Shown here: piece by piece, positions 1 to 64,000 of the stretch
Layout of the letters: each line of letters begins with the position of its first letter
Numbering within the stretch: the first letter of the stretch is position 1
Assembly: GCA_019914995.1 (NCBI GenBank)
Contig: CM034130.1
Span: forward strand, 7,316,001 to 7,380,000
DNA length: 64,000 nt
DNA from: Acanthochlamys bracteata
Lineage: Eukaryota > Streptophyta > Magnoliopsida > Pandanales > Velloziaceae
Direction of reading: 5' to 3'
Position numbers and translations under genes: made by a program
Notes under the pieces: generated by a model
What the model was told of the DNA's origin: nothing
Seen by the model: the letters and a program-made list of their open reading frames with translations, nothing else
Databases searched by the model: none

Positions 1-2381
1 TGATGATTATGCTAAGAGCTCCGAGAGGAGTAACCAAAATAGCTGGTGCAAATGCATAAGCCGCAAAATTTGCAATTTCTCCAACAATCACTGTCACATC
101 AAGAAGTATTAGTGGTAATCCCATTGCATTAAGGGAAATGCTCAAAAGAATAGCATTTTATAGATCTTCACTATTGGTTTTAGTGCACTAAGTACTACAA
201 GATCAGTCTCTCAGCTGAGAAAAACTATTTCCAAAATATGCGTTTCTGATGCTTCACGGAGAACCACACCACCCAAACTCAGGAGCTAAATGTAGCAAGA
301 ACTGAAACACCAAAAAATCTATAACCAAGAATTCCGACTTTGAAAACAATTTCTATACAGTTATTTATAGAGAAAACTAAGAAACTGGTGCTGCAATAAT
401 AACACCTATTGAAACAATTAAAATCACTTTAGAAAAGATAGATCCACAAAGTATTTGTTGAAGTACAATTTTTTGCCTGATTGAAACTAATTAAGTTCTA
501 TAAAGGGACACCACACATTTGTCAGAAACAAAGAGCTACATAACCAACTGAAATTTACTTGATCCAACAACAAGATAATCATAAGGATAGATGCAAATAT
601 AAAATTGTGACTACGAATAATCTACTCACTTGCAATCATGCCAGCCCACCAGAGAGGCTCATATAAGTAAGAGTAGCCTCCAACTCCTGTTACAAATAAG
701 AAAAATAAGGCCAGTAGAGTAGAAAACATGCATTTAGTTAGTAAATGCACTCATCTTCTGCAGTAATTTCAGATCAGAAAAAGAGTCAAGAACACAAATC
801 TGACATTTGAGACCAAAATAAGAGTAAAACCTCATAAAAATGATCATTTAACCCTTCCTTTTGGGCACACAGACCACAACATCACCCAAATGCTCCTGAA
901 GACAAATAATGCTCTATAAAGTCAAAACCATGACTCATTTGGTCTTTAACTAAAGAATTTCTGTTCCATCACATTTATCTAGTAATGTATGGATGCTTAC
1001 AGCAATTTTCCATATACGTTACTTCTTCACTGAAAGAAGAAGCTAAAGGAGAACACTGAATAACTCATACAAAGCCTGGTTGATGCTATTGACAAATTTC
1101 ATGGAAAGTGATTAGTTATACTATGTAAAGATAAAAAGCAATTTCAACAGCAATCCTAACCACATCACTATCCTCGAATACCAAGATGGGAATAAATTAC
1201 GCACAATCGCACATAGGAAAGGGTAGATAAAACTAGCAATGCTAATCTATTGGTGAATGCAGCTACCAAGCTGGTTGCAACCTGTCTATGAAATATTAAC
1301 TATTTGCAAAACCTAACAACAAAATACTATAGTTTTTCTTATCCCACAATACCCAGAGCTAGGACGTATTTCAGCTTGCTGCAAATATTCCCCCATAAGT
1401 ACACAAAACCTCTCTAAAACTATAGCTTCTAGCAGATCATCAAACCAAGAAACAACTTCTCAATTCATAGTTGGTCCACATTGTCCATTGCAATCACAGC
1501 TTCTCCGGAACTACTAAAATATGTAAATTTTTATCTTTCGCACTTCATATCTGACCAGATCCAGCTCATTCTCAAATCCGCTAGCTTTCATCAGCTTTCC
1601 AGTTGAAGTACGAGCACAATCTCTGACAAACTTGTCAGTCTGTAAATGCAGCTACCATATTTCAATGAAGATGCAACTTGAACTCATCTGGGAAAGAAAG
1701 AACAAGACAACAAAAAAAAGAAAAAAAAATCTACCCTGATAAAACCCAGTGTAATATCTATGAAACTTATGAAACTATTTCCAGTTCCAGAAACACAACA
1801 CTCTAAAGTCTCTTTCATCCACAATACCCAAAGTAATGCTTGATCAGCTTACAGCACATCTTCCTCCAATAGTACAGCAAAAGCTTTCTCAAACTATAAC
1901 AGCTACCAAATCACAAACAAGCAGAAACTTTATACACTAACTACTAATCAAAATTTCCTCAAAAAACACAGATTATGAAACCCAACACTTCATAAGCCAC
2001 ACTAGATCCAGCTCAATCTCAATTTAGCTAAATTTCATCAACTTCCCACTCAGCCACTGCTTATCAGAGTACAATCCCTGCAAATCAACCTCCAAAAGCT
2101 CAACAACTCCCAACTGGCACCACCAAGTATACCTAAAACCACCATACTTCAACCCAAACTCAAAATCAAACACTTAAAGAAGTCAAAATCCGACGAGATC
2201 TACCTGCTCGAACACCGGAAGTACCGGCCTTTTTCAATCCCTTCTTCTTAATGATAAAACTAGCACCAATAAACAAGCTAGACGATAACGCCAGAAGCAA
2301 TCCCTTGATGTTATCAGACGACATCCCACGGTAAGCCAACGACCAGCTCCCCGCCGCTCCCGATCCTCCTGCCGACTCCAT
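1..2381 (-). CDS. NIPA-type magnesium transporter, 5' part (partial)
   Basis: Probable magnesium transporter of the plant NIPA family, a multi-pass membrane protein. Exons read on the minus strand are 2204-2381, 630-686 and 1-90, and the gene continues beyond the left edge. Phases join exactly: exon 1 ends GCA-G, exon 2 opens GA-GTT, and exon 2 ends in A, completing ATG with exon 3. The start ATG (2379-2381) is followed by the family-typical [20 protein letters not shown] segment (first membrane helix) and the basic [11 protein letters not shown] turn. Exon 2 reads [18 protein letters not shown] and exon 3 reads [20 protein letters not shown], both strongly conserved in NIPA proteins. Intron 1 is about 1.5 kb. 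The 5' UTR probably lies in the CT-rich stretch 2382-2700. Family assignment is secure; the member is not. Confidence 0.92.
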
Positions 2382-3557
2382 TGTTCAATTCCTTCGACAA
2401 CTAATCAATCGCTCCCTTGTTACTTCTCCTCCGACGGCGCCGACCGTTGAATCATTGTCGGCAGCGTTGATTAACAGCTTTGAGTATTCTTCTTTCGATC
2501 TCTCATGAGAGATCTGAAGAGTGAATAAATCGAATCTAAGAAGGTGTCTTTAACTTGTGAAAAACCGGGGAGACTGGTGTCGGTGGTAATTATGAGAAGA
2601 TTGGAAGGGTAGGAGCAAAAATTGAAGGACAAAGCAAGGAGGGGAGAGAGAGGGGTTAAAAGTTTTTGTTTGCGTAGGTAAAGGTTCTTGCTTCGTTTCT
2701 AATCTTCTTCTTCTTCGACAGAATGATTTGAATAAAAAAAAGAAATTAAAAAAAAAAAAAAGAGAACAGAAAAGAATTTTTTATTTGTTATAATTAAAAA
2801 AGTAAGTACTCTGATTTATAACCTGTTTTGTTTCAATAAAACTAAGTAAGAGAAGAAAACAGAAAAAACAAGAACTGTCAAGAAGACGATACAGATGCAG
2901 AAACAAGAAGAAGCGCGTAGGAAGCACGTGTGAGAATGTGGTTCCTAAAACGGGTTAAATTTACCGTGGTTGGATCCGAAATAGATCACACGCTTTTTAG
3001 ATGCGTTTGGTTAAACGTTCTTCAGAAATATTTTTAAAATTTAAAATTTATATTTTTTAATAAATATTTTATAAAATTACTAAAATTTACAAAGAAAGTT
3101 ATATTAATAAATATTATTATTATTATTTTTAAATTAAAATACATTTATTAAAATAAATAAAATATTTTTAAAAGCACTTCTCTATCTTTTTTTTTGGACT
3201 AAGCGTTTGTTTTTATTTAGAGGCTTGTTTACATATTTTCTAAAATTTATTTTTTTAAACTCATTTTTAATATAAAAAATTAAAAAATATTTTTATTAAA
3301 ATTATTTTTAAAATTTAATTTTAAAATTTATTTATAATATAAAATAATTATAAAATTTATTTTATTAAATATTTTTAATTTTTAATTTTATTTTTAAAAC
3401 TCATTTTCAAAAAAAGTATATTTATGCTACAGTAAACACATCCTTAGAGGTACGGTTGATGGAAATTTGTTTGTAGTCCGTGATGCATGAGACTATTATA
3501 GATACTATGCTTTTTTAGGAGAAAAAATATAAAAATACTTTTTTTTGTTTGATTTTA

Positions 3558-3850
3558 AGCGTATTTTAAAATATGTAATTTTATTTTTTTAATCAAAATT
3601 ATAATTCTGAACAATTTATATATTTTATTTGTATAAAAAATTCAAAATTTTATTTTTATATACAGCACTTTTGTTCTAATTTTTCTATTTATATATTTTT
3701 TAATATAATTTTCTTTTTAATTTTTAACTTATTTTAAAAAATTATTACAATATAAAAATTAAATTTTACTTCTATTTATTTTTTTAAAATTTTTATATTT
3801 TATTTTTTATTTTTACAAAATTTAATTATGAATATTTAAAACACATGCTT
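3558..3850. repeat. MITE-like element, family B, copy 1
   Basis: An AT-rich, about 290-bp element, colinear by eye with 32799-33090. Both open with (A/G)GCGTRTYTTAAA followed by TAATTTTATTTTTTT. Both close with TTTTTACRAAATT and ATATTTAAAA, then a degraded terminal inverted repeat. No coding capacity. This copy has the more degraded ends, so its exact limits are uncertain. Confidence 0.45.
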
Positions 3851-3935
3851 CAGTGAAGCGGATTATATGGAACAAAACACGTTCAGCATGGTGATTGAGA
3901 GCACTACAGCAAAGAAAATAAAAAATCTTATTCAC

Positions 3936-4169
3936 AGCGTTTGGGATGATTATAAAAATTATTTGTTTGAAAAGAAAAATATTTTTATTTTATTTTGATA
4001 ACAAGTTTTATTTTTTTAATTTTAAAAGACTAATAAAAATAAATAATAATAAAACTATACAACGTAAAATTTTTTTATATCTTATAAATTTTATAAATTA
4101 TTATAAAAATTATTTAAAAATATAAATAGAAAAAAAATATTTTTTTTGAATGTGCTTTCAAACACGGCC
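3936..4169 (+). repeat. MITE-like element, family A
   Basis: An AT-rich block of about 230 bp bounded by 'gcgtttggga' at the left and 'gtgctttcaaacacg' at the right, which read as imperfect inverted ends. The interior follows a layout repeated throughout the window: an A/T stretch with TTTTTATTTTATTTT, then AATAAAAATAAATAATAATAAAA, a TTTTTTTATAT core, then a run of ATAAATTTTATAAA words. No coding capacity. Confidence 0.45.
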
Positions 4170-5094
4170 TTCGTACTGATGCATGTTAGGTTTTGAAAAA
4201 GTAACCAATTAATGAAGTTACGTAGCATTGACTTACAAACGAGCTACAGGAAGGTAGAAAACATAACATAAATAAATAATGATCTTCAACTTTGATTCTA
4301 AACTCCCAAAATTAAGAAGGTAAATAAGAACTGGTATTCATGAACATTTCCTACTCCAATAAAAGCTTCAACTGAAGTGGCACGGAAAAAGTTCATTCAT
4401 GCACATAATTAAGTCGCGATCCAGAGGTTGCTATATCAACTTCATTACAGACATTATTCTAACGGAAAAGAAAAGGACTGCTCAAATGCTCACACCTACT
4501 GAATAGATGAGAACTCTTACATCTTACACCCAATGCCTGATTTCCAGCATATCCAGTTCCTTATAAAAAGATCATGTGATTAGAGTTACAAATCCAGACC
4601 GGACTAAACAGAGAGATCCGTGGCTCGTCCACATGGCCTGAGATATGATCTGTCAGATTCGCGAACAGCAATATGATTAGATTGATCAGACCCGACAATA
4701 TAGGGCTGATTTTATCGACCCTTCCGCTCGATCATTGTTCTTGTTGAGCGAAAAATACCGTTGATTTAGTAAATATTGACAGTTAATCATATCAACTTAT
4801 AATTAAAAATATTTTTAATAATAAAAAATATTTATAAGTTATATATATCTTAATAAAACTTCAAAAATTTATTTGAAAATTTTATTATTTTATTATTTAT
4901 TTTTATATAAACTAAAAAATAAAATGAGTAAATATGTAGGGCCAGACTATTAAAATCATACCAGGATTGGCCCGATCTGAATGTGTCATTTGGCCCGGGC
5001 GAGTTTGATTGATCCGATTCGATCCGTCCATATTTACACCTCTATATGTGATAAAGGAGGACTCCAGTCTACAACTACATAGTTGGATGATATC

Positions 5095-5300
5095 TGTGTA
5101 TGTACAAAAAAAAATTTTACTAAAATAAAAAATATTTAAAAAATAATTTTTTTTAACTTAAAAGAATTAATAAAAAATAGATTATAATAAAATCTTACAA
5201 TATAAATTTTTTTATATTTTTTAAAATTTAAATAATTTTATATAATATTACAAAATATTTATTAAAAAAATATAAAATAAAAAGGAGCTTTCCAAACTCT
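5095..5300 (+). repeat. MITE-like element, family A
   Basis: Same internal order of AT-rich words as the copy at 3936-4169, ending in 'ggagctttccaaactc', a degraded version of that copy's right end. The left end is poorly preserved. Confidence 0.38.
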
Positions 5301-6589
5301 ACAGAACGCTTAGCGAAACAATGACTTAGGCTCTGTTTGAATAACTTAAAAATAACAATTTTTTTAAATTCAGGAATATTTTTTATGATTTATAAAAAAA
5401 TATTACAGTATTAGCTTCCAATGACGACACAATTCATTCATATTTTAGAAAATTTATTAAAGTACTGTGCATTTTTTTTCAATTTTGAAAAATTAAACTC
5501 TTGACATAGCATGCCATATGGTCTGTGTCAGTCAGCTAGAAGTGTGACGCTCAAAGTTGCCTTAGTAGAGACTTGCATGAGCTCAACAAGAAGATGAAAA
5601 ACAGTAACATATCCAGGTTGCACGAAATTTATATGCACATATGTCATTCTTCAATCAATTAGCTGTAAAATGAGAGTAAAATTAGCGAGATGTTTTACAT
5701 AACCTACAGCAATGGTCGTCTAAGGACTACTAAGGTACTAGACGGTGTAACAACCGACTTTGCCTCACTGATTTTTGTCTTAGGTTGTGGGGGTTTCTCT
5801 TGGCAACAGCGTTGGATCTATCCAGCCCGTCTAAATTCCTAGTATATATTATCTTGGCCAACTTTAATCATAGAACACTAAGATTCCTAACCCATTTCCA
5901 CTATTGGCTTAGTTTGCTAAGGCATTAGACTATCGTAACAACAACCCCACATGCAGTCCATCAACTCCGTGCCCAGCTTGCATTCTCATATCCAAAACTC
6001 TTGGTCATGAAACACTTCAAAAACCAAGCAGCAGTTACAGCTCCTCGTATCTTCCTAACAGCACTTTATCTTGTGATTTCAGTTTGCAATAGAAAAATGA
6101 ATGAAAAGTACATGCGCCTGGGTGTAATCTCTTAGGAAATCTGTCAGAAATTTTAGTTTGATCTCATAAGTCCAAATGCTGAAATCAACTTTTCAGGTTG
6201 AAGTTTTCAGCTTATTTATCTTGTTAAGCTGGACACTTCTAGAACATTGTCGAGAAATTGGCTTAGCATTAGCCTAAAATAAATATCCCAACAGTGTTTC
6301 AGCTAGTGGAACCACCATTAAAACCAAATACACCGAAAAAAGGAGGAATCCAAAATCAGGATGAGCTCATGATCGGAAAATCATTATACCAGATCCCACC
6401 AAAATTTAGAAATCGAGCTTTTCTTACTTGTTCACTTCAAAGAAGGGTTAGGTGGGAAAGCACCAACCGCCACAAACGTGATTGTGGCACCTATAAGATA
6501 GAACTTAAACTGATGCCATTCTCAGAACTGACTTTTCCATACCCTAATTGCAATGAGCTCAGATAAACAGTGAGAGCAAACCTGGCCTG

Positions 6590-7156
6590 ATGGAAGACTT
6601 TAGCTTCCCCACCATAGCATCAGAGCAGGAAGCATCCATTTGCCAGCTCCCTTTCCCACACTTTCCAAGCTCTCCTTTCTGGTTTTCCGCTCTAGAGCAG
6701 AAAGCCCAGGAAAATCAGTCAAGAAGCTTCTTTTCGGCAGAGAAAGACTCAAAGACTGCAGATAATACCAAAAGGTCCATTAGCAATGAGTTACCGAAGC
6801 AAGATGACAAAAACCCAGAGCTTCTGAGAAAAGGTAGTGAGAAAGAATACCTTAGCGCCGAGGAAAGAATGGATATGTTATGGGAGTACTTCAATGAGGA
6901 GCTATGTGAAAGGGACCGCAAAGTCACAATTGCAAACGGGCTCATGGAGAGGACGATGCTGGGTTCATTTCATGCAGACATAGATGCAGAGGAGCATACA
7001 GAACTTTGCTGCGTGCAAGCACTTGGTGTAACAAACGGTGTTGGTAGCATACTCCATCATCACCATAAGCCAAGCCTGCTGATGCTGTTGAAAGTGGTGA
7101 AGAAGGTGTTGTTGATCCAAAAGAACAGTTCTTCCAAGAGGCCTCCACTTCCCTAG
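6590..7156 (+). CDS. Unrecognised plant-specific protein, 188 aa
   Basis: An intronless open frame opening with MEDFSFPTIASEQE and closing with a lysine/serine-rich tail. The first 90 residues are polar and low in complexity, rich in Ser, Lys and Glu. A conserved-looking core, EERMDMLWEYFNEELCERDR, lies around residues 91-110. The C-terminal 40 residues are amphipathic and basic (LLMLLKVVKKVLLIQKN), preceded by a His-rich HHHH. No signal peptide or membrane span is clear. The layout (MEDFSFP start, LW-x-FNEE core, basic LLKVVKKV end) resembles small uncharacterised angiosperm proteins such as the Arabidopsis At1g69760 type, but that link is from memory. The frame's length and non-random composition support a real gene. 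No function is offered. Confidence 0.6.
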   Translation: MEDFSFPTIASEQEASICQLPFPHFPSSPFWFSALEQKAQENQSRSFFSAEKDSKTADNTKRSISNELPKQDDKNPELLRKGSEKEYLSAEERMDMLWEYFNEELCERDRKVTIANGLMERTMLGSFHADIDAEEHTELCCVQALGVTNGVGSILHHHHKPSLLMLLKVVKKVLLIQKNSSSKRPPLP

Positions 7157-8950
7157 ACAGAAGAAAAATTCGATGGAATCAATTCGTCTCAATGTTCAGA
7201 TCCAATCTCTAAAGTACTAGAACTTATACTAATGTCAGACGGGCATGCATGTGCAAACGAAAGGTTCTGTATTTCATTCTCTTCCTGGCAGAAAACAATG
7301 CCTTTCCATGTAAAGAACTTACTGTAAGTAAAATTTGTTTACTTTTCTGCTTCATGCTCATTAAAATGACTCTGGCAAACTTTAAATGTTGTATCACATA
7401 CTTCTAAGTGGTGGTTACTTGATGCGACCTGAAGTTCCGAATCGAGCCTAACCTAATCCATCGTCAAATAGAGATGACTAAAAGAAACAGGGTGGAAAAA
7501 TTATAGCACGCCCCTTTAAGAAGGTAATGAAACAACTAAATTGATGAAACCTTGTCACATTTGTAAAGCCTCAAGCATTACGCATGCAGAAAAACATATG
7601 TTAAGGAGATAACGACAGCCATGTAATACTCAGAGGTCATCTTGTCTGCTAGGCTGGTGCTCTACCAATAAAGAATATTCATGGAGATTGTTAGTTATAT
7701 ATCAAATGCAGATACATTCATGACTTGTGAGGCTAACATTTGCAAAAAGAGTTTGTATTATCCTCAAAATTGGAATGCATGCTAGTCTTGCAATAACCAA
7801 CATTCAACTCTTCCAGAAATTCCAGAATGAACTTGATCTGCGAGTGTAATTTACACAGAAATGTGACATCCATTCTATTTGAAAACATTGGAGCACAGAA
7901 CTTATCACAGTTTGAAAAACTTCAACAACTATGAGTAATGGAGACGCTAAATCGTTCACAAACGCTGAATCAATTTTGAATATTTGATTCTGGTTAAACG
8001 TGTACAATGGATGTGTCAAGTCATGCCAAAGTAACCCTCTGTAACTCCACAAACTTCCAACCGGCAAAACTAGTACATTTGGCACCAGAAACTCTTGACA
8101 ACTTTGCTACAACAATTTATTTGAATTGCATTTTTAGCAGTCCTGACAAGGAAGCACAGTGCGTGGATTTGTAGTTGCACTTCGCACAGAAAGAGTGCAG
8201 CAATTCAATATGTTTCAGAACTTCAATAGCAGAAAGAGTAGCTTATCATTCCAAAAAGAAAAAAACCGGAATTGGGAATTTGAAATACATACTGCAATCT
8301 CTTCAGCCTGATGCCATGTATCTTTTGATTTGAAGGATGATGATGCGTGCTAGGTGAGGTATTGGTTTGCAGATCCTTTGGCAGAAATAGATAAATGGAG
8401 ATCTTCTAATATGCACAGACAGACAGAAGCCTATCAATGATGTAACTTATTAACATACTCACGAACCATAACCAACAAAATTGACATTTGACAAACAAAT
8501 AGTCTCATTCTACGTATGACACAATATCCAGATTAGCCTATTTTCTGTTTCAATTACAAGTTGGCAGAATTGTAGTAACGACTTCAAGTGAAGGTCAATA
8601 TGAAAAATTAGTTAGTACAAAATAAATACAAGAATTAAAATTTTATCAAATTTATTTTTAAATATAAAATTGTTTTTTATATATTTATTTTAAAAAAATA
8701 AATTTAATATCAAAATAAATGGTTGTTTAACGGCCCAACAAAGTCTAGAAAGCCCGTTAGAGTAGTTGTTTGACAGGAGTACATTTTGCAAGAACTAATA
8801 AAAGAAACTTCTGGAATCGAGTGTTTGTTTCCCCGCTTCCGCCTTGTTCTATAGCATCTTCGTGTTTCTCAGGCGCTTCACTCTAATAAGTCTCGCCGGT
8901 GAATTTGAAGAAGAACAGCAGCAAGAAGAAAATTTTAAGAATAAGCACAG
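7157..8950. other. Intergenic region upstream of GPN2
   Basis: No gene was recognised. The first few hundred bases may be the 3' UTR of the 188-aa gene. A short AT-rich stretch at 8630-8720 uses the same words as the family-A repeats. The 8750-8950 segment probably carries the GPN2 promoter and 5' UTR; the UTR has a purine-rich run just before the ATG. Confidence 0.4.
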
Positions 8951-11900
8951 ATGGTGTACGGACAAGTTGTGATCGGTCCACCAGGTTCAGGGAAGACGAC
9001 ATACTGCAATGGGATGTCTCAGTTTCTCAAGCTCATAGGCAGGTAATGTGAAAATTTTCATCAGTTCTTATTATATACGGAGAGAGAGCAATTTGAAGTT
9101 ATATGAGGTTAATCTGAACTTGCTATTTGTTGGAATTTGACTTTAATTTCATAGATTTAACAAGTTTGGATCCATTAAAAAATTTTCTGTCGGTTGAATT
9201 TCAATGGGTTTGACTGTGGAGTGAATGCTAGTTTGATTTTAATCATAAATAATACCATCAAAATGCTTTAAGATTTAAAAATGTTGGGAAACACTAAAAA
9301 TTCTTCCACTTGGTAGATTATTTAGACCTGATTAATCTCTGGATTGAATGGTCGTTTGATTTACTTAAATATGCTACAAGGAACCAGTTCAGTCTGATAT
9401 TACCTGCCCTTTTTGCGAACTTGTATTTTTGGGAAGCAAATCAGTTTAGGATGAAATCTAGTCTTCTGAGATGGTGCTTGTAAACCGTCGAGACTGGAAG
9501 ATGGATGTGCGAATTTAGAAATTCTGATTGGACCACATTAAGTTATTTATGTAGTACGCTTTTGTGGTGAACCTAATGTACATGAATACATGTAGTAAAT
9601 ATATTTTTCATTCATTGGTAAATACTTCTCTTACTCTTGCACTAACTTTACAGGGAAGCTTCCATTGTTTATGGTATTAATTTTGTCAACTGTAATGTCC
9701 ATTGCATGCTGCATTTTAAATTGAATGTTCATCTATGGTTATAGTATCTGCTGTTTCAAGCTTGGGTAGAAAATGTTGGGTGTTCAAATTTGACTTAGTA
9801 TGCAGGCATGAACCTCCTTCTGTGTTATCAGTTGTGGTTGAGTTTATTTAAGTAACTTAAGCTTCTAGTGAAGCTTCTACATGGGAATAATCAGTCATGT
9901 ACATTGGTTTGAGTATCTTATTTTATATAAAGTTCATGCTAATGGCTATAATATGACAAAAGAGATCTTTTTGTGTTTAAAATGTGCAGGAAAGTAGCAG
10001 TCATTAACTTGGATCCTGCAAATGACGCATTGCCGTATCCTTTAGCTTAATCCAGCATTCCCTGTTTGTTTTCCTGACTCTTTTATGACATGCACTGGGG
10101 GATTTTCTTAACTAAAGATTTGTTAAGATAGATATGAATGTGCTGCAAATATCGAGGAACTTGTCAAGCTTAGTGATGTAATGACGGAACACTCACTGGG
10201 GCCAAATGGAGGTGAATATTCTTTCTAGGGTGCTTTTGCGAGGTGTATATTGGTATTGCTGCACATGCATGTCACCACCATGAGATATGCATATGTGTTG
10301 CATACGCTTACTGTGTAGAGATTGATGCTTTGACACTGTGTTGCATGTAGGTCTTGTTTATTGTATGGATTACCTAGAGAAGAACATCGATTGGTTGCAG
10401 TCCAAGTTGCAGCCTCTTGTCAAGGGTGAGTATCAACATTCCTTCAACTGTGCTTGACCTTTTGTTGGTCTTGGGAACGTGGTCCATGGAAATTGATACA
10501 AATGTGTGTTATGTAGGACATGGACAGTCGCTTTCTTGCTAATATTAGAATGCTACTTTCATCACTAACTTTCTTGTAAAGATACTGTTTTTTGTTAATT
10601 ACGGAGTTTTCCTTCAGAGTTCTTCATTTGTATGTGACACTTAATTAGCTTTGACTGTGAAATTTTTGAAGGGACCTGTTGTCGTAAGTCCTTGTATTGA
10701 TAGTCCTGTTTTAAGTTTTTCAATGTTTAACTGCTTTCTAATCTTGCAGATCACTATTTTCTTTTTGATTTTCCTGGCCAAGTTGAACTCTTCTTTCTTC
10801 ATTCTAATGCAAAGAACGTTATATCTAAACTTGTCAAAAAGATGAATCTGAGGGTATGCAGCTGTTTTATTCCTCTATCAAATGCATGACCACAATTACA
10901 TGGTTGGTCTTCTTCTTGTTATTGCTCCTTAAACATTTGTTTGTCACACCTTTCAGTTGAGTGCTATTCACTTGGTTGATGCACATCTGTGCTGTGAACC
11001 TGGAAAATACGTCAGTGCATTGCTGCTCTCACTGTCTACAATGCTACATCTGGAACTACCCCATATCAATGTATTGTCAAAGATTGATCTTATTGAGAGC
11101 TATGGCACATTAGGTGTGTGCACATGTTACTTGCATTTGTTAATTACTTTCAGCAAGGATTTCTTTTTGACGTAAGTGTCTCTGATGCAGCTTATAACCT
11201 TGATTTTTATACCGATGTTCAAGACTTGTCATACTTACAGTACCATCTAGACCAAGATCCGAGATCAGCTAAATACAGGTAGTTTTCTTATTGAGGCTAG
11301 ATGTTACATATCCAAGAGTTGCTGGCTGCCTGCTTTTTTAGACTTTGAATTATTTGTTTTAAGCTTTCATTATCAATTATTTCTTGGATTACATTTGGGC
11401 ATCCTTATTACACTATCTTATGTGATGTCCTATGTTATGCTTGTGCGCGCATGTCACTGAGCTATTGCCTTCGTTGAATCATATGAATTTTAGCTTAGCT
11501 TGGGGCAAGTTTCCTTACTCTGATGATTGTAGTTTGGAAGACCAACGGTTGTATTTGGTTTTGAAGTATAAGTCAGGCTGTAATTGTATATAATATTAGG
11601 AACTTTGTGCCAGATTATTTTGAAAGAAGAAACTCTATCATGTCTGAGCCCCTTGTTTGCAGAAAACTGACAGAAGAGCTATGCAAGGTCATTGAAGATT
11701 ATGGCATAGTAAATTTTACCACGCTAGACATTCAGGCAATCCCTTCACTCTTTCGTCAAAAAACATCCCTTTCTTTGTGGATCTGTTACTTGCGATCTGT
11801 TATTTACTGTTAACATAATCAATGTCACCTTTCAGGATAAAGAGAGTGTTGGAAACCTCGTAAAGCTGATTGATAAAAGCAACGGCTACATCTTTTCGGG

Positions 11901-12868
11901 CATAGATGGGAGTGTTGTGGAATTCAGTAAAATTGCTGCAGCACCTTTTGACTGGGATTACTATAGATATCCTTGGGTTTTGTCTTAGCCCTACAACTTT
12001 TAATTCAAAATCACCATGCTGTCTTTAGTTGTGATTACCATCACTTAAAGAGTATTTTTTGCTTGATCATTATTCTTTTCTACACTATTAAGTAGCATAA
12101 CAGCATCAATTATTATTTGCTAGTTTCCGGTTAGACCATTTTGAGACAAATTTTAATGATGTTGGCTAGTTTCTATATCATTTTGCAATCAAATTCACTA
12201 ATTTCAGATTATAAGCCCTTCATCAAGTAGAAATATGTTCCTGTACCCTTGGTGGAAGAAAATAAGCAAGTGAATAAGCAAATGTTGTATTTTCAAGATT
12301 TATCAAATTCAAATCAACACTAGTCTTTCAACTGTTGAGAGGCAAAGCACATAACAGTTCATGCAACAGTGATGACCGTTATGACTCTCCCTAGTATTTG
12401 CAGCACTACAAAAATTATTACTTCTCCACATCTGTTGTTCATGGAGTACTTCAAATATATTATATATTCAACTTCTGCATTAACGTCATACGTAGAGGAA
12501 TTACTCTAGTCCATCAAGAATGTAAATGATGGTTGCTTAGGTAGTGTAGGTTTTTTTGTATTCATGGGGACTAAAGTCAAAGTTGCACCTGAAATAATAT
12601 TAGGTTTCGCTTCTAGGTAAGATATTAGGTTTTGCTTCTAGGTAAGATATTAGGTTGCTTCTATGTATGAGTAATGCTCTATTCATGTATTGAATGTCCT
12701 AAATTTCGGGTGTTTAACATGCCTATAGTTTTGTGTAATGAGCACTGTGGTAGGGAGACTTGAATCTTCTCATTCATCAAGCAGTTCTCTTTCCTTAACA
12801 TTTGGTTTACAACAGCAGCTGTGCAGGAGAAGTATATGAAGGATGATGAAATTATGAAGGATCCATAG
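8951..12868 (+). CDS. QQT1: GPN-loop GTPase 2 (QQT1-type)
   Basis: A small GTPase of the GPN family. In yeast and animals GPN2 assists cytoplasmic assembly and nuclear import of RNA polymerase II, and the plant homologue QUATRE-QUART1 is needed for early embryo divisions. Exons: 8951-9042, 9990-10034, 10132-10211, 10351-10425, 10750-10853, 10957-11113, 11191-11278, 11663-11735, 11836-11966, 12811-12868. They sum to 903 nt, a 300-aa product, the usual GPN2 length, with every phase consistent. Motifs: P-loop GPPGSGKTT at residues 9-17, the diagnostic GPN triplet at 69-71, G3 DFPGQ at 104-108 and G4 SKID at 173-176. The C terminus ends in a charged [13 protein letters not shown]. Introns 2 and 9 carry U12-type signals and intron 8 is GC-AG; these are described separately. 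The GPN triplet and C terminus favour GPN2 over GPN1 or GPN3. Confidence 0.95.
10035..10131 (+). other. Candidate U12-type GT-AG intron (GPN2 intron 2)
   Basis: This 97-bp intron begins GTATCCTTT, identical to the U12 5' splice-site consensus. It carries TTTTCTTAACT at 10103-10113, close to the U12 branch site TTCCTTAAC, with the branch A about 20 nt from the terminal AG. Removing it restores [11 protein letters not shown] across the junction, as conserved in GPN2 proteins. Confidence 0.82.
11736..11835 (+). other. GC-AG intron (GPN2 intron 8)
   Basis: This 100-bp intron begins CAG|GCAATC and ends TTTCAG|GAT. Reading frame and family sequence ([13 protein letters not shown]) leave no room for a nearby GT donor, so a GC donor is the simplest reading. 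Confidence 0.7.
11967..12810 (+). other. Candidate U12-type AT-AC intron (GPN2 intron 9)
   Basis: This 844-bp intron opens with ATATCCTTGG (U12 AT-AC consensus ATATCCTT). It contains a perfect U12 branch site TTCCTTAAC at 12791-12799 and ends TTTGGTTTAC. The branch A lies about 12 nt from the terminal AC. The exons then join as [18 protein letters not shown], the conserved GPN2 C terminus. No GT-AG pair in this stretch gives that frame. It also contains a 25-bp tandem repeat. Confidence 0.88.
12597..12666 (+). repeat. 25-bp tandem repeat inside the AT-AC intron
   Basis: About 2.7 copies of a 25-bp unit begin at 12597, 12622 and 12647. Each starts atattaggtt and the first two end ttctaggtaag. 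Copies differ by one substitution or a short deletion. The units contain a GGTAAG donor-like hexamer. Confidence 0.8.
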
Positions 12869-13964
12869 GTGAGGCAAAACCATATATTGCAGCATGATGC
12901 AGGATTGCATTCAAGATTGTCAGTTTCTTGTATTTCCTCTTAATCTTGCTGTTGTGTGTAGGACCTATTTGCATCCTAGCTTGGGTATAGGAGGTGCTAC
13001 TGGTTTCTGGACATGAGGGTTATTTGGGATAAACTTTTGTAGCTGTATCTAGAGTAAAATCAAACGAAGCTATGACTTCTGCATTTACCATCTTTCTTTT
13101 GTATTACACTTTTATAATGTGATCAATGGCTTTACTTGAAGTGAAACAGATGGATGGTCTGAACAGGAACTGTAGACATCTGTAAAGTAAGTTTCAAGAT
13201 ATTTTTACCATTTTGTGGTGCTGAATAAAGTATTTTGATGAAAAACTTGGTTTGCAATAATTAACTTGGATTGAATGATTGCATGTACTGAATTATCGAC
13301 GTTTCTTTGTAGCACATAAGATGGCCATGCTTTATTTTACATGGTGTTGTAAAACATGATGCTAGCACAGGCAAACCAGTTTTATTTTTAAAAAATACGC
13401 TCTTCAGGTATGAACTGTACTATAGAAGTGGCGCAAGCATGGATGAAGTTCCTGCTTCATGTGCTATGATACAGGATATGTTTGATGATAAGGCCCGTTC
13501 GTTGAGTATGAGTTATACTCTTGTTCTAGTGAGCATTATGTTATAGTGCTGGTATCTAAATAGCAATATTATTGTTGTTGTCAGACAATGAGCAGGCTAT
13601 TGCTATTGCTGTTTTCATCTTTTCTGGGTACAAGAGAGAACATTTGATTACATGGTGTACTCTTACCTCTTTCAGTGTTGACATCTCAACACCCCAGTGC
13701 CATGGCCTATGTTGCAGACGATGTTCCTGAACCAAAGTTCTTTTTTTCTTTCCTGTTCTTCTCAATTTTAAGGTGTAAAGTAACTCAAAATAATTTGTAG
13801 GAGTTGATCGCCGGATTGATTTCCAATATTAACGAATTGGTGCCTTTCATTGGTCTTTAGAGCTTGGTTGATTGATAAGATAGAACTTTGAAGAATTCTG
13901 TTTGTGTATGTCGTCCAGAAGCCGAAAGCTTCGGGTTTAAGATGGATAAGAAACAGATGTAAGA
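12869..13964. other. GPN2 3' region up to the retrotransposon
   Basis: The 3' UTR of GPN2 probably occupies the first few hundred bases. No complete gene is visible. A short open stretch after an acceptor-like TTCAG at 13404 and another ending at 13858 might be alternative 3' exons or chance frames; neither matches a family I know. Confidence 0.35.
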
Positions 13965-14482
13965 TGTCACGGGCCTAGAGTTTTATCTTGGCTCGTGCGG
14001 CACTTAGTCACGATGTTTTATAGCTAAGTCAGTCTTTACCCAAAAGAGCTATCAAAGATAGCTAAAGACTTTGTGGCAAGAAGGGACTTAAGAGAAGAGA
14101 TGAAAGCTTGAAAGAGAGAACTTTGAAGAGAAAGCTTTATATAGCTATGTTTGTATTACAACTCTTGCTTGATGCCCCCAAATGAGGGCTCATCCTCTCT
14201 ATTTATAGCTTCTCCATCCCCTCAATGGACGGTGGAGATTATTTTGATCGGACGGTGGAGAATATATGATCCAGAAAGTTCTTATAAAATATCCCTTATA
14301 AGAGTCTCCACTTTTCTAGAGTATTCTCTAGCCTACTCTAGATTTATGCCAACTATCCTTTGTCTAGAGTATTCTATCATACTCTAAACTTGGCTTATGT
14401 ACAAGACAATTTATCTAGGCAAAAAGTATTTTATTAAGATAATTTGAGTGGGGAGAAGGGTCAAAATAACCATACCGTGATA
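13965..14482 (-). repeat. 3' LTR of the chromovirus
   Basis: 518 bp, matching 19165-19682 over its full length. On the element's strand it begins TATCACGG rather than TGTCACGG, so the terminal TG has mutated, and it ends CCGTGACA. Confidence 0.93.
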
Positions 14483-14494
14483 TTCTCCCCCACC
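14483..14494 (-). other. Polypurine tract of the chromovirus
   Basis: On the minus strand this reads GGTGGGGGAGAA directly upstream of the 3' LTR, the position and composition expected of the plus-strand primer. It abuts the pol stop codon at 14494-14496. Confidence 0.85.
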
Positions 14495-17400
14495 TATTCC
14501 GCGATGTCCTCAGCGCAATGAGATGCTTTGGCGGAATTTTTATATCTTTGGCTGAAATTGCCATAAGTGAGTTCGTGCTCCCAACTTGCCTCACTATCGG
14601 GTTGTCCTCTCCACTTTACCAAGTACTCCGTGTAGCTTGGATGGGAATCACGTCGTGGAATAACTCGATGGGCCAAATTTTCCTCCACATCTCGTTCTTG
14701 TGAAGTGGCGATGGAGGTGGGAGCTCTTGAGGATTCACTTCTAATTGGATCCTCTTTATCGGCATGGTATGGCTTCAAGAGGCTAACGTGAAATACCGGA
14801 TGAATTTCTAAATGTGAAGATAACCTTATCCGGTAAGCCATCTTGCCGATCCTCTTCTTAATGGGAAATGGTTTTTCATACCTCCGTATAAGACCTCTAT
14901 GTAGCTTTTGTAGATGATGAAATGTGCGGGCTTGATGGGGAAGGAGTTTTACCATGACTAAGTCTTCTACGTTGAATTCTTGGTGCCTTCGTTTGTGGTC
15001 CACCCATTTCTTCATCTTCTTTGTTACCTTTGCCAAGTAGGATCGAGCAAGTTTCGCCTCCTCTTGCCAGCCTTTGGCAAACTTGTATGCCGATGGACTC
15101 TTCCCCTTGTATCCAGTGGCAATGGTGTGTGGAGTCATGGGTTGTTGTCCTTGCACCAGCTCAAATAGATTTGTCCCAATTGACTCGCTTTTTTGTAAGT
15201 TATACGAGAATTGGGCGATATCCAGCAATCTTACCCAATCTCGTTGGTTGGCACTTACGTAATGTCTCAAATATACCTCCAACAAGGCATTGACTCTTTC
15301 GGTTTGGCCATCGATTTGTGGGTGGAAGCTAGTGGAGAAGTTGAGCTTGGATCCCAATATCTTGAATAACTCCGTCCAAAATCTCCTGATGAATCGGGTG
15401 TCGCGATCGCTTATAATGGTTTGTGGAATTCTCCAATATTTTACCACATGCAGAAAGAATAGTCGCACCGCATCTTCAGCATTGAACTTGGTTGGTACGG
15501 GGATAGATACTCCATATTTACTGAAGCAATCTACCACGACCATAATATTACCACATCTCTTAGATTTTGGTAATCCTATAATGAAGTCCATAGAGACACT
15601 TTCCCATGGTCTCTCGGGAATAGGCAAAGGTTCCAATAGACCTGCTGGACGGTGTTGGTCTATCTTGTCTTGTTGGCATACAAGACAAGTCTTCACATAG
15701 AGCATAATATCGTCCTTCATTTGTGGCCAATAGTATGCATCTTCTACAAGGGCTATCGTTCGATGCATACCTGGATGTCCTACCCATTTGGAGTCGTGGC
15801 ATTCCTTGATGATCTCCTTCCTCAAGCCTCCCCATTTCGGTACGTATAAGCGTCCCCCTTTGGTAGTGAGTACGTCATCATCTAGCCAAAACTTGCGGGT
15901 CTTGCCTTGACTTGCAAGTTCTTTTAGTTGTTTAGCTTGTGGGTCATACTCTATCCCTTCCTTAATGCGCTCCACCAAAGGAAATAATGGTTGGGTAATG
16001 GCAGCTAGTTCAGCTTTCCTGCTTAATGCATCGGCTACCAAGTTGGCCTTTCCAGATTTATACTCTATGGTGAAGTCGAACTCTGTCAAAAATTCTTGCC
16101 ACCTAGCTTGCTTAGGGGATAGCTTCTTTTGGTTGAGGAAATAGCTGATGGCCATGTTGTCCGTCTTGACAATAAACTTAGAGCCCAACAAGTAATGCCT
16201 CCAAGTTCTCAAACAATGCACCGCTGCGGTCATCTCCTTTTCTTGGACCGTGTGGCGACGCTCGGTGTCGTTGAGCTTTCGGCTCTCATAGGCAATAGGA
16301 TGACCATCCTGCATCAACACACCACCAATTGCAAAATCAGAAGCATCTGTGTGTACCTCATAACTCTTGGTGTGATCCGGGAGGGCCAACACGGGTTCTT
16401 CCATCACAGCTTTCTTTAGTGCTTCGAATGCTTCTTGGCACTTGGTATTTCAATCCCACGTGCTGTTCTTTTTGAGAAGATCGATTAATAAGGCTGCTAT
16501 GGAGGAGTAACTCCGGATAAACCGCCTATAGTAGTTGACTAAACCCAAGAAGGATCTCAACTCAGGTACCTTCTTTAGCGGTTCCCAATCCTGGGTTGCC
16601 TTTACCTTAGTCTTGTCCATACGAAGCATTCCTTTACCAATAATATGCCCCAAGAATGTGACTTCCTGTTGAGCAAAAGCACACTTTTCTTTCTTCACAT
16701 ATAACTCATTCTCTCTTAGGATTTGGAAGACTTGGTGTAAATGTTGAACATGTTCTTGTAGTGTTTTACTATACACTACAATGTCGTCCAAATATACTAC
16801 AACAAACTGATCCAAGAATCTTTGGAAGACTTTGTTCATAAGTGTGCAAAATGTGGCCGGGGAATTTGTTAATCCAAAGGGCATGACCAAAAATTCGAAT
16901 GAGCCATACCGATGACACATGCTGTTTTAGGCTCATCTCTTCGGCAATCCTTACTTGGTAGTAGCCCGACCTCAAGTCCAACTTTGAGAACCAACGTGCT
17001 TCTCCCAATTGATCAAATAAGTCCGCGATCAATGGGATTGGATACTTGTTCTTGACTGTGATCTTGTTGAGCGCCCGATAATCTACACATAGTCGGAGAG
17101 ACCCATCATGCTTCTTCTGGAACAGCACGGGTGCACCATAAGGAGCCTTTGACGGCTGGATGTATTCTGTGTCCAACAATTTCTTTAGTTGCCGTCTCAA
17201 CTCTTCTAGTTCCGACAGAGCCATCCGATAAGGTACTGCAGCAGGAGGCTTTGTGCCAGGTTCCAACTCGATGTGGTGATCCACCTCCCTTTTTGGTGGC
17301 AATTTTTTTGGCAATTCCGACGGCATAACATCCTTGAACTCTTCAAGGACCTCCTTGATTTTCCCTGGCAGTTCGATCGAGTGGGTCGGTCCTTCCTCCT

Positions 17401-18000
17401 TAAATGCGGCCAGAAAAGTAGGTTGTGCCTTCTTGACGTCCTTACAAAGTTGCATGGCAGAAATGTTTTTAGTTTGAAAGCTTATTTCTCGCGATAAAAG
17501 TACCATACAAGTATTCCCTTCTTCCAAAATACACAGTGTTGGCAAAGGGAATAGGTACGGCCTCTACATGATCCATAAACTCTATACAAAGAACTATAGA
17601 ATAATCGTCCATAGGCACAATGGAAAAGTCCATAAGGCCAGACCACTCACCTAGGCAAGCCTTCACTCCATGAGCAACACCCCAAAATTGATTTGGGCTC
17701 AGAGTTTACCGCCTTAAGCCATCCTTACCTCTTCTCATACCGGATACCGAGCTTTTTAGCCTATTTCTCCTCGAGGAAGTTGTGGGTAGCCTCCATGTCC
17801 ACCAAGGCGCGGACCTCGTGTCCACCGATTTTGGTCATCACGTATAGTCGCCCCTTCTCCTCGCGCTTCGGTATCTCGACTTTGGCTTTGACGGCATTGA
17901 GGATTTGCAAAGAGCCCATCTTTGTTTCCTCGTGTGTTGGTGTTTCACTTGACTCGATCAATGCCGAGAGTTTGCTTCGCTTTGGACATTCTCTTACCAT
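14494..18000 (-). pseudogene. Chromovirus pol: protease, RT, RNase H, integrase, chromodomain (broken)
   Basis: The longest intact frame (14494-16407) holds RNase H (HTDASDFAIGGVL, conserved Asp present), the integrase HHCC zinc finger (C-LVC pair), the DDE core (MDFIIGLPKS, IISDRDTRF) and a C-terminal chromodomain (EYLVKWRG...SEASWE). The reverse transcriptase lies at 16450-17545 with the catalytic YLDD. Breaks seen: a TGA at 16450-16452 between RT and RNase H, a frame change near 16920 inside RT, and further breaks upstream of 17545. The aspartic protease (17761-18000) keeps the active-site Asp but reads DMEAT where family members read D-S/T-G-A-T, so it should be inactive. A zinc knuckle C-x2-C-x4-H-x4-C spans about 17985-18027. 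Confidence 0.9.
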
Positions 18001-18224
18001 GTGAGGTCCATCACAAAGGAAGCATTCAAAGTCGGCTTTCCGCTACGGTGGCTTCCTTGGTTTTTGCTAGAGCTTGGCTTGGACTTTGTTGGGTCATATG
18101 TCACCTCCTTGACATGGTGGGTGTCTCCCCCACCTTTGCCCTTAAAGTTCTTTTGAGGCTTATTTTTTTCGGGCTTTTTGAACTCGATTAGGGACTCGGC
18201 TATAGCGATGACAGAGTTGAGGTC

Positions 18225-19163
18225 TTAGGGTCCCCTACGTTGGATTTCCATCATAACCCATGTTTGTAATCCATTCATGAAGGTGAAAAGGGCCTCCTTG
18301 TCTGGTAAGTCGAGGATCTCCAGAATCAATTCTGAAAATTCCTTGACGTAGTCCCTAATGCTGCCCTTTTGTGTTAGGCGTCGAAGTTTGGCCCTAGCTT
18401 CATTTTCGGCATTCTCCGGGTAGAACTGCCGCTTGAGTTCTCTTTTGAACTCATCCCATGTGGCAATAATGCAAGCACCCCTTTCAATTTCACCATGCTT
18501 CCGTCTCCACCATACCATAGCTGTGTCATCGAGGTAAAGGGTGGCATGGTCGATCTTACCAACATTCCCTGTGATGTTAGCGCTCCTAAAGAGTTACTTC
18601 AAGCTCCACAGAAAATTATCAATTTTTTTTGCGTTCCTCGCGCCCTTGTAAGCCTTGGGTTTAGGAACTTCTACTTCGGTAGAAGTTGATGTTGAGGGCA
18701 TGGCAGCAACTCCTCCTTATGTAACCGCTATTTTGCAAAGGGCCCAATCTCCTTTGATGTCACTCAACTCGATAGCTAATCTTATGACCTCTTCCCTAAA
18801 GGCCGCAACATCTGTCCTAAGAGCATTAATATCACCAAGGAGAGAGTCTTTCAGGACCTTACCTTGGTTTGAGCAAGTGCCGGCCACCGTGTTCAAGGCG
18901 CCTTGCATTTCCTCGCGAAGCTCTTATTGTCCCTTTTCGAGCTTCTCAGTGCTTTGGCCCATATCATCGAACTGGTCCATTCTATTAGCAATAGCTAGCT
19001 CCACCTTGGCAAGTCTGGCAGTGACATCCGACATCACATTCCTAGACTTCTCCTTACGTTGCTTGGTGTCCTCGGGAGCTCTCTTTTCCATTTCCCGTCC
19101 CTCGAAGGTAGTAACATCACTACCACTAGCATCACCCAAGCCAAACGAAGGCTCTGATACCAC
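18225..19163 (-). pseudogene. Chromovirus gag (broken)
   Basis: The clearest part, 18225-18518, carries the retrotransposon gag signature WDEFKRELKRQFYPENAENE followed by RLTQKGSIRDYVKEFSELI, then ends at a premature TAA (18225-18227). Recognisable gag linker and the zinc knuckle follow in other frames. The N-terminal portion (18717-19163) is an acidic, Glu/Lys-rich, probably coiled-coil segment that starts just inside the primer binding site. Several frame changes separate the pieces. Confidence 0.82.
19151..19162 (-). other. Primer binding site (tRNA-iMet type)
   Basis: On the minus strand this reads TGGTATCAGAGC, the complement of the 3' end of initiator tRNA-Met used by many plant LTR elements. 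It lies 2 bases inside the 5' LTR. Confidence 0.93.
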
Positions 19164-19164
19164 T

Positions 19165-19682
19165 TGTCACGGCCTAGAGTTTTACCTTGGCTCGTGCGGC
19201 ACTTAGTCACGATCTTTTGTGGCTAAGTCAGCCTTTACCCAAAAGAGCTATCAAAGATAGCTAAAGACTTTGTGGCAAAAAAAGACTTAAGAGAAGAGAT
19301 GAAAGCTTGTAAGAGAAAACTTTGAAAAGAAAGATTTATATAGCTATGCTTGTATTACAACTCTTGCTTGATGTCCTCAAATGAGGGCTCACCCTCTCTA
19401 CTTATAGCTTCTCCACTCTCTCAACGAACGGTAGAGATTATTTTGATCGGACGGTAGAGAATACATGATTCAGAAAGTTCTTACAAAATATCCCTTACAA
19501 GAGTTTTCACTTTTCTAAAGTATTCTCTAGCCTATTCTAGATTTATGCCAACTATCTTTTTTTCTAGAGTATTCTACCATACTTTAAATTTAGCTTATAT
19601 ATAAGGCAATTTATCTAGATAAAAAATATTTTACCAAGATAATTTGAGTTGGGAGAAGGGTCAGAATAATCATACCGTGACA
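19165..19682 (-). repeat. 5' LTR of the chromovirus
   Basis: 518 bp with TG...CA ends intact on both sides. It contains the same ATATAGCTAT and AAAGAGCTATCAAAGATAGC landmarks as the 3' LTR. Confidence 0.94.
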
Positions 19683-20338
19683 AAGAGCATGATATCATCT
19701 CACCACAATAATTCAGGTGCAATCGAAGTTGATGTAGTACTAAGACGTGAAAATTGCATTATTAACGTTTTACCGCTTGAGAAAAAGAGAATGAGTTTTA
19801 GTAAACTGTAGAGTTCTTCAAGTACAAGCACTCTCAGGAAGTTGATAAGAATGAAGAAAAAAGGGAATAGAAAAATGATTATGTACAGCACTCAGTATAT
19901 AAATATCTATGCCTTCAACAATATCAGACTCCACGAAGGGTTGGGGAAGATTGGCGTTCCACAAAACTCCTCTGAGCTGGTACTTCCCCAAAGCAGTCGA
20001 TCAAAGAAGTTAGTACAATATTACCTGCTGTTAGAATCTAAAAACATACGTTTGTACCTGAAAATCTCTCGCATGTAACAGAAGTTAACATCTACTAATT
20101 TGACAACTAATTAAATCGAAGTTCCAAGTTCCAAATCTGCACCAAACACAATCATCAGCAGCGAAGGAATTAACCAATTGACGAATTTTCTACATCTCTA
20201 ACTAAATCTGATCATCCATTGAGTCTAACATACAAATCCAATCAGAAGCAGAGACCATTGAGTGGAAAACTTCATACTTATTTCATTTTGACTGCATCTT
20301 TATCCAGTCATCTGACCTGCTCTGGCTTTAAACAAATG

Positions 20339-20912
20339 TTAGAAATTCAAATCCCCTGAAAGAGGTACATAATTAGCCCACTTTGGCAAGAATGGACACT
20401 CAAGCTCCTGAACTTTCATTTTGAAATCTGAGGTCCTTGTAAGATTTTGAAGTCTCTGAGGAAAATATTCTCCAATGCTTGAAATATTGGCATCAAACCT
20501 GCCCTTAAGACTGCTAGATTTTATTCCATGAACCTGTTTAACGATATCTACAAGTTTGGCCTTTTCTTCATCTACTAACAAGTGACCGTCCAGGACATGA
20601 TCTGATGCTGAAACAATCTCCAGATATCCATGGACATTAAATTCCTTCTGAAGAGACCTAAGCCTTTGAGTAAAATCCCTGGAAAGATATTCCGCTTTTA
20701 GCATTTGATGCTGTTCTTATCATGGCTCTCCCATTGTGAACATTCACCGGAAACCTCTGTATTGTCTTGGTGACGTCAAACTTAAACATGCTTTCAATTG
20801 CATGATACCAATCATTGAAAATTATGAAGACAGCAGGAGCTCCGACCCGGCTCGGAGAGAAAGTTGCAAGACCATCAGGTATCACTTCTGTGGGAGCCAC
20901 TTTATCAACCAT
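20339..20912 (-). pseudogene. Frame-broken coding remnant, family not recognised
   Basis: Two overlapping minus-strand frames, 20658-20912 (starting MVDKVAPTEVIPDG) and 20339-20704 (ending KWANYVPLSGDLNF), look like one protein of about 190 residues interrupted once near 20700. The switch falls at an AAAA run; one base fewer there would make the frame continuous. Composition is protein-like, with no low-complexity stretch. I do not recognise the family. It may be the last exon of a decayed gene, a live exon with an assembly error, or the 3' part of a gene whose other exons I cannot see. No promoter or upstream exon was identified. Confidence 0.4.
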
Positions 20913-21878
20913 CCATTAGGGCTTTAATATAATCTCTCTGCTTTCTAAATTCTAACCAATGAACTGAAACACGAACACCAGTTCAGGATCTCCAGCTCAA
21001 GTTCTATTGTGGCCTTTGCAACTGATTCAAACCCCAATTTTAGGCACTAGATAAAGATTCTTATTAGCAACTATTGCCTCTAGCTGATTGCTATCACAAT
21101 CCAGCATAGACTTCCATTCTCATCATTCTGTAAGTAATTGGACAATGGGCGGTATGAAAATTTTTTATTTGAAACACAAAATACTAAACAAGATAAACGC
21201 ACCAACAGATATCAATGTTTCGAAGTGCTTTACAAAAAAAAATTTAACAAAAAATCTTTTATTTTTTATTGAAAAACAAATTCTGTTTTATAAAAAAATA
21301 ATTAAATAAAATTTTATGATATAAAATTTTATTTATTTATAAATTTTTAAATAAATTATAAAAAATATTATAAAATTTTAAAAATAAAAAATAAAAAATT
21401 AGAATGACAAAAAGTAAAAAATCCTAAACCTCTAAACTCTAAAGCAAAGCTAAACACTGCCTGCATATGCATAATGTTTCACGCTACTATGATTATCAGC
21501 ATATAATGATTCCTTGACTTGAGTCAATGGTACCTGAATTGATGCCTATAGAATATACAGCAATGAGTCCTCTACATGTTGCAAGTGAAGTCAATTCACT
21601 CAGTTCCAGAACTATATTAACAGGGTTTCATGACACTCAAAAACTGAAAACCATACAACATATGTCGAATTTCTGCTACACACTGCCAACCTCAAGATAT
21701 TACACAGATGGACACTACAAATGCTACAGCCCTCAGTGATATACACAGGAAGAAACAATCTTCTCAAATACATGCTAAGTAACCGCTTTTATTTCTGTGA
21801 GCACAGTGTACAATCAAATCAAGCTGATTACCACATTTTAATATGACAATTAGCACCAATGTGTCCTCATGTAAGTGA
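20913..21878. other. Spacer downstream of TOL
   Basis: No gene seen. It contains an AT-rich family-A-like repeat at about 21222-21400. The right end probably includes the TOL 3' UTR. Confidence 0.4.
21222..21400 (+). repeat. MITE-like element, family A (partial)
   Basis: AT-rich stretch with the family-A order of words, including AATAAAATTTTATGATATAAAATTTT and then TTTTTAAATAAATTATAAAAAATATT. The ends are poorly preserved. Confidence 0.35.
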
Positions 21879-24800
21879 TCAGCGTCTTCTCTGGCTACCT
21901 GGGGGCTTGGATTTAGCCCTGGCAAAATCAACCAGATCTTTGAAGAGAGCATCCTCAGGTTTGGCCTGTTCAGTTGGTGTTGATGTGCCCTGATCGTCCA
22001 AATGATAGCTTCGACTGTTGTTTCCTTGAAGTGAGGAGTCCAAAGACTGTGTACCGAAACCATTGTAAGATCCACCCATTCCACCTGACAACGACTGCTG
22101 CTTTTCGAAGAACTGCTGCCTCTGGTTGTACTTTGATGGAGGTGGTGGTAGTGAGCCAGGGCCAGGAAGCTGCGACTCCCATGGAGCCCTAGGTAGATCT
22201 TCTGAGCCAGACCTTACTGCTTGACTTGGTTCGTCGTATAACGGCGGACCAGAAAACACTGAATGAACAGCTGTGCTCTCCGAGGGGGAAGGGAGATGAG
22301 TACTAGGTGGCGAGGATGGGTTTTCATGACTATCAGAAAATTTGTCTGATTTGTAAATATCACCACTTAGGTAGTCAACTGGAACTGCTTCTTTACTATT
22401 TGGATTCTTTGATCCCAGTGGAGGAGGAAGCAATGGACTAATGTTTGCATGGCCATTCCTGCTAGCTGACAATTTTTTATCCTGCCCAGATGTATTATCT
22501 CTTGAAGACCTGAAATCATAGGAAAAAACCATTTGGAGTACTGTTAGATATTATACAATAACAAGAAGTGGTCTGTACTGGATTCTTAGATGTGGCAATT
22601 AGTACTCAAATCTTGGTGACACATCAATTTGTATTAGATATGTTTTCATTATCACATGAAATACTTTTAACGATGGCACCCATAGGTGGTAAAAACCTCT
22701 CAGAAGATGCAAGCATTGGGCTATAACAATGGGAAACAGGAACGATATAACCCAAACTTTGAAGTCAGGTTTCAATTTCTCACTGAACAATAACTGCTCC
22801 CTCTACCACTTGCATGACATAAGTTCATAACCTCTCAAAAACAAGAAGATAAAAACTGAGCCTTTTAAAATATAGAGACAGATGTATTTTACTTGCTCAA
22901 GGATCTTGTTAACTTGTTTATTAACTTAACTAACAAGAAAGAAAAAAGAAAGTCCTGAAAAAGATTCCTAGTAGAAGTTCACAAGAAATCTGATATCGAT
23001 ACCATTCAGTAATAGTCCCTATAGATATCACATTATTAAATTCATTTTTCTTGTGGAACTCAGATCATCAAAGAGATGAAAATTTCACATTTAAAGCATA
23101 ACATAAAATCTCACATGCAAAATGGTCTAAAAAGTAGAATGAGCCTACCTGAGTGATAACTGTGAAAACTCATCCTCTAACTCATCTTCTTCATGATTTA
23201 TATTAGCAAGAGGTGTGACTGGAGCCTCAGAAGAAGTTGGGGTAGGAGTTCCCTTTGACATGTCATCATACTGCAGAAGCACGCGTTGCAAATCATCATT
23301 AAGCGCAAGACCCTGAAATAGAAGCCCCTCATCCCTGTGACATGATTGCAAGATCAAGTTCAGACACAGCAAGAAGACATCATTATAAAATCTATGCCCA
23401 CCACATACCCAGTAATATTAACAAGAAGCATGACGCGTCTTTGAAAAGTGCGGCATTGCTCAACAAGGTCGACAATGACATCTTGCATAACACTCTGCCA
23501 GAAGTACAATTCGTAAGAAATAAGTCACACATGCAGCTCTTGCGCATGCTTTTAAAACAAATAACTAACATTCTGCTAAAAGCGGATTTCTCTATTAGTT
23601 ATTACAATCCAGAAGATTGGCCAACAATATATCAGGAAATAAATCCAAGATTTTTCACTGTCTCAGGACATTCAAAATGTTCAAAACTACAAATACATTG
23701 GTCAACACTCAAACAAAGAAAAGATCAGTATCAAACCAAAAAGTTTGGTATCAGACTGCTGCTTTCAAGATCAACTAAGCAATCTATTAACATTTGACAA
23801 AGGAAATTGGACAGTAATTTTCCCTGAAGAGACAACTTAGACGTTTATACTAGCACCACAATCACTTTAAATTAGTACCAGGATTACTTAAGTTAATAAG
23901 CAAGACAGTATCTGCAACTAGTAATGAACATAAGTAATTATAGGGACTAACAGAATATCCTTCTCAAAAAAGGGAGCAGAAACAACAGTTACAGCCCAGA
24001 ATTGGGTAAGAAAGCTTGTCTATGGAGCAAAATTTGATAACGAAGATCAAAATATCTCACAATTTGAGAGAGTAATTTACCTCCGGGTTACGAGGATCCA
24101 CGGCGCTTAGCATTTCTGTTAATACATCTACTATTTCTCGAGCATGCTGGATCTCATCTGGACTGCATGATGCAAAGCGATAAACTAATTTTAGTTTTAT
24201 TTATATTTTGCATATAAGAAAGTAATCAATTAACTTCAGAAACAAAATATGGAAATTGGTGCAACATCTCATGCTTGTCAACAACTATATGATGCAGTAT
24301 AAACAGCTTAATTGTATGCCCCATTCTTAGTTCTTGAAGAAAGCTACAATTGCCTGTGGAGGAACCAATTAACCATTTTATAAGAGGAGAAGCCATAAAG
24401 CCATTAGTCTTGACTAATGTATTTCTTCGTTTGAAATTTTTGTTGAAAACTCATGTGTGCTATCTGTTCCCAGTTCCAATAATTTGGCAGAGTAGATCTT
24501 AATTAAAACCAAATTAACCAATTAGTGTTAAATACGAAAATGTAGAGAAATTATTAACAGACATATGAATAGAATAATAGCATAAGAAGGTAGTAGTATG
24601 CCTCTTGGTGTTTCACAATCTAGAAACATAAAGTTTCAACGAAATCATTTTCACCAGGAATATTAGCCACAATTCGGCTTACATTACGGAGATAAAAAAG
24701 GGTTGTCCTCATGAACCACGGTTGCAAGGAATCAGCCAAATACAACAAGAGTACCTGGCATTCTTGAACTTCATTTGCAAATCCCTTGCAAAAATGCATG

Positions 24801-27645
24801 ATTAAGAATAGAAACGAGGTTGGAAAGAAAGAGATAGACCAAAATTAACTTGGCCTAGGGTGGTGGCGAAGGATTTAGAGGAATTGGATCTTTCACTAGA
24901 TATGATTTATAATCGAACGGAATGGAGAAAATGAATTCATGTAGCCGACCCCACACAAGTGGGATAATACTTAGTTTGTTGTTGTAAGAACAGAAACGAG
25001 ATCAATGTGTACAACAGAGAGGTTGGCAAGGGTTTGAGAGCGAGGTGACTTGTAACCCTTCAGCAAACCTTCATCTTCTTGCTATTCCTAGTTTGTGGTT
25101 CAAAACTGGAAGATGTTGTAAGTTAAAGGGCCAACTAGGGTGCGCTACTGTTAACCAGACACGAAACAAACTCTGTAAAACTAAAAGAACAACTGCGATT
25201 TCTATCCTTGCGCTAAAATAACTTAAATGGTGATAGCGTTGGTCTAAGGAAAAATATCAATGGTGTGAAAGGTACCTGAGAGCTGAAGCATCATGTTGAA
25301 GAGAAGCTTCAATAGCTGCATCATGATATGCTGGAGTATCATGCTGGTACGCTGCAGAATGACTTTGTGGAGGAGTGAACAGCGGTGCAGAATTTTCCGT
25401 ACGAGGTGGAAAGTCTACTCCCGCAGACTGAAAAAAGATGCATGCAACAGAAACACTTTATTGACGTGATTGAAAAAATGCTTGATAGGGTAAATACATG
25501 GATGGCACCCATAGAATCAGCACTCGTCTTAGAAAAGCGCTATTCTAGAGCAATATGAACTTAGACCATAAAGGATACTAAGGGTTAGTCACATTCTAAT
25601 ATTGATGCTTGCAAACTATGATGGCCACAAGTGTCCTGAATTTCAACAAAGACACAATTATATCTTTCAAAAGAGTGAGGAACGAAGAAAAGAGACAGTG
25701 CACAGTGCAGAAATTCAAACAATACAGTGTATGTACAAAATTTATGTAGCATACACGTAGTTCCTGATATGCAGCATGATACTGTGGATATCGTCCTCCT
25801 GGTCCCCCAAAAGCTTCTTGCCATGTATCTATAAGAACTAATATCTTCTCTCTCACATTCAAATCTGGCTGCAGTAACAAAGTTGATACTTCAGTTTTAT
25901 ATAAAATCATCATAGAGCATAAGGATAAAGACAAAATAGCACCTTCTTCTTCACTATTTTCACCATTTCATGCAAAATATCTCGCTCTACGATCTGTTTG
26001 TGCACGTTCTCCCCACAGTTTTTGCTAAGAGTTTCTAGTACCTGCATGAAGGAGGTTTAAACCCATTGACCAGAGAAGAAAGTTAAAAAGTACATGAGTC
26101 AAAAAAATACTCCTAACTATATCTCTTAAGCACAAGTACAACAGTAAAAAAGGCAAAACAAATAAGAAACTACCAAAAGCAAAATCATTAAAGAGCTCTA
26201 CATATAGCCTGAGATTTGGTTGTATATGGCCCTTCCCTTCCTTTGCTTACACCAAGTCCTCGTCCACCTATAGGTTCTATATGCACCCATAGGGGTCAAA
26301 GCCAACAACCCAGCTACTTAAACAAGGAGGTATTTATGGTTTTGTATAAAACTGCTCCAACAGTAAAGGAACAGCTTACTTTTTGAGCAAATGCAATAAC
26401 TGAATGCATCTTTTTCCACATATGCAGTCCTGCCATGCAATAACCGAATGCAAGCTTCTTGCTTGGAAAACCCAAGGAACAGTGGCTTTAGAGCAAAAGA
26501 ATATGGTCTTTGCCTCTTATGTAGAACAGAATAAAATTGTTAACTCACTCAAAGGAGTCTACGTAGGTGCGCATGTTTCACTATTTAACACCGTGAATCT
26601 ACCTTTGACAGGGACTTGCTCAATGTGAGTCAAAGCGCTATGCTGTTCTTTTGGGTAAAGGGATGTTTGTTAGTATTTGTTAACACAAGAATTTTGGAAG
26701 TTAGAAAAGGTAGAGGTATATTTACTCACAAAGAGTGCAAGAAGTTGTATTTTGGGGTTTTTACTTCCAAGCCGTTTCTTTAGCACCTTCATGACATCCT
26801 TTGTCTGCCTGCATTATAACAAAAGAAGAAATGAAATTACAACTAAAAATAGCAGCACCGATTCTTCTATTCAAGGAAAAAGCCAAAATTTTGAATGCAG
26901 TTGTCTTTTGATGACGAGACTCAAACCTACAAGCATAAGCTTCCAGGTATGAAATGGCAAAAGCTGAGTAATAACCCAAATGGTGATTTAAAATTCTTGC
27001 TGTAAATTCCAGTATTTTTATGGTTTTCACATGGAAGAATATACTACTTCCTTTAGAGACTAGCCACATAAGTGTGTACATAGAATCCTAATTAAGATTA
27101 AGTTTTCAGGTGTAGTGAGACTAGATCAAACACGAAGTAGACTTAACAGTTTACAACTTTGATAGCCTTCATCTACCTCCTGATAGGAAGTCGTAAATCC
27201 TTATAGTGAATTTTCATTTACTTCTATAAATGACAAATAAACTTCTAAGATTAGATGCTCAATTAGATAAATAGAAAACAGTCAGCTACCAAATTGGAAA
27301 TGTCTACTGCCACTGGTAATTAAGAGTGACAAGTATAGAATAGTCCTAGGGAGGTGAAGAAACCAACCCATGAACACCTCCAGCAAGGCTACCAAAGTCA
27401 GATTTATGTTAGCCCATAAGTTGCTTTATTTTAGATACATCCTGAGCTATCCCAAATGTTGCTTGAAAGAACAAGACTGCCTTGACACTGAGCATAATAA
27501 GATAGAAAACAAAACTCAGAGAAGTGAACGCATACCCAGGGTCAATGTTAAGAATGTCACATAGCTCAATATTTATCGCCCAGTCCGGGCCAATCAGCAA
27601 ATCACTAGTAGCCCTCTCGGCGCATTGCATCGCCGCATTCGCCAT
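21879..27645 (-). CDS. TOM1-like protein (TOL), VHS and GAT domains
   Basis: An ESCRT-0-like ubiquitin adaptor that sorts ubiquitinated plasma-membrane proteins for vacuolar degradation. Exons on the minus strand: 27536-27645, 26730-26808, 25943-26041, 25755-25868, 25276-25427, 24081-24162, 23409-23494, 23149-23334, 21879-22509. They sum to 1539 nt, 512 aa, with consistent phases. The VHS domain is about residues 7-138 ([35 protein letters not shown]). The GAT domain is about 187-275 ([36 protein letters not shown]). The C-terminal half, residues 300-512, is Pro/Ser/Gln-rich and probably disordered, as in the family. VHS sequence and length are closest to the Arabidopsis TOL3-TOL5 group as I remember it. 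Intron 5 (24163-25275) holds a LINE 3' fragment. Confidence 0.95.
24814..24985 (+). mobile_element. 5'-truncated LINE 3' end in a TOL intron
   Basis: The plus strand reads as the C-terminal tail of plant L1-type reverse transcriptases: [13 protein letters not shown], then VVAKDLEEL, then NRTEWRK, stop, IHVADP. It ends in a GTTGTTGT tail. Two stop codons show decay. It lies antisense to TOL within its longest coding-region intron. A SINE that borrowed the LINE tail is an alternative. Confidence 0.75.
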
Positions 27646-29103
27646 GAAGTGAGATCAGGTCCTCCTTTTCTCTATAACTACAACTGGTACCAAAATTCAG
27701 TAACTCCGAACCAAAGAGGCGATGAGAACAAAGGAAATAACAGCAATTCTCAGCCACATTAAACGAAAATCAGAACTCTATCTACAATCTAGCTTTCCCT
27801 TTCCTTCTACTCACCTCAGTCACTTGAGACAATAAAAAGTAATCTCAAAGACTGGAAGCTGAAAGAAACCGTAGATCGAATCAAATTATGCCTACCATTC
27901 TACAGAAAGAAGCAAACAAAAACAGAGAGCAAAACTTTTACATTTAAACGATAATATGATAAATTCAATCCACTCCAACAAATATTCGAGTCGAGCAACA
28001 AACAAAATTCAAAAAAAATCAACCAAATTCCAAATTAAAATTCAACAGCTCAATAAAACAACAAAAACCAACCGAAAATTTTTCTTACATAGATCAAACT
28101 TTTACCTGAAAAGAACAAAAAGAAATTGAATCGCCTCAAAACCCAATCTCCATACTACGACTTCACCAAGATGCGATCAATCAAATCCAACACGACACGA
28201 ACTCGATTCAAAGAGAAAGAAAAGTAAAATTTAAAAAAAAAAAAGGACTACCGAAATCTCTCGACTTCAACGCGGGAGCTAGAAAGAAATCTCAAGACTG
28301 AGGGTGGGTACTTATTATCGATTTTACCGTTTGTTTTATTATTTTTTGCCGATAAGGTATCACACATATATTATTACAGTACCCTCGTTGGGAAAACTTA
28401 ACTAAACTACTCCGCCCTCGTGGCTATTAATAATTGGCACTCAATCAAGTCTTAGTACAAAAACTGGCGCTTGTTTAAGTCATTTAAAGTGTTTCGAAGG
28501 GTTTTAACGATATTGTATATATTTAAAAATAGTAATGAGCTTGATTTTGCAAAACATCATGTATCTATTCTGCAATATGCTTGTCTACATATTTCATGAT
28601 GTCACGACCAACCGAGTAAATCGGGCCTTTGTTGGGCCAGCCTACCAGCTCTTTGATATTAAGTAATTAATTAATTTAAATTTAATAAGAACTTAGTTAC
28701 ACAATTTGATCAACTTCAGTCTATTAAAATGGAAGATACGTTCTGAAAGTTTCTCGCACTAATTTATGTACAAAAGTTTCTTTCACTACCACCAACCAGG
28801 CTAATTATATTCGTACTACTTACAAAGATAATAAATACATGGTGCTGTTTGGTGAGTTGCGGAGATGTACATTTCAAGGCATGATAAGAAACCAAAAAAA
28901 AAGAGAGAAAAATTTGAGGTAATCAAATCTAAGTGAGGGATAGGGAAAGCGGAAAGGCTTTCACTTGCTTGCTTTTGCCATGCTGCTCTTGTGATTGTCA
29001 TCGTCCTCCTCTGATCATCTTACGAAAAAAGCTGAAGAAAGAAAAGAGTCATCACGAGATCCTTCATTCTGTGATCTCTTTTCATTGTTTTCTTTAGTGG
29101 AAT
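27646..29103. other. TOL 5' region and spacer to the next gene
   Basis: The segment to about 28300 is probably the TOL 5' UTR and promoter, perhaps with a UTR intron (CAG|GTAAAAG on the minus strand near 28100). Around 28602, 'tgtcacgaccaaccgagtaa' looks like the start of a plant LTR but no second end was found. The rest to 29103 is probably 3' UTR of the 278-aa gene. Confidence 0.35.
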
Positions 29104-30292
29104 TCAGAAATCTGTAGCCTTGTTCTTGTGGGAATTCAAGAAAGGCAAGCAACCACTTGCTTTCCTGCATCACAAAGAAAGTTCATCATGTATCAGTTGC
29201 TAGTTATGGTAGGAATTAAGTGTGCGGTAATGAAAGAACAGAGTTCTAAAAGAGCTACGACCAACTGTTTCTCCAATCTCAGGTTTCTTCTGTTAAGTAG
29301 AACAAGAAGATTAAGGCATGTGGAATGAGAAAGATTTTCTTTTCCTTAACTTATAACTAAGACATGGATATGTTGGAAAAACAAAATCATAGTGCAACAA
29401 CAACAAGTCAACAACAAATATAATGAATTGATCTTTGAACCATGGAACTCAAGCTCATACGAAAGAAATCTAATAGCAAATCAGGAGAAAATAACTTAGA
29501 ATTAAAAAGAACTGACCTCCTTGTGCTGCTACTCCTGCTCCCTCTGCTACTGCTACCACTAGACTCGCTCAATTCATTCCTCTTCCACCAATCCCTCTCT
29601 GCTCCATCAGCTATTGCTGGCTTCGTTGAAACCATCCCTCCACCATTTCTACTGAAGCTCTGCCTCCTCCCCCAACCCGGAGGAACAAAGAGTTTTAACA
29701 GAAAACCTCCTGCACCGACTAAGCTCTCAGTCGCTGAAACCTTCTTGGCTCTCTTCTTTCCATTTTTCTTGTTCTTCTTCTTTCCCTTGTCGTCATCATC
29801 ATCACCGACCTCCTCATGTATCGGAGTAGAAGCACCGCCGCTTGGGCTCTGCAGACCTTGCTGCTGCAATTGTGTTGATACCCTAGGCAGCTCAACAATA
29901 TCCTTTAGAGACAGCTCATACCCATTCTCCGGGACATCCTTCACTAAATCCAACATCGCTTGTCTATATTTAGCAATCGACCGCGATCGCGAACTGACCG
30001 GATATTCAACTGCAGGCTGCCAAAGAGTAGGAGACGCCACATCCGACCCATCTTCTTGTACACCGTGGCTGGTGTTGAAGTAGTATCGTCGAGGTCTGTT
30101 GTGTGAAGACCATGGACCAACTTTGGAATCGGTAGAACGGCCAAAGAGGTTATAGCTGGTCTTGTTGATCTTCTCAGCCCATCTGTTGAACTCTAGCTCG
30201 TTAGAGAGATGTCTGTTGCTGTTTCTGCTACTGCTGTTGGTGGAGAAGGTGAAGGTGCTCTGTGTTAGAACATCTCCTTGGTGAGGTATCAT
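29104..30292 (-). CDS. Unrecognised plant protein, 278 aa, basic and acidic low-complexity segments
   Basis: Two exons on the minus strand, 29517-30292 and 29104-29164, joined AG|G in phase, give 278 aa. The start MIPHQGDVLTQSTFTF is the first ATG of a frame that is also open further upstream, and the methionine sits where polar, protein-like sequence begins. Features: NELEFNRWAEKINKTSYNLFGR near residue 40, a SLKDIVELPRVS stretch near 135, an acidic DDDDD run followed directly by a strongly basic KKKNKKNGKKRAKK cluster (possible nuclear signal) near 175, a Gly/Leu-rich GAGGFLLKLFVPPGW, and a Ser/Arg-rich end. There is no signal peptide and no catalytic motif. It resembles uncharacterised angiosperm proteins but I cannot name a family. 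The second exon rests on splice consensus and frame only. Confidence 0.65.
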
Positions 30293-31885
30293 GGCGTTTG
30301 TTAACAAGAAAATTGCAGAGATGGGGAGAAGAAAGGCTTGATGAAGAGGTAGTAGAAAGGGTTGAAACGTATTAAATGAAATATGTTTGTGAAAATGAAA
30401 TGAAAAGTAAGTTCTCGTAAGTATGATATGTTTGATTTGATTTGATTTGATCCTGCTGTTAGAGAAGGGATGGAAGAAACTAGAAAGTCGTTGGTTTTCT
30501 AGAAGGATGCGTAAGCAATGGTATACTCTGGCTTCAAGCATGACGTTCAAAATAAGAACATCAAACTTCAAAGCGTACGCTCGCTATTACTTTTATAAAC
30601 AATTTAATAAAATGAAAAAGTTTTTAAATTTAATAAATAATAAAATGTAAAATTTTTATATTTTTAATTTTTAAATAAAAAAATTATAACAAAATTTAAT
30701 TATTATTTATTTTTCTCTGAATAAAATAAAAATTAGTTTTTAAAAATTGTAAGAATAGTTTGGTTTCAAAATTCTTTTTTAAAAGAACTCGAAACATCCT
30801 CTAAGAATATAAAAGATAAAAAGATGAGTTATTTTTTGTCAAATTTTGGAAGCCATGGGCATTTACGCGTAAATAGGAGGGAATTTACAATAACATCCTC
30901 CTGATGTTTATCATCCAAAATTGTATTACAGTTTTTGTTTGCAAGAAAGAAAGCTACATCCTTAATGCTTTAGATTAATTAGTTTTGTGATTGACGACTT
31001 TGAGGGAAAGCAAAGAAAGGGAACTTAGGCGTGTTTACAAGTGAGTAAATATGAGTTTTTTAGAATTAAAATTTAAAAATTAAGTTAAAAATAAAATTTT
31101 TTAATAAAACATAATATTTTTTATATTAATAGTAAGTTCAAAATTAAAAATGAAAAAATAATAAATAATTTATTTAATTGTTTTATTTATTTTATATTAA
31201 AAATTAGTTTGAAATAAGTGAAATTTGAGGTGTTATTAAATAAGCTATTAGTGGACTTGCTTTTCTTCTTTGTGTCAAAATTTTTGGGAATTATTTGCAC
31301 TAACACATGAATGTTTTGTGTATAACTTTAAAAAGATGGCCTCCTGAGCTTGTACGAAACATGGAAAAAAAAACAAGCTAGAAAACAAATTAATCTGTCA
31401 CAGTCTAACAAGTTAAGAAAGTAATGCTGTAACTTTAGATTGTCCAAAAGAGCAAGCTAACATGTTTCGAAGGTCTTTTATTATTTTCATTCAATTCAAA
31501 CACAGCTTAAAAATCTGACGACAGCAGGCACGCCAGTGGATGTTTACTGCTATTATTAAGAACGCTATTATTAAATTAATTCTGTGATTGAAAGCTTCAA
31601 CATGTGGAACCAAATTTTTGTAGACTTCAATGTATGGCCAGAAAACACTGGATGCAAGATCACGTGGACTCATATATCCCTCAATTCAGCTGCTTGAATG
31701 ATAACAAAGAAAGCTTGTTTAGTTTTTCATAATTAATTAAAATTATTTAAAAAGTTATGTTTTATTTATCCATTTATTTGATTTATTTTTAAAAAGTTAC
31801 ACATAATTGAAGCAGGATACGATATTTTTGATAGAATCAACTTTGAAGTCGGGTCTTGCATGTTATGCTGTCGAGGTAATTATTG

Positions 31886-32085
31886 AGAAAGCTTTTGAAG
31901 ATTTTTGAAATAAAATTTTCTAAATAAAAATATTTTTTATTTAAATAATAATTTTTATTTTTTATTAAAAAAGTAGTAATAAATAATAAATTTTATTTTA
32001 TAATTTTTTATATTTAACTAAAATTTTAATTATTTATAACAATATATAATTAAAAAATATTTTTTTAAAAACGTTTTGTCGAACG
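31886..32085 (+). repeat. MITE-like element, family A
   Basis: Starts near 'gagaaagcttttgaaga' and ends 'gttttgtcgaacgacc'. The interior order of words matches 3936-4169 (TTATTTTTTATT, AGTAATAAATAATAAATTTTAT, TTTTTTATAT, TTATTTATAACAATAT). Confidence 0.4.
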
Positions 32086-32135
32086 ACCTCTGATTGCTCT
32101 GTCAGTACAACACTGCTAACTTTGGTGCTATTAGG

Positions 32136-32326
32136 CTTCATGTTTGGCTTATAAAATTAAATTTTTTAAATAAAAAAATAGTTTATTATTTCAAATAAAT
32201 TTTATTTTTATTTTAATAAAATAAGTAATTATTAAATTTTATAATATAAATTTTTTTATATTAAATTTTTATATAAGATATTTAAAAAAAGTGAAAAGTG
32301 TTTGAAATGCACCGCTAAACACACAT
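32136..32326 (+). repeat. MITE-like element, family A
   Basis: Begins 'catgtttggcttataaaat' and ends 'tgaaatgcaccgctaaacac', which form imperfect inverted ends. The interior follows the family-A layout. Confidence 0.42.
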
Positions 32327-32494
32327 TAGTTTTTCACAGTGACTATACAAGCCGTGGTTCCAACTGGCACTGGCAATTTGAATTTCATAAAAGGCTAATC
32401 CAGTAGCGACAACATCTAAATAAATCCAGCCATCTGATTCCTGAGAAAAGGAAACCAACCGGCACTTGGTACTCTTTCTAATTTTTTAGGAAGC

Positions 32495-32668
32495 TGTCTG
32501 ACATTTCATTTTACAAAAAATTTTTATTTTATATATTTTAATAAATTTTATAATAATTTATAAATTTTATTTATTTTAGATTAAAATAATAAAATTTGTT
32601 TATCAAAATAAAATAAAAATATTTTTTATTTTAAAAAATTTATTTTGTCAGTGCTTCTAAACAGCTCC
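32495..32668 (-). repeat. MITE-like element, family A (inverted)
   Basis: Reverse-complement orientation of the family-A layout, ending 'gtgcttctaaacagc'. The interior includes AATTTTATAATAATTTATAA and TTATTTTAGATTAAAATAA. Confidence 0.4.
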
Positions 32669-32798
32669 TAAATAAAGAAATTACTTAGAACTGGCAGTGT
32701 TGAACCTGAAGTTACCAAAAAATGAAGGCGCCCCGGCCAAGGAGACAAGTGCAAGCTGAGAAATCGAGTTCTGTAGGATCCTCATGCGGTGAATAAGA

Positions 32799-33090
32799 GC
32801 GTGTCTTAAATATTCGTAATTTTATTTTTTTCGTTAAATTTTGAGTTTTTAACAATTTTTATATTTTAGTTACATAAAAAATTTAAAATTTTACTTCTAC
32901 ATATAAAATTTTAGTTTCAATTTTTTTATTTATACAATTTTTAATATAATTATATTTTTTAATTTTAATACATTTTAAAAATCTATTGAAATACAAATAT
33001 TAAATTTTACTTCTACTTTATTTTTTAAAAAATTTTACTTCTTATTTTTTATTTTTACGAAATTCAGTTATAGATATTTAAAATACGCCC
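32799..33090. repeat. MITE-like element, family B, copy 2, with TAA duplication
   Basis: A 292-bp AT-rich element between two TAA trinucleotides (32796-32798 and 33091-33093). Ends are imperfect inverted repeats: GAGCGTGTCTTAAATATT on the left, and on the right the complement of GGGCGTATTTTAAATAT. The interior is colinear with 3558-3850. TAA target duplications with G-rich termini fit Tourist/PIF-Harbinger-type MITEs. No coding capacity. Confidence 0.55.
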
Positions 33091-33631
33091 TAAAAATAAC
33101 GCTAGCTTATGCCGTAGACAACAGCTGCTTCAGTACTTTTGTTTTGATTAGCTAGTGGGAGTTTAATCGTAGCTAGTTTCAAAGTGATCTGATTGATTAG
33201 TTAGGAGTTTTCTAGTGTTTAGAAGTCTTGAGTCTGGTAGAGTTAGTTATTGTGTTGTTATAACAATTGTGTAGGTAAAAGAATTACAGTTGTAATAAAA
33301 CTTCAGGCAGTTAGAGTTGTGGCTATGAGTACAAGTAGATGTAAGTGCCTTCAGAAAAAGGCATCGAGAGAATAAAGCTTCTTCCTCTTAGTATAATTCA
33401 TCACTTTTTACTTGTTTCTTTCTCTTTACACCTTGTTCGTCTTCTTTTCCTACTCTTATTTTTCCCCTTATCACTTGTTTCATTGCAAAACGTTACAGTA
33501 CTATATGAGATTAATCTAACTTATTATTTGTGATCAGCACCTCTTTACGATAGTTGAATGAAAGTCAGACTTAAGATAGAACCTTGCACGCTCTAATAAT
33601 GTGAAAGTACATGGAGTGTTTTTCTAATGTG

Positions 33632-33885
33632 TGTTTGGAATTGCATTCCAAACATTCTTTTTTAATTTTTTTTATTTTATATTTTTTAATATATATTTTA
33701 TAAATATTTAAAAATTCTATTTAAAAATTTAAATAATATAAAAAAAATTTTACGTAATAAAATTTTTTTTATTATATATTTTTATTATTTTTTTAAAAAT
33801 AAAAAAATAAAACTTATTTTAAAAAAAATATATATTTTTTTCTATTTTAAAAAAATTTTATTTCATAAATGATCACAAACGCACC
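33632..33885 (-). repeat. MITE-like element, family A (inverted)
   Basis: AT-rich block starting 'gtgtgtttggaattgcattcc' and ending 'aaatgatcacaaacgc', imperfect inverted ends. The interior is the family-A layout in the opposite orientation. Confidence 0.42.
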
Positions 33886-34887
33886 CGCAGTCAAGCACCA
33901 TCTCTTTTATGGGTTCATGATGGCCCCAGACTTAGAGAGTGTTTATGAGTGGTTAAAAAAATAGCTTTTATAAAATGTCAAACATAGATTGATGAAGCTC
34001 AAATACCATCTCTTCTATGGATTCATGATGGCTCAGACTTAAAGGGAGCGTTTAGAAATGCTTAAAAAAAATAATTTTTTTAAAACAAAAATATTTTATT
34101 CTATTTAAAAAAATAAGTCTAATTATTCTATTTAAAAAAATCATAGTAATAAATAATAGTAAGTTTTATGATGTAGAATTTTATCAAAATAGGCACCAAA
34201 ATATTTTTTCGGAGCTGTTCAAGTATTCTCTTTCCAAATACTAGATTTTTATAATATGGTTTGGCTCTCTGATTCAACATCAATCATGTTCTTCACTTAT
34301 TCTTCCATCGATTTTGGTTTCAAAATATTTTGAATTTCTTTTTTGTATAATAATTTTGTGTTTGAAAATTGAACGATAGTTTGTTTGATGATGACATATG
34401 ATCAGATGATGTTTTTAATATTTAATGATGATTTTATTTTGCAGGTTATCACTATTGCATAATTTCTAAAGGAGCAACAAAAATTTGAAATGTTGATGCA
34501 AATTGCTACTGTATTGTTCTATTTTACAGATTGTTTTTGTGTTGCATAACTTCTATATTTATATATATATATATATAATTTGTCATATATAAGTTTCTAT
34601 TTTTCAAAATTAAAAAAATTATAAAATATTATAAATAATTTATTCAAAAATATAAAGTGATTATTTAAAAAGTTCTCCAAACATGTCTTCAAAATCCGTG
34701 AAACCATTTTCTTTACAACCATGAAATACTTGATTTTGATGCAAGATCAAGATTGCAGCAGTTCTGCGAAGAAAGAAGAGTTCGGTAGAAAAATGTCGCA
34801 AGAAAACTTTCCTCCCTATCCCATCATCACCACTGGCCTTTTGCTATGTGAATTCCAGTCCACTTAAAATAACCATAGGTCCAATAA

Positions 34888-36702
34888 ATGAATTCAAACT
34901 TCAAAACTAAAACCTTTCTTACGCCGGGCTCCACCATGCCCGGCTGCTCAGCCGCGGCGGCTTCTACTGTTGAGCTCTTCATCTCCCGACTCGAACGCTG
35001 CACCGCAATTCGTGATCTCTTTCTCGGCCGCATTCTCCATTCCTTGTTGATAAAATCTTCTCTTGCTTTTCACACTCTTCTCTGCAACCGCATCGTTGAC
35101 ATGTACGCAAAGTCCAGTGATCTCCCTTCAGCTCTCGTTACGTTTAAAAACATCCCTCAGAAAAATCAACATTCATATAACACTCTCCTGTCAGCTCATG
35201 CACGAGCTGGCCAGTTCAGTGCCGCTCGACAACTGTTTGACGAAATGCCTCAGAGAAACATTGTTAGCTTTAATACCATGATATCAAGTTTGAGTAATTA
35301 TGGTTTCAATGAAGAAGCTCTGGATTTTTTCAGGTCTATGCGAAAGAGTTCTTTTGAGATTGTGATGGATAAGTTCACGGTTGTTGGAGTAGCAGCAGCA
35401 TGCGCAGGCTTGGAAAACTTGAAAGCACTGCAGCAAGTTCATGTGGCTGTAATTGTTAGTGGATTGAAGATGAACATTATCATGTTTAATGTAATGATCG
35501 ATGCGTATGGGAAGTGTGGTGATGCAGATGGTTCTCATAATCTTTTCGATGAATTGAAGGAAAGGGATGTTGTGTCGTGGACGTCATTGATCAGTGCTTA
35601 TGCACGCACAGATAGACTTGAAGAAGCTCAAGGGGTTTTCGGTAGAATGCCAGAACGGAATGTAGTCTCGTGGACAGCTTTGATCTCTGGCCATGAGCAG
35701 AGTGGGCAGGAAGAGACAGCATTGAAGCTCTTTCAACAAATGGTTGATGAAGGATTTCAGCTTACAGAGTCAACGTTAGTGTCCGTACTTAGCGCTTGTG
35801 CAAGGATGGGGCTTGTTGGACATGGAAAACAGCTACATGGGTTCATGATCAGGAGGTGTATAGGGGTGGATTCCTTCAATCTTTTTGTACATAACGCTCT
35901 GATAGACATGTATGCCAAATGCAGTAACATGCTATTGGCTACAGCCGTGTTCGACAGGATGCTAGAGCGCGACTGCATCTCGTGGAACTCACTAGTTACT
36001 GGCTTTGCACAAAATGGTGATGGGAGGCAATCACTAGCAACATTTAAGAGGATGGTATTGGAAAATATTAAACCAACTGATGTTACATTTCTTGCTGTGC
36101 TTTCTGCTTGTAGTCACACCGGATTAGTGTCTGAGGGTCATGAAGTTCTTAAAATGATGAAAGGGTGTGGTATAGTTCCTCGACCCGAACATTATGCAGC
36201 GTTCATTGATGCCCTTGGCCGGAAACACCAACTTAAAGAAGCCCTGGAGTTCTTGGAAGGCTTGACTGACAATGGTACATCTGACTTGGTAGGTGCATGG
36301 GGTGCGTTGCTAGGCGCATGCCAAATACATGGAAATTCAAAGATTGCTAACAAAGCGGCACAATCTGTCTTTGCTTTGGATCCTAACAACGGAGCCAGGT
36401 ATGTTGCACTGTCGAATGTTTACTCTGCGGCTGGTAAGTGGGAGGACGCCAGACAAGCTTGGGCTATTATGAAGGAAAAGGGGTTGAGAAAGAAACCTGG
36501 CTGCAGCTGGATTGAAGTCAGAAGTTGGAAGCATATGTTTGTTGCAGAAGATAAATCCCACTTTGAAACAAAGGAAATCTACAGAATGTTAGAAACAGTG
36601 ACTGATGAAATGAAGGAAATCAAATACCCAGATTGTAGTATGCAAGAAATCTATTATCCTCCAAGTGAAGAAAGCAACTTTATTCATGAAGCTAGCGTAT
36701 AA
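34888..36702 (+). CDS. PLS-class pentatricopeptide repeat protein, E subgroup
   Basis: An RNA-binding organellar protein. PLS-class PPR proteins usually specify C-to-U editing sites or other RNA processing in mitochondria or chloroplasts. The single-exon frame encodes 604 aa, intronless as is typical of the family. Repeats run from about residue 60: NRIVDMYAKSSDLPSALVTF, YNTLLSAHARAGQFSAARQL, VSFNTMISSL, VMIDAYGKCGDADGS, VVSWTSLISAYARTDRLEEA, VVSWTALISGHEQSG, ALIDMYAKCSNMLLATAVF and CISWNSLVTGFAQNG. After residue 480 the E/E+ region follows (YVALSNVYSAAGKWEDARQA, then KKPGCSWIEV). There is no DYW deaminase motif, so any editing role would need a partner. The first ATG is used; the Thr/Phe-rich N terminus could be an organelle targeting sequence but I cannot decide the compartment. 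Confidence 0.95.
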   Translation: MNSNFKTKTFLTPGSTMPGCSAAAASTVELFISRLERCTAIRDLFLGRILHSLLIKSSLAFHTLLCNRIVDMYAKSSDLPSALVTFKNIPQKNQHSYNTLLSAHARAGQFSAARQLFDEMPQRNIVSFNTMISSLSNYGFNEEALDFFRSMRKSSFEIVMDKFTVVGVAAACAGLENLKALQQVHVAVIVSGLKMNIIMFNVMIDAYGKCGDADGSHNLFDELKERDVVSWTSLISAYARTDRLEEAQGVFGRMPERNVVSWTALISGHEQSGQEETALKLFQQMVDEGFQLTESTLVSVLSACARMGLVGHGKQLHGFMIRRCIGVDSFNLFVHNALIDMYAKCSNMLLATAVFDRMLERDCISWNSLVTGFAQNGDGRQSLATFKRMVLENIKPTDVTFLAVLSACSHTGLVSEGHEVLKMMKGCGIVPRPEHYAAFIDALGRKHQLKEALEFLEGLTDNGTSDLVGAWGALLGACQIHGNSKIANKAAQSVFALDPNNGARYVALSNVYSAAGKWEDARQAWAIMKEKGLRKKPGCSWIEVRSWKHMFVAEDKSHFETKEIYRMLETVTDEMKEIKYPDCSMQEIYYPPSEESNFIHEASV

Positions 36703-37770
36703 AATCTGTAGAAAATTAATCTAACCCAATTTTGTCAGGGAATTAAACAAGTAATTCTCTCTATATAGGAACAACTAGGTGGATGTTTTAGCTATTTGTT
36801 CAAAAAAGTATAGAGAAGGATTTCTTTGAAGATGAAACCAAAACTATCCTCTTGTTGATAACCAATATATTTGTTGTAATCTTCCAACATGCTGCATTCA
36901 AGGAGCATGCGGTCTCACAATGACAAGAAAGAGGATACTCACCATTTCAGATGGTGTTAAAATAAATATCTAAATCCCCAACATTCAACGAGGAATCACA
37001 GGCTCTAGCAGAGCACGGTAGTCCTCTAGGTCACCTTCAGACTACAGGGAACTTGTATGTTCTATAACTTTTTTACTTCTGCAAAATCCATGATTTGTGT
37101 TCCTCATGATTTTGATAAGCTATTTGTATTAAGTAACTACCATTCTTTTTTCTTATATATTTAAGATCTCAGCCAGGATTATGTAAGCACAAGAGATACA
37201 TGAGATTGTATTTGATCAAGTATCGCTTTCTTAAAATCAAAAGTGAGATTATGTTTTGATGTACATAAAATAAAGAAACCGAATTGTATCCTTGAAGGAG
37301 CAAAAATTGTCAACATTGTCAAAGTAATTTGAATGGGACTCTTAAACTTCAGAAGGTTGTGAGGGCATGTTGCAAGTTACTGATTTTAATATTGTGTTAT
37401 ATGATGTATACTTATAAGCAAAAGCTTTTTGTTGGTTGAAGACATCCACATTTCAGCTGTTGTGCGTTGGTTGGAACTGATTATTGTATTGTACTAGTGT
37501 TAAGTACATTGAAGGTGCCTAGTGTCTTTTGTTTTAACCCTTTACTAGCCTAATTTCATATAGAATAATCATTACAGACAGTATTTGTACAGCATCCAAG
37601 AAGAACTTGGTAGTATGCTCTTTAGGACTCTTATCATGTGCCAATACTATTTGAGTTTGAGAACATTAGGATTCTTCAGCAAGTATAGATTCACTATTTC
37701 AGTTTCTCATAGCTGTGGGACTTTGCACATCCTTTATATGTGCCTTTTCTATTTAAGCTTGTTCAATGGC
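36703..37770. other. PPR 3' region and spacer
   Basis: Probably PPR 3' UTR followed by unannotated spacer. I looked for earlier exons of the BCKDH E1-alpha pseudogene here and saw none. Confidence 0.35.
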
Positions 37771-39506
37771 AGGGTACAGATTTTCCTGGTGGGAAGGCGA
37801 TGTTTACTCCAGATATTAGATTACTCTCTGAGCTCCCAGGAGAGCGGATCATCTGTTCTTGACGATGATGGGGAGACAATCTCAGGCAGCAGAGTTGTAG
37901 AGTTACCTTTCCTGATTCTTTGCAGTGTTTCATTCGCTCAAAAATGTCTACTCATTCCAAAGTGCCAAAATCATGCCCAGTTGTGTGTTAATATATATGC
38001 ATGACTTGATACAAGGATATTGGCTTGTTTACAAACAACAACTTATTAACTTGAAAGCTTCAAAGCATTATGTTTTGTGGTTCTCTGCTACCTTTCTTAA
38101 CGCAGTGCTGATAATCTTTCTTCAGACAAGCAAGAGGTTGCCCTGAAAGTGTACATGTGACATGGCCATATTGCAAATTATAGACACCATTTTCTATGAA
38201 GTTTAGAGACAAGGAAGCATTTCCTTTTGTCTCATCTCAATTGGAGAAGCCATCAATGTTGCATCAGCAGCTGCACTCACCATGGATGATGTTGTGCTTC
38301 CCCAGGTTAGACGCTATTTAGTTCATTGTGCAATTCTTCTCCTCTTCTAGAAGAATATTAGATGGCATAGATTGGTAATCCACTTTCTTGTGGTGATCTA
38401 GCACAGGGAGCCCGATCCCCTCCTATGGCGTGGCTTCACTCTGCAAGAATTCGCCAATCAGAATTTCAGCAACAAATGTGATTATGGCAATGGGAGGCAA
38501 ATGCCAATTCACTATGACCTAACAAGCTCAATTATTTCACGGTTCATCACCTATTGCGTAAGAACACTTAATTTTCATACATAAAGGCCACAATTTGCCA
38601 CTTTGTTGTCAAAGTAATTTTCAGTATGCAGGTGCCGCAAGCTGCTGGATCTGCTTATTCTCTCAAGACAAGAAGAATGCTTGTGTTGACACTTATTTTG
38701 ATGATGGTGGCACAAGTGAGGTTTGTATTCTTTTTCTTTCTAGAGCAATTACGTGAGTATTGTTACTTATTCAGAAGCCTAATGTGTCAGGGAGACTTCC
38801 ACGCTGGTCTGAATTTTGCGGCTGTAATGGAAGATCCAGTTATATCTTCTGTGTTTATACTGGTTTGGCCATTAGTATTCGCACAACTGAGCAATTCCAG
38901 AGTGTGAAATACATCCTCTTGCAGTAAGATAATTCATGATGTCCGATTCAGAACAATGGTAATGTCCCTGGATTGTTTCGCATGGTAGGTGATGATGCAG
39001 TCGTGAGGGCATGCCTATGGTGTTCACAGCATACGCGTGGATGGTAATGACGCTCTTGCTGTACACGGTGCGGTACGTACTGAACTTGGGATGGCCATAC
39101 GTGAACCTAGGCCTATTTTGATTGAGGTATATGATGATAAGGTCCTGTTAACAGCAATAGATCCTGTCACCAGATTTAGAAAATGGGTAGAAAGTAATGG
39201 TTGGTGGTGTAGTGAAGCTGAAGCAGAACTCAGAAGCAACCAAAGGAAAGAGGTAACCTTTTTCTTAAGACTTATTGAAACGTCGTTCTGATACAAACTT
39301 TTTCTCATTTCTCGTTAATTATAAAACTTCCATGCAGTTGCTACAAGGCATTCAAGTTGCTGAAAAAGCACCGGAACCACCGTTGAGTGAGCTACTCATG
39401 GATGTTTATGATAAAAGTTCCTTCTAACCCGCTCAGACAAGATAGAGAACTCCGTGAAACTGCTAGTAAGCATCCAGAAGACTACCCATTGGATGTACCT
39501 CTCTAG
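37771..39506 (+). pseudogene. BCKDH E1-alpha pseudogene (2-oxoisovalerate dehydrogenase alpha)
   Basis: A decayed copy of the alpha subunit of mitochondrial branched-chain alpha-keto acid dehydrogenase E1. Recognisable pieces in order: DFPGGKAMFTPDIRLLSE (37775-37830), then ISIGEAINVASAAALTMDDVVLPQ with a frame change (38200-38305), REPDPLLWRGFTLQEFANQ (38408-38465), the TPP region (38636-38722), GDFHAGLNFAAVMEDPV (38791-38841), HSIRVDGNDALAVHGAVRTE (39025-39085), and a C terminus ending PLDVPL-stop (39491-39506). Breaks: in-frame stops after the first segment, a small deletion after YSLK, frameshifts between segments, and the thiamine-motif GDG reads DDG. Exon/intron spacing is kept, so this is a duplicated gene, not a retrocopy. 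The 5' transit-peptide exons are absent. Confidence 0.85.
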
Positions 39507-40009
39507 TGAATTCTTTCTTTGGGGCTAGAACAAAGTCTCGTTCGAGATTGGGATCCCCTCTGGAAACAACATGAAAAGCAATAATTTGTCTGAGTTAGTC
39601 TTGTATAAATGTACGTAGCAGGCAATGGGCAGTAAAAATAAAAGTGCCTTCCTATAAGTTTGTCATAGGAAGTGTTCAGAATCAAGGTTCTAAACTAAGC
39701 GATGTAATATGTAATATAGTCGATTGAAGAAACGTGATTGAAATTGATCATATAGAAGCAAAGCAGATGGTAAGTGTTTAATGTTTTATTATGATAAGCT
39801 GCAGTTTCTGTGAACAAGATGTTTTTTTCCCAGTTCAAACAAGTACTCTATAATATTATGAACAGTTTTATTATCTTGAAATCTGTTCAACAACTATGTT
39901 CAGAACCAAGGTTCTGGAACATTACAGTATTCATATGCTTATGACATACACGATCAAAATTTGCAAGTGGAATTAGTAACAAATGTTGCCTCTGTAATAC
40001 ATAAATTGA
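39507..40009. other. Spacer between the E1-alpha pseudogene and SAL1
   Basis: No gene seen. The right half is probably the SAL1 3' UTR. Confidence 0.35.
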
Positions 40010-42590
40010 TTACAAATGGAAAGTAGACTGAGATTTTTCTTTGACAGCTTCTTGCACAGCAGCCAAGAGTGCAGGCATTAGCTTTTTATTTGTTACGATA
40101 ATGCCAGTATCAAGATCAAGAAACCTTCCTTTTGATAAGTCCAAGTCATTTCCTGCAGCATCCAACACCAAGCCACCGGCTTCTGCAAAGCCATAGTTCA
40201 TTATGATAAAGAATGCTTCAGAGAAAGCCTTCATGCTCTTATAAAACCAAAAAGACTTCTCAGTGTATAGAAAAATTCACCGTGCATAACCAGGATAGAC
40301 ACATGTACATAAGATGCTAACAAACTCAAACAATATCCAGCATGATCAACTAAATTGCTTTCTTTATTAAATTTTCATACCTGATACTACAATAGAGCCA
40401 GCTGCATGATCCCATATCTTCTCCCTGTAGCCATGATGTGGAAAACGCATATATATGGCACCATCTCCTCTGGCAAGGGCACCATATTTTGCCTGGCTAT
40501 CAACTCTAACTGGTGGAGCTTGAACACCAAGTTTCTGCATAGAACGTCAAGAAGTTAGCATTAAGCTACTTATAATTACTACAGAGAAGGATGTTCAAAA
40601 GCATTTAACCTCCTTATACCTTTGCTATTAAGCCAGACAGATCATGCATTGAGTGAGCAGCTTCAAATGATTCAAAGAAAGATGCATCTGTTGGTGTTTC
40701 AATGGTGCTCACATTTATCTGCAAGTAGATCATAGAGGTTTAGCAACAAAATAAGCTCAACGGAATAGAATGATAAACCAACCAGCGAACTACTGACCTT
40801 ACTGGGAGAGAATCCATTTAGTGATTGAAGATATGATCCCTTGCCTACTTCAGCAAAGAAAAGACATCCAACTTGGTCCTCTGATAATTGCTTTCGAGGG
40901 CTATAAATTGGTGCAAGAGGTAGGTTTGGGCACCCCAAGACACCCAAGACAACTTTTCCTTGGTCCAGTAAACCCAGTGCTATGGCATATTGATCTCCTC
41001 TTAAAAACCTACAACGAAATACAAATAGAGCACAATAATTAGATGTAAACGAATAATGTAGTAGGTATGCATTACATGCATGAACTGACAGGCTCACCCT
41101 TTGGTACCATCTATAGGATCTAAAACCCAATGGCGACCATTTGGTCCACCTTCTGATTTCCCACTATCAATTGCAGCAATTACATCCTGTGGAGATAAAG
41201 ATGTGCCACATGTACCATCAGTGGATAGAGTATCATTGACCAGCTCGGTAATCTTCTTCAAAGTTTCCTGCCCTTCCTCCTTACATAGATCTCCTGAATC
41301 CTCCTCAGCAATCAACGAGAATGATTCAGAAGGAAGTTCCATTCTTAAACATAGCTAACCAAAGCTTGTGAGCCTGCATGACACATCGCAAATTGAAATA
41401 TCACTATAGTTCCACCTACATTGGGCACCTGTTAGTTAGATGTTAGCTAACATTTTGTATTAAACATGCCCAGCAAACTATTGATGGACTTGGATTTATG
41501 AAATATTTAAGAATGATGTTCGTTATATATTTTAATGTACAGATACAGGACTTTATACACAATCATCTATACAATGACACTGCATTCCTCACAGTAAAAG
41601 AAAGCAGCCCACAGATATTCGCTCAACCACAAAGCTTAAAAGGATATCGAGAAAGCTAGAGTTTACCATAATCCGCAACAGTTACAGGACTCTTATCTGC
41701 TTTCGATTGAACATCTGACTTCACAAGTGCTGTTTGAACTTTCTGAAATAAAGAAACACAATAGGTATTAAACTTCATGCCAATGCAGGCAGATGATTTG
41801 CAAGGAAGAGATATCACAAACATGTGAAACCTAAAATTAAAAATAAGAATCAAGCCATTAATTTCCATAACCATTACATAATAATGCGATCTACATCAAC
41901 AAGTTACTGATAAAAATTATTTTCTAATCAAACAATCAACTTAAGGAAATTTTGGCAACATCCTACAGTTACACCGGCTACAAAGATTCCACCAACCACA
42001 ATAAACTAACAAAGCACAATCCACATTTCAGATACAACACCAGGAAATCACGCACATTGCACAGCTAATCAATCCAATATCTCTCGAAAAAGCACGCACT
42101 TCTCCAACAACACACCACAAAATTTGAATCTTTAAGCCATTTCAGATCAAACACGCAGAATTATGTAGATCCGATTCGTTTTATGGAACATTAGTTCAAA
42201 AGAACGGCCTGGATGAGACGGGCAACAAGATGACGGCATTATAGCAAATAAGACCGCCGTAAAATTGAATATTCAAGCCATTTCAGATTAAATCACACGG
42301 AATCAAGAAGAAACAATTCATGTTATTGAGCATTAGTTAAAACTAATAACCTTGCAAAGTCGGGCAGCAAGAGACACTGCCTTCTTAGCTGCCGCAACCT
42401 CTTTCGCATACGGAGAAGAAAAAGAATCCATGGCTCGAGCAGCAACAGCAGCAGCAGAAGAAGAACAATATAGCTCTGCAACACTTTGAAATGTTAACAG
42501 AGCTCCGGCGGCGGTGAAGGAAGAAGAGAGACTGCGACGTGAACCGGTGAGATGGTGGAGAGAAGAACAGTTGGGAGAGACCGCGGCCAA
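40010..42590 (-). CDS. SAL1: SAL1-type 3'(2'),5'-bisphosphate nucleotidase, with a one-base deletion in exon 3
   Basis: Homologue of the chloroplast and mitochondrial phosphatase that hydrolyses PAP to AMP and damps the SAL1-PAP stress signal; the family also has inositol polyphosphate 1-phosphatase activity. Exons on the minus strand: 42351-42590, 41667-41742, 41098-41373, 40798-41008, 40620-40718, 40381-40534, 40010-40182. Motifs: EEDSGDL and DPIDGTKG (metal-binding core), WDHAAGSIVV, GREKIWDH-like YREKIWDH. The first 53 residues (MAAVSPNCSSLHH...) are Ser/Ala-rich like a transit peptide, and an internal Met54 could make a cytosolic form. The exon sum is 1229 nt, one short of 410 codons: exon 3 reads TATGTTTAAGAATG, where one more T would give VLRMELPSE. 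As written, translation stops at that TAA. All other exons are intact, so this is a recent lesion or an assembly error. Confidence 0.9.
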
Positions 42591-43940
42591 TCCTGTCGTT
42601 TGTTATTACTCCAGTTGTGGCCATTGTTGTGATCTAGCATAGTTTGTGTTTCTGTTGAAAGCAGAAGTTAAAGCCCAAAGCCCATTTTTAAAGCCCATTA
42701 ACGAACTTATAGGCCCCATTTGGGCTTTTCCTTCCTTGTTTTTTAAAATCAGTTATTATAGCGTCTGACATTTTTAAAATCTAGTTATTTTCTTAAATAA
42801 AAAAATGTTTACTAATGTTTTGATTAGTTGAAAAGGTTATCAAATTTGAGCACCTACGATTACTCAGTTTAACAACAATATCTGACGTATTTCAATTTAT
42901 TTTCTTATCAAATATTTATGTTCATATATATTTTAAATAAACAAATACAAAAAATTATTTTGAAAACTACTTTCAAATATAATTATATATAAAAATTAGC
43001 TTATTGTTTAAATTAAATTTTTATAAATATTATTTTATTGTAACTTAACATAACTTAAATGTCCGAAATTTTATTTTTTCCGCCAAACTAAAAGTTTAAA
43101 AAATTTATGTGTTTAATTTTTTGAAAACATGCCTTTTAACGTCACTAAAATCGATTCGGCCTCTGCATAAAACTATATAAGCTAAAAAGAACCCACAAGC
43201 ACAAAAAGATAATAATATCTTTACCAGGAAATTTTCCAAAACTATGCAACTGCTGCAGTCCTATACAGCTTAACTAGCAGTTCAGCAGCATAAGCATAGG
43301 ATAGCTCAGTGTTGCATGCCATGCCATTGCAATGACAGTGGTATTGAAAACAGAGAGACGAAGAAGTGAATGTTGCCAATGCTTGAAAAAAAAAGAAAGA
43401 AAGAAAAAAAATCTGATACTTTGTTACCTTTTCTGTTACTGATCTGGTCCCCCTCCCTCAACACTTTGCCTACCACCACTCAATTCTTTGGTTTGCTTTC
43501 CCAAGAACGGTTTTTTGTAATCAATCACAAGTTCGCCGAACATTCCACAGAAGAGAGATTCTTGTTTTCAATTGTTTTCAAGATTTTTCTATGCAAAATC
43601 CATCGTCATTCCAACGTAGAAAGGTACTTCCTCTTCTTCTTTTTTTGTTTAGCAAAGAGAAGAAGCGGAGAGCAAAACGTTGATCATCACAGAAAAGAAA
43701 AGATTTTTGGGAATCAAGTTACCGAAAATTTTCAAACGAACTAATCTGTATTTTGAGTCAAAATTCAAATTTTTGAAAGAGAGAAAATTAGGATTCTTTC
43801 TGTTGTTCATCTCAATATAATCCCCAGATTAGTTTACACGTAAAAAGACAGCAACAACAAAATTTTCCAACTCGACTTTGTTAAATTACGTATGAAAGGA
43901 AGTGGGACCCACTCTCGGCCATCTCTTGATGCACTCTTGA
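42591..43940. other. Divergent intergenic region between SAL1 and ACR
   Basis: The 1.35 kb between SAL1 (leftward) and ACR (rightward) must carry both promoters. AT-rich repeat-like DNA lies at 42770-43130. An A/G-rich low-complexity run lies near 43385-43412. An open frame at 43370-43744 is Lys/Phe/Ser-rich and looks like chance. Confidence 0.35.
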
Positions 43941-43946
43941 TTCGGT

Positions 43947-43956
43947 ATTATATAAA
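43947..43956 (+). promoter_or_regulatory. Likely TATA box of the ACR gene
   Basis: TATTATATAAAC lies about 125 bp upstream of a clean AAG|GTAATT donor at 44083/44084. The transcribed leader between is purine-rich and has no ATG, as expected of a 5' UTR exon. Confidence 0.6.
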
Positions 43957-43983
43957 CACTAGACCTTGTTGAAATCCCTCTCC

Positions 43984-46229
43984 ATTTCTCTGGTGCTTTG
44001 AAGTTTGAAGAACAAGAGTTAGAGAAGAAACAAGTTGCAAGAAAACAGCCAGCAAAAAGAAACCGTTGAGAAAACCAACAAAGGTAATTCGTAATTGTTT
44101 GAAGTTCCGTCCTTTGCTCTTACACAAGCTCCATACGGTAAATTTGAGAAAAAAGGTGCAATCTTTGTTCTTCCTTCACTTGCGTATCAAGCTTCTCTAA
44201 TCTCCAACTATCTCTGTTTGTTCGATTTTATCTATAGATTATCAATTAAGCGTCAATGTTTAGTACCCTGTGACTTCTTTCTTTGATTGATTCCCCGTTG
44301 AAGGAGTTGCTAATAAGTTCTACATCATGGGCTGATTTGCGGAGGAAAATTTTAGGTGCTTAAAACAGTTATCCCCAAAAGATCACTGCTTGTCGTTCTT
44401 TGAAATTTTGAATATTAGGAGTTAGTTGTTGCTCTTGTGCATTAACTACTTGAAAGATACAGTAATTGAAAGTTGAAACTGATTAAAGGGTTTGCGGAGT
44501 TTGAGTTCTCATGTCCGTCTTTGTCGCTTCTATTGCAAACCGACGGTCCCTATTCATTGACCATCAAAATGTTGGAGCTTTTACTCATCAATGATTGCCC
44601 TTTTTTTATTCTGCTGTTAGTGTCATGACATTGTTCATCAATGAATTTGTCCCTTTGGAGCCTTGGAATGAGTGGTGGGGACATAGAGATGGTTGGAGGT
44701 AGAATGGAATCTTCTGTGAAGCAATTGGCTACAGTAAAAACATCTCAGCTACATTGCTGTAGCATATTTAACTCGCAAATTGTCCATTTTCAAGGAAGAT
44801 ACCAACAAAATTTTATATTGGAAGTGGCAGAAAACTTAAAAGATACTCAATGTTATGCTGACAACTGTGCGGTGTATTTGAGCACCCTCTGGTTTCCTAT
44901 AGACATAAGAATTATACAGAGTTGTTCATTCAATAATATCCTCATTCAATTCCGGATACATAACATGTTTTCCAAGCCGAAATACTTTATATAGTTGTTA
45001 GAGAAGCTGATTGTTTCCTATGAGGGAGCTTGCAATATAGTTCGTAAACCTCTGTTATCACAGAAGCTGACTGATTGTTTGGCCGCCATGAATAGCTAGT
45101 TGATGGTCCTTTTATGTCACCCAATGAAAAAGTAGCTATGCATGATTGTCAGCCTTTCTAGACAGTTTATTTCCACTATGGGATGTCATATGTGTTCTCA
45201 CATCTTCAACTCAAGTCCATTATGAACTCAGATTGAGCTATACATCAGATTTTAGTTTGGAAGGCCATAATTTTTTTTCCTACTGATTAGATAAAGAATG
45301 AGAAAGACATAGGCGGTAAGTGCTGCGCCGTTCAAGCCCTTTCAACTGCTGGCTAGATAACGAAGATGCTAGAAGATATGCTGAATTGATTTCAGCCACT
45401 GATTCTTACTTTTGCTTGCCTTTGCCTCTTTCAGTGATCCACAAGAGATCTCATTCTTTATATGTGTTTGCAAACCGTATCAAGAGAAGACATGTTTATG
45501 CCTGGCTTTTGATAAAATACCGCTACCTTCTAATAAAAGACAAATCCCTTCTCTAGTAAGAATATTACTTGGTCCACATATCTACTTCCTTTATTTCTAA
45601 TCTAATGAGAGTGGAAACATATATATAGGCAAAAAAGAAATCTAACAAAAGAATTTCTCTTTTGGTACAGACTAGAGAACATGAAGTCGATTTGATGACA
45701 ACTGCAGTAAAATAAGGTCTGCATGATCAGGGGTGCTATCAAAGAGAGTTCCAATTCATCCATTTACAAACTATTGGATATAGTTTCAATACAACGAATA
45801 GACATCAGCCAGTGAGCAGCAATTTCAATTCTCATCTGACTTTTCTTCCAGGTATCAACTCATGAAATGACTTCCCATTCTGCAGGAGCATTAGCTCGTT
45901 CTTGATACATTCCTTTCGATGAATGGCCTGCATCAATGTGTTTAGTATCATGCAAGAAAATTTCAATCTAACTCAATCTTCTTATAAATATCATTCAGTT
46001 TTGCATTCTAACTTATCTTGCATTAGATAATTATAACATAGATTCGTCCTGACGGTTCACTTGCAGTTGGTTCAATGTTTCTGGATTTTATCACTCTTGC
46101 ATAGCATACTATAGAGTAATGACATTTTATCTGCAGACTATTACTTTTATCTTTAATCACTGAGCATTTGACAATTTTGCAGCTGTAAAAATATACATCG
46201 AGTGACTTGAGTCATTCAATTTGGAATAG
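43984..46229 (+). other. ACR 5' UTR split by a roughly 2.1-kb intron
   Basis: The leader exon is inferred from about 30 bp after the TATA box to the donor at 44084. The probable acceptor is TTTTGCAG at 46175-46182, leaving 47 bp of UTR before the ATG. Within 44084-46182 I saw no coding motif; open frames there lack family signatures. Long leader introns near the promoter often enhance expression in plants, but that is inference here. Confidence 0.5.
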
Positions 46230-49200
46230 ATGAAGCCTTATTTTGATCCGGAGTATGACCAACTCAACCAGTGGATCAATCCTCCCAGGTCCCTCTCTCT
46301 CTCTCCCACCACAAACACGCAGACACTCAGTAGTGTCCTTTTCTAATTCTATGATGGGGATGTACTTGTATCTGAAAGCCAAATGTTGCCAGTCCTTTTC
46401 CCTGGCAAAGTAACTTGTTACTTCACTAATGTCATCGCTATGGTGCTTTAACGACTCTGTTACTGATAATGTTTTCTTATGGTGTGTTTTCCATTCACCT
46501 TAGGCAATGATGTGTTCTTTTTTTTTTTTTTTTGGCTCCTTGCAGAGTAAGCATAGATAATGAAACCTGCAGCGACTGCACATTGATAAAGGTATGATTT
46601 TATTTAGCTTTTGTACATCCGTTCTTTTTGTCTTCTACTCCCAAGCTTGTCTTAGGTATATTGTTCTTTTCCCAGTCAATCAGTATGCGTGACTTAGCAA
46701 CTAAAGGCTGATCAGAATTCTAAGGCCTGCCCATTTTCAAACATTGCAATTCATTTGAGTAGTTTCTGGGCTTTCTACATAGGATGCATGTCATATAACA
46801 AAATTTAGCTAACTCTGATTCGTATTACTATAATACAATCTTTTGCTTTTGTGTAAAATCTTCTTGAGCACATCTTCTTTGCAAATTTTTGCTAGGTGGA
46901 CAGCATGAACAGGCCAGGCATACTGTTGGAAGTGGTGCAAGTGTTGAGTGATCTGGATTTAATCATCTCCAAAGCTTATATCACATCTGATGGAAGTTTT
47001 TTCTTGGATGGTAATTACTACAAATGCAAAAACGTAACTGTAAAGTGTTACTATGCTCGTTTTTCCTGTTTATGATCTTTCCTTCATTTCGTCCTTCTTA
47101 TTCTCTTTGAAATTTTAATAGAAGCTGATGCAATCCCCTATTATGAAATTAAACAGTGTTTCATGTGACGGACCAACATGGGAGACAGATAGTTGACAAA
47201 AAAACCATCGATTACATTGAGAAGGTAATCGACTTCAATCTTGTGTCTTGTATTACATTTCCTAATTTTCTCCTAGTGGTAAATAAATCTTCTGGATTAT
47301 GGTTGTCTTTCCAGGATGATGCAGCTAGCATCTTCAACTTTTTTTTTTTCTAGCGAAGCTGTCTACATGTGGTGCCTTTCATTAGATACATGAGCCTATA
47401 CAGTATGCACATAGGATAATAAGTCATATACATTCGTCTATAAATGCTATACTAGTACAAGAAAGAACATAGAACAGATTTTCAAGGCTGTTTATGAAAT
47501 CTCTCTAGCAAAGAGAAGAAATATCAATCACGCAAGACTGTCAGTCAACACGCTTCAATTAAAGCAGAAGCTGAATTTGAATTATCCTCCTTGGCCCTTT
47601 CCAAAAATAGACCATATACAGGTAGGGCAAAGATACATGATCAAAGAAACGAAGTATAATACAGAAGCTAAGAAGGGCTAGCTTCATTCTGAATTTCTGA
47701 TAGGACTGGAATGGCATAGCAAGCAAAAGAGTCTTATGGAATTGGAAAGTTAACTTAAGGAACAGATAGAGAACATTACTTTTGTAATGGGGTTGTTATA
47801 TGTAACTAGTGAACGTTCTTGTTACGACTTACGAAGAATGACATCTCAATATGATGCACATATTCTAGTTTTTAAATTCTCATTTCCCTTTTGTTTCCTT
47901 TATTAGCTGCTTTCGATTACCAAGTTATGGTCATCTAAAATTGTAGCCTTTCGCAACTTACATGTGACATGTTCATTAAATCATGTCTTGACTTTGGTTT
48001 ATGCCTTTGCAATTAAAGATTGACACTGGTTTTGTGATTCACAGACTTTCTCTCAAATATACAAATTGCGCAGTAATACATGTAAGCTCTGCACTAGCCA
48101 TTCAACTAGACCCCAAATTTTGAACTTGAAAACCTTTTTTTGAATCCAAGTTAATCTCACTTTGACACTTGCCTTGAGCTTTTTTACCTACTATTTGCTG
48201 AATAACCAGTGATATCTGCAATGTTGACTGGATTGCCACTTCATGTTATCTACTTCAGGCTTTAGGTCCAGAGAGCATTGTTTTGGCCAAAAGTGGAAAC
48301 ACGTCATCCGGAAGGATAATCGGGATGCACTCAACTGGAGACCATACTGCCATTGAGCTCACTGGAACAGACCGCCCAGGACTGATGTCTGAAATTTTTG
48401 CTATCCTTGCAAACTTACGCTGCAATGTGATCGCTGCAGAATTATGGACCCACAACATGCGAATTGCTTGTGTTCTTTACGTCAATGATGAGGTTACAGG
48501 TCATGCCATTGATGATCCCAATCGGTTATCAGTAATGGATGAACAACTCACAAACCTTCTACGTGGAGTTGAGGATGATGGGAGGGTTGCTCGCACTAAT
48601 TTCTCTATTGGTTCCACCCATGTAGGTCGTCGTCTTCACCAGTTGATGTTTGCAGATAGGGACTATGAATTGGACGACGGGGGGTTAGCACAAAGCATTG
48701 ATGATCAGTTCAAGCCCATTATTACAATTGATCAGTGCCAGGAAAAGGGGTACTCTGTGGTGAATGTACGTTGCAAAGACCGGTCTAAGTTGCTCTTTGA
48801 CATTGTGTGCACACTCACAGACATGCAGTTTGTTGTTTTTCATGCCTCAGTCTCTTCTGATGGACCATATGCAATCCAGGTACTGTTTTCTAAACCATAT
48901 CTTTTTGTAGTCAGTAAACATTTATTTAGACTAGATAGGAGAAGATCATACGAAAAACGTAGGGAAGAAATTATCTATTCAGAATTTGATAGGAAGGATT
49001 TGACAGAATTAAGATGAAATGCTGCATCCTTTCAAATTTCACTTTATTCTGCACGTTTAAACATCACGTGAAGATCATTTAATAGGCACATGATGTTAAC
49101 TTGGTGTCCGGAAATTGCAGGAGTTGTATATCCGTCAAAAAGATGGTTGCATACTTAGCTCTGAAGATCAGAAGGAGAGGGTAGTCAAGTGTTTGGAAGC

Positions 49201-49869
49201 CGCAATTCTCAGAAGAGTAACTGAGGTACGAAATTTTTCTTAACATTGAATGTACCCCTTGCAATGATCTTTTCTATGTTCCAGAAAAAAGCAATAAGTA
49301 TAACATCCTTGTGAATATTCCTAAATCCATAGTATGACTGTATGAGTATATCGAAAGGTAGAGCCAAAAATACATTGTCAATCTCGAACGTATCGACCAC
49401 TGTTGATATCTTCTGTTAGAGATACGTATGGTGGTCTGTAAAAGGAAAGCTTGGAATGTAAGTTCTAATTTTCTAGCAATATCTTTTCTATGTTTGGTTT
49501 CTTTCCTTTTTAAAAGCTTGACAAAAAAGTAAGATTTGTCCATAGGGCTTAAGCTTGGAGCTCTGTGGAAGGGATAGGGTAGGTTTTGCTTCTGATGTGA
49601 CCAGAGTTCTTCGTGAGAACGGCTTATCAGTTACAAGAGCAGATGTAAGCACAGTAGGTGAGAACGCAGTAAATGTGTTCTACATCAGGGATGCATCAGG
49701 GCTCCCAGTTGACATGAAGATCATTGATGCTCTTCGGCAGCAGATTGGGCAAACAGTGATGCTGAATATAAAGAAAATTCCTGCTGCTAATAAGCCTCAA
49801 GAAATTGGTAGCAACTTGGGCAAGACTAGCTTCTCATTTGGAAGCTTGTTTGGTAGATTCCTGACCTGA
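46230..49869 (+). CDS. ACT domain-containing protein ACR (four ACT repeats)
   Basis: A member of the plant ACR family, whose ACT domains bind amino acids or similar ligands; proposed roles are amino-acid sensing or regulation, location varying by member. Exons: 46230-46288, 46546-46591, 46896-47010, 47157-47224, 48259-48879, 49121-49225, 49546-49869. They sum to 1338 nt, 445 aa, with every phase consistent and the expected length. It starts MKPYFDPEYDQLNQWINPPR, the typical ACR N terminus. ACT1 is about 36-90 (VDSMNRPGILLEVVQVL), ACT2 120-170 (TGTDRPGLMSEIFAIL), ACT3 255-305 (CKDRSKLLFDIVCTL) and ACT4 340-392 (CGRDRVGFASDVTRVL). It ends SLFGRFLT. There is no enzyme domain. Closest by memory to ACR4/ACR6/ACR8. 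Confidence 0.95.
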
Positions 49870-51411
49870 AGCTTTACTTTGCAACCGAATAACCAAGAGG
49901 TGAAGGATCTGAATTGTGCAAGCTGTATAGTGTAGAACTTGCAGGAAATAAGCTAGATGTTCTACGTCTGTTTTCCACCTCTAGCAGATAAGTCTGGACT
50001 GTGAAAATGTATATAGAAATCTTATTGCAAGAAACAGGTGAAATGTGTGCATTTTGGAACTGTGATCCTTAAATACTGGAATCATCTCTCTCTAACTTAT
50101 AATAATACTTCGGCTTCAATGACTCGTATCAGATATAACTTCAAATTTTAATGCCATGTCTTCAGCCGTCCTGATTTTCAATTTGAAGAACAAGAGAATC
50201 GTAAAGTACAAATTATAATAACAACAATTGCAACAAAAATTCATTTTGAGACTAAGGTGATGGTTGGGAGCGCTTTTTAACTAATTGTCATTACAATTTT
50301 TTTATTTCATATTTTCTAATAAATTTTTATAATATTTTATAAAATTTTTTTAAATACAGAAAAATATTGTAAGATCTTATACTTAATTTTGTAAATAAAA
50401 AAACTCATTTAAAAAAAATTTTAAAATAATTTTTTGATTTAAAACAACTAATTATTATAAACACTTCGAAATATCCCCTAATGTTAACGCACAACACTAG
50501 TCATCAAGATCATACGTTGGATTAAATAGGCACCTGAAGAGCCTTCCCATTCCCTAAAGATTAATCATAAAATATGAAATCAGATTCTATGAAGAGAGTA
50601 GGCGCAGTGCTGTGCTGTGATGTTATGCAATGTCTTCATTCTAAACAAATTAAGCATCAATTGCGGGAAAGGCAATTCCTTAGGAAAAGAAAGTAAAGAA
50701 ACAAGAGAGGCAGTATAGATTGCACAAGTAAAAAAGAGTTATCAATTCCTTAGGATGCTCAGAGATATCTGTACAAGGACATATACCTGAGTCACTGCCA
50801 TCATCTTCTGCAACTTGCTTTTGTTTTGACATGCCAGCATGAGATCCATGCGTGACAAGTCGATATCAAAGCTTCAAGGATGTTTGATCGAACAAGGCGC
50901 TGCTGAAGCCTCCACGGTCGCAACTTCAACAATCCAGCATAGCTTGTCCATCTTCAAAATTCATGAGTGGAATTGACTGGAACTTCAGTTTCTGGGAGTT
51001 CACTGGAAAAGAAACATCCTTCTGGCGGACCATAGAAGGTTTCAGAGACCATAGAAGATTATGTCAAGTACAGGATCATCAGAAAGCTTCTGTTACAACA
51101 AGCATCTCGTTACCATAAAATGTTACAAAGGATATATAAAAGAGCGAAAATATCACAAGAGTGATATCCCATTTTAAATGTTAAATTACAAATAATGAGT
51201 AGCAATATGGAAACTAAACATGTCTTCCAGTGTTTGTAAAGAAGTGCCTGGTTCACTTGTTAGTTAAAACCAAATCAGTATGTCTCCAACATCTGAGTAG
51301 CTAAACAGGGGGTAAGCTAAGGAGTTAGCAAAATCAAGCAATATAAGATTTCTGCCATGCACCAACTTCCCTCTGCTGGAGATACATTCCTGTAATTGTT
51401 ATTTGTGCAGC
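49870..51411. other. Convergent spacer between ACR and PP2C
   Basis: Holds the 3' UTRs of both convergent genes and one AT-rich family-A repeat (50270-50476). No further gene was seen. Confidence 0.4.
50270..50476 (-). repeat. MITE-like element, family A (inverted)
   Basis: Begins 'gggagcgctttttaacta' and ends 'aacacttcgaaatatcccc'. The interior is the family-A layout in reverse orientation (TTTTATAATATTTTATAAAA first, the TTTTAAAATAATTTT end last). Confidence 0.42.
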
Positions 51412-54400
51412 TCAATTATTTTCGAACCGCACCACAATGCATGTGATGTTATCAGTGCTTCCCCGGGCACACGCTTCCTGTATAAGCTTTCTTGCAGATG
51501 CTTCAGCATCTGGTATAGGTTGTACTATTTCCACAGCTTCCTAAACAAGAGAAAAGATTTACCATACGATGCAACTACAGCCAATGAACAACTTGATCGA
51601 GATTGTTAACCATACGTATCATTTCAATATTCCGAAACTATCATGAGTTTAAAATTAAAGGTACCTTATTGGAGAGAACGTTCCAGAGTCCATCGCTTGC
51701 AATTATCAGAAATTCTACGCCTTCAATTTCCTCTTCCTAATTTACCCATTAAGATTGTATGTAAATATGGTTAGATGTACAGATGAATTAATTAAAGCCG
51801 TGACATGAAAATAAACATCTTAGAATGATTAATTAAACCTGTGACATCAAAATGAACAACTTTAGCTCATCTGAAACAAAATGCATTGGAACCGACATGC
51901 TAACTTTTAGAGCAGGAGCACCAAGACCAAAACTTACTTGTATCTCTGGATCAGCGACGACATATGGCTTAAGCAACCTATCACCAAAAGCACGGGAAAC
52001 AGCTAGAACACCTCCAACTCTCCATGTTCCTATGAAATACAATCATAAAACTGACTTTACTCCAAAAGCAGAAGAGATATTAGATATGTATGTGAAGTAA
52101 AATAGATAGCTATGTTGTAATGGTCTGAAAATGTCTATATTGAGCTTCACCTGCCCATATAATGAATCCTCCAGCATTTTCAATTCTTTGGCGTTCATCA
52201 GACCTATCAGGCTTGTGGTCATTAGACAATGCGATAGCTGCAGCCAAACTATGACCTCTTAGACCCAGGGGAAAAGGAAGAAAAAAAAAAACATTTAATT
52301 ACTAGAATAACAAGCGATCCAGATATCAAGTACAGGATTTCAAATTTCAACCGTCAGGATGACAACCTGAACCAGATCTACAAGCAACGACTCTGGAGTC
52401 TCCAACATTTGCAACAAAAAGCCGATCACCTAGCAAAAGAGCAGTTGATGCAGTTGAACCTGCATCTTTCTGATGACCTTTGTCCTCATTGAGAAAATTA
52501 ACATCTGTTTGCTTAAATGTTTCCTCTGTCAACAACAAATGTACCATCATCAGATTTATTAATGGAGAGCTTAGAAGTCCAATAACACGACAGTATTAGT
52601 TTCCAATCACCAACCACAGACCGATAGCTGATTTTGTGTCTCTGATAAAATCAGGATGTTTGCTCAGGTTGTTGAATAGGTTATTTTTCAGATATTCAGC
52701 AGTTCGAGGACCTCCATGACCTGAATGTACGTGTAGCATCACACATGCCAAAAAAACACATAAGGTTTTATCATGATTGAGAAATTCACCTATTTAGGGA
52801 CAGTTGAAAAAACTACCACAATGAAAGAGGACAACTTGATCAGCAAATATCTTGCCGATTAAATCTTAGTTGTGATGTGTAGAAATAAAGAACGAACATT
52901 TCATATTTGTATGTAAACAGGACATACCATCAAAAACACCAAAAAATGCAACCATCTGACCATCAATTTCCGATATAATTGTCACGAAGAAGTCCTCCAT
53001 AGATGACCTCTTACCCTGAAATGTGGAGTACCCGTAGCTGAGTCTTCCATTGATGTTTCCAGTGAGAAAGCTGTAAGATATACATCCATAATGCCCCATC
53101 AACAAGCAGATCATCAACCAAACCAACAGAACCACTTTTTATATATACTAAACATTACACTACAAATAAGAAAATCAAGTCTGGCAAATAAATTACAAAG
53201 AAAAACTAACATTCTCGACAATAACATGTGATAACTGAGATTTTAAGAAAGAATTTAATGAGCCTAATTCCGATAATGCAGGCCTCTTGTTGTTTCCATC
53301 TTTGAAGGCTCGATTACATAAACTAGAAAGAATATTTTGAATAGCTGTTTTCATATACTGGTGAGCGTGCATATCCCTCGTTGGCCTCTCTATCAACTAG
53401 AGACCATATACATCCACCGTTCTAGCTTTCCAAGTAACATAAATGGTTCTACATTTAAATATATGATTTTAACGCAATGATTAGGGTATTCCATGTTCAA
53501 CTCTGATTGCTTAAGATAGGTGACCATGCTTCACAGAGATGTGCCCACTCATGATAACCGGTTAAAAATTATATAGGACTCACTACCAATGAGCGATCGA
53601 GTCAAGTCAAAGCCAACCGATTACATTCTTTTCATTAAACAGCAACTAATATACTCATTTGTATCTGTGGAAGCTTCTGAAGTTCTCAAATCCTGTGAGT
53701 TTTACTTCTTAGTGTACAAGACAGCTTTGCTCTATGGTATCAGACACATGGAGGAAGAAAGCATTTGGAATTCATTTCAACTATTATCTGTGTTGCTAAA
53801 ATATTTACTTCTCTCACATTGTATTGGACTACATGTAGACTCCTTAATTTCAAAGATTTGTAGGATTTAAAAGCAAAAAAATATTGCTACAAAATTCTCA
53901 TATAACCGACACCCTACAAAATGTCAACTTATTGTAAAAGAATGGTTAGTCAAGTAATCAAGTTAAAGAAATACACATCGAAGCATAACCTAATGCATAC
54001 TAGATTGAAGTATACCTTTGCGAGGTGGTGGCTTGTTATACCACTAAGCAAAATTGTGCCTTTAGTTTGCACAACACAAAAAGAGTTTCATGTTTGGTTA
54101 AATTGCTTAAGTGAAACAGAACTAGTGGCTCGAGGCAATCGGTGCAGAGATGGATAGATAGCTAATGGTGTAGCCTTATATCTATGAGATAATAAGTGTT
54201 TGTTGTAATTGACTTATGAGATTTGGTGAGGTTGTGAGCTGCAACGCTTGCGATCTCCGTAATCTCTATTTGTTATTAATAGACTTTTTGGTGCTCTTCC
54301 TGTGGTTTTTCTCTGAACTTGGCTAGGAGTTTTTCACTTATGCATTTCTTCTTGGTCTTTCTTTTATCTGTTTTCAGGTTTGTTGGTATCCGACCATCTA

Positions 54401-54973
54401 AGGTGAACCACCCGGTATTTCCGCTCAATCAGATCTAAAGTCTTAGTCCCAACATAGATTATAATGGGGTTCCAATGCTACTGCTTCTCCTGCAAGGATT
54501 TCTGTTTCTCAAAGTCTCACCAAGTTTTTACATCAACATATATAGATACATAAAAGAAAATAACGTTTTGCTTCAAACCATAGGAAAAGAACCATTCCAG
54601 AATGGCTTCAATCAGAGAAAGCTACTCATAAGACACAACCGTTATCAAACCGGGCTCTCGCAAGAACTAAGAACAAATTTTTAAAATTCCAAAACAGGGC
54701 GCGATCTTCATTCATTTCTCGGTCAAAAAGCAAATCCAAACAAGCAAATAAACCTCTGCATCACGAAATCAATACAGCACACAGATTCTTCTTGAACTAC
54801 TATTTCATATTGACAAGAACAAAAGGAAGTAAACCCACAAATATTACAAATCTAGGTGAAGCGAAAGAATGCAATTATAAACCGATCACAGCAAGAAAAA
54901 GAAAAGGACACGAGCTCTCTTACCTTATGCCGCCGCCACTCAAGAGTACGGCGGTATCGGTGCGCTGCATCAT
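51412..54973 (-). CDS. Protein phosphatase 2C (PPM family), 276 aa
   Basis: A metal-dependent Ser/Thr phosphatase. Exons on the minus strand: 54924-54973, 52928-53070, 52622-52720, 52367-52525, 52151-52237, 51938-52029, 51665-51736, 51412-51540. They sum to 831 nt, 276 aa, with exact phases. Core motifs: [18 protein letters not shown] (residues 29-46), DGHGG across the exon 2/3 junction (64-68, Mn/Mg ligands), GSTAS with [15 protein letters not shown]-like [39 protein letters not shown] (223-230) and [11 protein letters not shown] (262-272). All metal-binding aspartates expected in the family appear present. It resembles Arabidopsis At4g31750 (WIN2) and relatives. The N terminus is only 17 residues before the SFLTGN segment, with no clear targeting signal. 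The start rests on the ATG-ATG pair at 54968-54973. Intron 1 is 1.85 kb and holds a possible LTR remnant. Confidence 0.94.
53870..54420. mobile_element. Possible Copia-type LTR remnant in PP2C intron 1
   Basis: The run 'ggtgctcttcctgtggttttt', then 'ctaggagtttttcac', then a T-rich stretch leading to 'TTGTTGGTATCCGACC', follows the order seen at the 3' ends of many plant Copia LTRs and their primer site (usual form TTGGTATCAGAGC). No internal coding region and no second LTR were found. The left limit is a guess. Confidence 0.3.
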
Positions 54974-55489
54974 CGCTTGTTTCTCTTCATCCGATCTCTC
55001 CAGCAAAACGAGAAAAAAACAAATCAAAACCTTTCCTTTTCTTTCAAAAAGAACACCAAATTTTCTCCACAATTCAAAGAAATTCAAGAAAGTTCCTTTC
55101 TTTTTGTTCTCTTATAAGTTTATTTTTAGTTTTTCTGGGAATTGTGCAGGGAGTAGGAAAAATGAAATCATCCAACCAAATCCAGTGATTTCTCTCCCTC
55201 TCTCTCTCTTTATTTTCTCTTTTACTTAATTTTGTTAAATATAAATTTCTATTATTAATCAACTGTTAGTTTTTTAACTTTTCTATACAGAGATCTTGAG
55301 GGAGCGGCTCCATTTCCTGTGAATGTAATCTGTTAACACGTGCCCAACTCATTAAATCAAGGGTCAGATTAGTTCAGATTGAATTTTGTTATGATACACG
55401 TTCATGCTTTGGATAATATTTTATTTCAATTTGTTTTATGATGATTAAATTTATTCCTGAGAGTATGGGCCTAATCATAAATTTTATTC

Positions 55490-55716
55490 CTTCTGAAAAA
55501 TGCTCTTTTAAAGAAAAAATATTTTTATTTTATTTCATTAAACAAGTTTTATCGTTTTAATCTAACAATAATAAAAATAAATAATAATAATATTTTATTA
55601 AATAAATTTTTATATTTTAAATTATTAAATAAATTTTATAAATATTATAAAATTTTATCTAAAAATATAAAATAAAAATTTAGAGATAAAATTTTGAGAA
55701 CGCACTGTCAAACGCC
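55490..55716 (+). repeat. MITE-like element, family A
   Basis: One of the clearest copies. It opens 'tgaaaaatgctctttta' and closes 'gaacgcactgtcaaacgcc'. The interior contains ACAAGTTTTATCGTTTTAAT and AATAAAAATAAATAATAATA, matching 3936-4169 word for word over long stretches. Confidence 0.5.
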
Positions 55717-55736
55717 AAATTTATAATTGTTTATGG

Positions 55737-55975
55737 GGTGTTTGACAATGTTTATAAAAATGAGATTTATTTAAAGGAAAATTTATTATATTTTAAAATA
55801 ATTTTATTTTAAAATATATTAAAAATAAGTAATAATAAAATTTTACGACATAATTCTTTTATATTTATAAATTTTAAATAAATTTTATAAAATATTATAA
55901 AAATTTTATTGAAAAATGTAAAGTTAAAAAGTTGTAAGTATTTTTCTCATAAGCTCTTCCAAATATATCTTTTTC
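55737..55975 (+). repeat. MITE-like element, family A (adjacent copy)
   Basis: Starts 'ggggtgtttgacaatg' about 20 bp after the previous copy, in the same orientation, and ends 'cataagctcttccaaatat'. The interior has AATAAGTAATAATAAAATTTT and the AAATAAATTTTATAAAATAT word. Confidence 0.48.
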
Positions 55976-56489
55976 TTTCAATTTTGCAATGTTTCTTTTT
56001 AATAAATTATTACAATATTTTATAGTTTAAATTTTTGAAAATTACAAATAAATTTTACAATGTTATTATATATTTTTATTTATTTATTGTAAACTAAAAA
56101 TATAAACTTATTTGTTAGGGAATTTATAAAAAAATCTTTTCATCAAAGCTTTTTTATTTTAAATTATTCCAAATAATCTTAAACCCTCCTCATACATTAA
56201 TTTTTTTCTTTGGTTTTATTTACTAAATAAGAGTGTGTATCAATTCTCTCTAAATTTATTTTTAAAAAATGTTTAAAATTCACTCTTAAATATAATTAAA
56301 CACATTTCTTAAAAACTCACTTCATACGGTTATATAAATTAATGCGATGCTTATTTATTAGTTTACGCTAGAATACATATTTTTATAAGCATATATATTA
56401 TTGTTTTTATTTGAAATTAATAGGATATATATACACATATACACATAATTTCAATTTTGAGAATATTATGTTCACCATTTCTTTAAGAG

Positions 56490-56715
56490 GACGTCTACGA
56501 GTATTTTTAAAATATATTTTTTTTGAAACAAAAAATATTTTATTTAATTTTAAAAATTAAATTTTATTTTTTTTTAAAAATAATAATAATAGTAAAATTT
56601 TATCATGTAGAATTTTTAAAAATTTCTAAATTTTTAAATAAATTTTGTAGAAAATTGTAAAAAGTTTATTGAAAAATATAAATTAAAAAATTATTCTTTT
56701 TTCAGAAATTCGTTT
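56490..56715 (+). repeat. MITE-like element, family A
   Basis: Opens 'aggacgtctacgagtattt'. The interior matches the family layout (AATAATAATAGTAAAATTTTAT, TTTTTAAATAAATTTT, then TTATTGAAAAATATAAATT). The right end is worn. Confidence 0.42.
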
Positions 56716-56912
56716 TAAATTTTCAATAAAAAATATATTTTATTGAGATATAAAAATAAATTTACTGTTTTATAATTATATATTAAAAATAAATTAAAAA
56801 GTTATTTAAAAATATATTTGTGATGTGATGTTACAGAAAGTTTAACGGTCAACTAGTATAATGGTGAAGTTGAAAAGAAACTATAAAACGACATATGAAA
56901 TTCTTTTGAATG

Positions 56913-56914
<2 letters not shown>

Positions 56915-56963
<49 letters not shown>
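56915..56963. repeat. (TA)n microsatellite
   Basis: About 24 uninterrupted TA units. A 77-aa frame crossing it is an artefact of the repeat. Confidence 0.95.
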
Positions 56964-56965
<2 letters not shown>

Positions 56966-58923
56966 CAATTTCCAAATTTGATGATAACAGATGATTTTAT
57001 TTTATTTTTTGAATTTTATATTTGTGTCGTGCAATTTTGTAAATTTAATTTAAAAAGTCACAAAGCAAGGTCAAGACAGTTGCTTATAGGTTAGTTTCGG
57101 ATCGATTCATTTAATAATCAGATCAAATTCGTCTAATTTTAATTTAACTCATAAATTTATACAGTCAAAATTTTCAATTCTAATTCAATCTATTAATAAT
57201 TAGATCAAATTCGAATTGATCAATTCTAATCCAACCTATTTAATAATTAAAACTATTAATTTTTAATTATATACTTTTAAGCTTCAACGAATTTATAATA
57301 TCAGTTGTAATAAAAATGTACGATTTTTTTAGTGACGAGATATAATGAATACCCATCAAAATATACTTTTTTTAGTATCTTTATCTGTCTTTAAAATATT
57401 CAAAAAAATTTATTTTTATGTTTTAAAAATATACGATGACAGTTGAAATTTTAAATTATAAATACATACTAATAATTTCGATAAAAATTTTGATAAATGT
57501 AGCTATTTAACAATATTTTGATAAAAATATTTTTACAAAACCTAAATCCGTTATTATAGAAATACCTACATAGTAATACTTTCGGTAATATTATAATTCT
57601 TATTTTATACTATTTTACTAAAATATAAAAATAATAACTAATTATAAATACCATATAATTTAATAATGTATAAATTATTATTATTTTATTTTTATTACTA
57701 ATATTTTAATAAATAGAAAAGAAAAATTAAATATTATCTGTTCAAAAGATGACAATTCGAATTAGTGGGTCAATTTTAGATTAATTCGGATCGATCTATT
57801 TAATAATCGGATCAAATTGATCAATCCTAATTCAATTTATATATTTATACGGTCAAATTTTCTAATCCTAATTCTAAATAAATGAGTCTTTTTCAAATTA
57901 TATTTTCGGATCGGGTTATATATTGCTACCCTTATTTGATTTGAAACTAAGGGACTAATAAATTCAATTCCGAGCGAATTTGTCTGGCTGAATTCATTAA
58001 GGGCGGGCTGAAAAAGTTTCTTAAGAGTAATTTTGGTCAAATGAAATAAGATTTTTACAATGTTGAGTTATCTCAAGTAGGGTTCTACTAGCGGAGTACT
58101 TCAAATAAATTATGTTTTTTAAACGAGCTTAATTTTATATATATAGATATATATTTTTTGAAATATCGTAAAAAAAAATTTTTTAAATAAAAAGTTGAAA
58201 TAAATTTTGGATAAACAATGATAGCACTACCGAACGACACCGTAGGCTCATAGATGTTTGGTGTTGCTTATTAGAATGATTATTTATTTATTTTAATTTC
58301 TCATTTTCTAAAATTTTCATAATATTTCAAATTTTTTAAAATTTGAAATATATAAATAAATTTCATAGTATTTTATAAAATTTTCCATAATAGATGAAAT
58401 TTAAATATAAAAATATTTATATAGGAGAATTATTATTTACTAGTACATACATTAATTTTATCATTTAAGCTCTTAGCTTATTCAAGCGAAACGTTGAATA
58501 TATACGTAGAATATTCTTCTCTATATAATTAATCAAGTGAATTGGATAGGCTTATGCATAATAACAAGCCTAAGAGCCTGAACACACCCTATAATTAACT
58601 CCACATTCATCTATCTTTGACCTTGTTAATTACCTTTCATATCTGTAGCATATTAATTGATTCAAACCGGACTTTAGGGACGTTTAAAAGTAATTATTAA
58701 AATTAGCTTTTCTTAAAAAAGAATTTAGATATATTATTTTATAAATATTTTTTTAAATAAAAAGTATATATAATTATTTTATATTTTATTTGTAAAAAAG
58801 TTTTATTTGTATTTTATTAAAATTATTTTTACTTGTAACTCAAATTAAATAATTTATAATATTTAATAGTTGCAAAATATCTAACAATATATATATTTAT
58901 TAACTTTCTGAATTGAAAACGGC

Positions 58924-58932
58924 TATAAATAG
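58924..58932 (+). promoter_or_regulatory. Likely TATA box of the YUCCA gene
   Basis: TATAAATAG, close to the plant TATA consensus, lies 186 bp upstream of the chosen ATG, followed by an A/C-rich leader. Confidence 0.6.
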
Positions 58933-59117
58933 AACCTTTCTATACAGAAAAAGGAAACCAAACTACCGGTCCAATATTCCTTCCGTATAAACAAAAGGTA
59001 CCCGAAACCTTTAACTCACAAGTACATAGAAGTACATAACATATTTATTTTGGTAGTGTGAGTGAAGGCTGCGACATTCTACAAAAAAATCATCTAAGAT
59101 TGAGCAGTGGTCGCCTG

Positions 59118-61003
59118 ATGGAACCGATTCCGATCATCAGCGATCACTATCAACGAGAAGAGGTGATCATCGTCGGTGGAGGTCCATCAGGCCTAGCGAC
59201 GGCTGCATGCCTTCGCCATCACGGCATTTCTTCGATTATTTTAGAGCGTGACAACTGCAGTGCTTCGCTGTGGCGCCGGCGAACTTACGACCGTCTTCAT
59301 CTACACCTAGCTAAAAACTTCTGCTCACTTCCTCACATGCCTTTCCCATCTCACTTACCAACCTTCGTTTCAAAATCGGGTTTCATCGAATACCTGGACG
59401 ACTACATCAAGTCTTTCAACCTCTGCATCCGTTACAATACTCGAGTCGAGTCTGCTGAATTTAACGAAAATTCTCGTCGTTGGATCGTTACTGCTTGTAA
59501 GAACAACGACGAGATTTTGAAGTTTGACGCTAGCTTTCTTGTAGTTGCTACAGGCGAAAACGATAAACCTTTTTTGCCGGAGATTACAGGAATAGAGAGT
59601 TATCCCGGCGAAGTAATCCACTCTTCCTCCTACAAGTCGGGGAAAGGTTATAAGGGGAAGAACGTGCTCGTCGTAGGCTGCGGTAATTCCGGCATGGAGA
59701 TTGCGTATGACTTAGCTGAATTTGGCGCTAAGACTTCAATCGTCATCCGTAGCCCGGTAAGTTTAGTGATCTTTTTTTTCTCGACTTCGCCGGCGGTGAC
59801 GGGACATGGAGCATGCACATATGTTGCACTAAGTTATGGTATACGCATGTATGCACTACGTATATTTAGTTTGCAAGGGCAAGGGCAAGGGCAAGGGCAT
59901 GCATGATAGATACATGCTGGTGACAAAAACAGTTTAATTAATGTTGTTGGTACATGGTTTGAAATTCTTGCATACGGTAAGTAAAATTGTTTGAAAATTT
60001 GTTCTTGCCAGCTTTTCATTATAATTTCAGTACTTGTATCTTCATTAATTATGAAAACTGTTTTCTATTACTTTTGAATGATTCATGCATCCCACGAAAA
60101 ATCAGTAATTAATTTTAATTATAAATCATATTCACCAGTCTCTCGTTGAGTTTTACTAGATCAATAAAATCCGACAAGAGTCAACGGCAATTAATTACTA
60201 CCAATCAAAAAAATAACAAGTGGAACGCAGCATTAGCACACAACTATTCTTGGTTTCCTAATTTTTATGAATAAATTTGTTTTGCAGCTTCATGTGGTGA
60301 CTAAGGAAATGATACATATGGGAATGGTTCTATTGAAACACCTCCCTATTCACATGGCTGATGCACTTGTTCTCATTTTATGCAAGCTCAAGTTTGGAGA
60401 CCTCTCCAAATATGGAATTCATAGACCCAAATTTGGACCCTTCCTAATGAAGGCTACGACCGGCAGATCTCCGGTGATCGATGTCGGTACCGCTCAGATG
60501 ATCAAGAACGGCAAGATTCAGGTAAATAGTTGGTTAAAAACCATCTATACGTTAATTTCGTACGAATTAAAATTAACACTCCATTAATCAACGTACGTAC
60601 GTATAGGTGCTGCCGGAGATTAGAGAGGTGAAAGGGAGTACAGTGACGTTCTCTGGTAGCAGGGCGCAAGCTTTTGATGCTATAGTATTCGCGACTGGTT
60701 ACAAGAGTTCAACAAGCAAATGGCTCCAGGTATGCTAATAAAACAGAACCAGCAGCGCCGCGGCATGCACAGGGTTTATAAAATTAGAAAAATAATTATT
60801 CATTGCTCATGTTTTTGCTACATGATGTGCGTACGTAGGACAAGAATGGAATGCTGAAAGAGAACGGGACGCCAAGCAAAAGCTTTCCAAATCATTGGAA
60901 AGGGAACGACGGAGTTTACTGTGCAGGACTTTCTAAGAGAGGCCTCCATGGTTGCTCCATGGATGCTCAAAGCATTGCTGATGATATTAAAAAGAACTAC
61001 TAG
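59118..61003 (+). CDS. YUCCA-type flavin monooxygenase (auxin biosynthesis)
   Basis: Converts indole-3-pyruvate to indole-3-acetic acid, the last step of the main auxin route, using FAD and NADPH. Exons: 59118-59756, 60288-60521, 60607-60729, 60839-61003. They sum to 1161 nt, 386 aa, typical of the YUC10/YUC11 group. FAD-binding GGGPSG is at residues 20-25, NADPH-binding GCGNSG at 187-192, and the FATGYKSS motif at 319-326. [13 protein letters not shown] and LPHMPFP are family-typical. The end reads [18 protein letters not shown]. The ATG at 59118 is the first in frame; the frame is open upstream to 59058 but has no ATG there. It sits alone, with its own TATA box. YUCCA genes are usually narrowly expressed, and YUC10/11 relatives act mainly in seed; that assignment is from memory. 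Confidence 0.95.
59873..59898. repeat. Hexanucleotide repeat (GCAAGG)n in YUCCA intron 1
   Basis: Four perfect AAGGGC-type units in a row, shortly after the exon 1 donor. Confidence 0.9.
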
Positions 61004-61394
61004 ATCGTTATTGTTATCAGAAGTTGAACTAGCTAGCAAAAATTAATTAATTAGCTTTTCTGATTACTCTGCTATTTGTTTCGGTTATTTAAGTTATTCA
61101 AATGGTCTCCAAATATTTCTACAAATGAAAACGATACAGAGACTTTTGATATAGTAAAACATTGCAGAATTTAAAGAGAAATACATATAAATAAAAACCA
61201 GAAATATTTTTTTTTTACCACGGTGTTTCAACGTCGTTTTAAATACATCGGATCGTATCGGATTGGCGAAGTAATTAAATACATAATCTACTACTCATAA
61301 TTTCAGGAACAAAAAATTGATCATTTTTACTAATATAATTATATACCTTCACCATTTCCAGAAAAATATGTTTGCTTTTGCTTGGTATTCATGT
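61004..61394. other. YUCCA 3' region
   Basis: Probably the YUCCA 3' UTR followed by AT-rich spacer. Nothing else was recognised. Confidence 0.4.
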
Positions 61395-61743
61395 TAAATG
61401 TAGCCGAAGAAACTACAAACTTTTTGGTTTGTCAAGTAGTCTTGGCATCGGGTAAAGTGAAATTCTCCGGGAACTTGCAGGTTCCGAACTCCCCGCCCAC
61501 TTGTTGCCAACCTCTTCTTGTCGTTCAACTCCTGTACGCGTGCATGTTCCGAACAACTCCTGTACGCGTGCCTTCCTTCTGCTCAGAAGATTGAGCACGG
61601 ATGGCCAGAATCATTGTCTGAGTTGTAGGAGGTGCAGGAGCTGCTGGAACAGACGTCGCTGCAGCAAGCTTCAGGCCAGAGTCCGATGCGCCGGAGATCA
61701 CGTACGTAGTTGCGAGACAGCACACTAGAATTCAGTGCTGCCA
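61395..61743 (-). pseudogene. Photosystem I subunit N (PsaN) pseudogene
   Basis: PsaN is a nuclear-encoded lumenal photosystem I subunit. On the minus strand the ATG at 61741-61743 begins MAALNSSVLSRNY, the PsaN start. After a frame change comes a transit-like segment (VISGASDSGLKLAA, MILAIRAQSSEQKEG). It then jumps, across a missing portion, to ELNDKKRLATSG, another frame change, FGTCKFPENFT, and finally CQDYLTNQK-like sequence. These words occur in this order in intact PsaN. At least two frameshifts and an internal deletion make it non-functional, and the C terminus is absent. A 28-bp tandem duplication lies at the deletion point (61526-61571). I saw no intron, so a processed copy is possible. 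Confidence 0.78.
61526..61571. repeat. 28-bp tandem duplication within the PsaN pseudogene
   Basis: CAACTCCTGTACGCGTGC occurs at 61526-61543 and again at 61554-61571, a period of 28 bp. It coincides with the point where PsaN sequence is missing. Confidence 0.85.
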
Positions 61744-61885
61744 TGATCTTTTCTATATATTACAGGAATTACTTCAACTCTCCGTAAATAAAGAATGGAT
61801 GGCTTCTAACTCTTTACCAAGAAAAGGCATTCAAGATCAGAGAACTCGACAAGTTCTTTCTCCCAAGGAATGAAACGTATCTATG

Positions 61886-62118
61886 GGTAAAAAGTGTTCG
61901 CGAGTTTATAAAGAAAGTATTTTTTAAAATAAAAAATATTTTTATTTTATTTTGAAAATTAAACTTTTATTTTATTTAAAAAATAATAAAATATTATTAT
62001 ATAAATATTTATTTATTTTTAAAAATATATTTTATTAAATATTATAAAAAATTTACTAAAAAATATTATATATTTTTGTGAAATAAAACTTTCTGTTTTA
62101 AGGTAATATCAAAGCACC
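61886..62118 (+). repeat. MITE-like element, family A
   Basis: Opens 'aaaaagtgttcgcgagttta' and closes 'aatatcaaagcacc'. The interior has AATATTTTTATTTTATTTTG, a clear family-A word, then AATAATAAAATATT and TTTTATTAAATATTATAAAA. Confidence 0.45.
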
Positions 62119-62219
62119 AAATTTTTAGTTCAGTATAACATGATTCGAGCTCGAACCAGGACTCAAGTCCAACCAACTTGTTGAAATCCTGCAATATTAA
62201 TCTACCTAGTTTTTGCTTA

Positions 62220-63190
62220 AATCATCAGTGAATGACGTACACAACAATCAGTTACCGACCAGTTCTTGTTTGATAACTGGTGGTTTATCGACCAATCGGT
62301 AAGTAGCTGCTCGACCAGTTATCGATTAATTATTTATTAATTATCAATCAGTTATCGACCAGTTGTAATTCGATAATTGATCGATTGTCGATCAATAACT
62401 GATAAATTAATTATTATCTAATTATTTATTAATTATTAATTATTTATCGATTAATTATTGTTAAATAATTGGTCGATTGTTGATCAATTATCGATCAGTT
62501 ATTTATTAGTTATCAATCAGTTATCAAATTCAGTGATTTATTAGTCATCAATTAATTATCAACAAGTTACTGGTAGGTAAAATTGATAGCCAACTAATTA
62601 ATGGTTGGTAACTGATCGACTATCCGGTGATGTTAAAAGTTATCGGTGGACATGTAGCGATCGTTAAAAATTATCGAGTGAAGCTCCTCAGTAGGTAATT
62701 AAAATTAAATCAGGTTTGGATGCACTAGTTCTGCAAGTTTTTTCGTCTCGGGAGCGTGAATTCAAGTTTATTTTGCCGACTAGTTCACCATGATCAATAA
62801 CTATATCAATTAACTTTACTTCAGTCTATAACTTAATTAAATCATATTTTTTACCGACTGATCTTTATTAATTACCGATTTATAAAATGGTCGGTATATT
62901 ACTGATCCAAAAAAACTTAATTGATAATTTATTGAATGTGGAAATAATAAGTAATTTATCGACGGCTATTTCAGTCCGTAAATTATCGACTAAATTTTTT
63001 TAAAAAGTTATCAACTAAATAGTCTAATTCAGTAACTTACCAACTACTTTAGTTAGTTGTAAATTATGAGTGCTTGTCTTAGTTAGTTGGTAGACTCATT
63101 TATGGACTATTTTTTACCGACTGAATTATGAGTAACGCGAATGCGGTCAATAATCGGCTTTACCGACTGTTTTGTTTATGTTATGGACTG
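62220..63190. repeat. Motif-rich block, possible CACTA-type subterminal repeats
   Basis: From 62220 to about 62660 short words such as TTATCGAYCAGTTATC and their complements recur dozens of times with no fixed period. From 62780 to 63190 the dominant words become TTACCGACTG and TTATCGACTAA. Similar TTTACCGAC words crowd the subterminal regions of plant CACTA transposons. I did not find a CACTA terminus or a transposase, so the assignment is tentative. No coding potential. Confidence 0.4.
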
Positions 63191-64000
63191 ATTTTTTCAT
63201 GCGGTTGAGATATATGTGTTTAGACATCTTAGATTTATATCAGATAGATAGCACGTACGTGATATTGAAAAAAATATGCATCTCTGTCTGTAAGATCGAT
63301 GTCGAGAATTAATTGGTCGAGACGTGTCTTGCAGTCATGTCCGCTACTGGAATTCATCCTGTTCTAAAATTTCCCAGGAATATTTCACGAGTTATTTGCT
63401 TCAGTTTTAATTAGACCTTTAACAGGAAGCAGAATCATATAATAATGTTTAGATTTAGTTATTTTATTGTAAGTGATTTCGAATATAATTTTATTTTCAA
63501 TAAAGATTTCATTTGGTGAAGTTTTTCTAGAGGACTTATTACTGAGACGAGTTTATTATTCTTCCACGCAATCCATTTATAAATTAGAAGACAAGTTCAA
63601 ATATTGTACACACGTATTTTATATAGTTTGCTTTTTTAAGTAGATTTTAAAAATATAAATATTAATATAAAATTATTTAAAGTACTGCAAGCTGTGTGTA
63701 TAATTACTAAGTTTTACTTACGATGATGTAAGTGATGAGCTGGAATCAATTATATATATTTTTTTGATGATTGGAATTTTTATTTATTTTATTTTAATAC
63801 TTTCATGTAACTATCGAGAATTAAATTTATAGATTTTTAATGTAAAACTTTTTAACTACCCATTAGTTTTTTGGTCAACTTCTTTCGATGCCGTGTGCAT
63901 ATCATGACTTCATCTATTTATTCTTTTGTAAACAATTTTTTTTGGGTCTGGAAGAAAAAAAAAATTGACAAAATATTTTGTTGAACTTTTTGAATGTTTA
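63191..64000. other. Right-edge AT-rich DNA
   Basis: Nothing recognised: no coding frame, repeat family or terminus could be supported. Confidence 0.35.

Follow-up and report, generated by a model that had tools for sequence, protein, structure and literature searches.

The 64,000-nucleotide stretch of Acanthochlamys bracteata DNA that was analysed (the window, to which all coordinates refer unless otherwise specified) carries at 8951-12868, on the plus strand, a ten-exon gene whose open frame encodes a protein of 300 residues. Exon 1 (8951-9042) contains the start codon and the G1 motif GPPGSGKT, and was placed by the frame and by the match of its product to PF03029. The frame likewise defined exon 2 (9990-10034, ending with LDPANDALP in phase 2), exon 3 (10132-10211), exon 4 (10351-10425, the GPNGG motif spanning the exon 3-4 join), exon 5 (10750-10853), exon 6 (10957-11113), exon 7 (11191-11278), exon 8 (11663-11735) and exon 9 (11836-11966, ending with DWDYYR in phase 2). 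Exon 10 (12811-12868) encodes the last 18 residues and the stop codon, and has a homologous exon in a pseudogene described below. The junctions 10034/10132 and 11966/12811, proposed in a preliminary description of this DNA, are both present in this model. Starting about 1.6 kb downstream of the gene, at 14494-17545 on the minus strand, are open frames that by eye resemble the polyprotein of a retrotransposon, with reverse transcriptase, RNase H and integrase.

The product carries both the GPPGSGKT (G1) and the GPNGG (GPN) motifs and matches PF03029 (ATP_bind_1) over residues 7-255 (E 3.5e-77, 259.9 bits for a cut-off of 27). Its five PDB matches are chains of GPN-loop GTPases 3 and 1, together with archaeal proteins named only GTPase or ATP(GTP)-binding; no GPN2 chain is among the five. 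An NCBIfam search of the product returned prokaryote GTPase models only, all under their cut-offs, and no homolog was confirmed in viral and prokaryote contigs. Since a GPN1-like and a GPN3-like gene sit elsewhere in the genome, the gene fits, by exclusion, the GPN-loop GTPase GPN2 (QQT1). What is known of the plant GPN2 protein also speaks for this probable identification.

The consensus sequences of U12-type introns used for scoring are RTATCCTTT for the donor and TTCCTTRAC for the branch site. The same scoring, for U12 donor, U12 branch and U2 donor, was applied to all nine introns of GPN2. Intron 2 (10035-10131, plus strand, 97 nt, phase 2) has GT-AG ends, a 9/9 donor (GTATCCTTT) and an 8/9 branch site (TTTCTTAAC, 10104-10112), the last A of which lies 20 nt from the intron end. 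Intron 9 (11967-12810, plus strand, 844 nt, phase 2) has AT-AC ends, an 8/9 donor (ATATCCTTG) and a 9/9 branch site (TTCCTTAAC, 12791-12799), whose last A precedes the end of the intron by 12 nt; the perfect branch site and the AC end announced in the preliminary description are thus there. As U2 donors the same two sites reach only 3/8 and 4/8, respectively, so that the U12 versus U2 comparison proposed in that description favours the U12 class for both. In the seven other introns, the U12 donor score is 3-5/9, the best branch score 5-7/9 and the U2 donor score 5-6/8. Introns 2 and 9 stand cleanly clear of these seven on both U12 motifs, and are the only introns of the nine with U12 signals. 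Intron 2 has no polypyrimidine tract: 8 of the 20 nucleotides before its end are pyrimidines, the fewest among the nine introns. Intron 9 has 15 of 20, a count that takes in part of the branch motif and that equals the highest value among the major introns of GPN2. Compared with the optimal branch-to-end distance of 11-13 nt given in the accessible text of PMC3584512, that of intron 9 falls within the range and that of intron 2 exceeds it. By frame and motif scores, intron 8 (11736-11835, plus strand) is a U2-type GC-AG intron, so that GPN2 appears to hold four kinds of introns: U2 GT-AG, U2 GC-AG, U12 GT-AG and U12 AT-AC.

All in-frame joins of exons 2 and 3 were sought with GT-AG or GC-AG ends, among donors at 9995-10110 and acceptors at 10090-10150. 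The join 10035-10131 is the sole in-frame GT-AG solution, and the one other in-frame join starts with the GC at 10032 and uses the same acceptor. Across the intron 2 join, the protein aligns without a gap with other GPN proteins, including archaeal ones, a stretch of 13 residues standing against NLDTGVKELPYEP. Retention of intron 2 leads to a stop after 50 residues. Two AGs, at 10117 and 10127, come before the in-frame one at 10131 and are thus closer to the branch site; use of 10127 as the acceptor would shift the frame by 4, and a leaky 3' site is possible.

A second copy of the gene is informative for intron 9. The locus L028 (contig C3, minus strand, about 1761-5760 of the reverse complement) is a decayed GPN2 duplicate in which the later introns are recognisable; exons 2-4 were not found in it. 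A stop in exon 1, with more stops and frameshifts downstream, marks it as a GPN2 pseudogene. At the intron 9 junction it keeps CTTAAC, then an AC ending 12 nt past the last A, then the exon 10 homolog in register, while the donor has decayed to ATTTCCTTCC. Because branch core, spacing and AC are all kept, intron 9 probably predates the duplication. The GC at the donor of intron 8 is also found in the pseudogene. Inspection by eye also showed a unit of some 25 nt (GATATTAGGTTT..GCTTCTAGGTAA) repeated as three near-copies within intron 9 of GPN2, at about 12595-12670; the pseudogene seemingly has one.

The frame is less restrictive at intron 9 than at intron 2. Among donors at 11840-12100 and acceptors at 12500-12835, 28 GT/GC-AG joins and 8 AT-AC joins of exons 9 and 10 are in frame. 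Only the AT at 11967, combined with the AC at 12810 or at 12813, neither loses exon 9 residues nor adds intron sequence. The AC at 12813 is likewise in frame and yields a product of 299 residues; 12810 is preferred because the pseudogene has GC where 12813 needs AC, with its exon 10 homolog in register, a placement suggested by this one paralog. The claim that both introns are needed to keep the frame therefore holds exactly for intron 2, and has to be softened for intron 9, which has other, inferior, in-frame joins. These joins leave room for another reading, in which intron 2 is U12-type and the last intron is either removed by the major spliceosome at GT-AG or GC-AG sites or normally retained, giving another C-terminus. 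Retention is indeed compatible with an open frame: intron 9 is located 18 codons upstream of the stop, and the retained form would have 288 residues, the last 18 being swapped for 6 and the PF03029 domain remaining whole. However, all 28 GT/GC-AG joins alter the protein by loss of exon 9 residues or gain of intron sequence, and the donor nearest to the end of exon 9, GTTTTGTCT at 11977, is by eye a poor U2 site. The AT-AC join, in contrast, combines a near-perfect donor, a perfect branch site and a suitable branch-to-end distance, of which the pseudogene retains the branch core, the spacing and the AC. We consider a non-U12 fate of intron 9 most unlikely.

The U12 motifs were compared with chance expectation. 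On the plus strand of the window, 24 of the 9007 GT/AT dinucleotides reach at least 8/9 as a U12 donor, and for 36 of the 6911 AG/AC dinucleotides a branch motif scoring at least 8/9 lies 8-24 nt upstream. If the two are independent, a joint probability of about 1.4e-5 follows for each intron, these counts including the two real introns. On both strands of the window, RTATCCTT occurs 9 times for 6.55 expected and TTYCTTAAC 6 times for 2.78 expected. Two patterns combining a donor and a branch motif 45-75 nt apart, searched in the 195.5 Mb covered by the genome-wide searches, showed no excess over reversed controls (1 versus 1 and 6 versus 7 matches). Such short-range motif pairs were dropped as a proof of U12 class, as the controls gave as many matches. 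In conclusion, the motifs alone are not rare, and what pins down the sites is the coding frame. That introns 2 and 9 are U2-type and match both U12 motifs by chance, a reading to which the frequency of RTATCCTT in the window and the lack of genome-wide excess lend some credit, is extremely improbable, given the low joint chance under independence at sites set by the frame, the AT-AC ends with a C at +5, which are not U2-like, the low U2 donor matches of both introns, and the U12 dependence established experimentally for the Arabidopsis counterpart in the published text consulted (see below).

Genes for minor-spliceosome RNAs were searched in the genome with Rfam models. Matches over the cut-off were obtained for U12 (two, 92.9 and 73.4 bits), U11 (one, 77 bits) and U6atac (four, 97 to 37.2 bits); the U4atac model gave no genome match, a result that does not show absence. 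The sequence GTAAGGAAA, present in both U12 genes, pairs 9/9 with the branch sites of introns 2 and 9, one A being bulged; one of the nine pairs formed with intron 2 is a G-U. With G-U pairs allowed, the donors of introns 2 and 9 form pairing runs of 7 and 6 with U11, and of 6 and 5 with U6atac, respectively. For the intron 9 donor, an unexpected register with U11 has more total pairs (7 versus 6) in shorter runs.

Motif scores, frame, snRNA pairing and, for intron 9, the pseudogene agree on one GT-AG and one AT-AC U12-type intron in GPN2, as had been proposed from the letters of the sequence. We therefore hold it very probable that the GPN2 (QQT1) gene entrusts seven introns to the major spliceosome, and introns 2 and 9 to the minor one. 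Removal of the two introns by the minor spliceosome, as predicted from these features, would proceed as follows. The donors GTATCCTT and ATATCCTT would be read by U11, then by U6atac; U12 would pair with both branch sites, leaving one A bulged out; intron 2 would leave by GT-AG and intron 9 by AT-AC. Without minor splicing no functional GPN2 would be made, since intron 2 lies inside the part of the gene that encodes the nucleotide-binding domain; intron 9 would govern only the last 18 residues. The predicted dependence is thus strong for intron 2 and weaker for intron 9.

A U12-type intron is also predicted in the GPN3 gene of the same genome. This gene (locus L029, minus strand) has nine exons and encodes a protein of 267 residues, which aligns with the GPN-loop GTPase 3 chain 9t5j_C (E 8.7e-89) with no gap at the join of the third intron. 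Intron 3 (3042-3398 of the L029 reverse complement, that is C5:2031603-2031959, minus strand) is of GT-AG type; it begins with GTATCCTTTG, has the same donor as GPN2 intron 2 (GTATCCTTT), and carries the branch site TTCCTTAAG 11 nt upstream of its AG end, as counted by eye. The possibility that the U12-type introns in the two genes occupy homologous positions was rejected, as a comparison of the proteins by eye shows different sites: the intron lies within the P of LPYEC in GPN2 and within the E of CMEYLED in GPN3. RTATCCTT is absent from the gene strand of the 7001-base locus L030, which alignment alone suggests to be GPN1-like.

Minor splicing of this gene has been studied in Arabidopsis, and we refer here to the accessible portions of the papers cited. 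QQT1 (At5g22370) is described as an indispensable U12-intron gene, the mis-splicing of which tracks the severity of the 31k mutant, and QQT1 expression rescues that mutant (PMC5853960). QQT1 is also mis-spliced in u11-48k plants (PMC4892727), named among the U12 genes needing 31K (PMC3422263) and cited as a U12-intron gene (PMC5932401). The gene described here resembles Arabidopsis QQT1, the same family member by name, which is embryo-essential and whose U12 splicing is impaired in the U11/U12-31K and U11-48K mutants. It differs in that the Arabidopsis texts speak of 'the U12 intron', which they do not specify, whereas two are present here, one of each subtype. GPN-loop GTPases are listed as 100% minor-intron-containing genes, with the species unnamed and no positions given in the text available (PMC6865273); in the present genome, GPN2 has two U12-type introns and GPN3 one. 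The literature searched contained no statement in its accessible text that QQT1 has two U12 introns, although an earlier listing is possible, and the accessible parts of PMC2831892, PMC2846911, PMC10639083 and PMC5932401 say nothing of two U12 introns in GPN2. The same search returned no paper joining GPN2 under that name with a U12-type intron, nor GPN3 with a minor intron.

It had been suggested that two U12 introns in one gene are unusual. This is overstated: in the passages available, U12 introns were significantly clustered in the same genes in 21 of the 21 genomes examined (PMC7367187), about 50 human genes have two U12 introns (PMC3584512), and GPN-loop GTPases are all listed as minor-intron genes. 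AT-AC introns represent 26% of Arabidopsis U12 introns (PMC7367187). Genes with two U12 introns are a known class, from which GPN2 differs here by mixing the GT-AG and AT-AC subtypes. The further suggestion that an essential GTPase would depend on minor splicing finds support in the Arabidopsis work on QQT1, by analogy with which a physiological dependence may be expected here; the need would be unequal, as retention of intron 9 leaves a protein of 288 residues. As for the function ascribed to this GTPase, PMC6748027 supports the involvement of the GPN family in assembling polymerase, but the role proposed for QQT1 in PMC5853960 is in chloroplast protein transport, as far as the consulted text of both goes.

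The apparent two-fold need of GPN2 for minor splicing is a real feature, yet largely expected, because such a need has already been described for the Arabidopsis gene; dependence through a U12 intron is established in that species. What appears new, judging from the DNA, is the presence of both subtypes together, the peripheral AT-AC intron, and the U12-type intron in GPN3. A broader scenario, which we regard as very unlikely, is that the assembly of RNA polymerase II reports on the health of the minor spliceosome through the minor introns in GPN2 and GPN3, and that AT-AC retention is regulated to produce the 288-residue variant. If it were true, production of GPN2 would require the G-type as well as the A-type branch of minor splicing, the 288-residue form would gain a different C-terminus with its GTPase domain untouched, and the circuit linking assembly and minor splicing would close on itself, the minor snRNAs being products of the polymerase. 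CENATAC is selective for AT-AN introns in human cells, according to the portion of PMC8280824 available, and whether factors of this type act on GPN2 becomes a testable question. Similarly, with QQT1 rescuing the 31k mutant and GPN2 carrying two U12 subtypes, it becomes testable which intron limits growth. The present results show which plant GPN2 introns could be weak points in minor-spliceosome mutants, in which GPN3 may be affected too.
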